From Burkholderiales bacterium (GTDB lineage: Bacteria > Pseudomonadota > Gammaproteobacteria > Burkholderiales > Burkholderiaceae_C): DNA of 64,000 nt. Shown one piece after another: positions 1 through 64,000 of this stretch. The first letter of the stretch is position 1, and each line of letters begins with the position of its first letter. A program made the position numbers and the translations under genes. The notes beneath the pieces were generated by a model, which saw only the letters and a program-made list of their open reading frames with translations, had not been told where the DNA came from and searched no databases. The stretch lies in NCBI GenBank assembly GCA_947508055.1, contig CANNRR010000002.1, positions 1-64,000 of the forward strand. The letters are read 5' to 3'.

Positions 1-638
1 CCAGCCTGCCTGAGCCCATACGCGAATTTTGCCTGGTCTCCGTTTTACGCAATATCCATGGACTGGCCTGCTGGTGGGTGGACTCGCGCATCCCTTTGCA
101 GGCCGCCGACTTTCCCTTTGCCCCACCACCCCACGTCAATGCGTATTCAGTGCTATTTAGCGGCACGAGCCGCTTCCGGCAAGCGCAGGCTGCTATTATT
201 TTTGATGCGAGCTACCTGTCCCTACCGCTACGCCGCGACGAAAAAGCTTTGCAACAAATGTTGCAGCACGCGCTACCCCTGACCGTACTGCAATACCGGC
301 GCGACCGTCTGCTGGTACAGCGTGTGCGCCAGACTCTGGTCAACTACGCCCAGCAAACCCATAACGCGGATGTGCTGTCGGCACTGCTGCACGTGTCTCC
401 CCGCACGTTGCACCGCCAACTCAAGGAGGAAGGCGCCACGCTCCAAGGGCTCAAAGATGAGGTACGCCAGGCGCGCGCCATTGAGTTACTGCACCGCTCC
501 GAACGGCCCATCAAGCAGGTGGCGGAGGCTGCCGGATTTCAAAACGAGAAAAGCTTTATCCGCGCCTTCAAAGGCTGGACCGGAACATCGCCGGCCGAGT
601 TTCGAAAGCAATCGAAGTCCATAGGCTCCAAGCCATGA
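1..638 (+). CDS. AraC-family transcriptional regulator, 5'-truncated by the window edge
   Basis: Frame 3 is open from the window start; C-terminal AraC HTH (LHRQLKEEGATLQGLKDEVRQARAIELL...IKQVAEAAGFQNEKSFIRAFKGWTGTSPAEFRK). Confidence 0.85.
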   Translation, partial: SLPEPIREFCLVSVLRNIHGLACWWVDSRIPLQAADFPFAPPPHVNAYSVLFSGTSRFRQAQAAIIFDASYLSLPLRRDEKALQQMLQHALPLTVLQYRRDRLLVQRVRQTLVNYAQQTHNADVLSALLHVSPRTLHRQLKEEGATLQGLKDEVRQARAIELLHRSERPIKQVAEAAGFQNEKSFIRAFKGWTGTSPAEFRKQSKSIGSKP

Positions 639-737
639 CCCGCCTTTACCAGTGCGGCGACTTTGTAAAAGAGTGTTTAAACCGTAGCCACAGTGTCGCG
701 ATGAATAGAGAATATTTGAACTGCACGAAAGTTCACA

Positions 738-1376
738 TTGACCGCCTACATCCTCGCTACTGTCGCGGCTTTACTGGGAGTGGCTACCTTGGCTTTAGCC
801 ATTCGGTTGCGTCACGTGGTTGGTGAAAAAAGGCGGCTCCAAAAGTATGCACTGAAGTTGCGTGATGCAGAAAAATCACTGAAAAAACATGCATTCTTTG
901 ATCCGCTGACCGGGTTGGCAAACCGGTTGCTGCTGGTTGATCGCTTTCAGTTGGCCATGCAGCACTCTAGACGCAGTCTCAAACAGTTCGCGGTGCTGAT
1001 GGTGGATCTGAACAAATTCAAGGCCATTAACGACACCTACGGTCACGCTGCCGGAGACACGGTTCTGGTGACTGTGGCGCAACGGCTGGTTTCGGCCGTT
1101 CGTGCCTCGGACACGGTGGCGCGCCTGGGTGGTGACGAGTTTGTGCTGATCATTGAGTCCATCACCGAACGGGAACAGGTCGCTGCGCTGGGGCATAAAC
1201 TGATCGACCTGCTGGCAGAAAAAGTCACCCTCGATTCTGGGGAAGTTATCAGTCTGGGCGGCAGTATCGGCTTCGCCTGGTACCCGAAGGACGGCGAAAA
1301 CCTGAAAGACATACTGGAAGTCGCTGATCAGGCCATGTACTTTTGCAAGACGTCAGGGCTCATGCCATTCGCCTGA
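738..1376 (+). CDS. Diguanylate cyclase (GGDEF domain) with one N-terminal TM helix; TTG start as listed
   Basis: DPLTGLANR, VDLNKFKAINDTYGHAAGD, RASD I-site followed by ARLGGDEF. Confidence 0.9.
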   Translation: MTAYILATVAALLGVATLALAIRLRHVVGEKRRLQKYALKLRDAEKSLKKHAFFDPLTGLANRLLLVDRFQLAMQHSRRSLKQFAVLMVDLNKFKAINDTYGHAAGDTVLVTVAQRLVSAVRASDTVARLGGDEFVLIIESITEREQVAALGHKLIDLLAEKVTLDSGEVISLGGSIGFAWYPKDGENLKDILEVADQAMYFCKTSGLMPFA

Positions 1377-1414
1377 CCGGGCATGCGCGGCGGCACTCGC
1401 GAACCGCGCCAATG

Positions 1415-3112
1415 CTACAGCACCGGGGCAGCCCGTTGGATGATGGCGGTGCAATCTACCCCACGCGGCAAAGCTCCAAAGGTCAGCCCGCTGCTGTCGC
1501 CACCCAGACGCGCGGTACAAAATGCATCGGCCACCGTGGGGTTGCCGTAGCGCACCAATAGCGAACCTTGCAGCGCAAGCGCCATCTTCTCCACCACACT
1601 GCGCGCACGGTATTCGATGGCAGAAGGGTCGACCAGTTCACTGCCCAGGCGCGCCACGTAGCGGTCCAGTCGCCGGTCAGCACCAGCGGCAGCCTGGACT
1701 TCGTCCATGTAGGCATCCACCGAACCCGGGTTGTGGTGCATGGCGCGCAGCATGTCCAGGCACTGCACGTTGCCACTGCCCTCCCAGATGGAATTGACAG
1801 GCGACTCGCGGAACAGGCGGGGCATGATGCAGTCTTCCATCACGCCGCTGCCGCCAATGCACTCCATGGCTTCAACCGCATGGGCCGGTGTGCGTTTGCA
1901 GATCCAGTATTTACCAACCGCGGTGCCCACGCGCACCAGCATTTTTTCGTGCTCGCTGGCCTCGCCAATGTCCAACGCCCGGCCAATGCGCATGGTCAAC
2001 GCCAGCGCGGCCTCGTGCTCGATCACCAGATCAGCTAGCACGTTTTGCATCAACGGTTGCTCGACCAGGCGTTTGCCAAACGCAGCGCGGTAGTTGCAAT
2101 GGTGCAGCGCTTGCGCAACCGCCTGGCGCATGCCGCTGCTCGAACCAATCATGCAGTCATAGCGAGTCATAGTCACCATCTTCAAAATGGTAGCCACTCC
2201 GCGTCCCTCGGCACCCACCATTTGCGCCCAGGCGCCGCGCAACTCGGTCTCGCACGAAGCGTTGGCGACATTACCCATCTTGTTTTTTAAACGCTGGATC
2301 TGTATCGGGTTCTTGCTGCCGTCCGGCCGCCAACGCGGCAGCCAGAAGCAGGACAGGCCGCTCTGCGTCTGCGCCAGCACCAGAAAGGCATCACACATGG
2401 GCGCCGACACAAAATACTTGTGCCCCACCAGCTCATAGGCATGCCCAGGCCCCCCCGTGCCCAGGGCGTGGGCGCGCACGGTGTTGGACCGCACGTCCGA
2501 GCCGCCCTGCTTTTCGCTCATGGCCATGCCCACCGTAATGGCGGCTTTTTGCTCCATGGGAATGTTGCGCTGGTCATAAGCCAGCGCCGTAATCTTGGGC
2601 AGCCACTGCGCGGCCAGATCGGGCTGCAGCAGCAAGGCGGGCACAACAGCAGATGTCATGGTCACGGGGCACCCGTGCGCAGCCTCCACCTGGGCCTGCA
2701 GATAAAACTTGGCAGCCCGCGCGACGTGCGCCCCGGCTTGCGGTTGGAGCCAATGCGATGCGTGCAGTCCCTGCTCTAGCGAGGTTTTCATCAACTGGTG
2801 GTAGGCGGGGTGGAAGCGCACCTCGTCAATGCGATGCCCATAGTTATCGTGGGTATAGAGAACCGGCTTGTTTTCGTTGGCCTGAAAGCCCAACTCGATC
2901 ATTTCAGCAGAGCCCGTGAGTTTGCCAAAGGACTGCAAGTCAGCCTCGGCCCAGGCTGCACCCTCGCGCGCAACCGCTTCACGCAAGGCTGCATCCTGCT
3001 GGTACAGGTTGGTGTCACACAGCGCGGGCGGCTGGTTCTCGACGATATGGGTTTCGGCCAAATGGCCGTACGCCAAACTGTAGGCAGCGTGCGGGCTAAC
3101 GATTTGCTGCAT
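1415..3112 (-). CDS. AidB-like acyl-CoA dehydrogenase
   Basis: 565 aa; AidB-type layout (SEKQGGSDVRSNT, VGHKYFVSAPMCDAFLVLAQ, ECIGGSGVMEDCIMPRLFRESPVNSIWEGSGNVQCLDMLRA). Confidence 0.85.
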   Translation of the reverse strand: MQQIVSPHAAYSLAYGHLAETHIVENQPPALCDTNLYQQDAALREAVAREGAAWAEADLQSFGKLTGSAEMIELGFQANENKPVLYTHDNYGHRIDEVRFHPAYHQLMKTSLEQGLHASHWLQPQAGAHVARAAKFYLQAQVEAAHGCPVTMTSAVVPALLLQPDLAAQWLPKITALAYDQRNIPMEQKAAITVGMAMSEKQGGSDVRSNTVRAHALGTGGPGHAYELVGHKYFVSAPMCDAFLVLAQTQSGLSCFWLPRWRPDGSKNPIQIQRLKNKMGNVANASCETELRGAWAQMVGAEGRGVATILKMVTMTRYDCMIGSSSGMRQAVAQALHHCNYRAAFGKRLVEQPLMQNVLADLVIEHEAALALTMRIGRALDIGEASEHEKMLVRVGTAVGKYWICKRTPAHAVEAMECIGGSGVMEDCIMPRLFRESPVNSIWEGSGNVQCLDMLRAMHHNPGSVDAYMDEVQAAAGADRRLDRYVARLGSELVDPSAIEYRARSVVEKMALALQGSLLVRYGNPTVADAFCTARLGGDSSGLTFGALPRGVDCTAIIQRAAPVL

Positions 3113-3143
3113 GCGATCTCCTTGGCTGTAAAACCTGATATGT

Positions 3144-3569
3144 CTAGCTGTGTTTGTCGGCCCGGCGCGCTTTTTGCGCTTCCAGTGTCTCGGTTGGCGC
3201 TCCCTGTTTTACCCACTCGGCGTAACCGCCGTCAATGTGGGCCACGTTGGTCATACCCATGTCCTGCAAGGTTTTCGCGGTCAGGGCGCTGCGCCAACCG
3301 GCCCCGCAGAACAGAATGTACTCCTTGGCTTCGTCGCCAAAGATCGGCTTGTAGTAGGGTGAGGCCGGGTCAACCCAGAACTCCAGCATGCCGCGCGGCG
3401 CATGAAACGCCCCCACCACCGCGCCGTGCGCCAACTCGCGAATATCGCGAATATCGACCAGCAGGGTTCTAGGGTCAGTGAGCCGGGGCAGCACTTCGGC
3501 CACGGTATAAGTGCGGACTTCTTCCATGGCCTCGTCAACGAGGTCTCGGGATGATTTGGTAATAGGCAT
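3144..3569 (-). CDS. Rhodanese-like domain protein
   Basis: ATG at 3569 (MPITKSSRDLVDEAMEEVRTYTVAEVLPRL...LVDIRDIRE...ILFCGAGWRSALTAKTLQDMG); CGAGWRS catalytic loop. Confidence 0.85.
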   Translation of the reverse strand: MPITKSSRDLVDEAMEEVRTYTVAEVLPRLTDPRTLLVDIRDIRELAHGAVVGAFHAPRGMLEFWVDPASPYYKPIFGDEAKEYILFCGAGWRSALTAKTLQDMGMTNVAHIDGGYAEWVKQGAPTETLEAQKARRADKHS

Positions 3570-3589
3570 GTTTTCTCCTCTTGAAAGGC

Positions 3590-4807
3590 TTATCCCGCCA
3601 GTGAACGCTGGATGATGATCTTTTGCACGTCGCTGGTGCCTTCGTAAATCTGGCAAACGCGCACGTCGCGGTAGATGCGCTCCAGCGGAAAGTCGCTTAC
3701 ATACCCGTAACCGCCAAGAGTCTGAATGGCTGCGCTGCACACCTTCTCGGCCATCTCACTGGCAAACAGCTTGGCCATGGCGGCTTCTTTCAGACAAGGC
3801 CTGCCCGCATCGCGCAACGATGCTGCGTGCCAGATCAGTTGGCGGGCTGCTTCCAGTTGTGTGGCGCAATCGGCCAATCTAAAACCTACGGCCTGGTGGT
3901 TGAAGATGGCGGTACCAAAGCTCTGACGATCCTTGGCATAGGCCACCGCCACTTCCAGCGCACTGCGGGCCATGCCCACGCTCTGCGCCGCAATGCCGAT
4001 GCGCCCACCCTCCAGACCGCCCAGGGCGATACCATAGCCCTCGCCCTCTTTGCCGATCAGGTTCTCCGCCGGGATGCGGCAGTTGTCAAAATTAATCTGC
4101 GCCGTGTCGCTGCTGTGCTGGCCCAACTTGTCTTCAATGCGCGCCACCACATAGCCCGGCGCGCTGGTCGGCACCAGAAACGCACTCATGCCCTTCTTGC
4201 CTGCGCCCTTGTCGGTGACGGCAATAACGATGGCTACATCACCATTCTTGCCACTGGTGATGAACTGCTTGACGCCGTTGATCACGTAATGATCGCCCCC
4301 ACGCTCGGCACTAACGTGTCCTCCCTGCCCCCCAAGGGGGCGCGTTTCACCTTGGGGCGGCCCTGCGGTGAAACCGTCACCCTCTAGCACGGCGGTGGTG
4401 CGCAGGCTGGAGGCATCGCTGCCGACATGGGGTTCGGTTAAACAAAAGGCGCCCAGCATCTGGCCCTGTGCCAGTGGCTCGAGCCACTTCTTCTTTTGTG
4501 CTGCATTGCCGAATTTCATCAAAATGGCATTCACCGGGCAGTTGGTCACGCTGATGACGGTACTGGTGCCGCCGTCTCCCGCGGCAATTTCTTCCAGCAC
4601 CAGCGCGAGCGTCAAGTAGTCCAGCCCGGCGCCCCCCTGCTCCTCGGGCACACAAATGCCATACGCTCCCAGCGCGGCCAGGCCCTTGTGGGCATCCTTG
4701 GGAAAGTGGTGCTCTTTGTCCCACTTGGCGGCATTCGGCCACAACTCGGCTTGTGCAAAATCGCGAACCGCATCGCGCACCATCTCCTGGTCTTGACTAA
4801 GTATCAA
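3590..4807 (-). CDS. Acyl-CoA dehydrogenase carrying a ~28-aa in-frame insert
   Basis: FCLTEPHVGSDASSLRTTAVLEGD...HYVINGVKQFITSGKNGD, QTLGGYGYVSDFPLERIYRDVRVCQIYEGTSDVQKIIIQRSL; insert GFTAGPPQGETRPLGGQGGHVSAERGGD splits the usual LEGDHYVING region. Confidence 0.9.
   Translation of the reverse strand: MILSQDQEMVRDAVRDFAQAELWPNAAKWDKEHHFPKDAHKGLAALGAYGICVPEEQGGAGLDYLTLALVLEEIAAGDGGTSTVISVTNCPVNAILMKFGNAAQKKKWLEPLAQGQMLGAFCLTEPHVGSDASSLRTTAVLEGDGFTAGPPQGETRPLGGQGGHVSAERGGDHYVINGVKQFITSGKNGDVAIVIAVTDKGAGKKGMSAFLVPTSAPGYVVARIEDKLGQHSSDTAQINFDNCRIPAENLIGKEGEGYGIALGGLEGGRIGIAAQSVGMARSALEVAVAYAKDRQSFGTAIFNHQAVGFRLADCATQLEAARQLIWHAASLRDAGRPCLKEAAMAKLFASEMAEKVCSAAIQTLGGYGYVSDFPLERIYRDVRVCQIYEGTSDVQKIIIQRSLAG
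4300..4383. repeat. Palindromic element inserted in frame within the acyl-CoA dehydrogenase gene
   Basis: Contains CCCCAAGG/CCTTGGGG and GTTTCACC/GGTGAAAC inverted repeats; 84 bp = 28 codons. Confidence 0.75.
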
Positions 4808-4860
4808 TTTGGCCTCCAGCCCTTGTAATATATGCGCAAGCAGCTACCAACTTTATAGCA
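4804..4860 (-). repeat. Dispersed ~56-58 bp repeat, copy A
   Basis: TTGGCCTCCAGC...GCGCAAGCAGCTAC...TTTATAGCA shared with copy B. Confidence 0.85.
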
Positions 4861-6034
4861 TCTCCAATGCAACGGCGGTCGCCTCGCCACCACCAATGCA
4901 CAGGGTCGCCAGCCCCTTCTTCAGCCCATGCGCCTGCAAAGCGTACATCAAGGTCACCATGATGCGCGCACCGGAGGCACCAATGGGGTGACCCAGCGCA
5001 CAGGCGCCGCCATTCACATTGACCTTCTCGTGCGGCACGCCCAGCTCTTTCATCAGCGCCATCGGCACGACGGCAAAGGCTTCGTTCACTTCCCACAGAT
5101 CCACATCGCCCACGGCCCATCCCGCCTTGGCCAGCGCTTTTTGCGTGGCACCGACTGGCGCGGTGGCAAACCACTCGGGCTCTTGCGCATGGGTGGCGTG
5201 GGCCACAATGCGCGCCAGCGGCTTGCAGCCCAATTTGGCTGCAGTGCTGGCTTTCATCATTACCAGTGCGGCAGCGCCATCGTTGATGCTGGAGCTGCTG
5301 GCAGCGGTAATGGTGCCGTCCTTCTTGAAGGCGGGTTTGAGCGAGGGAATTTTGTCCAGCTTGACCTTGCCCGGGCCCTCATCGATGGACACCACCACTT
5401 CACCACCACGGCCCTTGACCGTGACGGGTGTGATCTCGGCCGCAAACGCGCCGGATTCGGTCGCAGCCTTGGCGCGCTGCACGCTGGCGGTGGCAAAGGC
5501 ATCCTGCTCGGCACGGGTAAAGCTGTACTTGGCGGCGCAGTCTTCGCCAAACGTGCCCATGGAGCGCCCGGCCTCGTAGGCGTCTTCCAGGCCATCCAGC
5601 ATCATGTGGTCAAAAATGCGGTCGTGGCCGATGCGGTAACCACCACGCGCCTTGGGCAGCAGGTAGGGCGCGTTGGTCATGCTCTCCATGCCACCGGCCA
5701 CCAGCACCTCGTGGCTGCCGGCGATCAGCATGTCGTTGGCGAACATGGCGGCGCGCATGGCCGAGCCGCACATTTTGGACAAGGTAACCGCGCCCGCACT
5801 CTTGGGCAGGCCGCCCTTGAACCCGGCCTGGCGCGCAGGCGCCTGGCCCTGGCCGGCCATCAGGCAGTTGCCAAACAACACTTCTGTGACCAGGTCAGGG
5901 GAAATGCCGGCGCGTTGCACCGCTGCCCTGATCGCCGCGCCACCCAGGTCATGCGCCGCGAGACTGGAAAAATCGCCTTGAAAAGCGCCCATGGGGGTCC
6001 GGGCTGCGCCGACGATCACGATGAAATCCGACAT
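4853..6034 (-). CDS. Acetyl-CoA C-acyltransferase (thiolase)
   Basis: 393 aa; ARTPMGAFQGDFSSL, KMCGSAMRAAMFA, GGMESMTNAPYLL, NVNGGACALGHPIGASGARIMVTL, CIGGGEATAVALE. Confidence 0.93.
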   Translation of the reverse strand: MSDFIVIVGAARTPMGAFQGDFSSLAAHDLGGAAIRAAVQRAGISPDLVTEVLFGNCLMAGQGQAPARQAGFKGGLPKSAGAVTLSKMCGSAMRAAMFANDMLIAGSHEVLVAGGMESMTNAPYLLPKARGGYRIGHDRIFDHMMLDGLEDAYEAGRSMGTFGEDCAAKYSFTRAEQDAFATASVQRAKAATESGAFAAEITPVTVKGRGGEVVVSIDEGPGKVKLDKIPSLKPAFKKDGTITAASSSSINDGAAALVMMKASTAAKLGCKPLARIVAHATHAQEPEWFATAPVGATQKALAKAGWAVGDVDLWEVNEAFAVVPMALMKELGVPHEKVNVNGGACALGHPIGASGARIMVTLMYALQAHGLKKGLATLCIGGGEATAVALEML

Positions 6035-6076
6035 GCTGTGTTCTCCTGATCAATTGAGGGGTTGGATTGTAAAGAG

Positions 6077-6098
6077 TTGACGTTTACGTAAACGTCAA
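6077..6098. promoter_or_regulatory. 22-bp perfect palindrome TTGACGTTTACGTAAACGTCAA, candidate LiuR-like (MerR family) operator of the thiolase operon
   Basis: Read directly; 43 bp upstream of the thiolase start. Confidence 0.65.
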
Positions 6099-6213
6099 TT
6101 GTGACAGGGTCCGACCGGCGCCACCAACCTGTAGATCATTTTCCTGCAACCGATCAGCACCGGCAACAGACACCGCTCGCATTGAGACGCACTCAGTTTG
6201 AATCGCCCCGCGC

Positions 6214-6753
6214 TCAGGATGTCAACGAAAGGACTGCTTTTTCGGCAGCGAGCAGGCGTTGCTCTTTGGATCCGGCAATGCGGACATGCGGCCATGCCCT
6301 TTCGGCCAGCGTGTGCTCTATCCGTACATGAACGGTTGCGCGTTGTAAAACTCCATCGCGCTGCAAGCCATCTGCCTCCCAGGGGATGTCAGGCTCCAGC
6401 AGCAGCGTCAGTGCGTAGCGAGCCTGCAGCCCGTGTGCTGGCGGGTAGAGGGACGCATCCGCAAACATGCAGTCGCTGTAGATGGCCGTGAGCAGCGGCG
6501 CCGTGTCGCAGAACACCCAGGCGCAGGGTTGCTGGCCGGCAATTTCTAGTGCTGTTGCCTCGCGACGGACCTGCTCCTGCAAAATCGATAATTGCTCGTG
6601 TTGCTCTGGCGTGCGACCCTGCACCTCGGTAAAGTGGCGCAGATACTCAGGCACCCATAGACCGCCCATGCGGGCACTCAGTGCCTGCGCCAAAGTGGTC
6701 TTGCCCGTGCACTCGGCGCCGATGATGCAAATGAGGCGGGGTTCAGAATTCAA
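6214..6753 (-). CDS. NadR/AAA-type P-loop ATPase or kinase
   Basis: Walker A IIGAECTGKTTLAQAL; overlaps the 3' end of the TonB receptor gene by 11 bp. Confidence 0.7.
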   Translation of the reverse strand: MNSEPRLICIIGAECTGKTTLAQALSARMGGLWVPEYLRHFTEVQGRTPEQHEQLSILQEQVRREATALEIAGQQPCAWVFCDTAPLLTAIYSDCMFADASLYPPAHGLQARYALTLLLEPDIPWEADGLQRDGVLQRATVHVRIEHTLAERAWPHVRIAGSKEQRLLAAEKAVLSLTS

Positions 6754-8923
6754 CGGTCACCCGCCCCCGCACGGTGCGCGGTGTCGATGGGAACAGGTAG
6801 ATGCCGCCCCAGTATTGCGTGGGCGCCTCGCGCCAATAACTACGGTCGGTCAGGTTCTCCACGTTCAAGTTCCACTGCGTGGCCTTGCCGATCAACCGAT
6901 TCTGGTAGCGCAGTCCGGCATCGAGTTGCCACGCTGAAGGCAGCGCGACAGAGCCGTCTGCCGTCACGTTCTTGCCGCGATCTGAAGTCAGAAGGCCGTT
7001 GAACGACAGGCCGCGCACGGCAGCGATCTTGTAATCGGCAAACAGGGATGCCTTGGTCTTTGGCACGTTGGTCACCCACTGACCTACCAATGCGGGGTCA
7101 ATCGCTGCGGTGTATTTGGCGTCGATCACGGTCAGACTGGCTTGCAGCGACAGTTGGGCATCCAACTGACCGACCGCCGCCAGTTCCAGCCCACGGTGGC
7201 GAGCGGTTTTCCCTCCAGCTACGCGCAACGGCATGCCGCTGGCCGTGGGCTGGTCATCGGCATAGGGTTTGTCGATGCTGAAGGCGGCCGCAGACACCAA
7301 TACGCGTGGGCTAGGCTGCCACTTCACGCCCACTTCGGTCTGCTCGCTCTTGAGTGCCGGCAACACCTGCCCGGCGTTGATAAACATGGTGGGGCGATTG
7401 GGAACCGCTTCCAACTCTGCACCCTGCCCCCAGGATGCGTAGAGCATGGTGCTAGCCAGTGGTGACCATGACAAGCCCGCCCAAGGGGTGGTCACGGTCT
7501 GGTCGAATGCAATGGCGCGTGAGCCATCGCTGCGCTCGCTGCTGCGGTTCAGCTGTGAAGTGCGAAAGCCCACGAAGCTTTGCACGCTGCTGGTCAGGTC
7601 GCTGACCATTGCAACTGACGCGTCCACTGAGCGTTCGCGGCTGTTGGTGTTGAGGTCCAGGGGCGTTCCATCGCCAGGCGGTGCCACGGGTTTGTCGATG
7701 TTGGTGGAGCCCACATAGTTGTAGGCCTGCTTGGGCGCCAGGTCCACGCGTGCGTTGCGCCCGCGCAAACCGAGGCTGATGCGGTGCTGCACACCCAGCG
7801 CAGCAACCTTGCCTTGCAGTTTTGCATCCCACGCCCACGTGCTGCGTTCTTCGCCTTCGCTGCGGTAGTCGTAAATGTCGACATCGCCATTGGCACACAG
7901 GCCGGGGTAGACGTAGTTGGTAGCGTTGCTGCAACCGTCGGGAAAGGCGAGGCGGTCGTGCACCACGGTGCGCTGTGTGCCCAGTCCCAGATGGGCCTGC
8001 CAGTCGGCGTTGACCTGATGGGCGATAGCGAACTGGGCGTTGGCACTGAAGGCCTCAAACGGTTGCGACCAGTTCTGATTGTTCAGGTTCAAGCGCGAGT
8101 AGTTGCTGGCCGGGAGTGTGTCCGCCACGCCGTCGCCGTTGGCATCGAGTAGCCCCAGGCCAGGGACCGAAGGCTGCTTCTTGTGGTGGTATTCCAGGTC
8201 GGCCGATAGCTTGGTGGCGGGCGATGCCATAGCAAACAGCGCCAGACTGGCGAACTCGCGCTTGCCGTCTGCGCGGTCGAACCGGGTGTGCAGGTCTTCG
8301 GCGGCCAGGTTGACGCGCACGCCCACGGCGCCCCATGCGGTGTTGGAGTCCAGATGCACCTTGGTGCCGCCATTGCCATCGGCTCCCATCGATGCGTTAG
8401 TGAAGGCATCGAGCTGGGGTGTTTTTGTGACGAAGTTGACCAAACCGCCAGGGGCTGAGACGCCCGACTGCAGACCTGCTACGCCCTTCAGCACCTCGAT
8501 TCGCTCCTTGTTCTCCAGCGCGATGGGGGCGTAGTTCGACACGGGCAAGCCGTTGCGCAAAAAGTTGTTGCTTTGGTCCAGCAGGAATCCGCGTACCGCC
8601 AGACCTTCGATGTAACCGGTGGTGTTGTAGCTGTCTGCCAACGAGGCATCGAGCTTGATGGCCTGTGACAGGCTGCTGGATGCGGTGGCGGCCAGCAGGT
8701 CCGCGCCCAGAACGGTCACGCTTTGCGGTGTTTTGGCCAGGGTCAGGCCCAAGCCGCCTACATCGGCACGGTCTGCCTCCAGAACGGGCGCGGCTTTGCC
8801 GGTAACGGTGACCGCGTCCAGGCGTTGTGAGGGGCTTGCGGTTTGAGTCCATCCGGGAGCCGCAAACAGCAGGGTCAGCGCCGCAGCGCTGGGGGAAAGT
8901 TTGAAATGAGAACGGGTTGCCAT
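6743..8923 (-). CDS. TonB-dependent outer membrane receptor (siderophore-receptor-like; likely thiamin-related by context)
   Basis: Signal peptide; plug domain (KTPQSVTVLGADLL...VRGFLLDQSNNFLRNGLP...ERIEVLKGVAGLQSGVSAPGGLVNFVTKTP); C-terminal beta-barrel ending VTVEF. Confidence 0.88.
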   Translation of the reverse strand: MATRSHFKLSPSAAALTLLFAAPGWTQTASPSQRLDAVTVTGKAAPVLEADRADVGGLGLTLAKTPQSVTVLGADLLAATASSSLSQAIKLDASLADSYNTTGYIEGLAVRGFLLDQSNNFLRNGLPVSNYAPIALENKERIEVLKGVAGLQSGVSAPGGLVNFVTKTPQLDAFTNASMGADGNGGTKVHLDSNTAWGAVGVRVNLAAEDLHTRFDRADGKREFASLALFAMASPATKLSADLEYHHKKQPSVPGLGLLDANGDGVADTLPASNYSRLNLNNQNWSQPFEAFSANAQFAIAHQVNADWQAHLGLGTQRTVVHDRLAFPDGCSNATNYVYPGLCANGDVDIYDYRSEGEERSTWAWDAKLQGKVAALGVQHRISLGLRGRNARVDLAPKQAYNYVGSTNIDKPVAPPGDGTPLDLNTNSRERSVDASVAMVSDLTSSVQSFVGFRTSQLNRSSERSDGSRAIAFDQTVTTPWAGLSWSPLASTMLYASWGQGAELEAVPNRPTMFINAGQVLPALKSEQTEVGVKWQPSPRVLVSAAAFSIDKPYADDQPTASGMPLRVAGGKTARHRGLELAAVGQLDAQLSLQASLTVIDAKYTAAIDPALVGQWVTNVPKTKASLFADYKIAAVRGLSFNGLLTSDRGKNVTADGSVALPSAWQLDAGLRYQNRLIGKATQWNLNVENLTDRSYWREAPTQYWGGIYLFPSTPRTVRGRVTVEF

Positions 8924-8995
8924 CGAGAGCCCTTATTCGACGGCAGGGGGTGCAGATTGGCTAGGACGTCCCACAAAGGAGTGTCCAGCATTTTC

Positions 8996-9092
8996 GTCAC
9001 GCTTCCCTGCGCAAGAATTACCTTGATCAAGTTCCAGGGTGTTATCTCAGCCAACCGCCTCGCGACAGTCAGCACCCCTAGCGTTTACGGGA
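8996..9092 (-). promoter_or_regulatory. TPP riboswitch (THI element)
   Basis: Minus strand: ...CTAGGGGTGCTGACTG...GGTTGGCTGAGATAACACCCTGGAACTTGATCAAGGTAATTCTTGCGCAGGGAAGC; conserved GGGGTGC, CTGAGA, GAAC-TGATC and GGTAAT...GC(G)CAGGGAAGC blocks. Confidence 0.93.
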
Positions 9093-9185
9093 CGGCTGGA
9101 TGCCGACCCGATGGGAGTATTGTAGACGGGTGTCAACCCCAGACATGGCCCGCCGCCCTGCGCAGCCGCCCTGCGCTTGGCAAAC

Positions 9186-9590
9186 TCATGCGTTCGACAA
9201 CGTCGCCAGGAAGGCTCGGTACTTTTTGCCCGAGCCGACGATATGTCCGATCCACCAGAGGGCCAGAAATCTTTGGAGTTCGATATTTTCAAAGTTTTCC
9301 GTCGTGATGATTTCGTTGGCCAGATAGTTAAATTCGGCGTGTTCGTTTTGGTGCTCTTCCAGCATGGGATAACTGCATTGGGTGAGCAGCGTCTCTTCGG
9401 CAGAGAAGTGCTCACCAGCTTGGGCCATGAGTGCATCGAAGACGGTCTTGAATTGCTGGTCGCCCGCCTGTCCAGCATCCGAGAGGCAGTCGGCCAAGGT
9501 ATTGCACTGCGCCAGAATATCCTGGTGCTGACGGTCGAGGGTTTCATGACCCATGCTGTAGCCTGGATTCCATTGCACGCGATTCGGCAT
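9186..9590 (-). CDS. Bacteriohemerythrin
   Basis: MPNRVQWNPGYSMGHETLDRQHQDI...HFSAEETLLTQCSYPMLEEHQNEHAEF; ATG at 9590. Confidence 0.85.
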   Translation of the reverse strand: MPNRVQWNPGYSMGHETLDRQHQDILAQCNTLADCLSDAGQAGDQQFKTVFDALMAQAGEHFSAEETLLTQCSYPMLEEHQNEHAEFNYLANEIITTENFENIELQRFLALWWIGHIVGSGKKYRAFLATLSNA

Positions 9591-9625
9591 TGTTCGTTTC
9601 CTGTCCTGTTCCGAAATATCCGTAC

Positions 9626-10093
9626 TCAAAAACCCAGCGACTCGACGATGGCCACCAGGTCGGCGAAGTTGGCGGCCTCGAGCTTCTTCGCCAAGGCGCC
9701 TTTGTCCAATCCGTCGCATTCGAACTTTGTCATGGTGACTTCAAAGGACAGTTCTTCAATCTCCAGCGGCGACATGAAGCCGATGTGGCAGATGTGTGCG
9801 AGGCAAAGGCGCTCCGGCTCGCTGAGTTCGAGTCCGTGGCGCCTGAGTATTTCCAGGTATCGCTCGGCGGTGCGGTTCAGTTTTCCGCTGATCTCCAGGG
9901 TGTTCTTCTGCCCCTCCGCCAGAATAGCCAGGGGGGGGCCAAAGAAGACGTTGGTCTTTCCGACATTGCGCGTCTTTTCCGACGCCGTCAGGGCCGGGGC
10001 AATCCAACTCGGGTCACCCCTTTGCGGGTTAGCTTGGGGCGCCGATGCATCGCCATCTGTGACTTGTGTCATGTCAGTGTTGTGCGACGCCAT
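9626..10093 (-). CDS. Hypothetical protein (~155 aa) coupled to the cytochrome gene
   Basis: Open frame overlapping the cytochrome stop at 10074-10076; no family recognised. Confidence 0.6.
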   Translation of the reverse strand: MASHNTDMTQVTDGDASAPQANPQRGDPSWIAPALTASEKTRNVGKTNVFFGPPLAILAEGQKNTLEISGKLNRTAERYLEILRRHGLELSEPERLCLAHICHIGFMSPLEIEELSFEVTMTKFECDGLDKGALAKKLEAANFADLVAIVESLGF

Positions 10094-10877
10094 GCAGGAG
10101 TTCGTGCTTGGCGTCCTTCATCCCTTTCGGTAACTGGGGCGGAGTCTCTGGTGCAATCTGGATGAAGCCCCTGTTGCGTGCACCGTCCTGCACGTTGTGC
10201 GGGTTATGGCATTCAGTGCAGGTAAACCAGCGCTTCTTGCCCGTGCTGGCCCATTCGCCGATTCGCTTGCCGTGGATGCCGTCTCGCCAGTCGCGCATCT
10301 TGTCGCCGTGGCATTTGCCGCACAACAGCTGCGGTTGGTCAAAGCTCACGGGGTCGCCAAAGTTGTCCACCAACTTGTTGCGCTGGGTGGTGTGGTGGCA
10401 GTCCAAGCACCAGATGCGTTCACGACCGTGCTGCAGGTTCTGAAGGTCAGGCACCATGGCTGCCATCGTCGGTATCGGAGTCGGCTTTTTACTCGTCGGC
10501 AACTTCGGTGGATTGAATTTTGGGCCCACTCCGTTATGACAGGCTACGCCGCACAAAGGCATCAGTGCGAGTTTCTCGGAGCGTGGTTTGACCACCGCGT
10601 GACCTGGTGGAATCTTATCCAGCAGGGGCATTTTCCCCATCGGCACGGTGCCATCGAATGGGTCGCCCCACCACAACACTGCGCCAGTTAGTGGGGAACA
10701 CTTCACATTAGGCCAGCCCGGCTGAAGGTCACGCTTAATGACTTCGGATGCGCCCTTGCGGCTCTCAAAACAACTCGTTTCGGGTTGCGGCGCCGGTTGT
10801 GCCGGTTGCGAAAAAACGGAAGAAACCATCCCGCCGAAAAAGACCAGAAGCAATGCGCTGAATGTGAGTTTTTTCAT
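10074..10877 (-). CDS. Periplasmic multiheme cytochrome c (3 CXXCH and 1 CX3CH)
   Basis: Signal peptide MKKLTFSALLLVFFGG; CGVACH (CX3CH), CLDCH, CGKCH, CTECH; ATG at 10877. Confidence 0.85.
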   Translation of the reverse strand: MKKLTFSALLLVFFGGMVSSVFSQPAQPAPQPETSCFESRKGASEVIKRDLQPGWPNVKCSPLTGAVLWWGDPFDGTVPMGKMPLLDKIPPGHAVVKPRSEKLALMPLCGVACHNGVGPKFNPPKLPTSKKPTPIPTMAAMVPDLQNLQHGRERIWCLDCHHTTQRNKLVDNFGDPVSFDQPQLLCGKCHGDKMRDWRDGIHGKRIGEWASTGKKRWFTCTECHNPHNVQDGARNRGFIQIAPETPPQLPKGMKDAKHELLHGVAQH

Positions 10878-10887
10878 GATGCTTGCC

Positions 10888-12174
10888 TCACTGTGATGCG
10901 CTGGTGGTCGCCTTGGTGCTGTTCGAAAAATCAACCGATTTCTCCGCAGCACCGCCAGCGTATTTGACATCGCCCACCAGGATGCCGATGGCGCCCTTGA
11001 GCAAAATGGTCAGGATGATGAAGCCAATAGCCCAGTCGCCCAAACTCATCACCACTTCGATAAAAGTGGGGTAGTACTCGGTCACTTCTCCGATGGGTGT
11101 AGGGATGAAACCGGGCACGATCAGCCCCATGCCCTTCTCGATCCAGATACCGACAAAGGCCAGCACGCAGGCAATCGGCAGCAGTTTGTAGTTGCTGCGT
11201 ACGCTGGGAATCAGAAACATCACAAAGGCGACGATCATGAATACCAGCGAACTCCAGAACCAGGGCACGAGGCTGGTCAGACCATGCAAACCGAACATCA
11301 AATAGTAAAGACCGTTGGCATGCTCGGTCCGCGCATACAGCTCAACCACGATTTCAGACATGGTCAGGAAAAGTGCGAGCCCCAAACACCAGGTAACGAT
11401 GGTGGCCAGCAGATTGATGGCACTGTCCTGAATCCACATCTTGGTGTTATTGCGGATGATCATGAAGGCCAGGATGATCAGGCACGGGCCAGCCGCAAAC
11501 GCCGTGGTAATGAAGCGTATCGGCATCATGCTGTGGAACCACATGGGACGCGCGGGCATCGTTGAGATCAGGAAGGCCGTAACGGTGTGAATGCTGAGCG
11601 CCCATACGATGGATGTGTAAACCAGGGGCATGAAGATCTTGTTGTTGACCTGAGTGCCGGTGTATTTCGAATAGAGGTAGTAAAACCCGCAAACGAAATT
11701 GAGTGCAAGGTAGCCAGTGAGCGCCAGCACGTCCCAGGCCAACATGGAGCCCGGAAGGTTGAAGATGCCAACAAACGGAAGCATGTGCCATAGCCGGTCA
11801 GGTCGACCCATGTGGGCAAAAACGAACAGCATGACCATGCAGACCGCTGATATCGCCAGCATTTCACCCAGCACCGTCACTTCATGCATGGCCTTGTGGT
11901 GGTAAACGTAGGCGGGAAAGACGATGGTCACCGCACCGGCCGCTACGCCGACCAGAAACACCAGATTGGCGAAGTACAAACCGTCGTGAATCTGGCTGGT
12001 CATACCGGTAACGATCAGTCCCTCGGTGTTCTGCAGGTAGAACGCGTACAGAGCACCCGCGCTGAGGAGCGCAAGAAAGCCCATCCAGGCATAAAACTTT
12101 GCGCCGCCCTTGATGACGTAGCGCGTGTAGTCGGTGGTGAAGTTGATGAGTTTTTCCACAATCAGGCTCCTCAA
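10888..12174 (-). CDS. NrfD/DsrP-type integral membrane quinone oxidoreductase subunit
   Basis: 428 aa, about 10 TM segments, NrfD-like; stop-start overlap with the Fe-S gene. Confidence 0.85.
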   Translation of the reverse strand: MRSLIVEKLINFTTDYTRYVIKGGAKFYAWMGFLALLSAGALYAFYLQNTEGLIVTGMTSQIHDGLYFANLVFLVGVAAGAVTIVFPAYVYHHKAMHEVTVLGEMLAISAVCMVMLFVFAHMGRPDRLWHMLPFVGIFNLPGSMLAWDVLALTGYLALNFVCGFYYLYSKYTGTQVNNKIFMPLVYTSIVWALSIHTVTAFLISTMPARPMWFHSMMPIRFITTAFAAGPCLIILAFMIIRNNTKMWIQDSAINLLATIVTWCLGLALFLTMSEIVVELYARTEHANGLYYLMFGLHGLTSLVPWFWSSLVFMIVAFVMFLIPSVRSNYKLLPIACVLAFVGIWIEKGMGLIVPGFIPTPIGEVTEYYPTFIEVVMSLGDWAIGFIILTILLKGAIGILVGDVKYAGGAAEKSVDFSNSTKATTSASQ

Positions 12175-13262
12175 TCGTAGAAGTAAAAGAACTTCGGAAA
12201 GGTATTGAGTTCTGACTTCAGTCGGAACACATTTTTCCTGGCCAAAATCAGGCTAACTTCGCTTTCCGGGTCGAGCAGGTTGCCGAACTTGCGTGCGCCC
12301 ACCGGACATACTTCGACGCAGGCCGGGTATCGCCCCTGGCGCGTTCGCTGCAGGCACCAGTGGCATTTTTCAACCACGCCCCGCATACGTGGTCGGTTGC
12401 CCAGGTAGTGCGTCACCGGGTTCATTTCGTCCTTGGGCAGGACGGGGGTGGTCAGGTTAATGCGGCGCGCCCAGTAAGGGCAGGCGCCCATGCACATGCG
12501 ACAGCCTATGCACCAGTTGTAGTCAATCACCACCGGGCCGTCGGCCTCGCGGTAGGTGGTTCGAACCGGGCACACTTTGACGCAGGGCGGCTTCTCACAC
12601 TGCATGCAGGCAATCGGCATATAAGTGGCATCTTTTTCCGGAACAGCCTCGGGTTCGTAGTGGTACTGGCCTTCGAGAACCTGACCGGCTGGGGTATAGG
12701 CATTGCCACCGACCTGAATTCCTAGCCCCTCTGGATAGCCCTGGTTCATCTTGTCTTGTGAAAATTCCCCACGCTCCATTCGGAGCACCTGGATCCACTC
12801 AATGCGTTGTCCGGGTTCCTTGCCACGCGATTGGTTGTTTTCCTCGACGCAGGCCTTGACGCAGCGGCGACATCCTATGCACTTTCGGATATTCAGGGCG
12901 TACCCCATCAGCACACCCGGTTGCGCCTCAGTGGTATCAACGGTTACTTTCTTGCCGTACTGGGCCGAGTAACGTCGCTCAAGGCGGGCGCGGGCCTCGG
13001 CCTTCTCAGCAGTTGTCATCAACCGGTAGTTGGTCTGGAAATGTTCAGCCCATTCAGTCGTGGCCGTCGGTTCGTCAGTCTGAGCCATCAGTGCAGCCGC
13101 GCCCATCAGCGAAGACATGCTCAGCATGCCGCCAGCTGATAGAAAGTTGCGGCGCGAACTGGTTGTACACGTCCCACACGGTTCGGCTGGATCGGGTTGC
13201 GCGGAACAGGCGGGTGCCCCCTCTGGGTTGGAATCGGGAGTTGGGCTTTTGTTCGAGGTCAC
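12171..13262 (-). CDS. DsrO-like Tat-exported 4Fe-4S ferredoxin
   Basis: Tat motif SRRNFLSAGG; CIGCRRCVKAC, CMQCEKPPCVKVCP, CIGCRMCMGACP, CHWCLQRTRQGRYPACVEVCP. Confidence 0.9.
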   Translation of the reverse strand: MTSNKSPTPDSNPEGAPACSAQPDPAEPCGTCTTSSRRNFLSAGGMLSMSSLMGAAALMAQTDEPTATTEWAEHFQTNYRLMTTAEKAEARARLERRYSAQYGKKVTVDTTEAQPGVLMGYALNIRKCIGCRRCVKACVEENNQSRGKEPGQRIEWIQVLRMERGEFSQDKMNQGYPEGLGIQVGGNAYTPAGQVLEGQYHYEPEAVPEKDATYMPIACMQCEKPPCVKVCPVRTTYREADGPVVIDYNWCIGCRMCMGACPYWARRINLTTPVLPKDEMNPVTHYLGNRPRMRGVVEKCHWCLQRTRQGRYPACVEVCPVGARKFGNLLDPESEVSLILARKNVFRLKSELNTFPKFFYFYD

Positions 13263-13395
13263 AGTCGTTCTCCAGTACAGGTAGAAAATTTCGTATCGTT
13301 TAGGTCACAGCGAACGGCGTCCGACTGTCGAGCTACTGGAACAGGACGTGGCGGTTCAATGACGCGTATGGTAGGAGATAAGAGAAAAAATTTGT

Positions 13396-13409
13396 TTGAT
13401 GTGGATCAT
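13396..13409. promoter_or_regulatory. FNR/ANR-type box TTGATGTGGATCAT
   Basis: One mismatch to TTGATNNNNATCAA; about 134 bp upstream of the DsrO-like gene. Confidence 0.55.
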
Positions 13410-13534
13410 GCGATCCTGCCGGTGATCGGTGCGCGGCGGGCCTGCATCACCGATGTCAAGTAAATCAAGGGGCAGAAGGAAAGCAAGACGCGCCAAGCGG
13501 GCATTGCCATGGCGGCGGCATGGTCTCTACGTTG

Positions 13535-15220
13535 CTAACCTGGCTGACTGGGTGGTGCCATGGAGCGGTCGGCAGATTTGGCGGCAGGGCCTGAGCCAGT
13601 GCGCAGCACCAGCCCACCGGCCTGGCGTTTTTGTTCGCCCAGCGAGGCCTTGACGTGGTGCAAACCAAATTTGGATCGCAGTTCCTGCAAACTCGCGCTG
13701 AGCGTCTCAGCGTCCTGTATTTTTGCTGCATGCTTGAGCAACACTTGGTACGCGTTGTCAATCAGACGCGCGTTGAGTGTCTCCTTGCCGTGCAGGATCA
13801 GATTCTTTACGGCTGCCGTGGGGTTGCCCGACATGCTCAAGGTCATGGCCGTCTCAGCCATTTCCAGGACTTTGGTTTGTGCGGCGCGCATGGATGATGC
13901 ATAAGGCGTGTGCGCTACCGCACTGGCTGCCAGCAGTTCGGTTTGCGAGCGGTTGCTGCAAAAGCGTAAACCGATGGTGTCGACCACGGAATCCACATCG
14001 TCGAGTTGGATGGCCTTGTGCGCCAGTTGCGCCATGAGTGCGAGTACATTGCTGGCGGACTCGAAGTCGAATTCACTGCTGGTCACCGTTTTGGCCAGAC
14101 TGCGAACGGCTTCTACCGACTGTGCAAACTGGTGCTGCTGGATCAGGTTGAGGGCAACCACAATATCGGCCAATCGCTTGACACGCGGTGTGTCTGGGTT
14201 CCTTTCAATCAGCCGGGCAAAGTCATCGTGACAACGTTGCAAGCCCTTGCGGTCACCATTTTCCAGCCGTGTAAAGGCCAGCAGCACCAGGGTTTGGCAG
14301 TCGAACATTTTAGACTCGAGCCCCAGACGCGTGGTCTTGTCCAGCAATTTCTCAGCCTCTGCGTGGTTACCCGAGTAGTAGGTCATCATGGCCAGGTTCT
14401 GCAGGCGACTGACAGAGGCTGGCGTGAGCATGGACGCCATTCTGTAGGTTTCCAGAGCCTTGTCAAACTTGCCCAATTCAAACTGTGCGCGACCCATGAC
14501 GTCATAGGCGTCACTGAAGTTGGGGTCAGCGCTAATCAGATTCTCCAGGGTGCTGGCGGCTTGCGTTGTCTGGCCGGCATCAAGCTGTGCGCGCGCCACA
14601 CCCAGCTTGGCCCATGGCAATGTCTTGGCAGCGATCACGGTTTGGTAAAGCTTTTGCGCGTCACCCGGGCGCCCAATACGCAGTAGCAGCTCCGCTCCGA
14701 CCCGCGCGGCATATAGCCAAAACAGACCCTTGGATTCAAATCGCTCCATGCACAAGCGCGCTGCAGTTTCAAAATCTTCCGCTTCAATAGCGCTAAAAAT
14801 GCCCTGCAACGACAGCTTGCGCACACGCGCCTGGCGCAGTCGCTCGCCCAGGTGGGCCGCTTTGTGCGGTTTGAGCAGGTAGCCGTCCAGCGCTGACTCT
14901 GCGGCCTCTGCCACCTTGGCGTAGGTGGCCTCGCCAGTGATCATGATGAAGATGGTGGAGAAGGGCAGCAGTTGGTTGCGCCTCAGGTCATCCAGCAGGT
15001 CCTGACCCGAACACGCTTCACTGGCGAAATGCAGCTCGCAGAGCACAAAATCGAATGGTCTGAATTCCAGCTGGCGCCGTGCGTCGTTGGCCCGTGCTGC
15101 CTGCGCAACTGTTCCCATGCCAAAGTCACGCAACTGCGCAACCAGGATGGACCGGGAGGTTGGGTTGCCGTCCACTACCAGAGCAGTGCACCGCGACAAG
15201 TCGTCATCGAACGTAGCCAT
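13535..15220 (-). CDS. Degenerate REC domain fused to TPR repeats
   Basis: ALVVDGNPTSRSILVAQL...FDFVLCELHF...FIMITGEATYAKV...LLKPHKA, then TPR-like repeats (SDAYDVMGRAQFELGKFDKALETYRMASML). Confidence 0.85.
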   Translation of the reverse strand: MATFDDDLSRCTALVVDGNPTSRSILVAQLRDFGMGTVAQAARANDARRQLEFRPFDFVLCELHFASEACSGQDLLDDLRRNQLLPFSTIFIMITGEATYAKVAEAAESALDGYLLKPHKAAHLGERLRQARVRKLSLQGIFSAIEAEDFETAARLCMERFESKGLFWLYAARVGAELLLRIGRPGDAQKLYQTVIAAKTLPWAKLGVARAQLDAGQTTQAASTLENLISADPNFSDAYDVMGRAQFELGKFDKALETYRMASMLTPASVSRLQNLAMMTYYSGNHAEAEKLLDKTTRLGLESKMFDCQTLVLLAFTRLENGDRKGLQRCHDDFARLIERNPDTPRVKRLADIVVALNLIQQHQFAQSVEAVRSLAKTVTSSEFDFESASNVLALMAQLAHKAIQLDDVDSVVDTIGLRFCSNRSQTELLAASAVAHTPYASSMRAAQTKVLEMAETAMTLSMSGNPTAAVKNLILHGKETLNARLIDNAYQVLLKHAAKIQDAETLSASLQELRSKFGLHHVKASLGEQKRQAGGLVLRTGSGPAAKSADRSMAPPSQPG

Positions 15221-15390
15221 GTGGGGGGTGGAGCGGTGTGCCCCTTATCAATTTTCCGATCATCGGCGACACGCGGAGTTCGCCGATATTGGTATCAAAA
15301 TGATAGCACTACATGGGCCCGTTTCCCGGGGTCGGCACACAATTGTTCACGCTAGGGCACCGGTGGGGTGTGCTCGCCGTTGGCGTGTCG

Positions 15391-16878
15391 CTAGTGCGCG
15401 TCTGCCTGTTTGGCAGCAGCAATGGCAGCCGTTGCGTCACCCTTGCTGCCATTGAAGTACAGGTTCATCAGCACGGCAGTGATGGAGGCCAGCAAAATGC
15501 CGGATTCAATCAGCGGATGGATGTTGTGCGGCATCCACTGCTTGAAGTTGGGGGCGATCAGCGGAATCATGCCAATGCCCAGCGAGATGGCAACAATTAG
15601 CGCATTGAAGCGATTGCCCTTGAAATCCACTCCCGCAAGGATACGAATGCCGGTGGCCGCCACCATGCCAAACATCACCAGCCCGGCGCCGCCGAGCACC
15701 ACGGTAGGCAGCGACTCAACCAGGGCCGCCATCTTGGGCAGCAGACCCAGCACGATCAGGATGATGCCGCCTGCAACGCAGACAAAACGGCTACGCACAC
15801 CGGTCAGAGCCACCAGGCCCACGTTTTGCGAAAAGCTGGTGTAGGGGAATGTATTGAACAAGCCGCCAATAAGGGTGCCCAGACCATCGGTGCGCAGGCC
15901 ACGTGCCAGGTCCGGCTGGGAGACCGACTTTCCAGTCATTTCACCCAGCGCCAAAAACATGCCGGTGGACTCGATCATCACCACGATCATGACCAGGGAC
16001 ATGGTCAAAATCAGCACCGGGTCAAACACCGGCGTACCAAACTGCAACGGCAGGACCAGCGCAAACCATTCGGCTTTGGCAACCTTGTCAAAGTTCATCA
16101 ACCCCATGCTCGTAGCCACGCCGCCGCCGATCACGATGCCCAGCAACACTGAAATGTTGGACAGGAAGCCCTTGGCGAATTTGGAAATCAAGAGGATCGA
16201 TGCCAGCACCAGTGCGGCCACGCCCACACCGCCCAGATCGGCGTACTTGGGGTTGGGAACGGTGCTGACCAATGCAAGTCCCTTGGGCAGAGGTGCCAAT
16301 GTGGAACCCGGGGCTGCTGCTGCGGCGGCGGCATCGGCCAGCCATTTGGCGTGCTCGGGGTTGACGACACTGGGCGCCGTGGGACCAAACGGGTTGCCAA
16401 AAATCCAGTTGATGCCGATGCGCATCAGGCTGATGCCAATCACCGCAATGATGGTACCCGTCACCACCGGCGGAAAGAAGCGCAGCATGCGGCTGATTGC
16501 AGGCGCGATCAGAATGGCAACCACGCCTGAGCCGATGATGGAACCAAAAATCAATTGCGCACCGGCCGCCCCCGGCGTGGCGTTGGCCATGGCCACCATG
16601 GGTGCGACCGAGGCAAACGTGACACCCATCATGACGGGTAGCTTGATGCCGAACCACTGCGTGGCTCCCAGCGACTGAATCAGCGTAACAAGGCCACAGC
16701 AAAAAAGGTCGGCCGAAATCAACATCGCCACTTGCTCGGGGCTGAGCTTCAGTGCCCGGCCCACAATCAGCGGCACCGCTACGGCACCTGCATACATCAC
16801 CAGCACATGCTGCAGGCCCAGGGCCGCAAGCTTGCCGGTGGGCAAGTGTTCATCTACAGGATGGGTCGCATTTGTCAT
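15391..16878 (-). CDS. NCS2 family xanthine/urate-type permease
   Basis: 495 aa; LQHVLVMYAGAVAVPLIVG; FNTFPYTSFSQNVGLVALTGVRSR; next to purine catabolism genes. Confidence 0.88.
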   Translation of the reverse strand: MTNATHPVDEHLPTGKLAALGLQHVLVMYAGAVAVPLIVGRALKLSPEQVAMLISADLFCCGLVTLIQSLGATQWFGIKLPVMMGVTFASVAPMVAMANATPGAAGAQLIFGSIIGSGVVAILIAPAISRMLRFFPPVVTGTIIAVIGISLMRIGINWIFGNPFGPTAPSVVNPEHAKWLADAAAAAAAPGSTLAPLPKGLALVSTVPNPKYADLGGVGVAALVLASILLISKFAKGFLSNISVLLGIVIGGGVATSMGLMNFDKVAKAEWFALVLPLQFGTPVFDPVLILTMSLVMIVVMIESTGMFLALGEMTGKSVSQPDLARGLRTDGLGTLIGGLFNTFPYTSFSQNVGLVALTGVRSRFVCVAGGIILIVLGLLPKMAALVESLPTVVLGGAGLVMFGMVAATGIRILAGVDFKGNRFNALIVAISLGIGMIPLIAPNFKQWMPHNIHPLIESGILLASITAVLMNLYFNGSKGDATAAIAAAKQADAH

Positions 16879-16947
16879 CTTTGTCTCCTCATGGCCTGCG
16901 TGGGCCGGTTTATATAAAAAAGTTCTCGCGGGCCGCTCCCGCTGGTC

Positions 16948-18171
16948 TCAACCCAACAAATCGCACAGCGTGCGTGCAATCACTTTGGTCGCACGCCGCA
17001 GGTCTTCCAACTCCAGTCGCTCATCGGCGCGTTTGGCGTGAGATTCGAGCACCGTGCGTGGCCCGGCGCCATAGATCACACCGGGAATGCCAGCCTCGCA
17101 GAACAGTCGCACGTCGGTGTACAGCGGCGTGCCTAATGCGGGAATCGGTTCTCCGAACACCTGCTCTCCATGTTTCTGAATAGCGTCTACCAACGGTCGG
17201 TTACCGGGAAGCGGTTGCAAGGCCCGTGCCAACAGGATGCGCTTGACCTCGACTGTGACGCCGGGAATGGCAGCTGCGGTATCTGCAATGATCTTGCGTA
17301 GCGTGGCCTCTACCTCGGTCGGGTTTTCCTCGGGGATCATGCGCCGGTCGAGCTTGAAGCTGACCCGCCCAGGCACCACATTGGTGTTAGTGCCGCCCTC
17401 AATGGTGCCAATGTTCAGATAAGGGTGCGTGATGCCCGCCACATTCGAGGTGATACCCTGGTACAGCGTGTTTTGCTGGTACAGCGCCGTCAGGATGCGG
17501 TTGGCCGCCTGCAGCGCGTCCACGCCTGATGCCGGAATCGCCGCGTGGGCCATCTTGCCGTGCACGGTGACTTCCATCTGCAGACAGCCGTTGTGGGCGG
17601 TGACCACCTGGTAGCTGAACCCGGCAGCGATCATCAAGTCGGGGTGAATGATCTTGTGTTTGAGTAGCCATGCAGGACCGACTTCACCACCAAACTCCTC
17701 GTCGTAGGTGAACAGCAACTCCACACTGCCTTGCGCCGGCTTGGCAACGGCTTCGAGCGCGCGCACGGCAAAGGCGTAAGTGGAAAAATCGCACTTGCTG
17801 ACCGCCGATGCGCGGCCATAGATCTTGCCGTCCTCGATCTCGCCACCATAAGGTTTTTTGGTCCAGCCCTCGCCGGGTGGAACCACGTCGCCATGCGCAT
17901 TGAGTAGCACGGTGGTGCCAGCACCATATTTGCGGCGCACGATCAGGTTGGTGATGGTCTCCAGCCCGGCCGCTCGCACTTCGGCCTGCGGCACGACGTG
18001 CTTTTCGACCGCAAAGCCAAAGCCTTCCAACAACTCGGCAGTGCGTTCTGCGTGGGGTGTGTTGTTGCCTGGTGGCGTGTCGGTGGGTACGCGGATCAGT
18101 TCTTGCAGGAAGCGCACCTGTTCGTCAAAGTGGGAGTCGATCCAGGCGTCGAGTTGTTCGTAGGTGTTCAT
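16948..18171 (-). CDS. M20 family (ArgE/DapE-type) metallohydrolase
   Basis: LLNAHGDVVPPGEGW, YGRASAVSKCDFSTY, YDEEFGGEVG; overlaps the preceding gene. Confidence 0.85.
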   Translation of the reverse strand: MNTYEQLDAWIDSHFDEQVRFLQELIRVPTDTPPGNNTPHAERTAELLEGFGFAVEKHVVPQAEVRAAGLETITNLIVRRKYGAGTTVLLNAHGDVVPPGEGWTKKPYGGEIEDGKIYGRASAVSKCDFSTYAFAVRALEAVAKPAQGSVELLFTYDEEFGGEVGPAWLLKHKIIHPDLMIAAGFSYQVVTAHNGCLQMEVTVHGKMAHAAIPASGVDALQAANRILTALYQQNTLYQGITSNVAGITHPYLNIGTIEGGTNTNVVPGRVSFKLDRRMIPEENPTEVEATLRKIIADTAAAIPGVTVEVKRILLARALQPLPGNRPLVDAIQKHGEQVFGEPIPALGTPLYTDVRLFCEAGIPGVIYGAGPRTVLESHAKRADERLELEDLRRATKVIARTLCDLLG

Positions 18172-19976
18172 GGTGTCGGGTTGGATAGTTGTTCAAGCAG
18201 GTGTTGAAAGGCTTCAATGGCAAGTTGCATGTCGTCGCTGGTGGTCGATTCCAGCGGGTTGTGACTGATACCGGAGTTCAGACCGCGCACAAACAGCATC
18301 GCCTGGGGCATGATTTCATGCAACTTCATGGCGTCGTGCCCGGCGCCACTGGGCATGCGGTGCAGAGGTACACCCAGTGCCCGCACGGCGGTTTCCCATC
18401 GGCCTTGCCAGGCTGGTGCGCTAGGGGCGGCGCTGACCCGCATGGTTTCGGTCAGGTTGAGGCGCACCCCGCGGCGCTCGCAGATGTCGCGAGCGGCCTT
18501 GCGTACATCCTCGTCCAGGCGGTCGCGCTGGGCGTTGTTCGGTGCGCGCAGGTCCAGCGAAAACTCGCAGCGACCGGGTACCACGTTGATGGAACCATTG
18601 GGTACCTGCAGCATGCCAACGGTGCCGACCGAGTTGCCGTCTTGCGCGGCGCGTTCTTCGACAAAAAGAATCAGTTCAGCAACGGCGACGGCCGCATCGC
18701 GGCGCCGGTCCATAGGCGTGGTGCCGGCGTGACTGGCCATGCCGGTGACATCGCCCATATAGCGTACCGAGGCGTTGATCGAGGTGACGATACCCAGCGG
18801 GATGTCCAGTTCATTGAGTACCGGTCCCTGCTCGATGTGGACTTCAACGAATCCCTGGTAGTCGTCTGCGTTGCGCTTGAGGCCAGCGATGGCGTCCACG
18901 CACAGTCCGGCGTGCTGCATGGCGTCGCGCATACTGATGCCGTCTGCATCCACCTGATCCAGCCAGGCCGGATTGAAGTCGCCGGTTAGTGCGCTGGAGC
19001 CCAGAAAGGTTGCTTTGTAGCGCTGGCCTTCTTCCTCGGAAAATGCCGCGACCTCCAGGTCAAAAGGCAGGCGTTTGCCGGCTTTAGACAACTGCTGCAC
19101 GCAGGCCAACGGTACGTAGATGCCCAACCGACCATCGTACTTGCCGCCGTTGCGCACCGTATCAAAATGACTTCCAGTCAATAAAGTTTTATGAGAAATA
19201 GTGTTGTGGCCCCCTTCTAACGGGCGTGAGGTGCTATCTTTTTTGTAACATCCAATAACATTGCCAACTGCGTCGATGTGCACGGTGTCGCAACCCGCCT
19301 GCCGCATGTCCATGCTGATACGCTGCGCACAGGCGCGGTGCGCTTCGGTCATGTAGGTGACGGTGAGCTGGCCGAGTTCGGCGTAGCCCGGATCGGTGTG
19401 CTGAGATAGTGCCTCCTGCCAATCCCACACCGCGTTGCCCAACTCCGGTGTAAAGCCAAACAGGTCGTTCAGGCGAATCTCGGCAATGCGGTGGATGTTG
19501 CGGACGCACTCCTGACGCTCAAACTCCGGGTGACCTTGCAGGCGTCGCTCGAAGGTGGCAATGATCTCAGCTTTTGAAAGTCCCGTCCCGCGCGGGCCAC
19601 GCACCGCCAGAATAAAGGGAAAACCAAAGCGCGTGTTGTAGTCGCGGTTGAATTGCTGGATGGTCTCAAACTCCTGCGGCGTGCAGTGCGTCAGGCCAGC
19701 CTTGCTTTGTTCGTTGGTCGATTCCGCCGTCAGATTCTTGTCCACCATAGCCTTGCCCGCCAACTCCGGGTGGGCACGGATGAGGGCCAGTTGGGGCTCG
19801 ATGCCGGCGGCATTGAGCACGCCCACCATGGCGAACTTGAGTTGAGCCAGGCTGGCAAAGGGTCGCTGGGCCAGCGCCGCGCGGGGAATCCATGGCGAAT
19901 GTTCGTACAGGCCGGTTAGCCAGACGGTGGCGTCCTCCAGCGTTGCGCTGTTGAGTTGGTCAAGTGTCAATGCCAT
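18168..19976 (-). CDS. Bifunctional OHCU decarboxylase (UraD)-allantoate amidohydrolase (AllC) fusion
   Basis: N-terminus LIRAHPELAGKAMVDKNLTAESTNEQSKAGL...FNRDYNTRFGFPFILAVRG...; C-terminus LLTGSHFDTVRNGGKYDGRLG...VEVHIEQGPVLNE...GMASHAGTTPMDRRRDA...PSGAGHDAM. Confidence 0.92.
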   Translation of the reverse strand: MALTLDQLNSATLEDATVWLTGLYEHSPWIPRAALAQRPFASLAQLKFAMVGVLNAAGIEPQLALIRAHPELAGKAMVDKNLTAESTNEQSKAGLTHCTPQEFETIQQFNRDYNTRFGFPFILAVRGPRGTGLSKAEIIATFERRLQGHPEFERQECVRNIHRIAEIRLNDLFGFTPELGNAVWDWQEALSQHTDPGYAELGQLTVTYMTEAHRACAQRISMDMRQAGCDTVHIDAVGNVIGCYKKDSTSRPLEGGHNTISHKTLLTGSHFDTVRNGGKYDGRLGIYVPLACVQQLSKAGKRLPFDLEVAAFSEEEGQRYKATFLGSSALTGDFNPAWLDQVDADGISMRDAMQHAGLCVDAIAGLKRNADDYQGFVEVHIEQGPVLNELDIPLGIVTSINASVRYMGDVTGMASHAGTTPMDRRRDAAVAVAELILFVEERAAQDGNSVGTVGMLQVPNGSINVVPGRCEFSLDLRAPNNAQRDRLDEDVRKAARDICERRGVRLNLTETMRVSAAPSAPAWQGRWETAVRALGVPLHRMPSGAGHDAMKLHEIMPQAMLFVRGLNSGISHNPLESTTSDDMQLAIEAFQHLLEQLSNPTP

Positions 19977-20005
19977 GTCGATCTATGCGTAGAGAGTTGG
20001 GGCTT

Positions 20006-20962
20006 TCAGGCCTGGAACGGGTGGGTGGCTTTCCAGTGCCGTGCAATGTCCAGACGGCGGCAGACCCACACACGATCGTGTTGGCCGATGTGGTCCAGAA
20101 AACGTTGCAACGCGGTGATGCGACCGGGGCGGCCCAGCAGACGGCAGTGCATGCCGATGCTCATCATGGCCGGTCGGTTAAAGCCATTCGGGTCACCCTC
20201 TGCGTATAGAACGTCAAACGTGTCCTTCAGGTATTGGTAGAACGGGTCGGCGTGCGAGTAGCCTTGTGGCAGTGCAAAGCGCATATCGTTGCAGTCCAGG
20301 GTGTACGGGACGATCAGTTGGGGGGCCACCGTGCCATCTGTTTTTTGTACCTGCATCCAGAACGGCAGGTCGTCGCCGTAGTAGTCGCTGTCGTATTCAA
20401 AGCCGCCGTAGTCGGCCACCAAACGTCGAGTGCGCGGGCTATCGCGGCCGGTGTACCAACCAAGAGCACGCTGACCTGCCAGTTCTTCGATCACCGCCAT
20501 GCCCATTTGCATGTGCTCTCGCTCGGTGGTTTCATCCACGTTCTGGTAATGGACCCAGCGCCAACCGTGGCAGGCGATCTCGTGGCCGAGTTCGATGAAA
20601 GCGGAGGTTAGTTCCGGGTGGCGCTGCAAGGCCATACCCACGCCGAACACGGTCAGCGGCAGGCCGCGCTGTTCGAACTCGCGCAAGATGCGCCAGACCC
20701 CGGCGCGCGAGCCATACTCGTAAATACCCTCCATACTGATGTGACGCTCCGGAAAGCTCGCAGGGTTGAACATCTCGGAGAGAAATTGTTCTGAGCCGGC
20801 GTCGCCGTGCAGCACGCAGTTCTCGCCGCCTTCCTCGTAGTTCAGCACAAACTGCACAGCCACGCGGGCGCCGCCCGGCCACTGCGCATGCGGTACGTCC
20901 TTGCCGTAGCCCACTAGGTCGCGCGGGTAAGGGTGGGTGGAATCGTAATGTTTCATGGTCAC
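20006..20962 (-). CDS. puuE: Allantoinase PuuE (polysaccharide-deacetylase fold)
   Basis: YPRDLVGYGKDVPHAQWPGGARVAVQFVLNYEEGGENCVLHGDAGSEQFLSE...EYGSRAGVWRILREF. Confidence 0.92.
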   Translation of the reverse strand: MTMKHYDSTHPYPRDLVGYGKDVPHAQWPGGARVAVQFVLNYEEGGENCVLHGDAGSEQFLSEMFNPASFPERHISMEGIYEYGSRAGVWRILREFEQRGLPLTVFGVGMALQRHPELTSAFIELGHEIACHGWRWVHYQNVDETTEREHMQMGMAVIEELAGQRALGWYTGRDSPRTRRLVADYGGFEYDSDYYGDDLPFWMQVQKTDGTVAPQLIVPYTLDCNDMRFALPQGYSHADPFYQYLKDTFDVLYAEGDPNGFNRPAMMSIGMHCRLLGRPGRITALQRFLDHIGQHDRVWVCRRLDIARHWKATHPFQA

Positions 20963-21606
20963 AATTTGGCTGGTACGTGGGGTGCCAGCGTCAGCGACGC
21001 CTCCACGTTGCGCAGATGCTCGTCCATCAGTAGCACGGCACGTGCCTCGTCGCGGGCTTCCAGTGCCTGTACGATGGCCGCATGCTCTTCATGGGAGTGT
21101 TCGGCGGCTCCGGCGGACTGATACATCAGGGTGATGAGAGCGCAGCGTGACAGCAGATCCATCAGCATGTGAGCCAGCACTTCGTTGCCCATCAGTTGGG
21201 CCATGCGCACATGGAAATCGCCCAACAGCACCGTGCGCCCGGGAACATCGCCGCGCATGATGGCGGCCTTTTCTTCGGTAATGTGGTCCTTCAGAGCGTT
21301 GATGTGGTCGGCGGTCGCGAGTTGGATAAATGCCTGCGTCATGCCGGCTTCAAGCATGCGGCGCACGGCGAACACCTGTTGCGCCTCGGCCATGGAGGGC
21401 GCTGCTACAAAGGCTCCACGCGCCGGTTCCTTACGAATCAATCGATTCTGGGACAGTTTGAACAGGGCTTGGCGAATCAGTGTGCGCGACACACCAAACT
21501 GGTCCGCCAGCGTTTGCTCAACCAGCTTGGCGCCGGGTTGCAGGCGGTGCTCGACAATGGAGCGGGTGAGTGTCTCGACAATGAAGCCTGTGGTGGTGGA
21601 GTCCAT
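20959..21606 (-). CDS. GntR family (FCD) regulator of purine catabolism
   Basis: N-terminal wHTH (LVEQTLADQFGVSRTLIRQALFKLSQNRLIRKEPARGAFVA) and FCD-like C-terminus; start at 21606 (or 21615) more likely than the listed 21771. Confidence 0.85.
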   Translation of the reverse strand: MDSTTTGFIVETLTRSIVEHRLQPGAKLVEQTLADQFGVSRTLIRQALFKLSQNRLIRKEPARGAFVAAPSMAEAQQVFAVRRMLEAGMTQAFIQLATADHINALKDHITEEKAAIMRGDVPGRTVLLGDFHVRMAQLMGNEVLAHMLMDLLSRCALITLMYQSAGAAEHSHEEHAAIVQALEARDEARAVLLMDEHLRNVEASLTLAPHVPAKL

Positions 21607-21632
21607 GCGGCGCATGATAGCTGCATTCCCAA

Positions 21633-21648
21633 AAAGTGTATACACTTT
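21633..21648. promoter_or_regulatory. 16-bp perfect palindrome AAAGTGTATACACTTT, candidate GntR operator
   Basis: In the 68-bp gap between the divergent GntR gene and uraH. Confidence 0.65.
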
Positions 21649-21674
21649 GAAAAATCCAACTGAAGGAAATGCAA

Positions 21675-22028
21675 ATGGGCTTGAGCACACATGTACTGGA
21701 CACCATGCACGGCACCCCGGCAGCGGGCATGCAGGTGGCGCTTTACACCACGAAAGGCGAGTTAGCAACACTGGTCAAGTCTTTCACCTTGAATCAGGAC
21801 GGCCGTAACCCCGATGGCATGTTGTACGACCATGCGAATTTGCGCACTGGCACTTATCGGCTGGTGTTTGACGTGGAGGGCTATTTCAAGGCGCGAGGCG
21901 TGGAGTTGCCCGAGCCCAACTTTTTGAACCGGGTCACTTTGGACTTTGGCGTAGCCCACGCCGACCAGCACTACCATGTGCCGCTGCTGGTGAGCCCATG
22001 GAGTTACTCAACCTACCGGGGTTCGTGA
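21675..22028 (+). CDS. uraH: 5-hydroxyisourate hydrolase
   Basis: LSTHVLDTMHGTPAAGM...; C-terminal HYHVPLLVSPWSYSTYRGS signature. Confidence 0.93.
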   Translation: MGLSTHVLDTMHGTPAAGMQVALYTTKGELATLVKSFTLNQDGRNPDGMLYDHANLRTGTYRLVFDVEGYFKARGVELPEPNFLNRVTLDFGVAHADQHYHVPLLVSPWSYSTYRGS

Positions 22029-22047
22029 GTACCGACAGCAGGCCTAG

Positions 22048-22899
22048 TCAGTCCGTCTTTTCCAGCGCCAGCAAGCCAGTCGCAGTGTTGGAAATCGGGA
22101 TGTGGTAGTTGCTGTGCACCTTGCGCACACCAGCGCCTGGCCCAGCCGTTAGTGCGGCGCGCATCGCCAGCCACATCAGCAACTCCACCCCTTGCGTGCC
22201 TGCTTTTTCCACGATTTCATGGATGCTGAACTGCGTGGCCCACTGCGGATTGGTCAGCAGGCTTTCCATGAACTGCAGATCGAACGCTTTGTTGATGTGG
22301 CCGGCACGTTCACCATCGAGCTGGTGGCTCAAACCGCCGGAACCGAGCACCGCAACGGTCTTGCTGCTGTCCCAGGAAGCGATGGCATTCCCCACCGCCT
22401 GCCCCATCGCATAGACGCGACTGGCCTTGGGAAGGGGAAACTGCACGGTGTTGATGCAGATCGGCACCACGGTCACAGGGTAGTTGCCTTCGGGGTAGAG
22501 CAATTTCAGTGGTAGCGAGCAGGCGTGATCCACCAGCATCTCCTGGCAACTGACGATGTCGAATTCCTTGTCGATCAGCGTGTTGATGATGTGCCATGAC
22601 AAGTCAACCTCGCCCTGGAGCGGCTCCAAAGAAGGGATGCCCCAGCCCTCGTCCGAGTTCACATATTGCGATGCTGCGCCCACGGCAAAGGTTGGCATCT
22701 TGTCCAGGAAGAAGTTCAGTCCGTGGTCGTTGTAGAAAATGACCATGACATCGGGCTTTATTTCGCCTAGCCACTGCCGAATCGGCGGGAAGCCGTCAAA
22801 GAAAGGTTTCCAGTACGGGTCTTGCTGCAGCCCCTTGTGGATGGCACCGCCAATGGCGGGAATGTGGGATGTGCCTATGCAGCCGATGAGATTTGCCAT
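22048..22899 (-). CDS. Class III extradiol dioxygenase beta subunit (LigB/PmdB-like)
   Basis: GTSHIPAIGGAI...DVMVIFYNDHGLNFF...DHACSLPLKLLYPEGNYPVTVVPICIN...GSGGLSHQLDGERAG. Confidence 0.85.
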   Translation of the reverse strand: MANLIGCIGTSHIPAIGGAIHKGLQQDPYWKPFFDGFPPIRQWLGEIKPDVMVIFYNDHGLNFFLDKMPTFAVGAASQYVNSDEGWGIPSLEPLQGEVDLSWHIINTLIDKEFDIVSCQEMLVDHACSLPLKLLYPEGNYPVTVVPICINTVQFPLPKASRVYAMGQAVGNAIASWDSSKTVAVLGSGGLSHQLDGERAGHINKAFDLQFMESLLTNPQWATQFSIHEIVEKAGTQGVELLMWLAMRAALTAGPGAGVRKVHSNYHIPISNTATGLLALEKTD

Positions 22900-22910
22900 G
22901 GTGTATTTTC

Positions 22911-23273
22911 TTATTGGTTACCAGCGGCCACGAGCTTGGCCTTGAACTGGTCTTTGGTCATGCCGGTCTGTTGGGCGCCAATGTCCTGCATGTCCAGGCC
23001 AAAGATGCCCGCGAACTTTGCCAGGTAGTAGGCGTTGCCGCCCGCTGCGATCAGTTGCAGCACGTTCTTGGCCCGAATGGCCGCTGCCTGGGGCTCGGTC
23101 AGGCCGTACTTGCGCATGTAGGCCTCCTCGTCCTTCAAAAACTCGGCGCGATTGTCCGCCGTGTTGAATGAAAAGCACATTTTGTTGAGTGCGTAGCCCT
23201 TTTTGGCCTGCTCGCCATCGAAGGGGGTAGTGCCTGGAATAGGGGGCAGGGGTGTTTTGAAAGCCACAATCAA
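22911..23273 (-). CDS. Class III extradiol dioxygenase alpha subunit (LigA/PmdA-like)
   Basis: KKGYALNKMCFSFNTADNRAEFLKDEEAYMRKYGLTEPQAAAI...GGNAYYLAKFAGIFG; adjacent to the beta subunit. Confidence 0.83.
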   Translation of the reverse strand: MIVAFKTPLPPIPGTTPFDGEQAKKGYALNKMCFSFNTADNRAEFLKDEEAYMRKYGLTEPQAAAIRAKNVLQLIAAGGNAYYLAKFAGIFGLDMQDIGAQQTGMTKDQFKAKLVAAGNQ

Positions 23274-23493
23274 TCTCCTGTTTTGTCCACAAGACGGTAA
23301 CAGTATTCACTTTCACTGCAAAGGATGAATACATCAATCATGACGCGTCGCATCGTTGATTAAGATCTGAGCTGGAGGCGGTGAGTTATTCAACATTGGT
23401 ATAACAACGAGACGCAAATCCCCATTACAAAAAGCCGACTTCCCTTCATACTTGTGAAAATCCGAGACCTGATTCCATAACTGGAGACAACCC

Positions 23494-24666
23494 ATGAACA
23501 AAAATGCAATGTTTCGAGCCACAGCGCTCGCACTGGTTGCGCTGAGCGCTACCTATTCAATAGCAGATGACAACGTTTTCAAGATCGGTCTGATCCTGCC
23601 CATGACAGGGCAGCAAGCCAGCACCGGGCGACAGATCGAAGCCGCTGCCCGTCTCTATATGGCCCAGAACGGCGACACGGTGGCCGGCAAAAAGATTCAG
23701 CTCATCGTCAAGGACGACACCACCATTCCTGATGTCACCAAGCGTCTGGCGCAGGAGCTGGTGGTCAATGAGAAAGTGAATGTACTGGCTGGTTTCGGTA
23801 TCACCCCCTCGGCTCTGGCGACGGCACCCATTGCCACCCAGTCCAAAACCCCCATGGTGGTGATGGCTGCTGCGACCAGCAGCATCACCCAAGCCTCGCC
23901 CTATATCGTGCGCACCAGCTTTACGCTGGCCCAGGCGGCTGTGGCGATGGGCGACTGGGCACCCAAGAACGGTATCAAGAAGGTGGTGACCCTGGTCAGT
24001 GACTACGGCCCCGGCATTGATGCCGAAAAGTATTTTATTGAACGACTGCTACTCAATGGTGGCCAGGTGACTGAGTCGCTGCGCGTGCCGATGCGCAGCC
24101 CTGACTTTGCCCCCTTCCTGCAAAAAGTACGTGACCAGAAGCCCGATGCGCTGTTTGTGTTTGTTCCGTCTGGCGCAGGTGCGGCGGTGATGAAGCAGTT
24201 TCTCGAACGCGGCATGGACAAGGCCGGGATCAAGCTGATTGGAACCGGTGACGTGACCGATGACGACCAACTCAACGACATGGGCGATGGCGCCTTGAAC
24301 GTGGTCACCTCGCACCACTATTCGGCAGCACACCCGTCTGCCATGAACAAGAAGTTTGTCGAGGCTTTCCAGAAAGCCAACAAGGGTATGCGTCCCAACT
24401 TCATGGCTGTGGGCGGCTATGACGGCATGCGTGTGATTTACGAAGCGCTCAGGGCCAGCAAGGGCCTGGGCGCAGGGGACGGATTGTTGGCGTCCATGAA
24501 GGGCCAGATTTTCGAGAGCCCGCGTGGCCCCATGTTCATTGACAGCCAAACCCGTGACGTGGTGCACAACATCTACCTGCGAAAAGTGCAGCGTCAAGAC
24601 GGGCATCTCCACAACGTTGAGTTTGAGGCCATCAAGGACGTCAAGGATCCTGGCAAGCACAAGTAG
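23494..24666 (+). CDS. Branched-chain amino-acid/aromatic ABC transporter substrate-binding protein
   Basis: Signal peptide; KIGLILPMTGQQASTGRQIEAAARLYMAQNG; followed by Liv permeases. Confidence 0.9.
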   Translation: MNKNAMFRATALALVALSATYSIADDNVFKIGLILPMTGQQASTGRQIEAAARLYMAQNGDTVAGKKIQLIVKDDTTIPDVTKRLAQELVVNEKVNVLAGFGITPSALATAPIATQSKTPMVVMAAATSSITQASPYIVRTSFTLAQAAVAMGDWAPKNGIKKVVTLVSDYGPGIDAEKYFIERLLLNGGQVTESLRVPMRSPDFAPFLQKVRDQKPDALFVFVPSGAGAAVMKQFLERGMDKAGIKLIGTGDVTDDDQLNDMGDGALNVVTSHHYSAAHPSAMNKKFVEAFQKANKGMRPNFMAVGGYDGMRVIYEALRASKGLGAGDGLLASMKGQIFESPRGPMFIDSQTRDVVHNIYLRKVQRQDGHLHNVEFEAIKDVKDPGKHK

Positions 24667-24690
24667 CAGGGGGTGTGTGGCTAGCGTCCC

Positions 24691-25563
24691 ATGCTGACCA
24701 TTCTCTTTGACGGCATCGCCTACGGCATGTTGTTGTTCATCCTGGCCGTGGGCCTGGCCGTGACCATGGGGTTGATGAATTTCATCAATCTGGCACACGG
24801 CGCGTTTGCCATGGTGGGCGGCTATATCACCGTGTTGCTGATGCAAAAGATGGATGTGCCGTTTCTGGTATGCCTGCCACTCGCCTTCGTTGGAACTGCC
24901 TTGTTGGGTGGCATTCTGGAGCGCACGCTGTACCGCCCGCTGTACCACAAGCCCCACCTGGATCAAGTGCTGTTTTCCATCGGACTGACCTTCATGGCCG
25001 TTGCCACGGCGACCTACTTCATTGGCTCCAGCCAGCAAAACGTGCAATTGCCCGAGTGGCTAAAGGGCCGCACTGAACTAGGAGAGGGCGCCTGGATGCT
25101 CGGCATGGGCCACTATCGTCTGTTCATCATTGCCGTCTGCGCGGCATTGACCATGGGCCTGCAATATGTGCTGTCCAAGACTCGTTTTGGTAGCCACCTG
25201 CGCGCAGCGGTGGACGACCAGCGCGTGGCGGCTGGGCTGGGCATCAATGTGAATACGGTTTTTCTGGGTACCTTTGCCGTCGGTTCGGGTCTGGCCGGTC
25301 TGGGTGGTGCGTTGGGTGCTGAAGTGCTGGGGCTGGACCCGAGCTTCCCGCTCAAGTTCATGATCTATTTCCTGATCGTGGTGGCGGTGGGTGGTACCTC
25401 CAGCATCACCGGGCCGTTGTTGGCTGCGTTGTTGCTCGGTGTGGCTGACGTGGCGGGCAAGTACTTCATCCCCAAGATGGGAGGCTTCATTGTGTATAGC
25501 CTGACGATCGCAATTTTGATCTGGCGCCCGCAAGGCCTGTTTGTCCGAAAAGGGGGCAAGTGA
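24691..25563 (+). CDS. LivH-type ABC permease
   Basis: GMLLFILAVGLAVTMGLMNFINLAHGAFAMVGGY. Confidence 0.92.
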   Translation: MLTILFDGIAYGMLLFILAVGLAVTMGLMNFINLAHGAFAMVGGYITVLLMQKMDVPFLVCLPLAFVGTALLGGILERTLYRPLYHKPHLDQVLFSIGLTFMAVATATYFIGSSQQNVQLPEWLKGRTELGEGAWMLGMGHYRLFIIAVCAALTMGLQYVLSKTRFGSHLRAAVDDQRVAAGLGINVNTVFLGTFAVGSGLAGLGGALGAEVLGLDPSFPLKFMIYFLIVVAVGGTSSITGPLLAALLLGVADVAGKYFIPKMGGFIVYSLTIAILIWRPQGLFVRKGGK

Positions 25564-26541
25564 GTGAGCGCTGCCCAAAACACCCTGCTCAGTAGTAGCC
25601 GCTGGAAGCGTTGGGAATACCTGTTGTGGGCCCTGGCGCTGGCCGTACCCTTGCTGCTCCCCAGCCATGCATTGATCGTCAACGAGATCGCCATCGTCGC
25701 CCTGTTCGCGCTGGCACTCGACCTGATTTTGGGCTACACCGGCATCGTGTCGCTGGGGCACGCCGCGTTCTTTGGAATGGGGGCGTACTCCGCAGCACTA
25801 TTTGCCAAGTTGGTGATGCCCGACCCCTTGCTGGGCCTGTTGGTGGGCGTGGCAAGTGCTACGGTGTTGGGCGCCCTGTGCAGTGCCACCATCCTGCGCG
25901 GCACGGACCTGACCCGCCTGATGGTGACACTGGGTGTGGGCCTGATTTTGATGGAACTGGCCAACAAGCTCGACTGGCTGACCGGTGGTGCGGACGGGTT
26001 GCAGGGCGTGGTCATGGGGCCACTGCTGGGCCAGTTTGAGTTTGACCTGTATGGCAAGACGGCGGCCTGGTATTCCATGACCGTGTTGCTGTTGGTGTTT
26101 GTGGTGGCACGGCGCTTTGTAAATTCACCCTTTGGCGCCACGCTCAAGGCCATTCGCGACAACCGCTTGCGCGCCATGGCCATTGGCATTCCGGTGAACA
26201 GTCGGCTGGTTGTGGTCTATACCGTGGCGGCCGCAGTCGCTGGTGCAGCGGGTGCCTTGCTGGCGCAAACCACTGGCTTTGCATCTCTTGACGTGTTTGA
26301 GTTTCACCGCTCGGCCGACGTCATGCTGATCCTGGTGATCGGGGGTGTGGGGTGGCTCTACGGTGGCATCGTGGGGGCCGTTGTGTTCAAGCTGATGCAG
26401 GACGCGATATCGAGCATCACCCCCGAGTACTGGACCTTTTGGATTGGCCTCTTTTTGGTAGTACTGGTGTCGGTCGGTCGCGAGCGTCTGATACGGCCCT
26501 GGACCTGGTTTGGTCGCGGCTCCAGTCGAGATCGGCCATGA
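25564..26541 (+). CDS. LivM-type ABC permease (GTG start)
   Basis: LGYTGIVSLGHAAFFGMGAYSAAL; IRDNRLRAMAIGI. Confidence 0.92.
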   Translation: MSAAQNTLLSSSRWKRWEYLLWALALAVPLLLPSHALIVNEIAIVALFALALDLILGYTGIVSLGHAAFFGMGAYSAALFAKLVMPDPLLGLLVGVASATVLGALCSATILRGTDLTRLMVTLGVGLILMELANKLDWLTGGADGLQGVVMGPLLGQFEFDLYGKTAAWYSMTVLLLVFVVARRFVNSPFGATLKAIRDNRLRAMAIGIPVNSRLVVVYTVAAAVAGAAGALLAQTTGFASLDVFEFHRSADVMLILVIGGVGWLYGGIVGAVVFKLMQDAISSITPEYWTFWIGLFLVVLVSVGRERLIRPWTWFGRGSSRDRP

Positions 26542-27395
26542 GTGCCAGCATCGCGATGAACGCCGAAGATACCGTGCTGTCGGCACAGGGTTTGGTCATG
26601 CGTTTTGGCGGCATCACGGCCACCAACAACGTTACGCTCAATCTAAAGAGGGGCGCGCGCCATGCGCTGATTGGCCCCAACGGCGCGGGCAAGACGACGT
26701 TGATCAATCTGTTGACCGGCGTGCTGCAGCCGACCGAAGGAAAAATCATTTTGGACGGCGTTGACATCACCACACTGGCGCCTCATAAGCGGGTCGGGCG
26801 CGGCATGGTGCGCACCTTTCAGATCAACCAGTTGTTCGACACGCTGACTCCGCTGGAGACGCTGACCATGGTAGTGTCGCAACGGCATGGCCTTGGTGGG
26901 CAGTGGTGGCGTGCGCTGGGTTCGTCCAAAAAAATCACTGAGCGTTGCGAGCAACTGCTGCAGCAGTTTCACCTGACCGCGGTGATGGACCAGCAAACCC
27001 GGGTGCTGGCTTACGGTAAACGTCGTCTGCTGGAGATAGCGATTGCTCTGGCGTGCGAGCCACGCGTTCTACTGCTCGATGAGCCGGTGGCTGGTGTGCC
27101 TGCAGGCGAGCGCGAAGAGTTGCTGCAAACCGTGGCCGCGTTGCCACCCGATGTATCCATTCTCCTGATCGAGCACGACATGGACCTGGTTTTCAGCTTT
27201 TCCAAGTTCATGACCGTACTGGTCAACGGCACGGTGCTGACCGAAGGCGAACCCCAGCAGATTGCCAACGACTCTCGAGTCAAAACGGTGTATCTGGGTC
27301 ATGGCGACGAGATCAACGATGACCTGAACGGCATGGGGGCAGATTTCAACACCGTGCCACCCCAAGGTGAAGCAGGAGGACTAACCCGTGGGTGA
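26538..27395 (+). CDS. LivG-type ABC ATP-binding protein
   Basis: ATG at 26538; GPNGAGKTTLINLLTGVLQPTEG, LLLDEPVAGVPAGE. Confidence 0.92.
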   Translation: MSASIAMNAEDTVLSAQGLVMRFGGITATNNVTLNLKRGARHALIGPNGAGKTTLINLLTGVLQPTEGKIILDGVDITTLAPHKRVGRGMVRTFQINQLFDTLTPLETLTMVVSQRHGLGGQWWRALGSSKKITERCEQLLQQFHLTAVMDQQTRVLAYGKRRLLEIAIALACEPRVLLLDEPVAGVPAGEREELLQTVAALPPDVSILLIEHDMDLVFSFSKFMTVLVNGTVLTEGEPQQIANDSRVKTVYLGHGDEINDDLNGMGADFNTVPPQGEAGGLTRG

Positions 27396-28125
27396 GTTGC
27401 TCAAGGTTGAAGAGTTGAGCGCAGGCTATGGCGAGGCCGTCGTTTTACATGGCATATCACTGTCGATCCATGAGGGCCAAACGCTGGCATTGCTGGGTCG
27501 CAACGGTACCGGCAAGACCACGCTGATCAATACCCTGGTCGGCGCCACGCGCCAGCATGGCGGAATGGTCACTCTGGGCGTCGGATCATCTGGCGTGGCG
27601 CTGCACAAGCTGCCCTCGCATGAACGCGCGGCTGCGGGCATCGGCTGGGTGCCCCAGGAGCGCAATATCTTCAGGTCGCTGACGGTGGACGAAAACCTGA
27701 CCGCCGTTGCACGCCCCGCACGAGCGGGTCGCACCAGCAGAGCGTGGACGCCCGAGCGCGTGTACGGGCTGTTTCCCCGCCTGGCAGAACGCAAGAGCAA
27801 TTTGGGCACGCAACTTTCGGGTGGTGAGCAGCAAATGCTGGCGCTGGGCCGCGCGCTGGTGTTGAATCCGACCTTGCTGCTGCTCGATGAGCCGTGCGAG
27901 GGTCTGGCGCCCATCATCGTACAGGAGCTGTTACGCGCCATTCGTCGCATTACTCGCGACGAAGGCCTGTCCGCCATCATCGTTGAGCAGCACCCGCAAG
28001 CGATTTTGGCGATCTCGGATACGACGGCTGTGCTGGACCGTGGCACTGTGGTTTACAGCGGAACCGCGCACAGCCTGCAACAGCAACCCGCGCTGCTCGA
28101 CAAGCTACTGGGAGTTGCGCGTTGA
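27388..28125 (+). CDS. LivF-type ABC ATP-binding protein
   Basis: LLGRNGTGKTTLINTLVGA, LSGGEQQMLALGRALVLNPTLLLLDEPCEGLAP. Confidence 0.92.
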   Translation: MGELLKVEELSAGYGEAVVLHGISLSIHEGQTLALLGRNGTGKTTLINTLVGATRQHGGMVTLGVGSSGVALHKLPSHERAAAGIGWVPQERNIFRSLTVDENLTAVARPARAGRTSRAWTPERVYGLFPRLAERKSNLGTQLSGGEQQMLALGRALVLNPTLLLLDEPCEGLAPIIVQELLRAIRRITRDEGLSAIIVEQHPQAILAISDTTAVLDRGTVVYSGTAHSLQQQPALLDKLLGVAR

Positions 28126-28147
28126 AGCACCATTTTCGAAACCCTGA

Positions 28148-29341
<1,194 letters not shown>

Positions 29342-29378
29342 CCGCCGATAACCAAAAAACAACCGAGGAGCACGCACC

Positions 29379-29957
29379 ATGGTGCCGACCAGTATTCAGA
29401 TTATTCGTGAAGAACACAGCACATTGGCGGCCATGCTGCGTTCCTTTGGCATGCTGGTGGAGCGGGGCCCGGCCACTGACCCAGACACTTTTTTTGACGT
29501 TCTGGGCGCCATGCTTTTCTACGTCGACGAGTTTCCCGAGCGACTGCACCACCCCAAGGAGTCCGAATTGCTGTTCCCCCGGGTGGCACGCCTGGTTCCC
29601 GAGGCAACGGGGCTGATAACCCGCCTGGACAAGGATCACGAAAAGGGCGAGTCTGCAGTGCGCGAACTGAATCATCTGCTGCAGGCCTGGGAACTGATTG
29701 GCGACTCACGCCGTGCTGCGTTCGAGGCGGCCGCAAAGAACTACCTGAGTTTCTATCTGGAGCACATGCGCCTGGAAGAAACCGTCATCATTCCGGCTGC
29801 CCTGAAGGTGTTGAGCGAAGCCGACTGGGTCGAGTTGGACGCCGCTTTTGCCACCAATTGCGACCCGCTGACCGGCAGCACGCCACGTGACCCAATCTAC
29901 GACCGCCTGTTCACCCGCATCGTGACCCGGGCGCCCGCTCCCATCGGCCTGGGCTAG
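29379..29957 (+). CDS. Hemerythrin HHE-domain protein
   Basis: IQIIREEHSTLAAMLRSF...ERLHHPKESELLFPR...LDKDHEKGE...YLEHMRLEETVIIPAAL. Confidence 0.85.
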   Translation: MVPTSIQIIREEHSTLAAMLRSFGMLVERGPATDPDTFFDVLGAMLFYVDEFPERLHHPKESELLFPRVARLVPEATGLITRLDKDHEKGESAVRELNHLLQAWELIGDSRRAAFEAAAKNYLSFYLEHMRLEETVIIPAALKVLSEADWVELDAAFATNCDPLTGSTPRDPIYDRLFTRIVTRAPAPIGLG

Positions 29958-29997
29958 GTCCACCCCTAACCCCTCGCAGGCTGCTCAGGCAAGAGGA

Positions 29998-31002
29998 TCA
30001 GAAGCTTTCTGTATCCACTTCATGGCTGGATTGGGCGTTGTAGCGGGGGCCTGCCACCGTGTGTTGGTTGATCAGCCCGTCCAGTTCGGTCATGATGGCC
30101 ACGCTCAAGGACACGTTGACCGCGTCCAGGTCTTCGGCCAGATGCGACACGCTGGTGGTGCCTGGTATGGGAATGATGTACTCGCCACGGTGCAGCAACC
30201 ACGCAATGGCCAACTGTGCGGGCGTGCAACCCAGAGCCTTGGCCACTTGCAAGTAGGCGGGCAGCAACCTGAGGTTGGCCGCGTAGGTGTCGGACGCAAA
30301 GCGCGGCATGGTGCGGCGAATGTCTCCGGCGTCCAGCGTGTCCACGTCCTGCAATTTACCGCACAGAAATCCACGCGCCACCGGACTGAAAGCCACAAAG
30401 GCCACACCCAGTTCTTTGCAGGCATCCAGCACCGCAATCTCGGGATTGCGCGTCCAAAGCGAATACTCCGATTGCACCGCCGCAATTGGGTACTCGGCAT
30501 GCGCTTTGCGCAAGGTCGCGGCGGATACCTCCGACAGGCCAATGCTGCGGATGTTCCCCTTGCGCACCATTTCACCCAGAGCGCCCACGCTTTCTTCAAT
30601 GGGCACAGCCTTGTCCCAGCGGTGCAGGTAGTAAAGATCAATCACATCGGTCTGCAGGCGGCGCAGACTGTCTTCGCAGGTCTTGCGCAGTGTCTGCGGA
30701 CGCCCGTCAATCACGCGCAACAGCTTGCCATCGCCATTTACGTCCAGCCCTTGCATGCCACACTTGCTGGCCAGGGTGATCTTGTGACGGTGCGGCTTCA
30801 TAACTCTCCCCACCAACGTCTCGTTGGCACCAAAACCGTAGAGTGCGGCCGTGTCAAACAGCGTGACGCCAGCGTCCAACGCTGACAGGAGCACGCGTTC
30901 GCCTTGCTCCGCGGACGCCGGCACGCCATAAGCGTGGCTGAGGTTCATACAACCCACGCCGATGGCGGAGACTTGAAAGGGGCCAAGTGTGCGGTGTTGC
31001 AT
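29998..31002 (-). CDS. Aldo/keto reductase
   Basis: GVGCMNLSHAYG, DTAALYGFGANETLVGR, DLYYLHRWD, IPIPGTTSVSHLAEDLDAV. Confidence 0.92.
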   Translation of the reverse strand: MQHRTLGPFQVSAIGVGCMNLSHAYGVPASAEQGERVLLSALDAGVTLFDTAALYGFGANETLVGRVMKPHRHKITLASKCGMQGLDVNGDGKLLRVIDGRPQTLRKTCEDSLRRLQTDVIDLYYLHRWDKAVPIEESVGALGEMVRKGNIRSIGLSEVSAATLRKAHAEYPIAAVQSEYSLWTRNPEIAVLDACKELGVAFVAFSPVARGFLCGKLQDVDTLDAGDIRRTMPRFASDTYAANLRLLPAYLQVAKALGCTPAQLAIAWLLHRGEYIIPIPGTTSVSHLAEDLDAVNVSLSVAIMTELDGLINQHTVAGPRYNAQSSHEVDTESF

Positions 31003-31262
31003 GCCAGGTGCTAGAGAAAATAGAGCCTAGTTTAGGGGGTCGGAGGCTCGTGGCCGACTGCGTGGCGGAATGGCACTTGAGTGCCGCACATTTGTCCAGT
31101 AACAGCATTCTCCTGACGGACAATCTCTTGTAAATCAACGATAGTGGCTAGGTGCTGATAATCAGTCACTGGACACACACTATGAATCTCTGTACCAAGC
31201 TGCCCGCACGGTGCACCCAGCAGAACAAAGTACGACTATATTTGCTGCCCATATTCACAAGG

Positions 31263-31320
31263 AAAATGGGCTATAACCGTCGCCAATACGGCGTAAGACG
31301 CTACTAAATTAATAGCAATT
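31263..31320 (-). repeat. Dispersed repeat, degenerate copy upstream of miaB
   Basis: Gap-free alignment to copy B over 58 positions, about 37 identities counted by eye, best at GCTACT...TAGCAAT. Confidence 0.5.
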
Positions 31321-31335
31321 TGCAAAACACCCACC

Positions 31336-32691
31336 ATGACCAAAAAAGTATTCATCAAGACCTTCGGCTGCCAGATGAATGAGTACGACTCGAACAAAAT
31401 GGCCGATGTGCTGGGCGCCGCCCAGGGCTACGAACCGACCGAGAACGTGGATGAGGCCGACCTGATTCTTTTCAACACGTGCTCGGTGCGCGAGAAGGCG
31501 CAGGAAAAGGTGTTCTCCGACCTGGGCCGCGTGCGCCATCTGGCGAAGAAGGGCGTACTCATCGGTGTTGGCGGCTGTGTGGCCAGCCAGGAAGGTGCTG
31601 AAATCATCAAACGCGCTCCGTTTGTGGACCTGGTATTTGGCCCGCAAACCCTGCACCGTCTGCCGGAGATGATCAACGCCCGCAGAGCGCTGAACCGTGC
31701 GCAAGTGGATATCAGCTTCCCTGAAATTGAAAAGTTCGACCATTTGCCCCCGGCCAAGGTGGACGGCGCATCTGCCTTCGTTAGCATCATGGAAGGCTGC
31801 TCCAAATACTGCAGCTACTGCGTCGTTCCCTACACCCGCGGTGAGGAGGTCAGTCGCCCATTTGAAGACCTGCTGGTTGAAGTGGCGGGGCTGGCCGACC
31901 AGGGCGTGAAAGAAATCAATCTACTCGGTCAGAACGTGAACGCCTGGCGCGCCAGAATGATTGGCGACCCCGCTGCCCGGTCTGGCGAGATGGCCGACTT
32001 TGCGACCTTGCTGGAGTACGTCGCCGACATCCCCGGCATCGAACGCATCCGATACACCACCAGTCACCCAAACGAGTTCACCCCCTCGCTGATCGCCGCC
32101 TACGACAAGATTCCCAAGCTGGTGAGCCACCTGCACTTGCCGGTACAGCATGGCAGCGACAAGATTCTGATGGCCATGAAACGCGGCTACACGGCCATGG
32201 AATACAAGAGCACGGTGCGCAAGTTGCGCGCCATACGCCCCGACATGGCCTTGAGCTCCGATTTCATCGTCGGCTTTCCGGGCGAGACCGACGACGACTT
32301 CAACAAGATGATGAAGGTGATCGATGACGTAGGGTTTGACAACAGTTTCAGCTTCATCTTCAGCCCACGCCCGGGCACACCGGCCGCCAACCTGGCAGAC
32401 GGTACGCCACATGACGTGAAACTACGCCGTTTGCAGCATTTGCAAGGGATCATCAATGCCAACATTGCCCGCATCAGCGAGAGCCGACTGGGCACCGTGC
32501 AGCGCATCTTGGTGCAAGGCGTTTCCAAACGCGACGCCACAGAACTGATGGGCCGCACCGAGTGCAACCGGGTCGTGAACTTTGCTGCGCCAGCGCGTCT
32601 GGTGGGACAACTGGTCGATGTGCGCATCACTGAGACACGCATCTATACCTTGCGCGGCGAGGTGATCACTGCGGCCATGGTCACCGGGTAG
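31336..32691 (+). CDS. miaB: tRNA-2-methylthio-N6-dimethylallyladenosine synthase
   Basis: [35 protein letters not shown] radical-SAM motif; C-terminal TRAM. Confidence 0.96.
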
Positions 32692-32813
32692 GACTGCGGT
32701 AAGAGTCGCGCCCTAACTCCACACCAATCTTCCACGAAAAGAATTTATCAACAAAGTGACCCAAAAGTTATCCTGCATCAATAAAGATGCTTGTTAACTA
32801 CAACTTATTCTAG

Positions 32814-34589
<1,776 letters not shown>

Positions 34590-34602
34590 TCGACACAACA
34601 TA

Positions 34603-34636
34603 AAAACCCAGCAAGGTTGCCCTTGCTGGGTTTTTT
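34603..34636. terminator. Rho-independent terminator between nirS and convergent ffh
   Basis: AAAACCCAGCAAGG-TTGC-CCTTGCTGGGTTTTTTT. Confidence 0.9.
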
Positions 34637-34650
34637 TGCAACCTTTTCAA

Positions 34651-36015
34651 TCAAAAAGGCATCTTGGGCATTCCCTTCATGCCACCCAGTCGCTTCATCA
34701 TCTTCATCATGCCGCCGCCCTTCATCTTTTTCATCATGTCCTGCATCTGCTCAAACTCCTTGAGCATGCGATTGACCTCTTGAACATGCACACCGGCACC
34801 GGCAGCAATGCGACGCTTGCGTGTGGCCTTGATGAGATCGGGCTTTCGGCGCTCCAGCGGCGTCATGCTCTGAATGATGCCTTCCTTGCGTTTGATGTCT
34901 CTCTCTGCCCGATCCATGTCGACACCACCCGCTTTGGATGCCATGGCTGCGGGCAATTTGTCCATCAGGCTTGACAAGCCGCCCATCTGCTTCATCTGCT
35001 GAATCTGGGACAGAAAATCGTTTAAATCAAACCCTGCACCGCTTTTAACTTTAGCCGCCAGTTTTTGCGCGGCGGCAATATCCACACCGGCGGTGACCTG
35101 CTCCACCAGCGCCAAAATATCGCCCATACCCAGAATACGCCCGGCGTGGCGCTCTGCATCAAACACTTCCAGACCATCCAGTTTTTCACTGGTGCCTGCA
35201 AACTTGATAGGCGCACCGGTGACCTGGCGCACTGACAGGGCCGCGCCACCGCGCGAATCGCCATCGAGCTTGGTCAGGATGATGCCGGTTAGTGGCACTG
35301 CGTCCTTGAAGGCCTTGGCGGTGTTGATGGCGTCCTGCCCTTGCATGGCGTCCACCACGAAAAGGGTTTCCACCGGGTTGAGGACCGCATGCAGTTCCTT
35401 GATCTCTGCCATCAACACTTCATCAATCGCCAGGCGACCGGCGGTGTCGACCAGCAGCACATCAAAGAAGTGCTTTTTGGCATAGTCTAGGGCAGCGCGG
35501 CCTATGTCAACCGGTTTCTGGTCGGGCGTGCTGGGGAACCACTCGGCCCCCGCCTGCGCCGTCACGGTCTTGAGTTGCTCGATGGCGGCAGGACGGTAGA
35601 CATCGCCCGACACAGTCAGCACTTTCTTCTTGCGCTTCTCAATCAAATGCTTGGCCAGTTTGGCCGTGGTGGTGGTTTTACCGGCCCCCTGCAGACCCGC
35701 CATCAGGATCACGGCGGGCGGCTGGGCTGCCAGGTTGATGTTACTTACGCCCTCGCCCATGGTGGCAGCCAGTTCCCTGCTGACGATGCTGACTAGCATC
35801 TGTCCAGGCTGCAATGACCCCATCACCTCTTGCCCCAAGGCTTTTTCCTTGACGCGAGCCACAAAGTCGCGCACCACAGGCAACGCCACGTCGGCCTCAA
35901 GCAAGGCCATGCGGACCTCGCGCAGCATATCTGAGACATTGGTCTCAGTGATACGAGCCTGCCCTCGCATTTCTTTTACGAGGCGGGAAAGTTTGTCTGA
36001 GAGGGCTGAAGCCAT
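34651..36015 (-). CDS. ffh: Signal recognition particle protein
   Basis: GLQGAGKTTTTAKLAKHL, DVLLVDTAGRLAID, TKLDGDSRGGAALS, Met-rich C-terminus. Confidence 0.97.
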   Translation of the reverse strand: MASALSDKLSRLVKEMRGQARITETNVSDMLREVRMALLEADVALPVVRDFVARVKEKALGQEVMGSLQPGQMLVSIVSRELAATMGEGVSNINLAAQPPAVILMAGLQGAGKTTTTAKLAKHLIEKRKKKVLTVSGDVYRPAAIEQLKTVTAQAGAEWFPSTPDQKPVDIGRAALDYAKKHFFDVLLVDTAGRLAIDEVLMAEIKELHAVLNPVETLFVVDAMQGQDAINTAKAFKDAVPLTGIILTKLDGDSRGGAALSVRQVTGAPIKFAGTSEKLDGLEVFDAERHAGRILGMGDILALVEQVTAGVDIAAAQKLAAKVKSGAGFDLNDFLSQIQQMKQMGGLSSLMDKLPAAMASKAGGVDMDRAERDIKRKEGIIQSMTPLERRKPDLIKATRKRRIAAGAGVHVQEVNRMLKEFEQMQDMMKKMKGGGMMKMMKRLGGMKGMPKMPF

Positions 36016-36057
36016 GGATGGTTACCGGTGCAGAAAGCAAAACGCTAAACTGTACCC

Positions 36058-36861
36058 ATGATTTTAGCCAGTGCGCCCCCCACCAGCCTGATATTGTCGG
36101 TATTGGCCGCCGTAGCCTACGCTTGGCCTGCCGTGCGGGCCAACCACCTGAGTGATCGCAACTCCCACATTTGGGTTGGGCTCGCCTGGCTTTTGCATGG
36201 CGCGGTGCTGGCTATCACGTTGCTGGGCGACGCACCACATTTTGGATTTGCGCCGGCCATGTCGGTTACTGCGTGGCTTGTAGCGGCGGTGTACGCGGTG
36301 GAGAGCCGGATCTATCCTCAACTGCCAACACGGTGGACGCTGTGCGTGGTGGGGGCTCTAGCCGTGCTGGTGGCATTCTTTTTCCCGGGTGGTCCCATGC
36401 CAGTCACCGCATCGGCCTGGCTGGCCTTGCATCTAGCGTTTGGTGTTGCGTGTTATGGCCTTTTTGGGATTGCTGCCGTGCACGCCTGGTTCATGACGCG
36501 GGCAGAAGCCCGCATCCGGCATGCCGAAGACCCGCATAGCGGGTTGCCCCTTTTGACTTTGGAGCGCCTGACTTACCGATTTGTGGCCGCCGGTTTCGTG
36601 CTACTCAGCGCCACATTACTAGCAGGTTTTCTGTTTAGCGACTCCCTCTATGGACACGGACACGGTTGGCGCTGGGACCACAAGACCATTTTTTCGACCT
36701 TGGCCTGGCTAACCTTTGGACTTTTGTTGGTTGGACGATCTGCCTTTGGCTGGCGCGGAAGGAAAGCGGTTAACGTTCTATACACCGGATCGGCTTTTTT
36801 GTTGCTCGCCTACGTTGGCTCACGCTTTGTGACGGAGATCATTTTGGGCCGAACACCATGA
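36058..36861 (+). CDS. Cytochrome c assembly (CcsA/YpjD-like) membrane protein
   Basis: Multi-TM; LAFGVACYGLFGIAAVHAWFM and SDSLYGHGHGWRWDHKTIFSTLAWLTFG. Confidence 0.85.
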   Translation: MILASAPPTSLILSVLAAVAYAWPAVRANHLSDRNSHIWVGLAWLLHGAVLAITLLGDAPHFGFAPAMSVTAWLVAAVYAVESRIYPQLPTRWTLCVVGALAVLVAFFFPGGPMPVTASAWLALHLAFGVACYGLFGIAAVHAWFMTRAEARIRHAEDPHSGLPLLTLERLTYRFVAAGFVLLSATLLAGFLFSDSLYGHGHGWRWDHKTIFSTLAWLTFGLLLVGRSAFGWRGRKAVNVLYTGSAFLLLAYVGSRFVTEIILGRTP

Positions 36862-37085
36862 AGTTTTTTCTGGTCTTGCTAGTTGTGCTGGTCGTTGCGT
36901 GGCGCTGGCGCACTTGGAGAGAGGCAGCGCAGTTAAAGAAAATGAACTCCGGCGTAAGGAAATCTCCTTCAACCGACATGGTCGCCTGCCGCCAATGTGG
37001 CTTGCATCTACCGACAAACGAAGCGGTCGTCGGAAAATTGGGAAACTATTGCAGCAATGACCATCGGCTCAAAGTGGAGCCCTGA
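36858..37085 (+). CDS. PP0621 family protein
   Basis: TM anchor; VACRQCGLHLPTNEAV...GNYCSNDHR. Confidence 0.75.
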   Translation: MKFFLVLLVVLVVAWRWRTWREAAQLKKMNSGVRKSPSTDMVACRQCGLHLPTNEAVVGKLGNYCSNDHRLKVEP

Positions 37086-38849
37086 GTGACCGAAACAAGG
37101 GTCACGCACTCGTGGTTGAATTCGGTCACGACCGATGCAGTCGCGGGCAGTTTCGATGCACCGCACGAAATATCCCGACAGTGGCAAGGTTTCATGACCG
37201 CGCGGCTCGTGCTGGGTCTGGTGCTGGTCGTCCTGCAGACCGCCTTATATGCCACCGGGACTTCACACAGCCAGGCGCAGATTGCAATCAGCGCTGCCTA
37301 CCTTACAGGCACCCTGGCCAGCAAGCTGTTCATTCAACCCCGTCCGCTAGGCCAATCGTTCAACCGGGTCTGGGGCGCGCTGGTTGGCATCGACCTGCTG
37401 ACCTTTTCCGCACTGCAAATGCTACAGGGCGGAGCGGCCAGTATCAGCACCATCAACTACACGCCACTGTTTGCCTTGCCGGTACTGGTTGCTTCGGTAC
37501 TGGGTTCGATGCGGCTTGCCCTGGGGACAGCTGCTGGCATCACAGTGTTGATGCTGGGCGTTTCCATCTGGTCGTATCTACAGAGTCCGACCGACTCGGC
37601 GCCCTATTTTGTTCAACCGGCGCTCAGTGGAGTGGGATATTTCGCCATTGCCTGGTTGTCCAACCAATTGGCCGGTCGCCTGACAATAGAAGGACAACGG
37701 GCGCGTCAAAATCAACTGGCCGCCAGCATTCAGCGGCAAGTCAACGAACTAGTGATCGAATCTCTGCCAGACGGCGTGCTGATCGTGGACGAACGGGGGT
37801 GCGTGCATGCGGCCAACCCGGCCGCACGGCAGTTGTTGGGGTCCCAGCAAGCACTGCATGCGACGGTCTTTGATTTAAAGGAAGAGGCAGGATGGTTTCC
37901 GCTGCTGAATCTGACACGGTTGAGTGTAGGAACAGGTCAAAGCCATGAAGAAGATGTCACGATCCGTCACGGCCAACAAGGCCCGCGGCGGGTGCACGCC
38001 CGCACCCGCCTGGCAGCGCCTCAAGGCACGTCAGGGCAAAGTCTTTGCGTACTGTTTCTGCAAGATCAGCGCGAGTTGGAGGCACGCATGCGAACAGAAA
38101 AGCTCGCAGGTATGGGTCGCCTGTCTACAGCGGTAGCACACGAAATCCGCAACCCGCTGTCTGCCATCGCTCAGGCCAATGCGTTGCTTGACGAGGATGT
38201 GAGCGATCCAAAGCTGAAAAGGTTGACCGCCATGGTGAGTCAAAACGCAAAAAGGCTTGAAAAAATTGTCAATGATATTTTGAATGTTTCACGGGTGGAA
38301 CCTTACGACCCGGACTACCTGATCCCGGCGCTGCCACTGGGCAACACCGTTCACCGCATTTGCAGTGACTGGGCATCCCAAAGCAGTTCCCAGAGTCGAC
38401 TGACGATTCACCCCGGCGACCCGGCAATAAATGTGCGATTTGACATCGAGCACCTTCGCAGGGTACTGGTCAACTTGCTGGACAACGCCCGCCGGCACAC
38501 GACGGAGTTGCCAGATGCCATTCATGTTATGGCAAACGTCAGTGATGACAAATTGGCCACTATTTCGATCTGGAGCAACGCACCTCCTATGGATAAATCG
38601 GTGGAGCGCCACTTGTTCGAGCCGTTTTTCTCTTCCGACAGCCGATCCAGCGGCCTAGGGCTCTATATTTGCCGCGAACTTTGCGAGCGCCACGACGCCT
38701 CACTCATCTACCAGCGCAGCGTGCGCAATGCGCAAGGACATCCAGCCGAAGGCAATGAGTTTGTCGTGACATTGCATCGTGCGGATGCGCCTGATAATGC
38801 ACAAACGGCAGAACCATCCACAACACCATGGCAACCCCCTCTGTACTGA
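37086..38849 (+). CDS. PilS-like sensor histidine kinase
   Basis: N-terminal TM region; H-box AVAHEIRNPLSAIAQANALL; HATPase (VNLLDNARRHT...SSGLGLYICRELCERH); GTG start. Confidence 0.88.
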   Translation: MTETRVTHSWLNSVTTDAVAGSFDAPHEISRQWQGFMTARLVLGLVLVVLQTALYATGTSHSQAQIAISAAYLTGTLASKLFIQPRPLGQSFNRVWGALVGIDLLTFSALQMLQGGAASISTINYTPLFALPVLVASVLGSMRLALGTAAGITVLMLGVSIWSYLQSPTDSAPYFVQPALSGVGYFAIAWLSNQLAGRLTIEGQRARQNQLAASIQRQVNELVIESLPDGVLIVDERGCVHAANPAARQLLGSQQALHATVFDLKEEAGWFPLLNLTRLSVGTGQSHEEDVTIRHGQQGPRRVHARTRLAAPQGTSGQSLCVLFLQDQRELEARMRTEKLAGMGRLSTAVAHEIRNPLSAIAQANALLDEDVSDPKLKRLTAMVSQNAKRLEKIVNDILNVSRVEPYDPDYLIPALPLGNTVHRICSDWASQSSSQSRLTIHPGDPAINVRFDIEHLRRVLVNLLDNARRHTTELPDAIHVMANVSDDKLATISIWSNAPPMDKSVERHLFEPFFSSDSRSSGLGLYICRELCERHDASLIYQRSVRNAQGHPAEGNEFVVTLHRADAPDNAQTAEPSTTPWQPPLY

Positions 38850-40291
38850 CCAACGCTCAAATCCTGGTGATTGATGATGAACCAGACTTGCGCACGCTGT
38901 ACGAACTCACCCTTTTACGGGAGGGCTATCGGGTAGAAACGGCAGGCAGCGTACAAGATGCGTTGCATCTGATTGATGCTCAGCGTTTTGACGTAATCAT
39001 TACCGACATGCGCCTGCCCGATGGCCTGGGTATTGAAATCCTGACTCATATGCGAAACTGCCAGCGCCCCGAACGGTGCATCGTGATCACGGCCCATGGA
39101 TCCGCAGAGAACGCTGTCGAGTCACTCAAGGCGGGCGCTTTTGACTATCTAACCAAGCCGGTCGATCTGAAACAATTCCGCTCAGCCATTGCTTCAGCAG
39201 TACAAGGCACCATCAGCCGAACGAGTCCATCTGCCAGATCAACGGATGCCAGACCGGCCGAACCTGCCAATGGAACAAACTTCGGTCAACTGGCGTTGGC
39301 CAGGCTCGCGGGCGACTCATCGGCCATGCGCTACGTGAAAGAGCGCATCAGCAAGGTCGCCCGCAGCATGGCGCCGGTGCTCATTCAAGGTGAATCCGGC
39401 ACTGGCAAAGAACTGGTTGCCGGTGCACTGCATGCCAATAGCCATCGGTCTGGTGGACCCTGTGTTGCAGTGAACTGCAGCGCGATACCCGAGAACTTGC
39501 TGGAAACCGAATTCTTCGGAGCCAAGAAAGGCGCCTACACCGGCTCGGTCCAGGACCGCGAGGGGTTTTTCCAGGTGGCAAAAGGCGGCACGCTATTTTT
39601 GGATGAAATTGGCGACTTGCCGCTGGCCATGCAGTCAAAGCTGCTGCGCGCCATACAGGAACGCTGCGTGCGGCCCGTTGGTTCCACGCTGGAAGTACCT
39701 GTCGACGTTCGCATCGTCAGCGCCACCCACAAAGATTTACCCAGTGAAGTGGCGGCTGGTCGGTTTCGACAAGATCTCTTTTACCGTCTCAATGTGATAG
39801 ATATTGTGATTCCTCCGCTTCGTGATCGGCGCGAGGACCTGCCGGTTCTATGCGAGGCTTTGCTATCACGCATCGCCGAAGAAGCGCAAATATCGGTTCC
39901 TCAGATGGCATCAGGAACGCTCGAGCAGCTATCCCAATTGCCATTGCTTGGAAATGTGCGTGAGCTGGAGAATCTGTTACACCGCGCCCTCGCTCTGTGT
40001 GATGGTGATGCATTGCGACTGGACGATATGCAGGCTGCGCCGAGCGGCCCGGTTCCTCTGGACGAGCATCCGATGGCGGTGTCCGCAGGAAAAGTTGAAA
40101 TAGCACTGCCCACCGACCTGCAACGCCATCTGGATCAGCAGGAGCGAGACATTCTGGTCAAAACGCTACAGGAAACCGGCTTTAACCGAACCTCGGCTGC
40201 CGGCCGTCTGGGATTGAGTCTGCGCCAAATCCGCTACCGCATCGCCCGACTCAAAATCGATGTCCCACGGGATGACGCCAGCGATGAATAA
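38828..40291 (+). CDS. PilR-like sigma-54 dependent response regulator
   Basis: REC (ILVIDDEPDLR...VIITDMRLPDG), AAA+ (GESGTGKELVAGALH, KKGAYTGSVQDREGFFQVA), Fis-type HTH. Confidence 0.9.
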   Translation: MATPSVLTNAQILVIDDEPDLRTLYELTLLREGYRVETAGSVQDALHLIDAQRFDVIITDMRLPDGLGIEILTHMRNCQRPERCIVITAHGSAENAVESLKAGAFDYLTKPVDLKQFRSAIASAVQGTISRTSPSARSTDARPAEPANGTNFGQLALARLAGDSSAMRYVKERISKVARSMAPVLIQGESGTGKELVAGALHANSHRSGGPCVAVNCSAIPENLLETEFFGAKKGAYTGSVQDREGFFQVAKGGTLFLDEIGDLPLAMQSKLLRAIQERCVRPVGSTLEVPVDVRIVSATHKDLPSEVAAGRFRQDLFYRLNVIDIVIPPLRDRREDLPVLCEALLSRIAEEAQISVPQMASGTLEQLSQLPLLGNVRELENLLHRALALCDGDALRLDDMQAAPSGPVPLDEHPMAVSAGKVEIALPTDLQRHLDQQERDILVKTLQETGFNRTSAAGRLGLSLRQIRYRIARLKIDVPRDDASDE

Positions 40292-40892
40292 GGTCTGCCA
40301 AGCTGATTGCAAGCTTTGGGAGGAAGGCTGGTACCGTTTTGCGCACAAGCTCGCATCGCCCAACTTTGGTCCAAGGCCACAGTCGGCATACATTGACCTG
40401 ATCGTCCTGCATTCCATCAGCTTGCCGCCAGGCGTTTACGGCGGCAGTGAAGTGCAAGCACTGTTTACCAACAAATTGGACTGGTTGGCGCACCCGTACT
40501 TCAAACAGATGGAAGGCTTGGAGGTCTCGACCCATTTTTACATTAGGCGCACGGGCGAAATCTGGCAGTTTGTAAGTTGCGACGATCGGGCCTGGCATGC
40601 CGGGGTCTCACGCTACCGGGGGCGGGAAAGTTGTAATGACGACTCTATTGGTATCGAACTCGAAGGCTTGGAAGGAGACACCTTCGAGTCTGCCCAATAC
40701 GAAGCAGTGTCGGCATTGTGCCCGGCGCTACTACAACGCTATCCCATACAACACCTTGCCGGACACGAGCACATTGCGCCCGGGCGCAAGACCGACCCAG
40801 GGCCCGGTCTGGATTGGACTCTGTTACAAAAAATTCTGGCGCTTCCGGATCAGTGTTTTCCCGCACGCATTCTGAAAAATTCCTCCCCGTGA
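40284..40892 (+). CDS. ampD: 1,6-anhydro-N-acetylmuramyl-L-alanine amidase
   Basis: SPNFGPRPQSAYIDLIVLHSISLPPGVYGG...VSTHFYIRRTGEIWQFVSCDDRAWHAGVS...SIGIELEG...GHEHIAPGRKTDPGPGLDW. Confidence 0.93.
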   Translation: MNKVCQADCKLWEEGWYRFAHKLASPNFGPRPQSAYIDLIVLHSISLPPGVYGGSEVQALFTNKLDWLAHPYFKQMEGLEVSTHFYIRRTGEIWQFVSCDDRAWHAGVSRYRGRESCNDDSIGIELEGLEGDTFESAQYEAVSALCPALLQRYPIQHLAGHEHIAPGRKTDPGPGLDWTLLQKILALPDQCFPARILKNSSP

Positions 40893-41150
40893 ATTTTGTT
40901 GCGGGCAGACGAATGACGCTACCAGGAACGGCCTGTGCCGTCGATACGAAATTCACCAGCCCTTATTTCACACGGCTTTTCGAACCAATTGCTTCGGTGA
41001 GCCGCATCAAGGCTAGGCCCGCTTCATCAAATCACCAATTGACAGGGCATGCCGGCGACCGTTGCACTGAGCAGGCACGCCGTTTTGACAAAGTAGCAAT
41101 CGGTAAGCACATTTCGGCTGGCATCGCCGATTCGTCGAATTTAGCCAAAT

Positions 41151-41198
41151 ACGCTACTGGTAGTGGCTTGCATGCACTTCACACACCATATATAGTGT
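41151..41198. promoter_or_regulatory. Tandem NrdR-box-like sites upstream of nrdA
   Basis: Box 2 ACACCATATATAGTGT (41183-41198) is near the NrdR consensus; degenerate box 1 ACGCTACTGGTAGTGG (41151-41166) starts exactly 32 bp earlier. Confidence 0.75.
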
Positions 41199-41294
41199 GA
41201 ACAGTCCGAACTGACTTGCCGTTATTTGTTTCCCGCCGGGCGGTAACTGAGCTCACTCAAAGACTACTAATACATTGATTTAGACGAGAAATTT

Positions 41295-44219
41295 ATGCAA
41301 TCCGTTTCAAACTTCACCACGCCGGCATCCACGGCCATGTTGTCAGCCCATCGTGACGTCACCACAGACAACGGCTCTGTCAAGCTGCTGGCGCATTTCC
41401 AGATCATCCGCCGCAACGGGGCCGTTGTCTCCTTTGAGCCGAACAAGATTGCAGTGGCCATGATGAAGGCTTTTCTGGCGGTACACGGGACCCAGGGCGC
41501 AGCATCAGCTAGCGTCCGCGAGGTCGTTGACGTACTCACCCAACAAGTCATACGGGCCCTTGTTCGTTCCAGACCAGGAGGCGGAACCTTTCATATTGAA
41601 GACGTGCAAGACCACGTAGAGCTAGGATTGATGCGCGGTGGCCACCATGAAATCGCACGTGCCTATGTGCTCTATCGGGAGCATCGCACCCAAGAACGCG
41701 CCAAGCAAGTTGCTCAGGTCGCCCCAGCCACACCGGTATTGCATGCGATGGATGGAGGGCAACGCGTCGCATTGGACTTGAACCGACTCAAGACCTTGAT
41801 CGAGCAGGCCTGCGACGGATTGGGGGACGATGTCAAAGCAGAGCCGATCCTGGCAGAGACCATGCGTAATCTGTATGACGGTGTGCCCATGGATGAGGTG
41901 TACAAGGCTGCGATTTTGGCTGCCCGCACCCTGATCGAGAAGGACCCCGACTACACCTACGCCACGGCACGTTTACTGTTCCACACCATCTCGCGTGAAG
42001 TGCTGGGCGTTGACGTGGCGCATAGGGACATGGCGATGGCCTATACGGACTACTTCCCCGGCTTCATCAAACGCGGCGTGAATGCCGAGTTGCTGGATGA
42101 GCGCCTGGCGCAATTCGACCTTCCCCGTCTGGGTGCGGCACTAAAAGCAGACAGGGACCTTCAGTTTGATTACTTGGGCCTGCAAACGCTGTACGACCGC
42201 TACTTCCTGCACCAAGGAAAAACCCGCATTGAACTGCCACAGGCATTTTTCATGCGAGTGGCCATGGGTCTGGCTCTGAACGAAATTGACCGCGAAGCGC
42301 GGGCCATTGAATTCTACGAAGTACTCTCCCGTTTTGACTTCATGTCCAGCACGCCAACCCTGTTCAATAGCGGGACACGGAGATCACAGCTCTCATCGTG
42401 CTACCTGACAACGGTTCCGGACGACCTGGACGGCATTTACGAATCCATCAAGGAAAACGCGTTGTTGTCCAAGTACGCTGGCGGACTTGGCAACGACTGG
42501 ACCCGTGTGAGAGCCCTGGGGGCACACATCAAAGGCACCAATGGAGAATCGCAAGGTGTGGTGCCGTTCCTGAAGGTGGTCAACGATACAGCCGTGGCAG
42601 TTAATCAGGGCGGCAAGCGTAAAGGTGCCGTCTGCACCTACCTGGAAACGTGGCACCTTGACATTGAAGAATTCATGGAGTTGCGCAAGAACACAGGGGA
42701 TGACCGCCGCCGTACCCACGATATGAACACGGCAAACTGGATTCCCGATCTGTTTATGCGCCGCGTGATGGAAAAGGGCGTCTGGACGCTTTTCTCCCCC
42801 AATAGCGTGCCGGACCTGCACGACCTGTTTGGAGCAGCGTTTGAGAATGCCTATGTGGTCTATGAGGAGAAAGCTGCGCGCGGAGAAATCAAGCCCAACC
42901 GCACCGTTCAAGCCAGCGATCTTTGGCGCAAGATGTTGACCATGCTGTTCGAAACCGGGCATCCCTGGATCACGTTCAAGGATGCCTGCAACGTCCGATC
43001 GCCGCAGCAGCACGCCGGCGTGGTGCACTCCAGCAACCTGTGCACCGAGATCACGCTCAACACATCCGACATCGAAACTGCGGTCTGCAACCTGGGCTCC
43101 GTCAATCTGCGCCAGCACTTGAAGGATGGCGCACTTGACCATGGCAAGCTCCAGCGCACCATTTCTACGGCCATGCGCATGCTCGACAACGTTATCGATA
43201 TCAACTATTACGCAGTCAAGAAGGCACGTGATTCAAATCTGCGACACCGTCCGGTCGGGCTGGGCGTGATGGCATTTCAGGACAGTCTGTACGAATTGCG
43301 CATTCCCTATGCAAGCGAAACGGCGGTGCAGTTTGCCGATGAATCCATGGAAGCCATCAGCTACTACGCATACTGGGCATCAACTGAACTGGCGAAGGAG
43401 CGTGGCAAATACTCAAGCTACCATGGATCCCTGTGGGACAAGGGCGTGCTCCCACTAGACACGCTGGACTTGCTGGCCAATGCACGGGGTGGCTATGTGG
43501 AAGTGGACCGCTCATCGACCCTCGATTGGAACGCACTGCGCAACAAGATCGCCATTGACGGCATGCGCAACTCCAACTGCGTGGCCATTGCGCCCACGGC
43601 CACGATTTCCAACATCATTGGAGTGGATGCATCCATAGAGCCCAGCTTTGGCAACCTCTCAGTGAAATCAAATCTTTCAGGTGAATTCACGGTGATCAAC
43701 AGCTACCTGGTGAAAGACTTGAAACGTCTGGGTCTGTGGGACGACGTCATGGTGATGGACCTGAAACACTTTGATGGATCGCTCGGTCCCATCGACCGTG
43801 TGCCGCTGGAAGTCAAGCAACTCTACGCCACCGCATTCGAAGTGGAGACGCAATGGCTTGTCGAGGCAGCAGCGCGTCGACAGAAATGGATCGACCAGGC
43901 GCAGTCACTCAATATCTACATGGCTGGAGCATCGGGCAAAAAACTCGACGAAACCTACAAACTCGCTTGGCTGCGCGGACTGAAAACCACCTACTACCTT
44001 CGTACCATGTCAGCGACGCACGCTGAAAAGTCAACCGTAACTGCCGGGAAGATGAACTCGGTGTCTTCGGGCAATGAAGCAAAGGCTTCGATGCGTTCGT
44101 CTAGCGCTTTGGAGTCAGCCGCTGCAGCGTCACAAATCCAAATGGAGATGACCGCCAACGCTGCAACAGACATCAAGTTTTGTGGTGTGGAGGACCCCAC
44201 ATGTCAGTCATGCCAGTGA
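41295..44219 (+). CDS. nrdA: Class Ia ribonucleoside-diphosphate reductase alpha subunit
   Basis: N-terminal ATP-cone; FNSGTRRSQLSSCYL, NLCTEITL, C-terminal CxxC (PTCQSCQ). Confidence 0.96.
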   Translation: MQSVSNFTTPASTAMLSAHRDVTTDNGSVKLLAHFQIIRRNGAVVSFEPNKIAVAMMKAFLAVHGTQGAASASVREVVDVLTQQVIRALVRSRPGGGTFHIEDVQDHVELGLMRGGHHEIARAYVLYREHRTQERAKQVAQVAPATPVLHAMDGGQRVALDLNRLKTLIEQACDGLGDDVKAEPILAETMRNLYDGVPMDEVYKAAILAARTLIEKDPDYTYATARLLFHTISREVLGVDVAHRDMAMAYTDYFPGFIKRGVNAELLDERLAQFDLPRLGAALKADRDLQFDYLGLQTLYDRYFLHQGKTRIELPQAFFMRVAMGLALNEIDREARAIEFYEVLSRFDFMSSTPTLFNSGTRRSQLSSCYLTTVPDDLDGIYESIKENALLSKYAGGLGNDWTRVRALGAHIKGTNGESQGVVPFLKVVNDTAVAVNQGGKRKGAVCTYLETWHLDIEEFMELRKNTGDDRRRTHDMNTANWIPDLFMRRVMEKGVWTLFSPNSVPDLHDLFGAAFENAYVVYEEKAARGEIKPNRTVQASDLWRKMLTMLFETGHPWITFKDACNVRSPQQHAGVVHSSNLCTEITLNTSDIETAVCNLGSVNLRQHLKDGALDHGKLQRTISTAMRMLDNVIDINYYAVKKARDSNLRHRPVGLGVMAFQDSLYELRIPYASETAVQFADESMEAISYYAYWASTELAKERGKYSSYHGSLWDKGVLPLDTLDLLANARGGYVEVDRSSTLDWNALRNKIAIDGMRNSNCVAIAPTATISNIIGVDASIEPSFGNLSVKSNLSGEFTVINSYLVKDLKRLGLWDDVMVMDLKHFDGSLGPIDRVPLEVKQLYATAFEVETQWLVEAAARRQKWIDQAQSLNIYMAGASGKKLDETYKLAWLRGLKTTYYLRTMSATHAEKSTVTAGKMNSVSSGNEAKASMRSSSALESAAAASQIQMEMTANAATDIKFCGVEDPTCQSCQ

Positions 44220-44338
44220 TGCAAAAACGCGCATGGAACGCAATGCGATGCAATTGAACAACACATATTTGCGGTGAATTGCATGATTACTTTTCATTTC
44301 ATTTCACTGCTCCCATAATCCGCTGATTGGAATTATTT

Positions 44339-45472
44339 ATGTTGACCTGGGACGAAGAAGTCAAGCCCACATCGCTAGCAAATTTTGCGCTCACGCCGAC
44401 AGCCCGTCTGCCGGTCGAGCGGGTGCAAAACTCTCCCCCAAAGACCGGTGTTCCGATTCGCATGCAGGCTGCGGACAAGCGCATCATCAACGGGAAAACT
44501 GACGTTAACCAGTTGGTCCCGTTCAAGTACAAATGGGCCTGGGAAAAGTATCTTGCCAGTTGCGCCAACCACTGGATGCCGCAAGAAATCAATATGACGC
44601 GTGACATCGCCCTCTGGAAAGACCCCAACGGGCTGACCGAGGACGAGCGCCGCATCATCAAGCGCAATCTGGGCTTTTTTGTGACCGCCGACTCGCTGGC
44701 TGCCAACAACATCGTGCTTGGAACCTATCGCCACATCACCGCGCCTGAGTGTCGGCAGTTTTTGCTGCGCCAAGCGTTCGAGGAGGCGATTCACACTCAC
44801 GCTTATCAGTACATCGTCGAATCTCTGGGGCTCGATGAAAGTGAAATTTTCAATGCCTACAATGAAGTTCAGTCCATCCGCGACAAGGACCAGTTCCTGA
44901 TCCCGTTCATTGAAGCGATCATGGACCCGAACTTTCGCACCGGCACGCCAGAGGCCGACCAAATTCTCCTCAAGTCATTGATCGTATTTGCGTGTTTGAT
45001 GGAGGGCCTGTTCTTCTACGTTGGTTTCGCGCAGATCCTGGCAATGGGACGCCAGAACAAGATGACAGGCGCTGCCGAACAGTACCAGTACATCCTGCGT
45101 GACGAATCCATGCACTGCAACTTCGGCATCGACTTGATCAATCAATTGAAGCTGGAAAACCCGCAGTTGTGGACCGCAGAGTTCAAAACCGAGATCAAAG
45201 TTTTGTTTGAGCAGGCTGTAGAACTTGAATACCGCTACGCCGAAGACACAATGCCGCGCGGTGTGCTGGGCATGAACGCGTCTATGTTCAAGGGCTATCT
45301 ACGCTACATCGCCAACCGCCGTGCAACACAGATCGGACTGGAAACACTATTCCCCAATGAAGAGAATCCGTTCCCCTGGATGAGCGAAATGATCGACTTG
45401 AAGAAAGAGCGCAATTTCTTCGAAACACGCGTTATTGAATACCAGTCCGGCGGCGCGCTATCTTGGGACTGA
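44339..45472 (+). CDS. nrdB: Class Ia ribonucleoside-diphosphate reductase beta subunit
   Basis: [55 protein letters not shown] at 44339 favoured over upstream TTG. Confidence 0.96.
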
Positions 45473-45641
45473 TACTGACTATGTTTCCCCAAATTTCACC
45501 TATCCCTTCGCTCCGTGTATCGGAGTCAATGGCTGGGCGTCACCCCATTCATGTCGCTGGGAACCTGCCCAACCACATGAATCGCTTCTATCCGACCAAC
45601 GGGTTGGAAGTGCTCTTTGTAAATTGATCAAGGAGAAAATC

Positions 45642-46133
45642 ATGGCAACTGCAAAAAAACCGGCCGCTAAGAAGGCCGCTCCCGCAAAGAAAGCTGCACC
45701 AGTCAAAAAGGCTGCACCAGCGAAAAAAGTAGCTGCTAAGAAGGCAGCCCCCGCGAAGAAGGCTGCACCGGCCAAAAAGGTAGCTGCAAAGAAGGCCGCT
45801 CCGGCTAAAAAAGCAGCTCCAGCCAAGAAGGCAGCAGCGAAGAAAGCGGCACCTGCCAAAAAGGCAGCTCCGGCTAAAAAAGTAGCATCGAAGAAGGCTG
45901 CACCGGCAAAAAAAGCAGCAGCTAAAAAGGCTCCTGCCAAAAAAGCGGCTGTTGCAAAGAAGGCCGCCGTAGCCAAAAAGCCAGTCGCTAAAAAGGCAGC
46001 CAAAAAGCCGGCTGCGAAGAAAGCCGCGAAAGCACCCGCTGCCAAGGCAGCGCCGGCACCCGCCGCTCCAGCTGCTCAGACCACTCTGAACCCGCAGGCT
46101 GCGTGGCCTTTCCCGACATCTAACAAGCCTTAA
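45642..46133 (+). CDS. Histone H1-like Lys/Ala/Pro-rich DNA-binding protein
   Basis: MATAKKPAAKKAAPAKKAAPVKK... with many KAAPAKK repeats; AAGGAG before ATG at 45642. Confidence 0.88.
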   Translation: MATAKKPAAKKAAPAKKAAPVKKAAPAKKVAAKKAAPAKKAAPAKKVAAKKAAPAKKAAPAKKAAAKKAAPAKKAAPAKKVASKKAAPAKKAAAKKAPAKKAAVAKKAAVAKKPVAKKAAKKPAAKKAAKAPAAKAAPAPAAPAAQTTLNPQAAWPFPTSNKP

Positions 46134-46155
46134 ACGGTGCGTTGCTAAATGTCAG

Positions 46156-46186
46156 AGCCCGGTTCCGCAAGGTTCCGGGCTTTCTT
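46156..46186 (+). terminator. Rho-independent-like terminator after the H1-like gene
   Basis: AGCCCGG-TTCCGCAAGGTT-CCGGGCTTTCTT. Confidence 0.6.
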
Positions 46187-47078
46187 ACGGGTAGAACGAC
46201 AACAACCGGTATCCAGAAATTTTTTCAGGGCTTCCCGACATCTTCACGCCAATGGGCAAGCTAATAGTAAGCTCTGCACCGGCCTCCATCACTTCCTGCT
46301 TGTCTCCAAAATCAGCGGGGCTGAAAATGCGCCGAATCACCGGTTGGTCCTGCATATCTGTCAGAGTCAACTCCAGAGCAGGCGTAGCAACGCTGATTGG
46401 CGCGGTATTCTTCAACGCAAATCCCAATCGATAGACATCCGACCGAACTTTGGTGAAAGAAGAACTATCAATCACCACCGATTCGATTTGTCGAAGCGGG
46501 GTAACCGTGCAACCCACGACGCTGCACAGCGCTTCCAACACCGGTTTGGTTGCTGGCTCGCTAGCGGCAATCAGGTCCCGCTCCTGCAGGACAACTTGCG
46601 CAACCAGAAGCAAGCACAGCACCAGGCAAATAAGCGATAGCAGTACGCGCACCGACCTGCGCATCCAGATCGGTGACCCACCCTTGGGCCGCATGAATGA
46701 ATGCTCCGGTATATCGTCCCTGGGCTGCGAGTCATCTTCTTTTGAGCCCTGTGGGGACACACTTTGGTCTACCGAATCAGGCGCGCCCACTTGAGGTTCG
46801 ACAAGTTGGCCCGCGGGAGTCTCGGGTTCAAAATGTAACGCGTGCGGATTGACAGCAAGAAAGGGGTCACTGACCGGATCTTCAACCACATCTGACTGAC
46901 TATCTAAGTCCTGGACTGCGCCGCTGACCAGGTGATTGTCAGCCGCCTGCAGGTTCAGTTTGGCGTCAAAAACTTCATCGCACTGACCGCACCGTACCCA
47001 CCCATCCGACAGGCGAAGTTGGTCTGGAACGACCTTGAACATCGTTGCGCAAGCAGGGCATGTGGTAATCAGGCTCAT
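46185..47078 (-). CDS. MJ0042-type zinc-finger/DUF3426 protein
   Basis: MSLITTCPACATMFKVVPDQLRLSDGWVRCGQCDEVFDA; one TM; DUF3426-like C-terminus. Confidence 0.85.
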   Translation of the reverse strand: MSLITTCPACATMFKVVPDQLRLSDGWVRCGQCDEVFDAKLNLQAADNHLVSGAVQDLDSQSDVVEDPVSDPFLAVNPHALHFEPETPAGQLVEPQVGAPDSVDQSVSPQGSKEDDSQPRDDIPEHSFMRPKGGSPIWMRRSVRVLLSLICLVLCLLLVAQVVLQERDLIAASEPATKPVLEALCSVVGCTVTPLRQIESVVIDSSSFTKVRSDVYRLGFALKNTAPISVATPALELTLTDMQDQPVIRRIFSPADFGDKQEVMEAGAELTISLPIGVKMSGSPEKISGYRLLSFYP

Positions 47079-47111
47079 CAGCGTGGCATTGTAGAGACCC
47101 GACCGCTCGCA

Positions 47112-47996
47112 CTACAGCGTGGCGGTCATAAGTATCCAACCATCCTCATGGTCCGTCACGACCAAGCGGCAGTGCGGAGCATATGCAGAAATCAGTTCAT
47201 CTGCCTGGCGCTCCAGAATGCCCGCCAGCACAAGCTGGCCGCCCGGTGCAACATGCGCACATAGCAGTGGTGCCAGAACCTTCAGTGGCGTCGCTAAAAT
47301 ATTGGCCAATACAACTTCGTACGAACCAACCGCTTGATCGGGCGGTCCCGCATGCAAAATCACGTCGTTGGCGCGGGCATTCAAACCAGTGGCTTCAATG
47401 GCGGTCGTATCAATGTCAACCGCCACAACTTCGGTCGCTCCGAACTTGGCAGCACCTATGGCCAAAATACCTGAGCCGCAGCCGTAATCGAGCACTCTGG
47501 GGTTAGCCGGGTGGGTTGCTATCCAGCGCAAGCACATCCGTGTGGTTGGGTGGGTCCCGGTGCCAAAAGCAAGGCCAGGGTCCAACCGAATCACCTGTCG
47601 AGCCTGCGACGGTGGCTCATGCCAAGTTGGAACAATCCAGAACTCGGGGGTGATTTCGACCGGCGCAAACTGTGACTGGGTCAATCGCACCCAGTCCTGA
47701 TCCGCCACTGAGGTGACGGCAAGCAACTCGCAACCGGCAAAAAAATCCTGGGCTGGCAGCAATGTGGCTGCCTCGCGTGCCACTGTTTCCTCAGCAAACA
47801 AGGCCGTAATCCGTGAACGTTGCCATCCGCCTTTGGGCGCCGGCATACCGGGTTCCCCGAACAGGGCATGCTCAGCATCGGTTTGTGCATCGGCATCTTC
47901 GACACTGACGCTCAATGCATCGAGCGCATCCAGCGCTTCGCTGAGATGATCCACCCGGTCTTCGGGGCACATCAGGCTCAATTCAAACAATGCCAT
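47112..47996 (-). CDS. prmA: Ribosomal protein L11 methyltransferase
   Basis: MALFELSLMCPEDRVD start at 47996; GLAFGTGTHPTTRMCLRWI, VLDYGCGSGILAIGAAKFGA. Confidence 0.94.
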   Translation of the reverse strand: MALFELSLMCPEDRVDHLSEALDALDALSVSVEDADAQTDAEHALFGEPGMPAPKGGWQRSRITALFAEETVAREAATLLPAQDFFAGCELLAVTSVADQDWVRLTQSQFAPVEITPEFWIVPTWHEPPSQARQVIRLDPGLAFGTGTHPTTRMCLRWIATHPANPRVLDYGCGSGILAIGAAKFGATEVVAVDIDTTAIEATGLNARANDVILHAGPPDQAVGSYEVVLANILATPLKVLAPLLCAHVAPGGQLVLAGILERQADELISAYAPHCRLVVTDHEDGWILMTATL

Positions 47997-48000
47997 TGAC

Positions 48001-49350
48001 TTATCGCTTGCGCTCATCGAGCCACTGCTCAAGATAGTGGATGTTAGTACCACCGTTCATGAACTTGGCATCCACCATCAACTCGCGATGCAAGGGGATA
48101 TTGGTATTGATCCCTTCAACCACAGTCTCCGCAAGTGCGGTGCGCATTCGTGCCATGGCCTGCTCGCGCGTGTCCCCGTGAACAATGATTTTTCCGATCA
48201 TCGAATCGTAATTGGGCGGAACAAAGTAATTGGTGTAAACGTGGGAATCGACGCGCACGCCCGGCCCCCCTGGCGCATGCCAGGTTGTCACTCGCCCTGG
48301 AGAAGGCGTAAATTTATAGGGGTCTTCAGCGTTCACACGACACTCAATGGCATGGCCACGAATCTCAATTTGACGCTGGGTAAACGGCAACTTCTCACCC
48401 GCTGCCACCATGATCTGGGTGCGCACGATGTCGATGCCCGTTATCAACTCTGTCACCGGATGCTCCACCTGTACACGGGTGTTCATTTCGATGAAGTAGA
48501 ACTCGCCGTCTTCATAGAGAAACTCAAAGGTTCCCGCACCCCGGTAGCCAATCTTCTTGCATGCAGCCACGCAGCGCTCACCAATGCGCTCAATCAGTTT
48601 GCGGTTGATCCCTGGCGCCGGCGCCTCTTCCAGGATCTTCTGGTGGCGCCGCTGCATGGAGCAATCTCGCTCACCCAAGTAAACCGCATTGCGATGCTTG
48701 TCGGCCAGAATTTGAATTTCTATATGCCGGGGGTTCTGGAGAAATTTCTCCATGTACACCGACGGGTTGCCGAAGGCCGCTCCCGCCTCCGCTTTGGTCA
48801 TGGCAACGGCATTGATCAGTGCAGCTTCGGTATGCACCACGCGCATTCCGCGGCCACCACCACCACCGGCCGCCTTGATGATGACCGGATAGCCGACTGC
48901 TTTGGCAATACGTCTGATGAGCGCGGGGTCGTCCGGCAGCTCTCCTTCGGACCCCGGCACACATGGCACACCAGCACGAATCATGGCCTGCTTGGCCGAG
49001 ACCTTGTCACCCATGATGCGAATGGAGTCAGGAGTCGGCCCGATGAACTGGAAGCCGCTCTTCTCGACCCGCTCGGCAAAGTCTGCGTTTTCGCTCAAAA
49101 AGCCATAGCCGGGGTGAATCGCCTCCGCATCGGTAACCTCGGCTGCCGAAATAATGGCGGGTACATTGAGATAGCTCTGCGCCGACGGTGCTGGCCCGAT
49201 GCACACCGCCTCATCGGCCAGTTTGATGTACTTGGCGTCACGGTCGGCTTCGGAATAGACCATCACCGCTTTGACGCCCAACTCGCGGCACGCACGCTGA
49301 ATTCGCAGTGCAATCTCGCCACGATTGGCGATGAGAATTTTTTTGAACAT
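48001..49350 (-). CDS. accC: Acetyl-CoA carboxylase biotin carboxylase subunit
   Basis: [25 protein letters not shown]...[10 protein letters not shown]...[18 protein letters not shown]. Confidence 0.97.
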
Positions 49351-49367
49351 AGCGGTGCCTGAAACGG

Positions 49368-49817
49368 CTACTCAATAATAAACAAAGGCTGACCGTACTC
49401 GACCGCCTGTCCGTTGTCGCACAGAATGCGGCTAATCGTGCCCGCCTTATCAGCCTCAATTTCGTTGAGAATTTTCATAGCCTCAATGATGCAAATGGTC
49501 TCGCCTTCCTTAACCACGGAGCCAATTTCGACAAATGCCTTAGCGCCTGGGGACGACGAACGGTAGAACGTACCCACCATGGGGGACTTGACAGTGTGGC
49601 CAGCTTCCACCACTTCGACCGCAGCGGCAACCACTGGCGCAGCCCCCATCGGCACAGGGGGCGCTGTGGCATAGATAGGTGCGGGTGCATACCCGTGCAC
49701 CATTGCGCCACCACCCTTGACGATGCGAACCTTGCCCTCTGCCTCGGTAATCTCGAGTTCCGAAACATTGGAATCCGAGACCAAGTCGATCAATGTCTTG
49801 AGTTTGCGTAAATCCAT
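49368..49817 (-). CDS. accB: Acetyl-CoA carboxylase biotin carboxyl carrier protein
   Basis: [25 protein letters not shown]...[18 protein letters not shown]. Confidence 0.96.
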
Positions 49818-49984
49818 AGTATCTCCAACGGTCGTTATGTAGTGGGGGTGAATTTACAGCAAAAATCGACTATTTGTCGATAATTTTCTATATCCAACCA
49901 ACATCAAGCAGTAAATTCACTTAAATACAGATTCAGATAAAATCCGAATTTCATTCATATGCCCACCCTCTCCCTGCTAGAGAC

Positions 49985-50572
49985 CTATTTTAGTCGAAGC
50001 CAAGCAGCCAAATCAGCAGGGATCAAACGACCTAGTTTTCGCTGCACGACCATCCCATCGCTGTTCAGGACAACCGAAAAGGGCAAGCCCCCGGCAAGAT
50101 TCCCCAGACTGCGCGCCAACTCTGCACCGGTCACCCCGGCCATACCAATCGGGAAATTGAGCGGCATTTTTTCCAAAAAGGATTGCACCGGGATCAACTT
50201 ATCAACAGCCAATCCAAGAACTTGCCATCCGTTAGTCATATTCTGACGATAAAAATCATTAATTAGCGGCAATTCCTCGACACAAGGAGTACACCAGGTC
50301 GCCCAAAAATTAACCAGCAACGGTCTCCCGCGAAAGGACTCCATCGCCAACCGAGGTCCCTGTGGCGTGTCCCACTGCGTGGACCAGAAACCCTCATTCG
50401 GCGCCATGGCGGCGGGGCCCTCCGGCACTTGTATTCGCCACAACGCAACGCCTGCGCCAACCGCGGCGGCCGTTGCCGCCGTCGCACTCAAAAGCAACCG
50501 GCGGTTGAGAGAATGACCGCCGAGCTCGGAGAGCTTGGGCGATTGAGCAAGGTTGGAATGGGGTTCAGTCAT
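49985..50572 (-). CDS. TlpA-like thioredoxin-fold protein
   Basis: Signal/TM region; VNFWATWCTPCVEELPLINDFY. Confidence 0.88.
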   Translation of the reverse strand: MTEPHSNLAQSPKLSELGGHSLNRRLLLSATAATAAAVGAGVALWRIQVPEGPAAMAPNEGFWSTQWDTPQGPRLAMESFRGRPLLVNFWATWCTPCVEELPLINDFYRQNMTNGWQVLGLAVDKLIPVQSFLEKMPLNFPIGMAGVTGAELARSLGNLAGGLPFSVVLNSDGMVVQRKLGRLIPADLAAWLRLK

Positions 50573-51180
50573 GGAGTCACATCATGCAACAAAGCGAGCA
50601 AAGCTGCCAAATCTCCACGTGGCCGACGGCCACGGGCGTCGGGTCTGAGGGCACCACGCAAGTCGTCAAAATCATAAATCAGCAGGTGCAAGCCGATAGG
50701 CTCACCCAACAACTTGCAAAAGATGTGGACACTCAGCGCGTCCACGCTATGGCCATGAAAACCAGGCACGGTGCGGGGCTCATATGGCACTTTCATGTCA
50801 ATCAGTGCGATTTCAGCAGATTTGGAGTCATCGCAAAACAACTGCAAGTAAATATCGGAATGCCGGGTCGCCGTTCCATACCAGACGGCTCCAGCAATAT
50901 GCGGGCGAAACTGCGCCAATCGTTGCATCCATTGCACCGCCAGTTCACGCAATGCCCGCAGTTCTGCCGGATGCGTGTCGGCACAAAAAATGGCGAGGTA
51001 GTCCGCCACCTCAAACTCCAATTGGTCGTTGTCAGGCAAGGCGGTTCGCGGCGGTAAACCCATCTGCTTGAGTGCGCGCCGCTTGGCGATGCCGAACCCC
51101 AGTCCTTCTTCGACCACTATGCGCGCGGCAACGGCCGCAATTTCTTGCTTTAGGGCATCCATACCGCTATTTTGCGCCAT
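50569..51180 (-). CDS. Conserved hypothetical protein
   Basis: 203 aa, overlaps the TlpA-like start; no domain recognised. Confidence 0.65.
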   Translation of the reverse strand: MAQNSGMDALKQEIAAVAARIVVEEGLGFGIAKRRALKQMGLPPRTALPDNDQLEFEVADYLAIFCADTHPAELRALRELAVQWMQRLAQFRPHIAGAVWYGTATRHSDIYLQLFCDDSKSAEIALIDMKVPYEPRTVPGFHGHSVDALSVHIFCKLLGEPIGLHLLIYDFDDLRGALRPDARGRRPRGDLAALLALLHDVTP

Positions 51181-51284
51181 TGATCGCGTTCGCTAACACC
51201 GTGCAATTCGCTCCAATTTCGATTGAAGTGCACGCGAAAGTCGAGGGAGACAACTGCAAGAAATCGCTGGTCGCACCGTAAAAT

Positions 51285-52805
51285 ATGGCCATGCATATTC
51301 ATATTCTTGGCATCTGCGGCACCTTTATGGGCGGCCTGGCGGTGCTAGCGAGAGAGGCGGGGCATCGGGTCACCGGCTGTGACACCGGCGTTTACCCACC
51401 CATGAGCGACCAGTTGCACGCGTTGGGCATCGATCTGATTGAGGGCTTTGGCGCCGATCAACTGATGCTCAAGCCCAATATGTTCGTGGTGGGCAACGTG
51501 GTGAGCCGGGCACGCCAGGCCGACGGCAGCGCCAAATTTCCCCTGATGGAAGCCATTCTCGATGCCGGCGCACCCTACATCAGCGGGCCACAGTGGCTGG
51601 CCGAGCACATACTGCTGGGCCGCCATGTGCTCGCTGTAGCCGGCACCCACGGCAAAACCACAACCACGGCCATGCTGACGTGGATTCTGGAGAGCGCTGG
51701 TATGCAGCCCGGGTTTCTGGTGGGTGGCGTGCCGTTGAACTTTGGCGTATCCGCGCGCCTGGGAGGCTGGCAGGGGAATGGGGCGTCAGTGGGTTCTGCG
51801 CAGGTTAAGGAGGAGCCCGCACAGCGGGCGGGGGACACGGAGCGGAGCCCGCTGACGCCCCATTCCCTGCGCCACCGCCCTCTTTTCGTCCTCGAGGCGG
51901 ACGAATATGACACAGCCTTCTTCGACAAGCGCAGCAAGTTTGTGCACTACCGTCCGCGCACTGCGATTCTGAACAATCTGGAATTCGACCACGCCGACAT
52001 CTTTGAAAACCTGGCAGCCATAGAACGCCAGTTTCATCACCTGGTGCGTACCATCCCCGCAACCGGCCGAATCGTCGTCAACGCTCTAGAGGAAAGCTTG
52101 ACGCGCGTGCTGCACCAGGGCTGCTGGAGCGAAGTTCGGACGTTTGGCAGCGCCGTCAGCGACTTCACAGCACAGGGTGAGCCCGACGCATTTGACGTCC
52201 TGCAAGCGGGCCGCATGGTGGCGCGGGTAGAGTGGTCAATTGGCGGTGTGCATAACCAACTCAATGCACTGGCCGCCATTGCTGCGGCGGAACATGTGGG
52301 TGTCGCACCTGAAGTTTCTGCTAAGGCATTGACCAGCTTTGAAAATGTCAAGCGCCGCATGGAAGTTCGCGGGCGGGTGGCCTGGAACGGCACCGTGCAG
52401 CCCGGCGAAACCTCTGCCTCGATCACCATTTACGATGACTTCGCCCACCACCCTACCGCCATTCGCACCACTATCAATGGCCTTCGACGACAGGTTGGCA
52501 GTGAGCGTATCTTGGCCGTGTTCGAACCTCGCAGCAACACCATGAAACTGGGCGCCATGAAGTCCCAATTACCCTGGAGCCTCGAGGAGGCGGATCTGGC
52601 TTTTTGCCATTCGGGCGGTCTGGACTGGGACGCAGTTGAGGCCATGTCCAGCATGGGTGAGAGGGCGCTGGTGGCCCCCACCGTCGAGGAAGTCATCGCG
52701 CAGGTGATGCGGCGTGTTCGTCCCGGTGACCATATTCTTTGCATGAGCAATGGGGGGTTTGGCGGGATTCACCTCAAATTGCTCGATGCGCTACAAAATT
52801 CATAG
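51285..52805 (+). CDS. mpl: UDP-N-acetylmuramate:L-alanyl-gamma-D-glutamyl-meso-diaminopimelate ligase with an in-frame insert
   Basis: HIHILGICGTFMGGLAVLAREAGHRVTG...VAGTHGKTTTTAML...EADEYDTAFFDKRSKFVHYRP; inserted GNGASVGSAQVKEEPAQRAGDTERSPLTPHS. Confidence 0.94.
   Translation: MAMHIHILGICGTFMGGLAVLAREAGHRVTGCDTGVYPPMSDQLHALGIDLIEGFGADQLMLKPNMFVVGNVVSRARQADGSAKFPLMEAILDAGAPYISGPQWLAEHILLGRHVLAVAGTHGKTTTTAMLTWILESAGMQPGFLVGGVPLNFGVSARLGGWQGNGASVGSAQVKEEPAQRAGDTERSPLTPHSLRHRPLFVLEADEYDTAFFDKRSKFVHYRPRTAILNNLEFDHADIFENLAAIERQFHHLVRTIPATGRIVVNALEESLTRVLHQGCWSEVRTFGSAVSDFTAQGEPDAFDVLQAGRMVARVEWSIGGVHNQLNALAAIAAAEHVGVAPEVSAKALTSFENVKRRMEVRGRVAWNGTVQPGETSASITIYDDFAHHPTAIRTTINGLRRQVGSERILAVFEPRSNTMKLGAMKSQLPWSLEEADLAFCHSGGLDWDAVEAMSSMGERALVAPTVEEVIAQVMRRVRPGDHILCMSNGGFGGIHLKLLDALQNS
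51771..51869. repeat. Palindromic element inserted in frame within mpl
   Basis: CAGGGGAATGGGGCGTCAGTGGG ... CCCGCTGACGCCCCATTCCCTG, ~22-bp nearly perfect terminal inverted repeats. Confidence 0.85.
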
Positions 52806-52850
52806 CTGTTAACGCTTATTTATAGTGCGCTACGATGTCTTTTAACTCAT
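52795..52850 (+). repeat. Dispersed repeat, degenerate copy at the mpl 3' end
   Basis: AAAATTCATAGCTGTTAACGCTTATTTATAGTGCGCTAC resembles reverse complement of copy A; mpl stop codon lies inside it. Confidence 0.45.
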
Positions 52851-52866
52851 ACGAATTGACTCTACC

Positions 52867-53298
52867 TTGAACTGGTTGCAAAAAGTACCCAACAGCGTTC
52901 GGGCGGCCAGCGGGCTAGAGTGGGCGCTGTGGCGCAAATTGCCAATGATCGCCCTTCTGGGCACCGCGCTGCCATTGCTGGGGCTGCTGGCCCTGCACAC
53001 CATGACGGATGCAGACGCCAACGCGGCGCAAGCGCGCTGGCTGCAAATGGCCGACTATTTTGTCGGGGCAGTGCTGATTTTTCATTGGACCACGGTGATC
53101 ACGGTAGCCATCGGTTGCGCCATTGTGATGGTCATGAAGGGCCCGGGCTACGTTGCTGACAGCTACCCGGTACCGCATGCTGACCGCCCCCGCGCCACAC
53201 TCGAAACAGCCGAAGAGGCAGCGGCATCGCGCCCGAGCTCAGCGTGGACCGCGCCCGCCGGCGACAGGCGTGTTCATCAACATCGACCAGAAGTCTGA
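52867..53298 (+). CDS. Small membrane protein, hypothetical
   Basis: Hydrophobic segments PMIALLGTALPLLGLLALHTM and VGAVLIFHWTTVITVAIGCAIVMVM; C-terminal boundary uncertain. Confidence 0.5.
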   Translation: MNWLQKVPNSVRAASGLEWALWRKLPMIALLGTALPLLGLLALHTMTDADANAAQARWLQMADYFVGAVLIFHWTTVITVAIGCAIVMVMKGPGYVADSYPVPHADRPRATLETAEEAAASRPSSAWTAPAGDRRVHQHRPEV

Positions 53299-53431
53299 GC
53301 GTACGCCCGACTTCGTCAAAGCCGAGCTCGAAGCGCTCAAACCCTCGGTTCAATCAATGCTTTGACCTATATCAAGATGCTCGACCCTGCTGCGTTGCAC
53401 ACTCCTGACACTACTTACTGGAGCCACTTCC

Positions 53432-53584
53432 ATGAAATTGATTTCTGACCTGTTTGGTACCGACTACGGTCTGATGAGCATCAGTGGCATTGTCTTCATG
53501 CTCGGCATGGGAGTGTTTTTTGTGCGCTTTTTCAAACGCAAGATGGCTGAAGACGGCGCCGCCGCCGCCAAGGCAGACCGGTAG
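53432..53584 (+). CDS. Short single-TM protein (DUF3149-like), absent from the supplied ORF list
   Basis: MKLISDLFGTDYGLMSISGIVFMLGMGVFFVRFFKRKMAEDGAAAAKADR translated by eye. Confidence 0.7.
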   Translation: MKLISDLFGTDYGLMSISGIVFMLGMGVFFVRFFKRKMAEDGAAAAKADR

Positions 53585-53608
53585 CCCACCACTGCAAAGC
53601 GGCAGTTG

Positions 53609-54319
53609 TCAGGCCGCCTTTAGCGCTTCCAGCTTCAGGATCCGGTAGATCCGTCCGTGCTTGTCCTGGGGCTCCAAAATGCCTTCGCGCACCAGCGCGC
53701 TGATCTCGCGGCTAACCGTTTCCATTTTCAGATCCATCATCGCGCCCATGTCTTCCCTGGCAAACAGGGTGACGATTCCCTCGTCTGCGGCGTCGCGCAT
53801 CTTAAGTGCAAAGTTGCTCACCCGATTGCGTGCAGTACCAAAGTTGATATCTACCACCCAGTCGTCCGCGTCCTTAAGGGCACCGTACCATTTTTCAGTC
53901 AAGCGTTGATGCAGTCGTGGTGACTGCGATTGCAAGTTGTGAATGACGGCAAGCGGAACCCTGCACACGGAGACATCGGTTAACGCTACGGCATCGCAGT
54001 CATAGCGTGCGTTTGCCAGGGCAGAAAGCCCCGCCACATCACCGGGGCGCAACACGCGCACTATGCGTTGCCTGCCATCCTGTGTGCTTCGAACCAACTT
54101 CAGCATGCCCTTGCGTAGCGTAAAGACGCCCAACGCAGCGTCCCCCTCATGAAACAGCGCCGCCCCCACTGAAAACTCTAGGTCGTCCACCGGTGCATGG
54201 ATCATTTTGAAATCGTCTTCGTTCAAATCCGCAAACAACACCATGTCCCGAATGACACAGGAGCGGCAATCAGAAGTGCCTTTCCAGGCGGATTCGGTTT
54301 TTATAGGAATCATGGTCAA
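53609..54319 (-). CDS. Crp/Fnr family transcriptional regulator
   Basis: cNMP-binding fold; HTH with METVSREISAL, retaining the ExxSR recognition motif of FNR. Confidence 0.88.
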   Translation of the reverse strand: MTMIPIKTESAWKGTSDCRSCVIRDMVLFADLNEDDFKMIHAPVDDLEFSVGAALFHEGDAALGVFTLRKGMLKLVRSTQDGRQRIVRVLRPGDVAGLSALANARYDCDAVALTDVSVCRVPLAVIHNLQSQSPRLHQRLTEKWYGALKDADDWVVDINFGTARNRVSNFALKMRDAADEGIVTLFAREDMGAMMDLKMETVSREISALVREGILEPQDKHGRIYRILKLEALKAA

Positions 54320-54477
54320 CTGGCTACGCAGGTGCGCGACACCGGGGGTTGGAGGCGATCAGACATTGTGTCACGACAACCTCTGCAACGACTTACAGCT
54401 TGCCCTACAGGCACCAGAACACAGACTGCATTGAATCAGAGTACACTACAAGTAATTAAACAATTACTTCATTTTGT

Positions 54478-55155
54478 ATGGATTTATCAATCAAACCGAC
54501 CAAGCAAGCCACCGAGGTCCGCCGCGCCGGACTGGTAGTTGCCGCGTTGCACCTAGCCGCCCAGCGCAGTCCTGCCGACATCACTACGGCTGACCTGGCG
54601 CGCGCGGTGGGCATCACGCAAGGTGCAGTTTTCAAACACTTTGCCAGCAAGGAATCGATCTGGCTGGCTGTGCTGGACTGGGCCACTGACAGCCTGCTTG
54701 CTGAGCTCCACCATGCAGTTGCCGGGCCTGACGAACACCTCCTGTCCCCATTACACGCACTGCAAGCCATCTTTGCGGCGCATGTGGGCTTCGTGACGAC
54801 GCACCCCGGCGTCCCAAGGGTAATTTTTCAGGAACTGCAACACGCAGAAGAAACACCACTCAAAGCCCGCGTGCGCGGGCTGATGCAGCAATACCGCACG
54901 CTGGTGATGGAAATGCTGCAGCGCGCACAAACGCAAAACCTGCTGTTGCCTGGCACCGATCTGCAATCGGCGGCCGTGCTGTTTCTGGGTGCAGTGCAAG
55001 GCCTGGTTCTACAGGCACTGTTCAGCGGCCAGGTGCAGGCCATGTCCTTCCAGGCTCCCGCCGTATTTGCCATTTACCTGCGGGGCATTGCCACCCAACA
55101 GGCCCACCCATTCATCGCCCATATCGCCCCAAACTCTCTGGAAAGCACAACATGA
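54478..55155 (+). CDS. TetR family regulator
   Basis: TTADLARAVGITQGAVFKHFASKESIWLAVLDW. Confidence 0.9.
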   Translation: MDLSIKPTKQATEVRRAGLVVAALHLAAQRSPADITTADLARAVGITQGAVFKHFASKESIWLAVLDWATDSLLAELHHAVAGPDEHLLSPLHALQAIFAAHVGFVTTHPGVPRVIFQELQHAEETPLKARVRGLMQQYRTLVMEMLQRAQTQNLLLPGTDLQSAAVLFLGAVQGLVLQALFSGQVQAMSFQAPAVFAIYLRGIATQQAHPFIAHIAPNSLESTT

Positions 55156-56354
55156 ACCAACACCGACTTTTGCTGCGCCGCATTGGCATTGGCGCCTTGG
55201 CTATCGGCATGGTTGCTGCGCTGGCCTTTGTCGCGCTGCGCACTGGCCCCCTGGCATCGGTTCGCGTGACAGTCACCACGGCGCAAGAAGGAAAACTGAG
55301 CCCCGCCATCTTCGGCATCGGCACGGTCGAGGCCCGGCGCAGCTGGATGGTTGGGCCCACGGTCGCTGGGCGCGTGCTAAGCGTGCGGGTGGACGTGGGC
55401 GACGTCGTGCGGGCCGGTCAACTGCTAGCCGAAATGGACCCGGTGGACCTGGACCAGCGCCTCGCAGCACTGGACGCGGCCTTGGCACGCGCCACCAGCA
55501 CGCAAGCAGCGGCACAGGCCCAGGTTACCGACGCCGGTGCGCGCCGCGAACTGGCCGCCATCAATGCCAAGCGCAACCAGGATCTCGCGTCACAAAACTT
55601 CATCAGCCCCGGCGCACTGGAAGGCCGCCTGCAAGAAAAAACCTCGGCTGACGCCGCACTTCAAGCGGCACAGGCCAACCTGATCGGCACCTCCCAAGAC
55701 ATCACCCGACAAAAGGCCGAACGCGCCGCACTACAACAACAGCGCGGCAATGTGCGCCTGTTGGCCCCCGCCGACGGTGTAGTCACCAATCGGGATGCCG
55801 AAGCCGGCAGCACGGTGGTAGCCGGGCAACCCGTATTGCGCCTGATCGACCCCGCCAGCCTGTGGGTGCGCATGCGGGTTGACCAGGGCCGCTCGGCCGG
55901 GCTCGCGCCGGGCTTGAAAGCGCGCATCATCTTGCGCTCACAGCCACGCACCCCGCTCCAGGGGCAAGTGGCCCGGGTCGAGCTGCTGGCCGACGCGGTG
56001 ACCGAAGAGCGCATCGCACAAATTGCGTTTGCTTCCACGCAGGCGCACGCCGCGTCAGTTGGCGAGTTAGCCGAAGTCGAATTGCAACTCCCAGAAACCC
56101 CTGCCGCCCTGCTGCTGCCCAACGCCAGCATCCAGCGCCAACAGGGTCAGACCGGCGTGTGGCGCCTGACGGACGGCAAACCCGCGTTCGCCCCCGTGCG
56201 CCTGGGCGCCAGCAGCCTGGACGGCAGGGTGCAGGTACTCGAAGGCTTGAAAGCCAATGACTCGGTCGTGGTCTACAGCCAGAAAGCGCTGGCCGACGGG
56301 GCCCGCGTACAAGTGGTGGACGCCTTGGTGAAAACAGCAGGTAGCGCACCATGA
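55152..56354 (+). CDS. HlyD/RND-type periplasmic adaptor
   Basis: GTVEARRSWMVGPTVAGRVLSVRVDVGDVVRAGQLLAEMDP; LLAPADGVVTNRDAEAGSTVVAGQPVLRLID. Confidence 0.88.
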   Translation: MNQHRLLLRRIGIGALAIGMVAALAFVALRTGPLASVRVTVTTAQEGKLSPAIFGIGTVEARRSWMVGPTVAGRVLSVRVDVGDVVRAGQLLAEMDPVDLDQRLAALDAALARATSTQAAAQAQVTDAGARRELAAINAKRNQDLASQNFISPGALEGRLQEKTSADAALQAAQANLIGTSQDITRQKAERAALQQQRGNVRLLAPADGVVTNRDAEAGSTVVAGQPVLRLIDPASLWVRMRVDQGRSAGLAPGLKARIILRSQPRTPLQGQVARVELLADAVTEERIAQIAFASTQAHAASVGELAEVELQLPETPAALLLPNASIQRQQGQTGVWRLTDGKPAFAPVRLGASSLDGRVQVLEGLKANDSVVVYSQKALADGARVQVVDALVKTAGSAP

Positions 56355-57544
56355 TCAGCCTGGCCGGGCGCGACATCGCGCACAGCTGGAGCAAGTTTGT
56401 ACTCACTGGCATAGGCCTGGGCCTGCTGATTGGCGTGACGCTGACCATGGCCGGGGTTTACCGCGGCATGGTGGACGATGCGCACGCGCTGCTCAACAAC
56501 AGCGGTGCCGACCTTTGGGTGGTGCAAAAAGACACGCAAGGGCCCTATGCCGAAGCGTCCAACATCAAGGACGATGTAGTGCACAGCGTGCGCGGTATGC
56601 CCGGCGTGGCGCAAGCCGCCAATGTGACTTACTTCACCATGCAGGTGCAGGGGGCCGACGGCGACGACACCCGCGCCATGGTGGTCGGTATCGAGAGCGG
56701 CCAATCGGGTGAGCCCGGCTACCTGGTGGCGGGGCGCCAACTCACCCGCGGCCATTACGAAGCGGTGGCCGATGTCAAAACCGGCTTTACGCTGGGCGAA
56801 CGCATCCGTATCCGTCGCCACGATTACACGGTGGTCGGCCTGACGCAGCGCATGGTTTCATCTGGCGGCGACCCCATGGTGTTTATTGCCCTCAAGGACG
56901 CGCAGGAGGCGCAGTTTTTGAAAGACAACGACGCCATCCAGAACGACCGCACCCGCACCAGCGCCAACCCCGCTTTCAACCGCCCCGGTGTGCCCGGCCT
57001 GATAGATGCGGTGCAGGCGCTGCAGAGCAGTAGCCACAGTGTCAACGCTGTATTGGTACAAATGGCGCCCGGCTTCGAGGCAGAGCAGGTGGCCGCGCCG
57101 ATTCGCCGCTGGAAGCACCTGCAGGTATTCACCCGGGCGGGCATGGAAGAGATTTTGGTGTCCAAGCTGATCGCCACCTCAGCCAAGCAGATCGGCATGT
57201 TCCTGGTGATTCTGGCCATCGTGAGCGCGGCCATTGTGGCCTTCATCATTTACACCATGACGCTGGGCAAAATTCGCGAGATTGCCGTGCTCAAGCTCAT
57301 TGGCACGCGCAACCTGACCATTGCCAGCATGATCCTGCAGCAAGCGCTGGGGCTGGGGCTGATTGGTTTCATCGTCGGCAAGGTGGCTGCCACCATCTGG
57401 GCGCCGGTGTTTCCCAAATTTGTACTGCTGCTGACGCAAGATGCGGTCACCGGACTGGTCGCCACGCTGCTGATTTGCGCGCTGGCCAGCACGCTGGCCA
57501 TTCGCACAGCGCTCAAAGTAGACCCGGCTGCGGCCATTGGATGA
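56351..57544 (+). CDS. FtsX/DevC-like ABC transporter permease
   Basis: MISLAGRDIAHSWSKFVLTGIGLGLLIGV; C-terminal FtsX-like TM region. Confidence 0.88.
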   Translation: MISLAGRDIAHSWSKFVLTGIGLGLLIGVTLTMAGVYRGMVDDAHALLNNSGADLWVVQKDTQGPYAEASNIKDDVVHSVRGMPGVAQAANVTYFTMQVQGADGDDTRAMVVGIESGQSGEPGYLVAGRQLTRGHYEAVADVKTGFTLGERIRIRRHDYTVVGLTQRMVSSGGDPMVFIALKDAQEAQFLKDNDAIQNDRTRTSANPAFNRPGVPGLIDAVQALQSSSHSVNAVLVQMAPGFEAEQVAAPIRRWKHLQVFTRAGMEEILVSKLIATSAKQIGMFLVILAIVSAAIVAFIIYTMTLGKIREIAVLKLIGTRNLTIASMILQQALGLGLIGFIVGKVAATIWAPVFPKFVLLLTQDAVTGLVATLLICALASTLAIRTALKVDPAAAIG

Positions 57545-58284
57545 ACGCCATGCCCAACCCATCCACAACCCACACGCGCACCGGCGGCATCCTGATCGAA
57601 GGCTTGCGCAAAGTCTATGGCGCCGGGGACACCGCCGTAGAAGCGCTCAAAAACGTCAACCTGCAGGTGAGCCCCGGCGAAGTGGTGGGCCTGGTCGGAC
57701 CCTCGGGGTCGGGTAAAAGCACGCTGCTCAAATGCCTGGGCGCCATCATTGAGCCGACCTCCGGGCGCATGACGCTGGGCGACGACGTAATCTATGACGA
57801 CGGCTGGAGGGTACGCGACCTGCGCACCCTGCGCCGCGACCGCATCGGCTTCGTGTTCCAGGCGCCCTACCTGATTCCGTTTCTGGACGTGACCGACAAC
57901 GTCGCGCTGTTGCCCATGCTGGCCGGCATGCCCAACGCACAGGCCCGTGCCCGCGCACTGGAACTGCTGACGGCACTGGATGTGCAGCACCGTGCCAAAG
58001 CCGAACCCTCGCAACTCTCCGGTGGCGAGCAGCAGCGCGTATCCATCGCCCGCGCTCTGGCCAACCGGCCGCCCGTGATATTGGCAGACGAGCCCACCGC
58101 CCCGCTGGACAGCGAACGTGCGTTGGGAGTGATGCGCATCCTGAACCAGATGGCGCAGCAGGCCCAGACTGCCATCATTGTGGTCACGCACGACGAAAAG
58201 ATCATCCCCACCTTCAAACGGATTTACCACATACGCGATGGGCAGACGGTGGAAGAGGCGGGGGAAGGGCGCTCACTGGATTGA
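57541..58284 (+). CDS. ABC transporter ATP-binding protein (DevA/LolD-like)
   Basis: [59 protein letters not shown]. Confidence 0.92.
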
Positions 58285-58347
58285 AAATACCGCAATTGGA
58301 TTTTTGTTGATCGAAAGTTTGGGATGGGTTGGCAGCCATCTCAAAGG

Positions 58348-58405
58348 AAAATTGGCCTCCAGCGCCCGTGGGGATAGCGCAAGCAGCTACTATTTTTATA
58401 GCAAT
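58348..58405 (-). repeat. Dispersed ~56-58 bp repeat, copy B
   Basis: AAATTGGCCTCCAGCGCCCGTGGGGATAGCGCAAGCAGCTACTATTTTTATAGCAAT. Confidence 0.85.
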
Positions 58406-58528
58406 ATGACGGTCATCGTCGCCACTGGGTGGTCTTGCTATTTTTTACTGGTGTTGGAAATCACCGACACCACACCCGTTTTGCCGGTGATACCTTTGCG
58501 CCCTGACCTGAACTTCATCGCAAACACC

Positions 58529-59905
58529 ATGCCCAAAACCCTAATAGAACCCTTCCGCATCAAAAGCGTCGAACCCATCCGCATGACCACCCGCGACGAA
58601 CGCGTGCAGCTGCTGGAAGACGCCAAGCTCAACGTATTCAAGCTGCGCGCCGAAAACGTGCTGATCGACTGGCTGACTGACTCCGGCACCGGTGCCATGT
58701 CCAGCCGGCAGTGGGGCGCCATCATGGAAGGCGACGAGAGCTACGCCGGTGCGCGAAGTTTCTACCGGCTTGAAGCCGTGATCCGCGACATCACTGGCAT
58801 GCAGCACTTCATACCCACCCACCAAGGTCGAGCGGCAGAAAAGGTGCTGTTCACCGCTGTTTGCAAGAAAGGCGAGCTGGTGCCCAACAACTGCCACTTT
58901 GACACCACCCGCGCCAACCTGGAATATCTAGGAATCGAAGCAGTTGATCTGGTCATTGCAGAAGGCCTGCGGCCAGCCTTGATCTACCCTTTCAAGGGCA
59001 ATATCGATCTCGCGCGAGTCGAGGCGGTGTTGAAGGCCGAGGGCCATCGCATTCCGTTTGGCATGATCACTGTAACCAACAACACCGGGGGCGGGCAGCC
59101 CGTGTCGATGGCCAATATCCGCGCCTATTCCAAGTTGCTCAAGCAGTACGGAAAGCCCTTCATCATGGACGTGTGTCGCTTCTCAGAGAACGCCATGTTC
59201 ATCAAGATGCGCGAGCCGGGTTACCAGAACACGTCCATCAAAGCGATCGTGCAGGAGATGTTCTCGTATTGCGACGGTTGCACCATGAGCGCCAAGAAGG
59301 ACGGCATGGTCAACATCGGCGGCTTCATCGTGCTGCGTAGCGACGAGTGGATGGACGCCGCCCGCAACGTACTCATCATGACCGAGGGCTTCCCTACCTA
59401 CGGCGGGCTGGCCGGGCGTGACCTGGAAGCGTTGGCCGTGGGCCTGGAGGAAGGCATGGACGAAGACTACCTGCGCTACCGCCTGCGCACGGCTGAATAC
59501 CTGGGCGAGCGGCTGGAGTCCTGCGGTGTCGGCTTTGTCAAACCCACCGGCGGCCATGCGGTCTATATCGACGCCAAAACCGTGCTGCCTGGTATGCCGA
59601 TTGAGCACTACCCAGCCTGGTCCCTGTGCAACGCGCTTTACCTCGAAGGCGGCATTCGCGGTGTCGAGATCGGCTCGGTGATGTTTGGCAAGCGGCTGGA
59701 GAGCGGCGTGGAGACCTTTCACAGTATGGAACTGGTGCGCCTGGCCTTTCCGCGGCGCATGTACACGCAAAGCCACTTTGACTACGCCGCCGAAGTGATT
59801 GCGGAGGTAAAAGAAAAGGCGGCCAGCATCCGGGGCGTCAAGATCACCAAGCAGCCCCCGTTTTTACGCCACTTCACCTGCGAGTGCGCCTGGGTCGACC
59901 GCTGA
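58529..59905 (+). CDS. Tryptophanase/tyrosine phenol-lyase family PLP beta-eliminating lyase, predicted tryptophanase
   Basis: EPFRIKSVEPIRMTTRDER, LTDSGTGAMSSRQWGAIMEGDESYAG, PTHQGRAAEK, CTMSAKKDGMVNIGGF, IRGVEIGSVMFG; ATG at 58529. Confidence 0.88.
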   Translation: MPKTLIEPFRIKSVEPIRMTTRDERVQLLEDAKLNVFKLRAENVLIDWLTDSGTGAMSSRQWGAIMEGDESYAGARSFYRLEAVIRDITGMQHFIPTHQGRAAEKVLFTAVCKKGELVPNNCHFDTTRANLEYLGIEAVDLVIAEGLRPALIYPFKGNIDLARVEAVLKAEGHRIPFGMITVTNNTGGGQPVSMANIRAYSKLLKQYGKPFIMDVCRFSENAMFIKMREPGYQNTSIKAIVQEMFSYCDGCTMSAKKDGMVNIGGFIVLRSDEWMDAARNVLIMTEGFPTYGGLAGRDLEALAVGLEEGMDEDYLRYRLRTAEYLGERLESCGVGFVKPTGGHAVYIDAKTVLPGMPIEHYPAWSLCNALYLEGGIRGVEIGSVMFGKRLESGVETFHSMELVRLAFPRRMYTQSHFDYAAEVIAEVKEKAASIRGVKITKQPPFLRHFTCECAWVDR

Positions 59906-60002
59906 CACGAAGGCCCTCGGAGGTAAAGAAATGTTGAGGCCGACCGCCCAAGCGCCAGCACTTGTAAAATCGGCGGTCTACTTCTTCTAGGTGGTTTTGC
60001 TC

Positions 60003-61232
60003 ATGTCCTTTTTCTCCATCCGCCAGGCACTTGCCGCTCTTCTGGTTGCCGCGCTCGTTTCTGCCTGTGGCGGCAGCGGCAGCGCAGCACCACCACCGAC
60101 CGGTGGAATCACGGTGAAGCCAGGCGATGGCAGTGTCACGATCAGTTGGGTCAGCACGCCGGATGTCAAATACTGGCTGTTTTACGCACCCTCGGCCACC
60201 ATTTCCAGTAGTGACTGGATCAACGTCCCAGGCAGCCGCGCGATTCTGGACGTTACCTCACCGTACGTAGTAACGGGCCTTGCAAACGGCTACACCTACT
60301 CATTTACTGTCAATGCCCGCAATGGCGATGGCCCTGGCGGACCGGGCACCCCATCGGTGGCTGCAATGGCACGACCGGCCGGCGGCACTTGGAACGTTGG
60401 CGACAAGTTGGGCAACAACACCATTCGCAGCGTGACTTACGGAACCAGCACGGCCGACTCCTTGGGCTACTACATGGCCGTGGGCGACGGTGGCAGCACC
60501 TACCGCAGTACCAATGGTCTGAGTTGGACCGGCATTGGCGCGGCCACCACCACCAACATGAACGCAGCCACCTATACCCTGGCCAAATTCATTGTGGTTG
60601 GCAACGGCGGCACCATCACCTACGGCACGGATATGTCCACATGGACGGCAGCTACCTCTGGCACTGCCCAAAACCTCAACGCTATTGCCAGCAGTGGCGT
60701 AGTGGCCGTGGCCGTTGGCAACAGCGGCACCGTGCTCACATCAATCGATGGCGTGACATGGTCTGCGGTCACCGTGCCAACCACGCAAAACCTTTATGCC
60801 GTTTCCTATGCGGGCAACGGCATCTGGATGGCGGCGGGAGCCGGGGGCACACTACTCACCAGCACCGACGCCGTCACCTGGACCGCCGCGGCATCCGGCA
60901 CGACTGCGGACCTGCGCTCGGTTGCCATCCAAATGACAACTGTCTACACCTATGTCGCAACCGGCAACGGCGGCACCGTGGTTCGCAGTACGGACAATGG
61001 CGTCACCTGGGCGGCGCAGACCTCGGGCACAACGGCTGACCTGCTGGCCATCAGCCCAACGTCCAGTCAGTTTCTGGTGACCGGAACGGGTGGTGCCGTC
61101 ATTACCAGCCCCGATGGCATTACCTGGACCACACGCACCAGCGGCACCACTGCCAGCCTGTACGCTGTGATCAGCGGTTTCTCGCAGTATGTAGCGGTCG
61201 GTCAGAGCGGCGCAAACATCAACTCGCAATAA
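60003..61232 (+). CDS. Lipoprotein with Fn3-like domain and repetitive beta-propeller
   Basis: Lipobox LVSAC/GGSGS; repeats such as VAVGNSGTVLTSIDGVTWSAVTVPTTQNLYAVSY. Confidence 0.82.
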   Translation: MSFFSIRQALAALLVAALVSACGGSGSAAPPPTGGITVKPGDGSVTISWVSTPDVKYWLFYAPSATISSSDWINVPGSRAILDVTSPYVVTGLANGYTYSFTVNARNGDGPGGPGTPSVAAMARPAGGTWNVGDKLGNNTIRSVTYGTSTADSLGYYMAVGDGGSTYRSTNGLSWTGIGAATTTNMNAATYTLAKFIVVGNGGTITYGTDMSTWTAATSGTAQNLNAIASSGVVAVAVGNSGTVLTSIDGVTWSAVTVPTTQNLYAVSYAGNGIWMAAGAGGTLLTSTDAVTWTAAASGTTADLRSVAIQMTTVYTYVATGNGGTVVRSTDNGVTWAAQTSGTTADLLAISPTSSQFLVTGTGGAVITSPDGITWTTRTSGTTASLYAVISGFSQYVAVGQSGANINSQ

Positions 61233-61249
61233 AGCCAAGTCGTCGGGCT

Positions 61250-62383
61250 TTACAACGCCCGGCGTGCCGCAACGGCTGCTGATAGCAGTTCGAGCGATTT
61301 CAGCGAATCATCCCAACCCAGGCAGGCGTCAGTAATACTCTTGCCGTACTCCAGGGTGCGCGCATCATCCTTGCCGGGGGTGAACTTTTGCGCGCCAGCC
61401 TTCAGGTGGCTTTCCACCATTACGCCAAACACACTGCGTGCGCCGCCGGCGATCTGGGAGGCAATGTTGCCCGCCACTTCCACCTGCTTTTCATGCTGTT
61501 TGCTGCTGTTGGCGTGGCTACAGTCCACCATCAGGCTGGCGGGCAACTTGGCTTTTTCCAGATCCTTGCACGCGGTGGCAACACTGGCGGCGTCGTAATT
61601 CGGCGCCTTGCCGCCGCGCAGGATGACGTGGCAGTCCCGGTTGCCCTTGGTTTGCACAATGGCCACCTGTCCATTCTTGTGCACTGACAAAAAGTGGTGT
61701 GCGCCGGCTGCGGCCTGAATGGCGTCAGTCGCGATCTTGATGTTGCCATCGGTTCCGTTTTTGAACCCGATGGGCGCCGACAGGCCCGAGGCCAACTCGC
61801 GATGCACCTGGCTCTCGGTGGTACGCGCGCCGATGGCGCCCCACGAGATCAGGTCCCCCAGATACTGCGGAGAGATTACGTCCAAAAATTCGCTACCCGC
61901 GGGCAATCCCAGGCGGTTGATTTCTATCAGCAACTGGCGCGCAATGCGCAGCCCCTCGTCGATCCGAAAACTCTCGTCCAGGTAGGGGTCGTTGATCAGG
62001 CCCTTCCAGCCCACGGTGGTGCGGGGCTTCTCGAAATACACCCGCATCACAATCTCAAGCGTGTCAGCATACTGGGTGCGCAGCTCTTTCAGGCGACGGG
62101 CGTAGTCCAGAGCCGCAGCCGGGTCATGAATGGAGCACGGGCCAATCACCACCAGCAGTCGGTCATCTTTGCCGGCCATGATATTGTGAATGGCATGACG
62201 GGTATCGGTGATCAGTGTTTCGACCGCAGTCCCCTGAATCGGAAAAAAACGAATCAGGTGCTCAGGAGGGGGCAACACGGTAATCTCCTTGATGCGTTCG
62301 TCATCGGTCTGACTGGTTCGGTCAGTCTGCTGTGCGGCATGCGGATACCAGGCGGCCGGGGTGGAAGTGGCTTTTGCAGTCAT
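61250..62383 (-). CDS. aroG: 3-deoxy-7-phosphoheptulonate synthase, class I
   Basis: VIGPCSIHDPAAALDYARRL, RVYFEKPRTTVGWKGLINDPYLD, SWGAIGARTTESQVHRELASGLSAPIGFKNGTDG. Confidence 0.96.
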   Translation of the reverse strand: MTAKATSTPAAWYPHAAQQTDRTSQTDDERIKEITVLPPPEHLIRFFPIQGTAVETLITDTRHAIHNIMAGKDDRLLVVIGPCSIHDPAAALDYARRLKELRTQYADTLEIVMRVYFEKPRTTVGWKGLINDPYLDESFRIDEGLRIARQLLIEINRLGLPAGSEFLDVISPQYLGDLISWGAIGARTTESQVHRELASGLSAPIGFKNGTDGNIKIATDAIQAAAGAHHFLSVHKNGQVAIVQTKGNRDCHVILRGGKAPNYDAASVATACKDLEKAKLPASLMVDCSHANSSKQHEKQVEVAGNIASQIAGGARSVFGVMVESHLKAGAQKFTPGKDDARTLEYGKSITDACLGWDDSLKSLELLSAAVAARRAL

Positions 62384-62421
62384 GGGGTCGTTCTTGAGTT
62401 GAAAAATCGGACAAATAGGGT

Positions 62422-62450
62422 AAAAAAAAACCGCCGGGGGCCGGCGGTTT
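62422..62450 (-). terminator. Intrinsic terminator/attenuator upstream of aroG
   Basis: Minus strand AAACCGCCGG-CCC-CCGGCGGTTTTTTTTT: perfect 10-bp stem, 3-nt loop, U tract; 38 nt before the aroG ATG. Confidence 0.93.
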
Positions 62451-62476
62451 AGTGAGGGTTTTGGACGTCTTGTTTG

Positions 62477-62554
62477 TCAGGCACGTTCAGATTTCTCTAC
62501 CGCTTGAGCGCTTGAGAACCAAAAGTAGCAAAAGTAAAAACCGCCGAAATGCAT
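62477..62554 (-). CDS. Predicted aromatic-amino-acid-rich leader peptide of aroG
   Basis: MHFGGFYFCYFWFSSAQAVEKSERA*; 8 of residues 3-13 are F/Y/W; followed 26 nt later by the terminator hairpin. Confidence 0.85.
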   Translation of the reverse strand: MHFGGFYFCYFWFSSAQAVEKSERA

Positions 62555-62577
62555 GGACGAGACTTTAGCACAACGGG

Positions 62578-63225
62578 CTAGTCTGACTTGCGACGTCCCC
62601 TGCGCCCTTCCTGGAGGACCACTTTTTGCCGTCGCGTGCGGAGCGCCCACCACGCACTCCAGCGCCCCCAAACGGTTGGCGCCGCAAACTCCTCATCGGC
62701 AGCGGCGGCGGCTTTGCGTGACTGCTCATAGACGTCCAGCAGCAGCGAGCCCGCCCCCAGAACGCGCCATGCAGCCAAATCAAAATCGGTCAGGGCTGGC
62801 ATGCCAAACCTTGGTGGTGCGGCCTCCATCGCCCATTGGGTGACCAGAATCCGAAAATGATTGAGCGCCACAAAGTGGGCATCAAACTCAAAAAAATTGT
62901 GCCAATCCGGACCCAGACCTAACAGCAGCGCGCGATGGGTACGCAAGTCGCCAACCAAATTGATCAGCGTCAGTGCCAGTGGTGGGCGTTCGCCCCCGGG
63001 AAGTTGCAGCATGCCCACCAGAGCTTCAATTTGAACCGCCAAGACCTGTAGACTCTCACCAACCTGCAAAGATTCCTCGTCGGCCACCGCCGAGCGCAAA
63101 AATTGGCTGTACTCGCCAAACGAATGAAAACTGTGAGATTGCGACTGTAAACTGGTCTGCGACGGTGCATAGGTTTCAGCCTGCGACGACGGGGTGGGCG
63201 ATTCGCTGCTCATGCCATTTGCCAT
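62578..63225 (-). CDS. Conserved hypothetical protein
   Basis: 215 aa; no domain recognised; between tldD and aroG on the same strand. Confidence 0.7.
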   Translation of the reverse strand: MANGMSSESPTPSSQAETYAPSQTSLQSQSHSFHSFGEYSQFLRSAVADEESLQVGESLQVLAVQIEALVGMLQLPGGERPPLALTLINLVGDLRTHRALLLGLGPDWHNFFEFDAHFVALNHFRILVTQWAMEAAPPRFGMPALTDFDLAAWRVLGAGSLLLDVYEQSRKAAAAADEEFAAPTVWGRWSAWWALRTRRQKVVLQEGRRGRRKSD

Positions 63226-63246
63226 GCTCAGGACTCGCCTGTCGCG

Positions 63247-64000
<754 letters not shown>

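Follow-up and report, generated by a model that had tools for sequence, protein, structure and literature searches.

The stretch of Burkholderiales DNA that we analysed (64,000 nucleotides, hereafter the window) probably carries a TPP-repressed operon for thiamin acquisition, in which a NadR-like protein would serve as thiamin kinase and which would operate together with ThiBPQ import and ThiL. The riboswitch, the gene order, the domains and the presence or absence of partner genes were read from the sequence, and from these we infer the substrates, the direction of switching and the coupling of the two genes. TonB-type thiamin receptors under TPP control are known already, and the receptor, the riboswitch and the transporters are of known kinds; what appears new here is a candidate family of NadR-like thiamin kinases. 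The features of the operon are collected in Table 1.

Table 1. Features of the predicted thiamin operon, with positions in the window.
Feature	Position	Strand	Basis
Predicted thiamin kinase: stand-alone P-loop protein, NadR-like (AAA_28)	6214..6753	-	PF13521, AlphaFold, profile
Predicted thiamin receptor of the outer membrane, TonB-dependent, with a role like that of omr1/OMthi	6743..8923	-	Pfam, TIGR01783, orthologues
Predicted 9-bp hairpin TGCCGTCGA-ATAAGGGCTC-TCGATGGCA	8918..8945	-	RNAfold on window and Rhodoferax leader (L002)
TPP riboswitch aptamer (THI element)	8987..9089	-	Rfam RF00059

A preliminary description of this DNA had placed a textbook THI element ahead of a TonB receptor, and the covariance-model scan that it proposed as a check bore this out. 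Rfam cmscan of the whole window returned a complete TPP aptamer above the gathering threshold (RF00059, 59.3 bits against a cut-off of 54.3, E 4.3e-9, full-length match to model positions 1-105), which is the sole Rfam match at or above that threshold in the window and the single TPP match genome-wide in an assembly that is 91.8% complete. A Burkholderiaceae TPP model, itself built partly from the window sequence, scores the aptamer at 69.8 bits. Between the end of the aptamer and the ATG of the receptor lie 63 nt, and RNAfold predicts here a 9-bp hairpin: the loop contains AAGGG, which resembles a Shine-Dalgarno sequence, and the ATG falls within the 3' arm. The arms are identical in the leader of a related Rhodoferax operon (L002) while the DNA from aptamer to hairpin has diverged; being unchanged between the two leaders, the arms provide no covariation support. 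The hairpin is a candidate translational expression platform. Searches near the riboswitch for a terminator or a sigma-70 promoter gave nothing above shuffled expectation, and a transcriptional platform was for that reason not favoured. Since the start-site hairpin is kept in Rhodoferax and no terminator-like element stands out, control of the leader is likelier to be translational than transcriptional. TPP bound to the leader would then block the translation start of the receptor and, through coupling, that of the kinase as well.

The receptor (726 aa) contains Plug (PF07715) and TonB_dep_Rec_b-barrel (PF00593) domains, both over the Pfam cut-off. It also passes the cut-off of the 'TonB-siderophor' model TIGR01783 (278.8 against 223.5 bits), just as the preliminary description had expected of a protein that sequence alone would label a siderophore receptor. 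Orthologues with E at most 1e-60 are present in 153 of 301 Burkholderiaceae genomes. We took 40 of these orthologues, no two from the same Burkholderiaceae genus, and scanned their upstream DNA with a covariance model trained on the family. A same-strand TPP riboswitch was found in 39, which Rfam scans confirmed, although part of these elements score below the Rfam gathering threshold. Because 39 of the 40 have such an upstream element, TPP control is, as far as sequence can tell, the rule for this receptor clade and extends beyond the window. Two loci harbor divergent, back-to-back TPP riboswitch pairs (L101 232-496 and L121 385-643), one for the receptor and the other for the opposite strand. 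The substrate of the receptor is predicted to be thiamin or a phosphate ester of thiamin. Outer-membrane B1 receptors named omr1 have been described in proteobacteria and others (PMC12442306), and a TPP-controlled operon of Variovorax includes an outer-membrane receptor with predicted thiamin uptake (PMC10409787). The window receptor resembles both in its location and predicted role, and the Variovorax case also in its TPP control; unlike omr1, its gene overlaps a kinase gene and the protein falls in a siderophore model.

The order riboswitch, TonB receptor, NadR-like P-loop gene held up on analysis. The kinase gene (product of 179 aa) starts with a TTG 11 nt inside the receptor ORF and overlaps the receptor stop, an arrangement that suggests translational coupling of the two. 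The closest operon that we found, in Rhodoferax palsa_997 (L002), has a TPP riboswitch, a TonB receptor, PnuC and the kinase in series, the permease between receptor and kinase being a protein of 205 aa of the PnuC/PnuT family (PF04973). The window operon is without it, which is most simply explained by loss; a PnuT remnant between receptor and kinase was not found, and the overlapping ORFs leave no room for one. The preliminary description saw no inner-membrane transporter of the PnuT or ThiBPQ type; the window indeed has none, but another contig (C13) of the same genome encodes ThiBPQ. The thiamin acquisition operon OMthi-PnuT-Tnr3 of Bacteroides (PMC5613172) likewise combines a TPP riboswitch, a TonB-dependent outer-membrane transporter and a thiamin-phosphorylating enzyme, the last only predicted here. 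That unit, which is sometimes split, includes an inner-membrane PnuT, whereas the window operon has no PnuT and would rely on a ThiBPQ encoded elsewhere. In place of Tnr3, which forms thiamin pyrophosphate, the window operon has the NadR-like kinase. Outside the operon, at window positions 6077-6098, a perfect 22-bp palindrome (TTGACGTTTACGTAAACGTCAA) with one match in the window and zero in shuffles lies upstream of a cluster of thiolase and acyl-CoA dehydrogenase genes. It looks like an operator, possibly one of a LiuR-type regulator.

The kinase belongs to PF13521 (AAA_28, 115.4 bits in Pfam). Against the NadR model TIGR01526 it scores 69 bits, with a cut-off of 341, and matches positions 163-322 only, which are the C-terminal ribosylnicotinamide kinase part. 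The adenylyltransferase domain is absent; the protein is not a full NadR, that is, an NMN adenylyltransferase plus kinase domain at the curated score. An AlphaFold model made from 27 aligned sequences has a pLDDT of 92.8, and among solved structures it matches NadR kinase domains best (TM 0.84, about 20% identity); matches to RecA and aquaporin were dismissed as P-loop or chance similarity. The Walker A lysine (K18) and the Walker B aspartate (D83), kept from NadR, are invariant across the 27 sequences. Unlike NadR, the window kinase has EYLR for EYGR and DTAPLLTAIYS for DT(D/N), and it sits among thiamin genes. Sequence and fold are thus consistent with a kinase of NadR-type fold that acts on a different substrate. 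Many PnuC-linked Burkholderiaceae kinases (at loci L013, L014, L017, L026, L034 and others) end in a cysteine motif like CExCxDPxCEHRLF, possibly metal-binding; the alignment shows no such motif in the kinase of the window or in the two kinases most closely related to it.

To place the kinase in a pathway the window genome was searched family by family; its assembly has 6.8% contamination besides being incomplete, and absences in it are provisional. ThiL is present (290 bits), PnuC was not detected in this genome, and ThiC was, provisionally, not found either. Of 29 genomes of good quality from the same genus, 17 are without ThiC as well, so that a real loss is plausible, and with it a need for thiamin or a precursor from outside. 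ThiK (TIGR02721) is over its cut-off in none of 141 Burkholderiaceae genomes and has no match at all in the window genome, and thiamin pyrophosphokinase (PF04263) is found in none of the 141. We propose the following route. The TonB receptor would take thiamin or a phosphate ester across the outer membrane, and ThiBPQ would perform the inner-membrane step, replacing the PnuT-type permease of the Rhodoferax operon. The NadR-like kinase would convert thiamin to thiamin monophosphate, thereby trapping it, and ThiL would form TPP from the monophosphate. The predicted reaction and its hand-over to ThiL are those of ThiK, the thiamin kinase of E. coli, from which the window kinase differs in coming from an unrelated family (AAA_28). 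One could instead suppose, with every other part of this route in place, that the kinase is a pyrophosphokinase that makes TPP directly and bypasses ThiL, in keeping with the lack of the TPK family in all 141 genomes, but the window genome does have ThiL, and relatives with the NadR-like fold transfer a single phosphate, so that this idea is barely credible.

It is from genome context that we predict thiamin-kinase activity, above all from the company that the kinase keeps in those 141 genomes, which represent 140 genera. The kinase occurs in 87 of them. Together with a PnuC over cut-off it is found in 78, alone in 9, while PnuC without the kinase is found in none and neither in 54 (Fisher 6e-30); for kinase and receptor the corresponding numbers are 70 with both, 17 with the kinase only, 1 with the receptor only and 53 with neither. 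All ten genomes with ThiB have the kinase and eight of them are without PnuC, so that ThiB is present in 8 of the 9 PnuC-less kinase genomes. The lone exception to the profile is G115 (L189), with a kinase and no detected PnuC or ThiB. ThiB stands here for ten matches at 93-115 bits that do not reach the curated NCBIfam cut-off of 317 but are well separated from the rest, the next match being at 57 bits; each of the ten genes adjoins ThiP-like and, contig permitting, ThiQ-like genes. A TPP riboswitch lies upstream of ThiBPQ in nine of the ten loci, the exception being that of the window genome (L076 7071-8123), where none is detectable. On the kinase tree the label PnuT or ThiBPQ needs five changes, at least three of which are forced by well-supported branches. 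Because of these forced changes we read the sequences as evidence that PnuC and ThiBPQ alternate as partner of a retained kinase and have been swapped more than once.

Individual loci illustrate the alternation. In G122 the order is serS, kinase, TPP riboswitch, thiB, thiP, thiQ; the kinase directly upstream of this riboswitch is the closest other kinase to that of the window (56% identity). G645, from another family of the same order, has a PnuC-kinase pair convergent with a TPP-controlled TonB receptor. In G218 and G032 the kinase is still near eno, without PnuC, and ThiBPQ is at another locus, and in G031 a PnuC-kinase pair occupies this same setting near eno. In most Burkholderiaceae the PnuC-kinase pair is found at other loci, in several genomes beside eno; a TPP riboswitch upstream of this usual pair was seen in none of the loci examined, and general riboswitch control of the pair is not claimed. 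The pair also occurs in other proteobacteria with no TPP element nearby, and outside Burkholderiaceae one of 19 kinase loci has one near it. Two sub-threshold TPP-like elements were noted (L004 8461-8554 and L005 8660-8756), the first directly ahead of a TonB receptor and a few genes downstream of a Flavobacterium PnuC-kinase pair, which suggests that the association of TPP elements with the kinase may reach Bacteroidota.

Which compound does the kinase phosphorylate? The preliminary description left the choice between thiamin and its pyrimidine or thiazole moieties, and the association with importers now favours the former over the latter. The operon could import precursors or breakdown products, with hydroxymethylpyrimidine or hydroxyethylthiazole as substrate of the kinase; TPP riboswitches do control precursor transporters too (PMC3766115), and a source of pyrimidine would help a genome in which no ThiC was found. 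Yet the kinase tracks ThiBPQ and PnuT, which are known systems for thiamin itself, and ThiD and ThiM are known as separate families of pyrimidine and thiazole kinases, so that we regard precursor salvage as unlikely. Nor do we find it at all likely that the locus serves nicotinamide riboside salvage, with a ribosylnicotinamide kinase, a PnuC that imports nicotinamide riboside and an accidental link of riboswitch and receptor. What counts here against a thiamin kinase is homology: the solved homologues nearest to it, in fold as well, are nicotinamide riboside kinases. PnuC, moreover, is classically a permease for nicotinamide riboside, and it is such a PnuC that the Rhodoferax protein matches best in the PDB. 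Such salvage accounts for this homology but not for a kinase that is kept with ThiBPQ after PnuC has gone: without PnuC it occurs almost only beside the thiamin-type transporter, no ThiB genome is without it, and three arrangements place it in loci under TPP control or next to a TPP element. A thiamin kinase is favoured because the gene follows importers of whole thiamin, ThiBPQ or PnuT, and because no other thiamin kinase was found.

Taken together, the riboswitches of the orthologues, the tie between kinase and importers and the Rhodoferax operon strongly support the thiamin import and salvage that the preliminary description had suggested. We further think it fairly probable that the NadR-like AAA_28 kinases which stand alone in Burkholderiaceae, perhaps together with many of those linked to PnuC in other proteobacteria and in Bacteroidota, form a family of thiamin kinases unrelated to ThiK, and that the adjacent PnuC proteins are thiamin transporters. 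A large reconstruction names ThiK, ThiM and ThiN as B1 salvage enzymes (PMC6593275), and the open-licence papers searched describe no thiamin kinase of NadR-like type, an absence that is no proof of novelty. Salvage of thiamin requires a kinase or a pyrophosphokinase, and neither known family is over cut-off in the 141 genomes, many of which have thiamin importers. The NadR-like kinase that follows these importers fills the gap, offers one directly testable gene and is probably the missing enzyme for the use of imported vitamin B1. If this is true, the annotation of the widespread gene pair of PnuC and NadR-like ATPase would change, many genes named for nicotinamide riboside would belong to vitamin B1 salvage, and dependence on external vitamin B1 could be predicted better for environmental bacteria.
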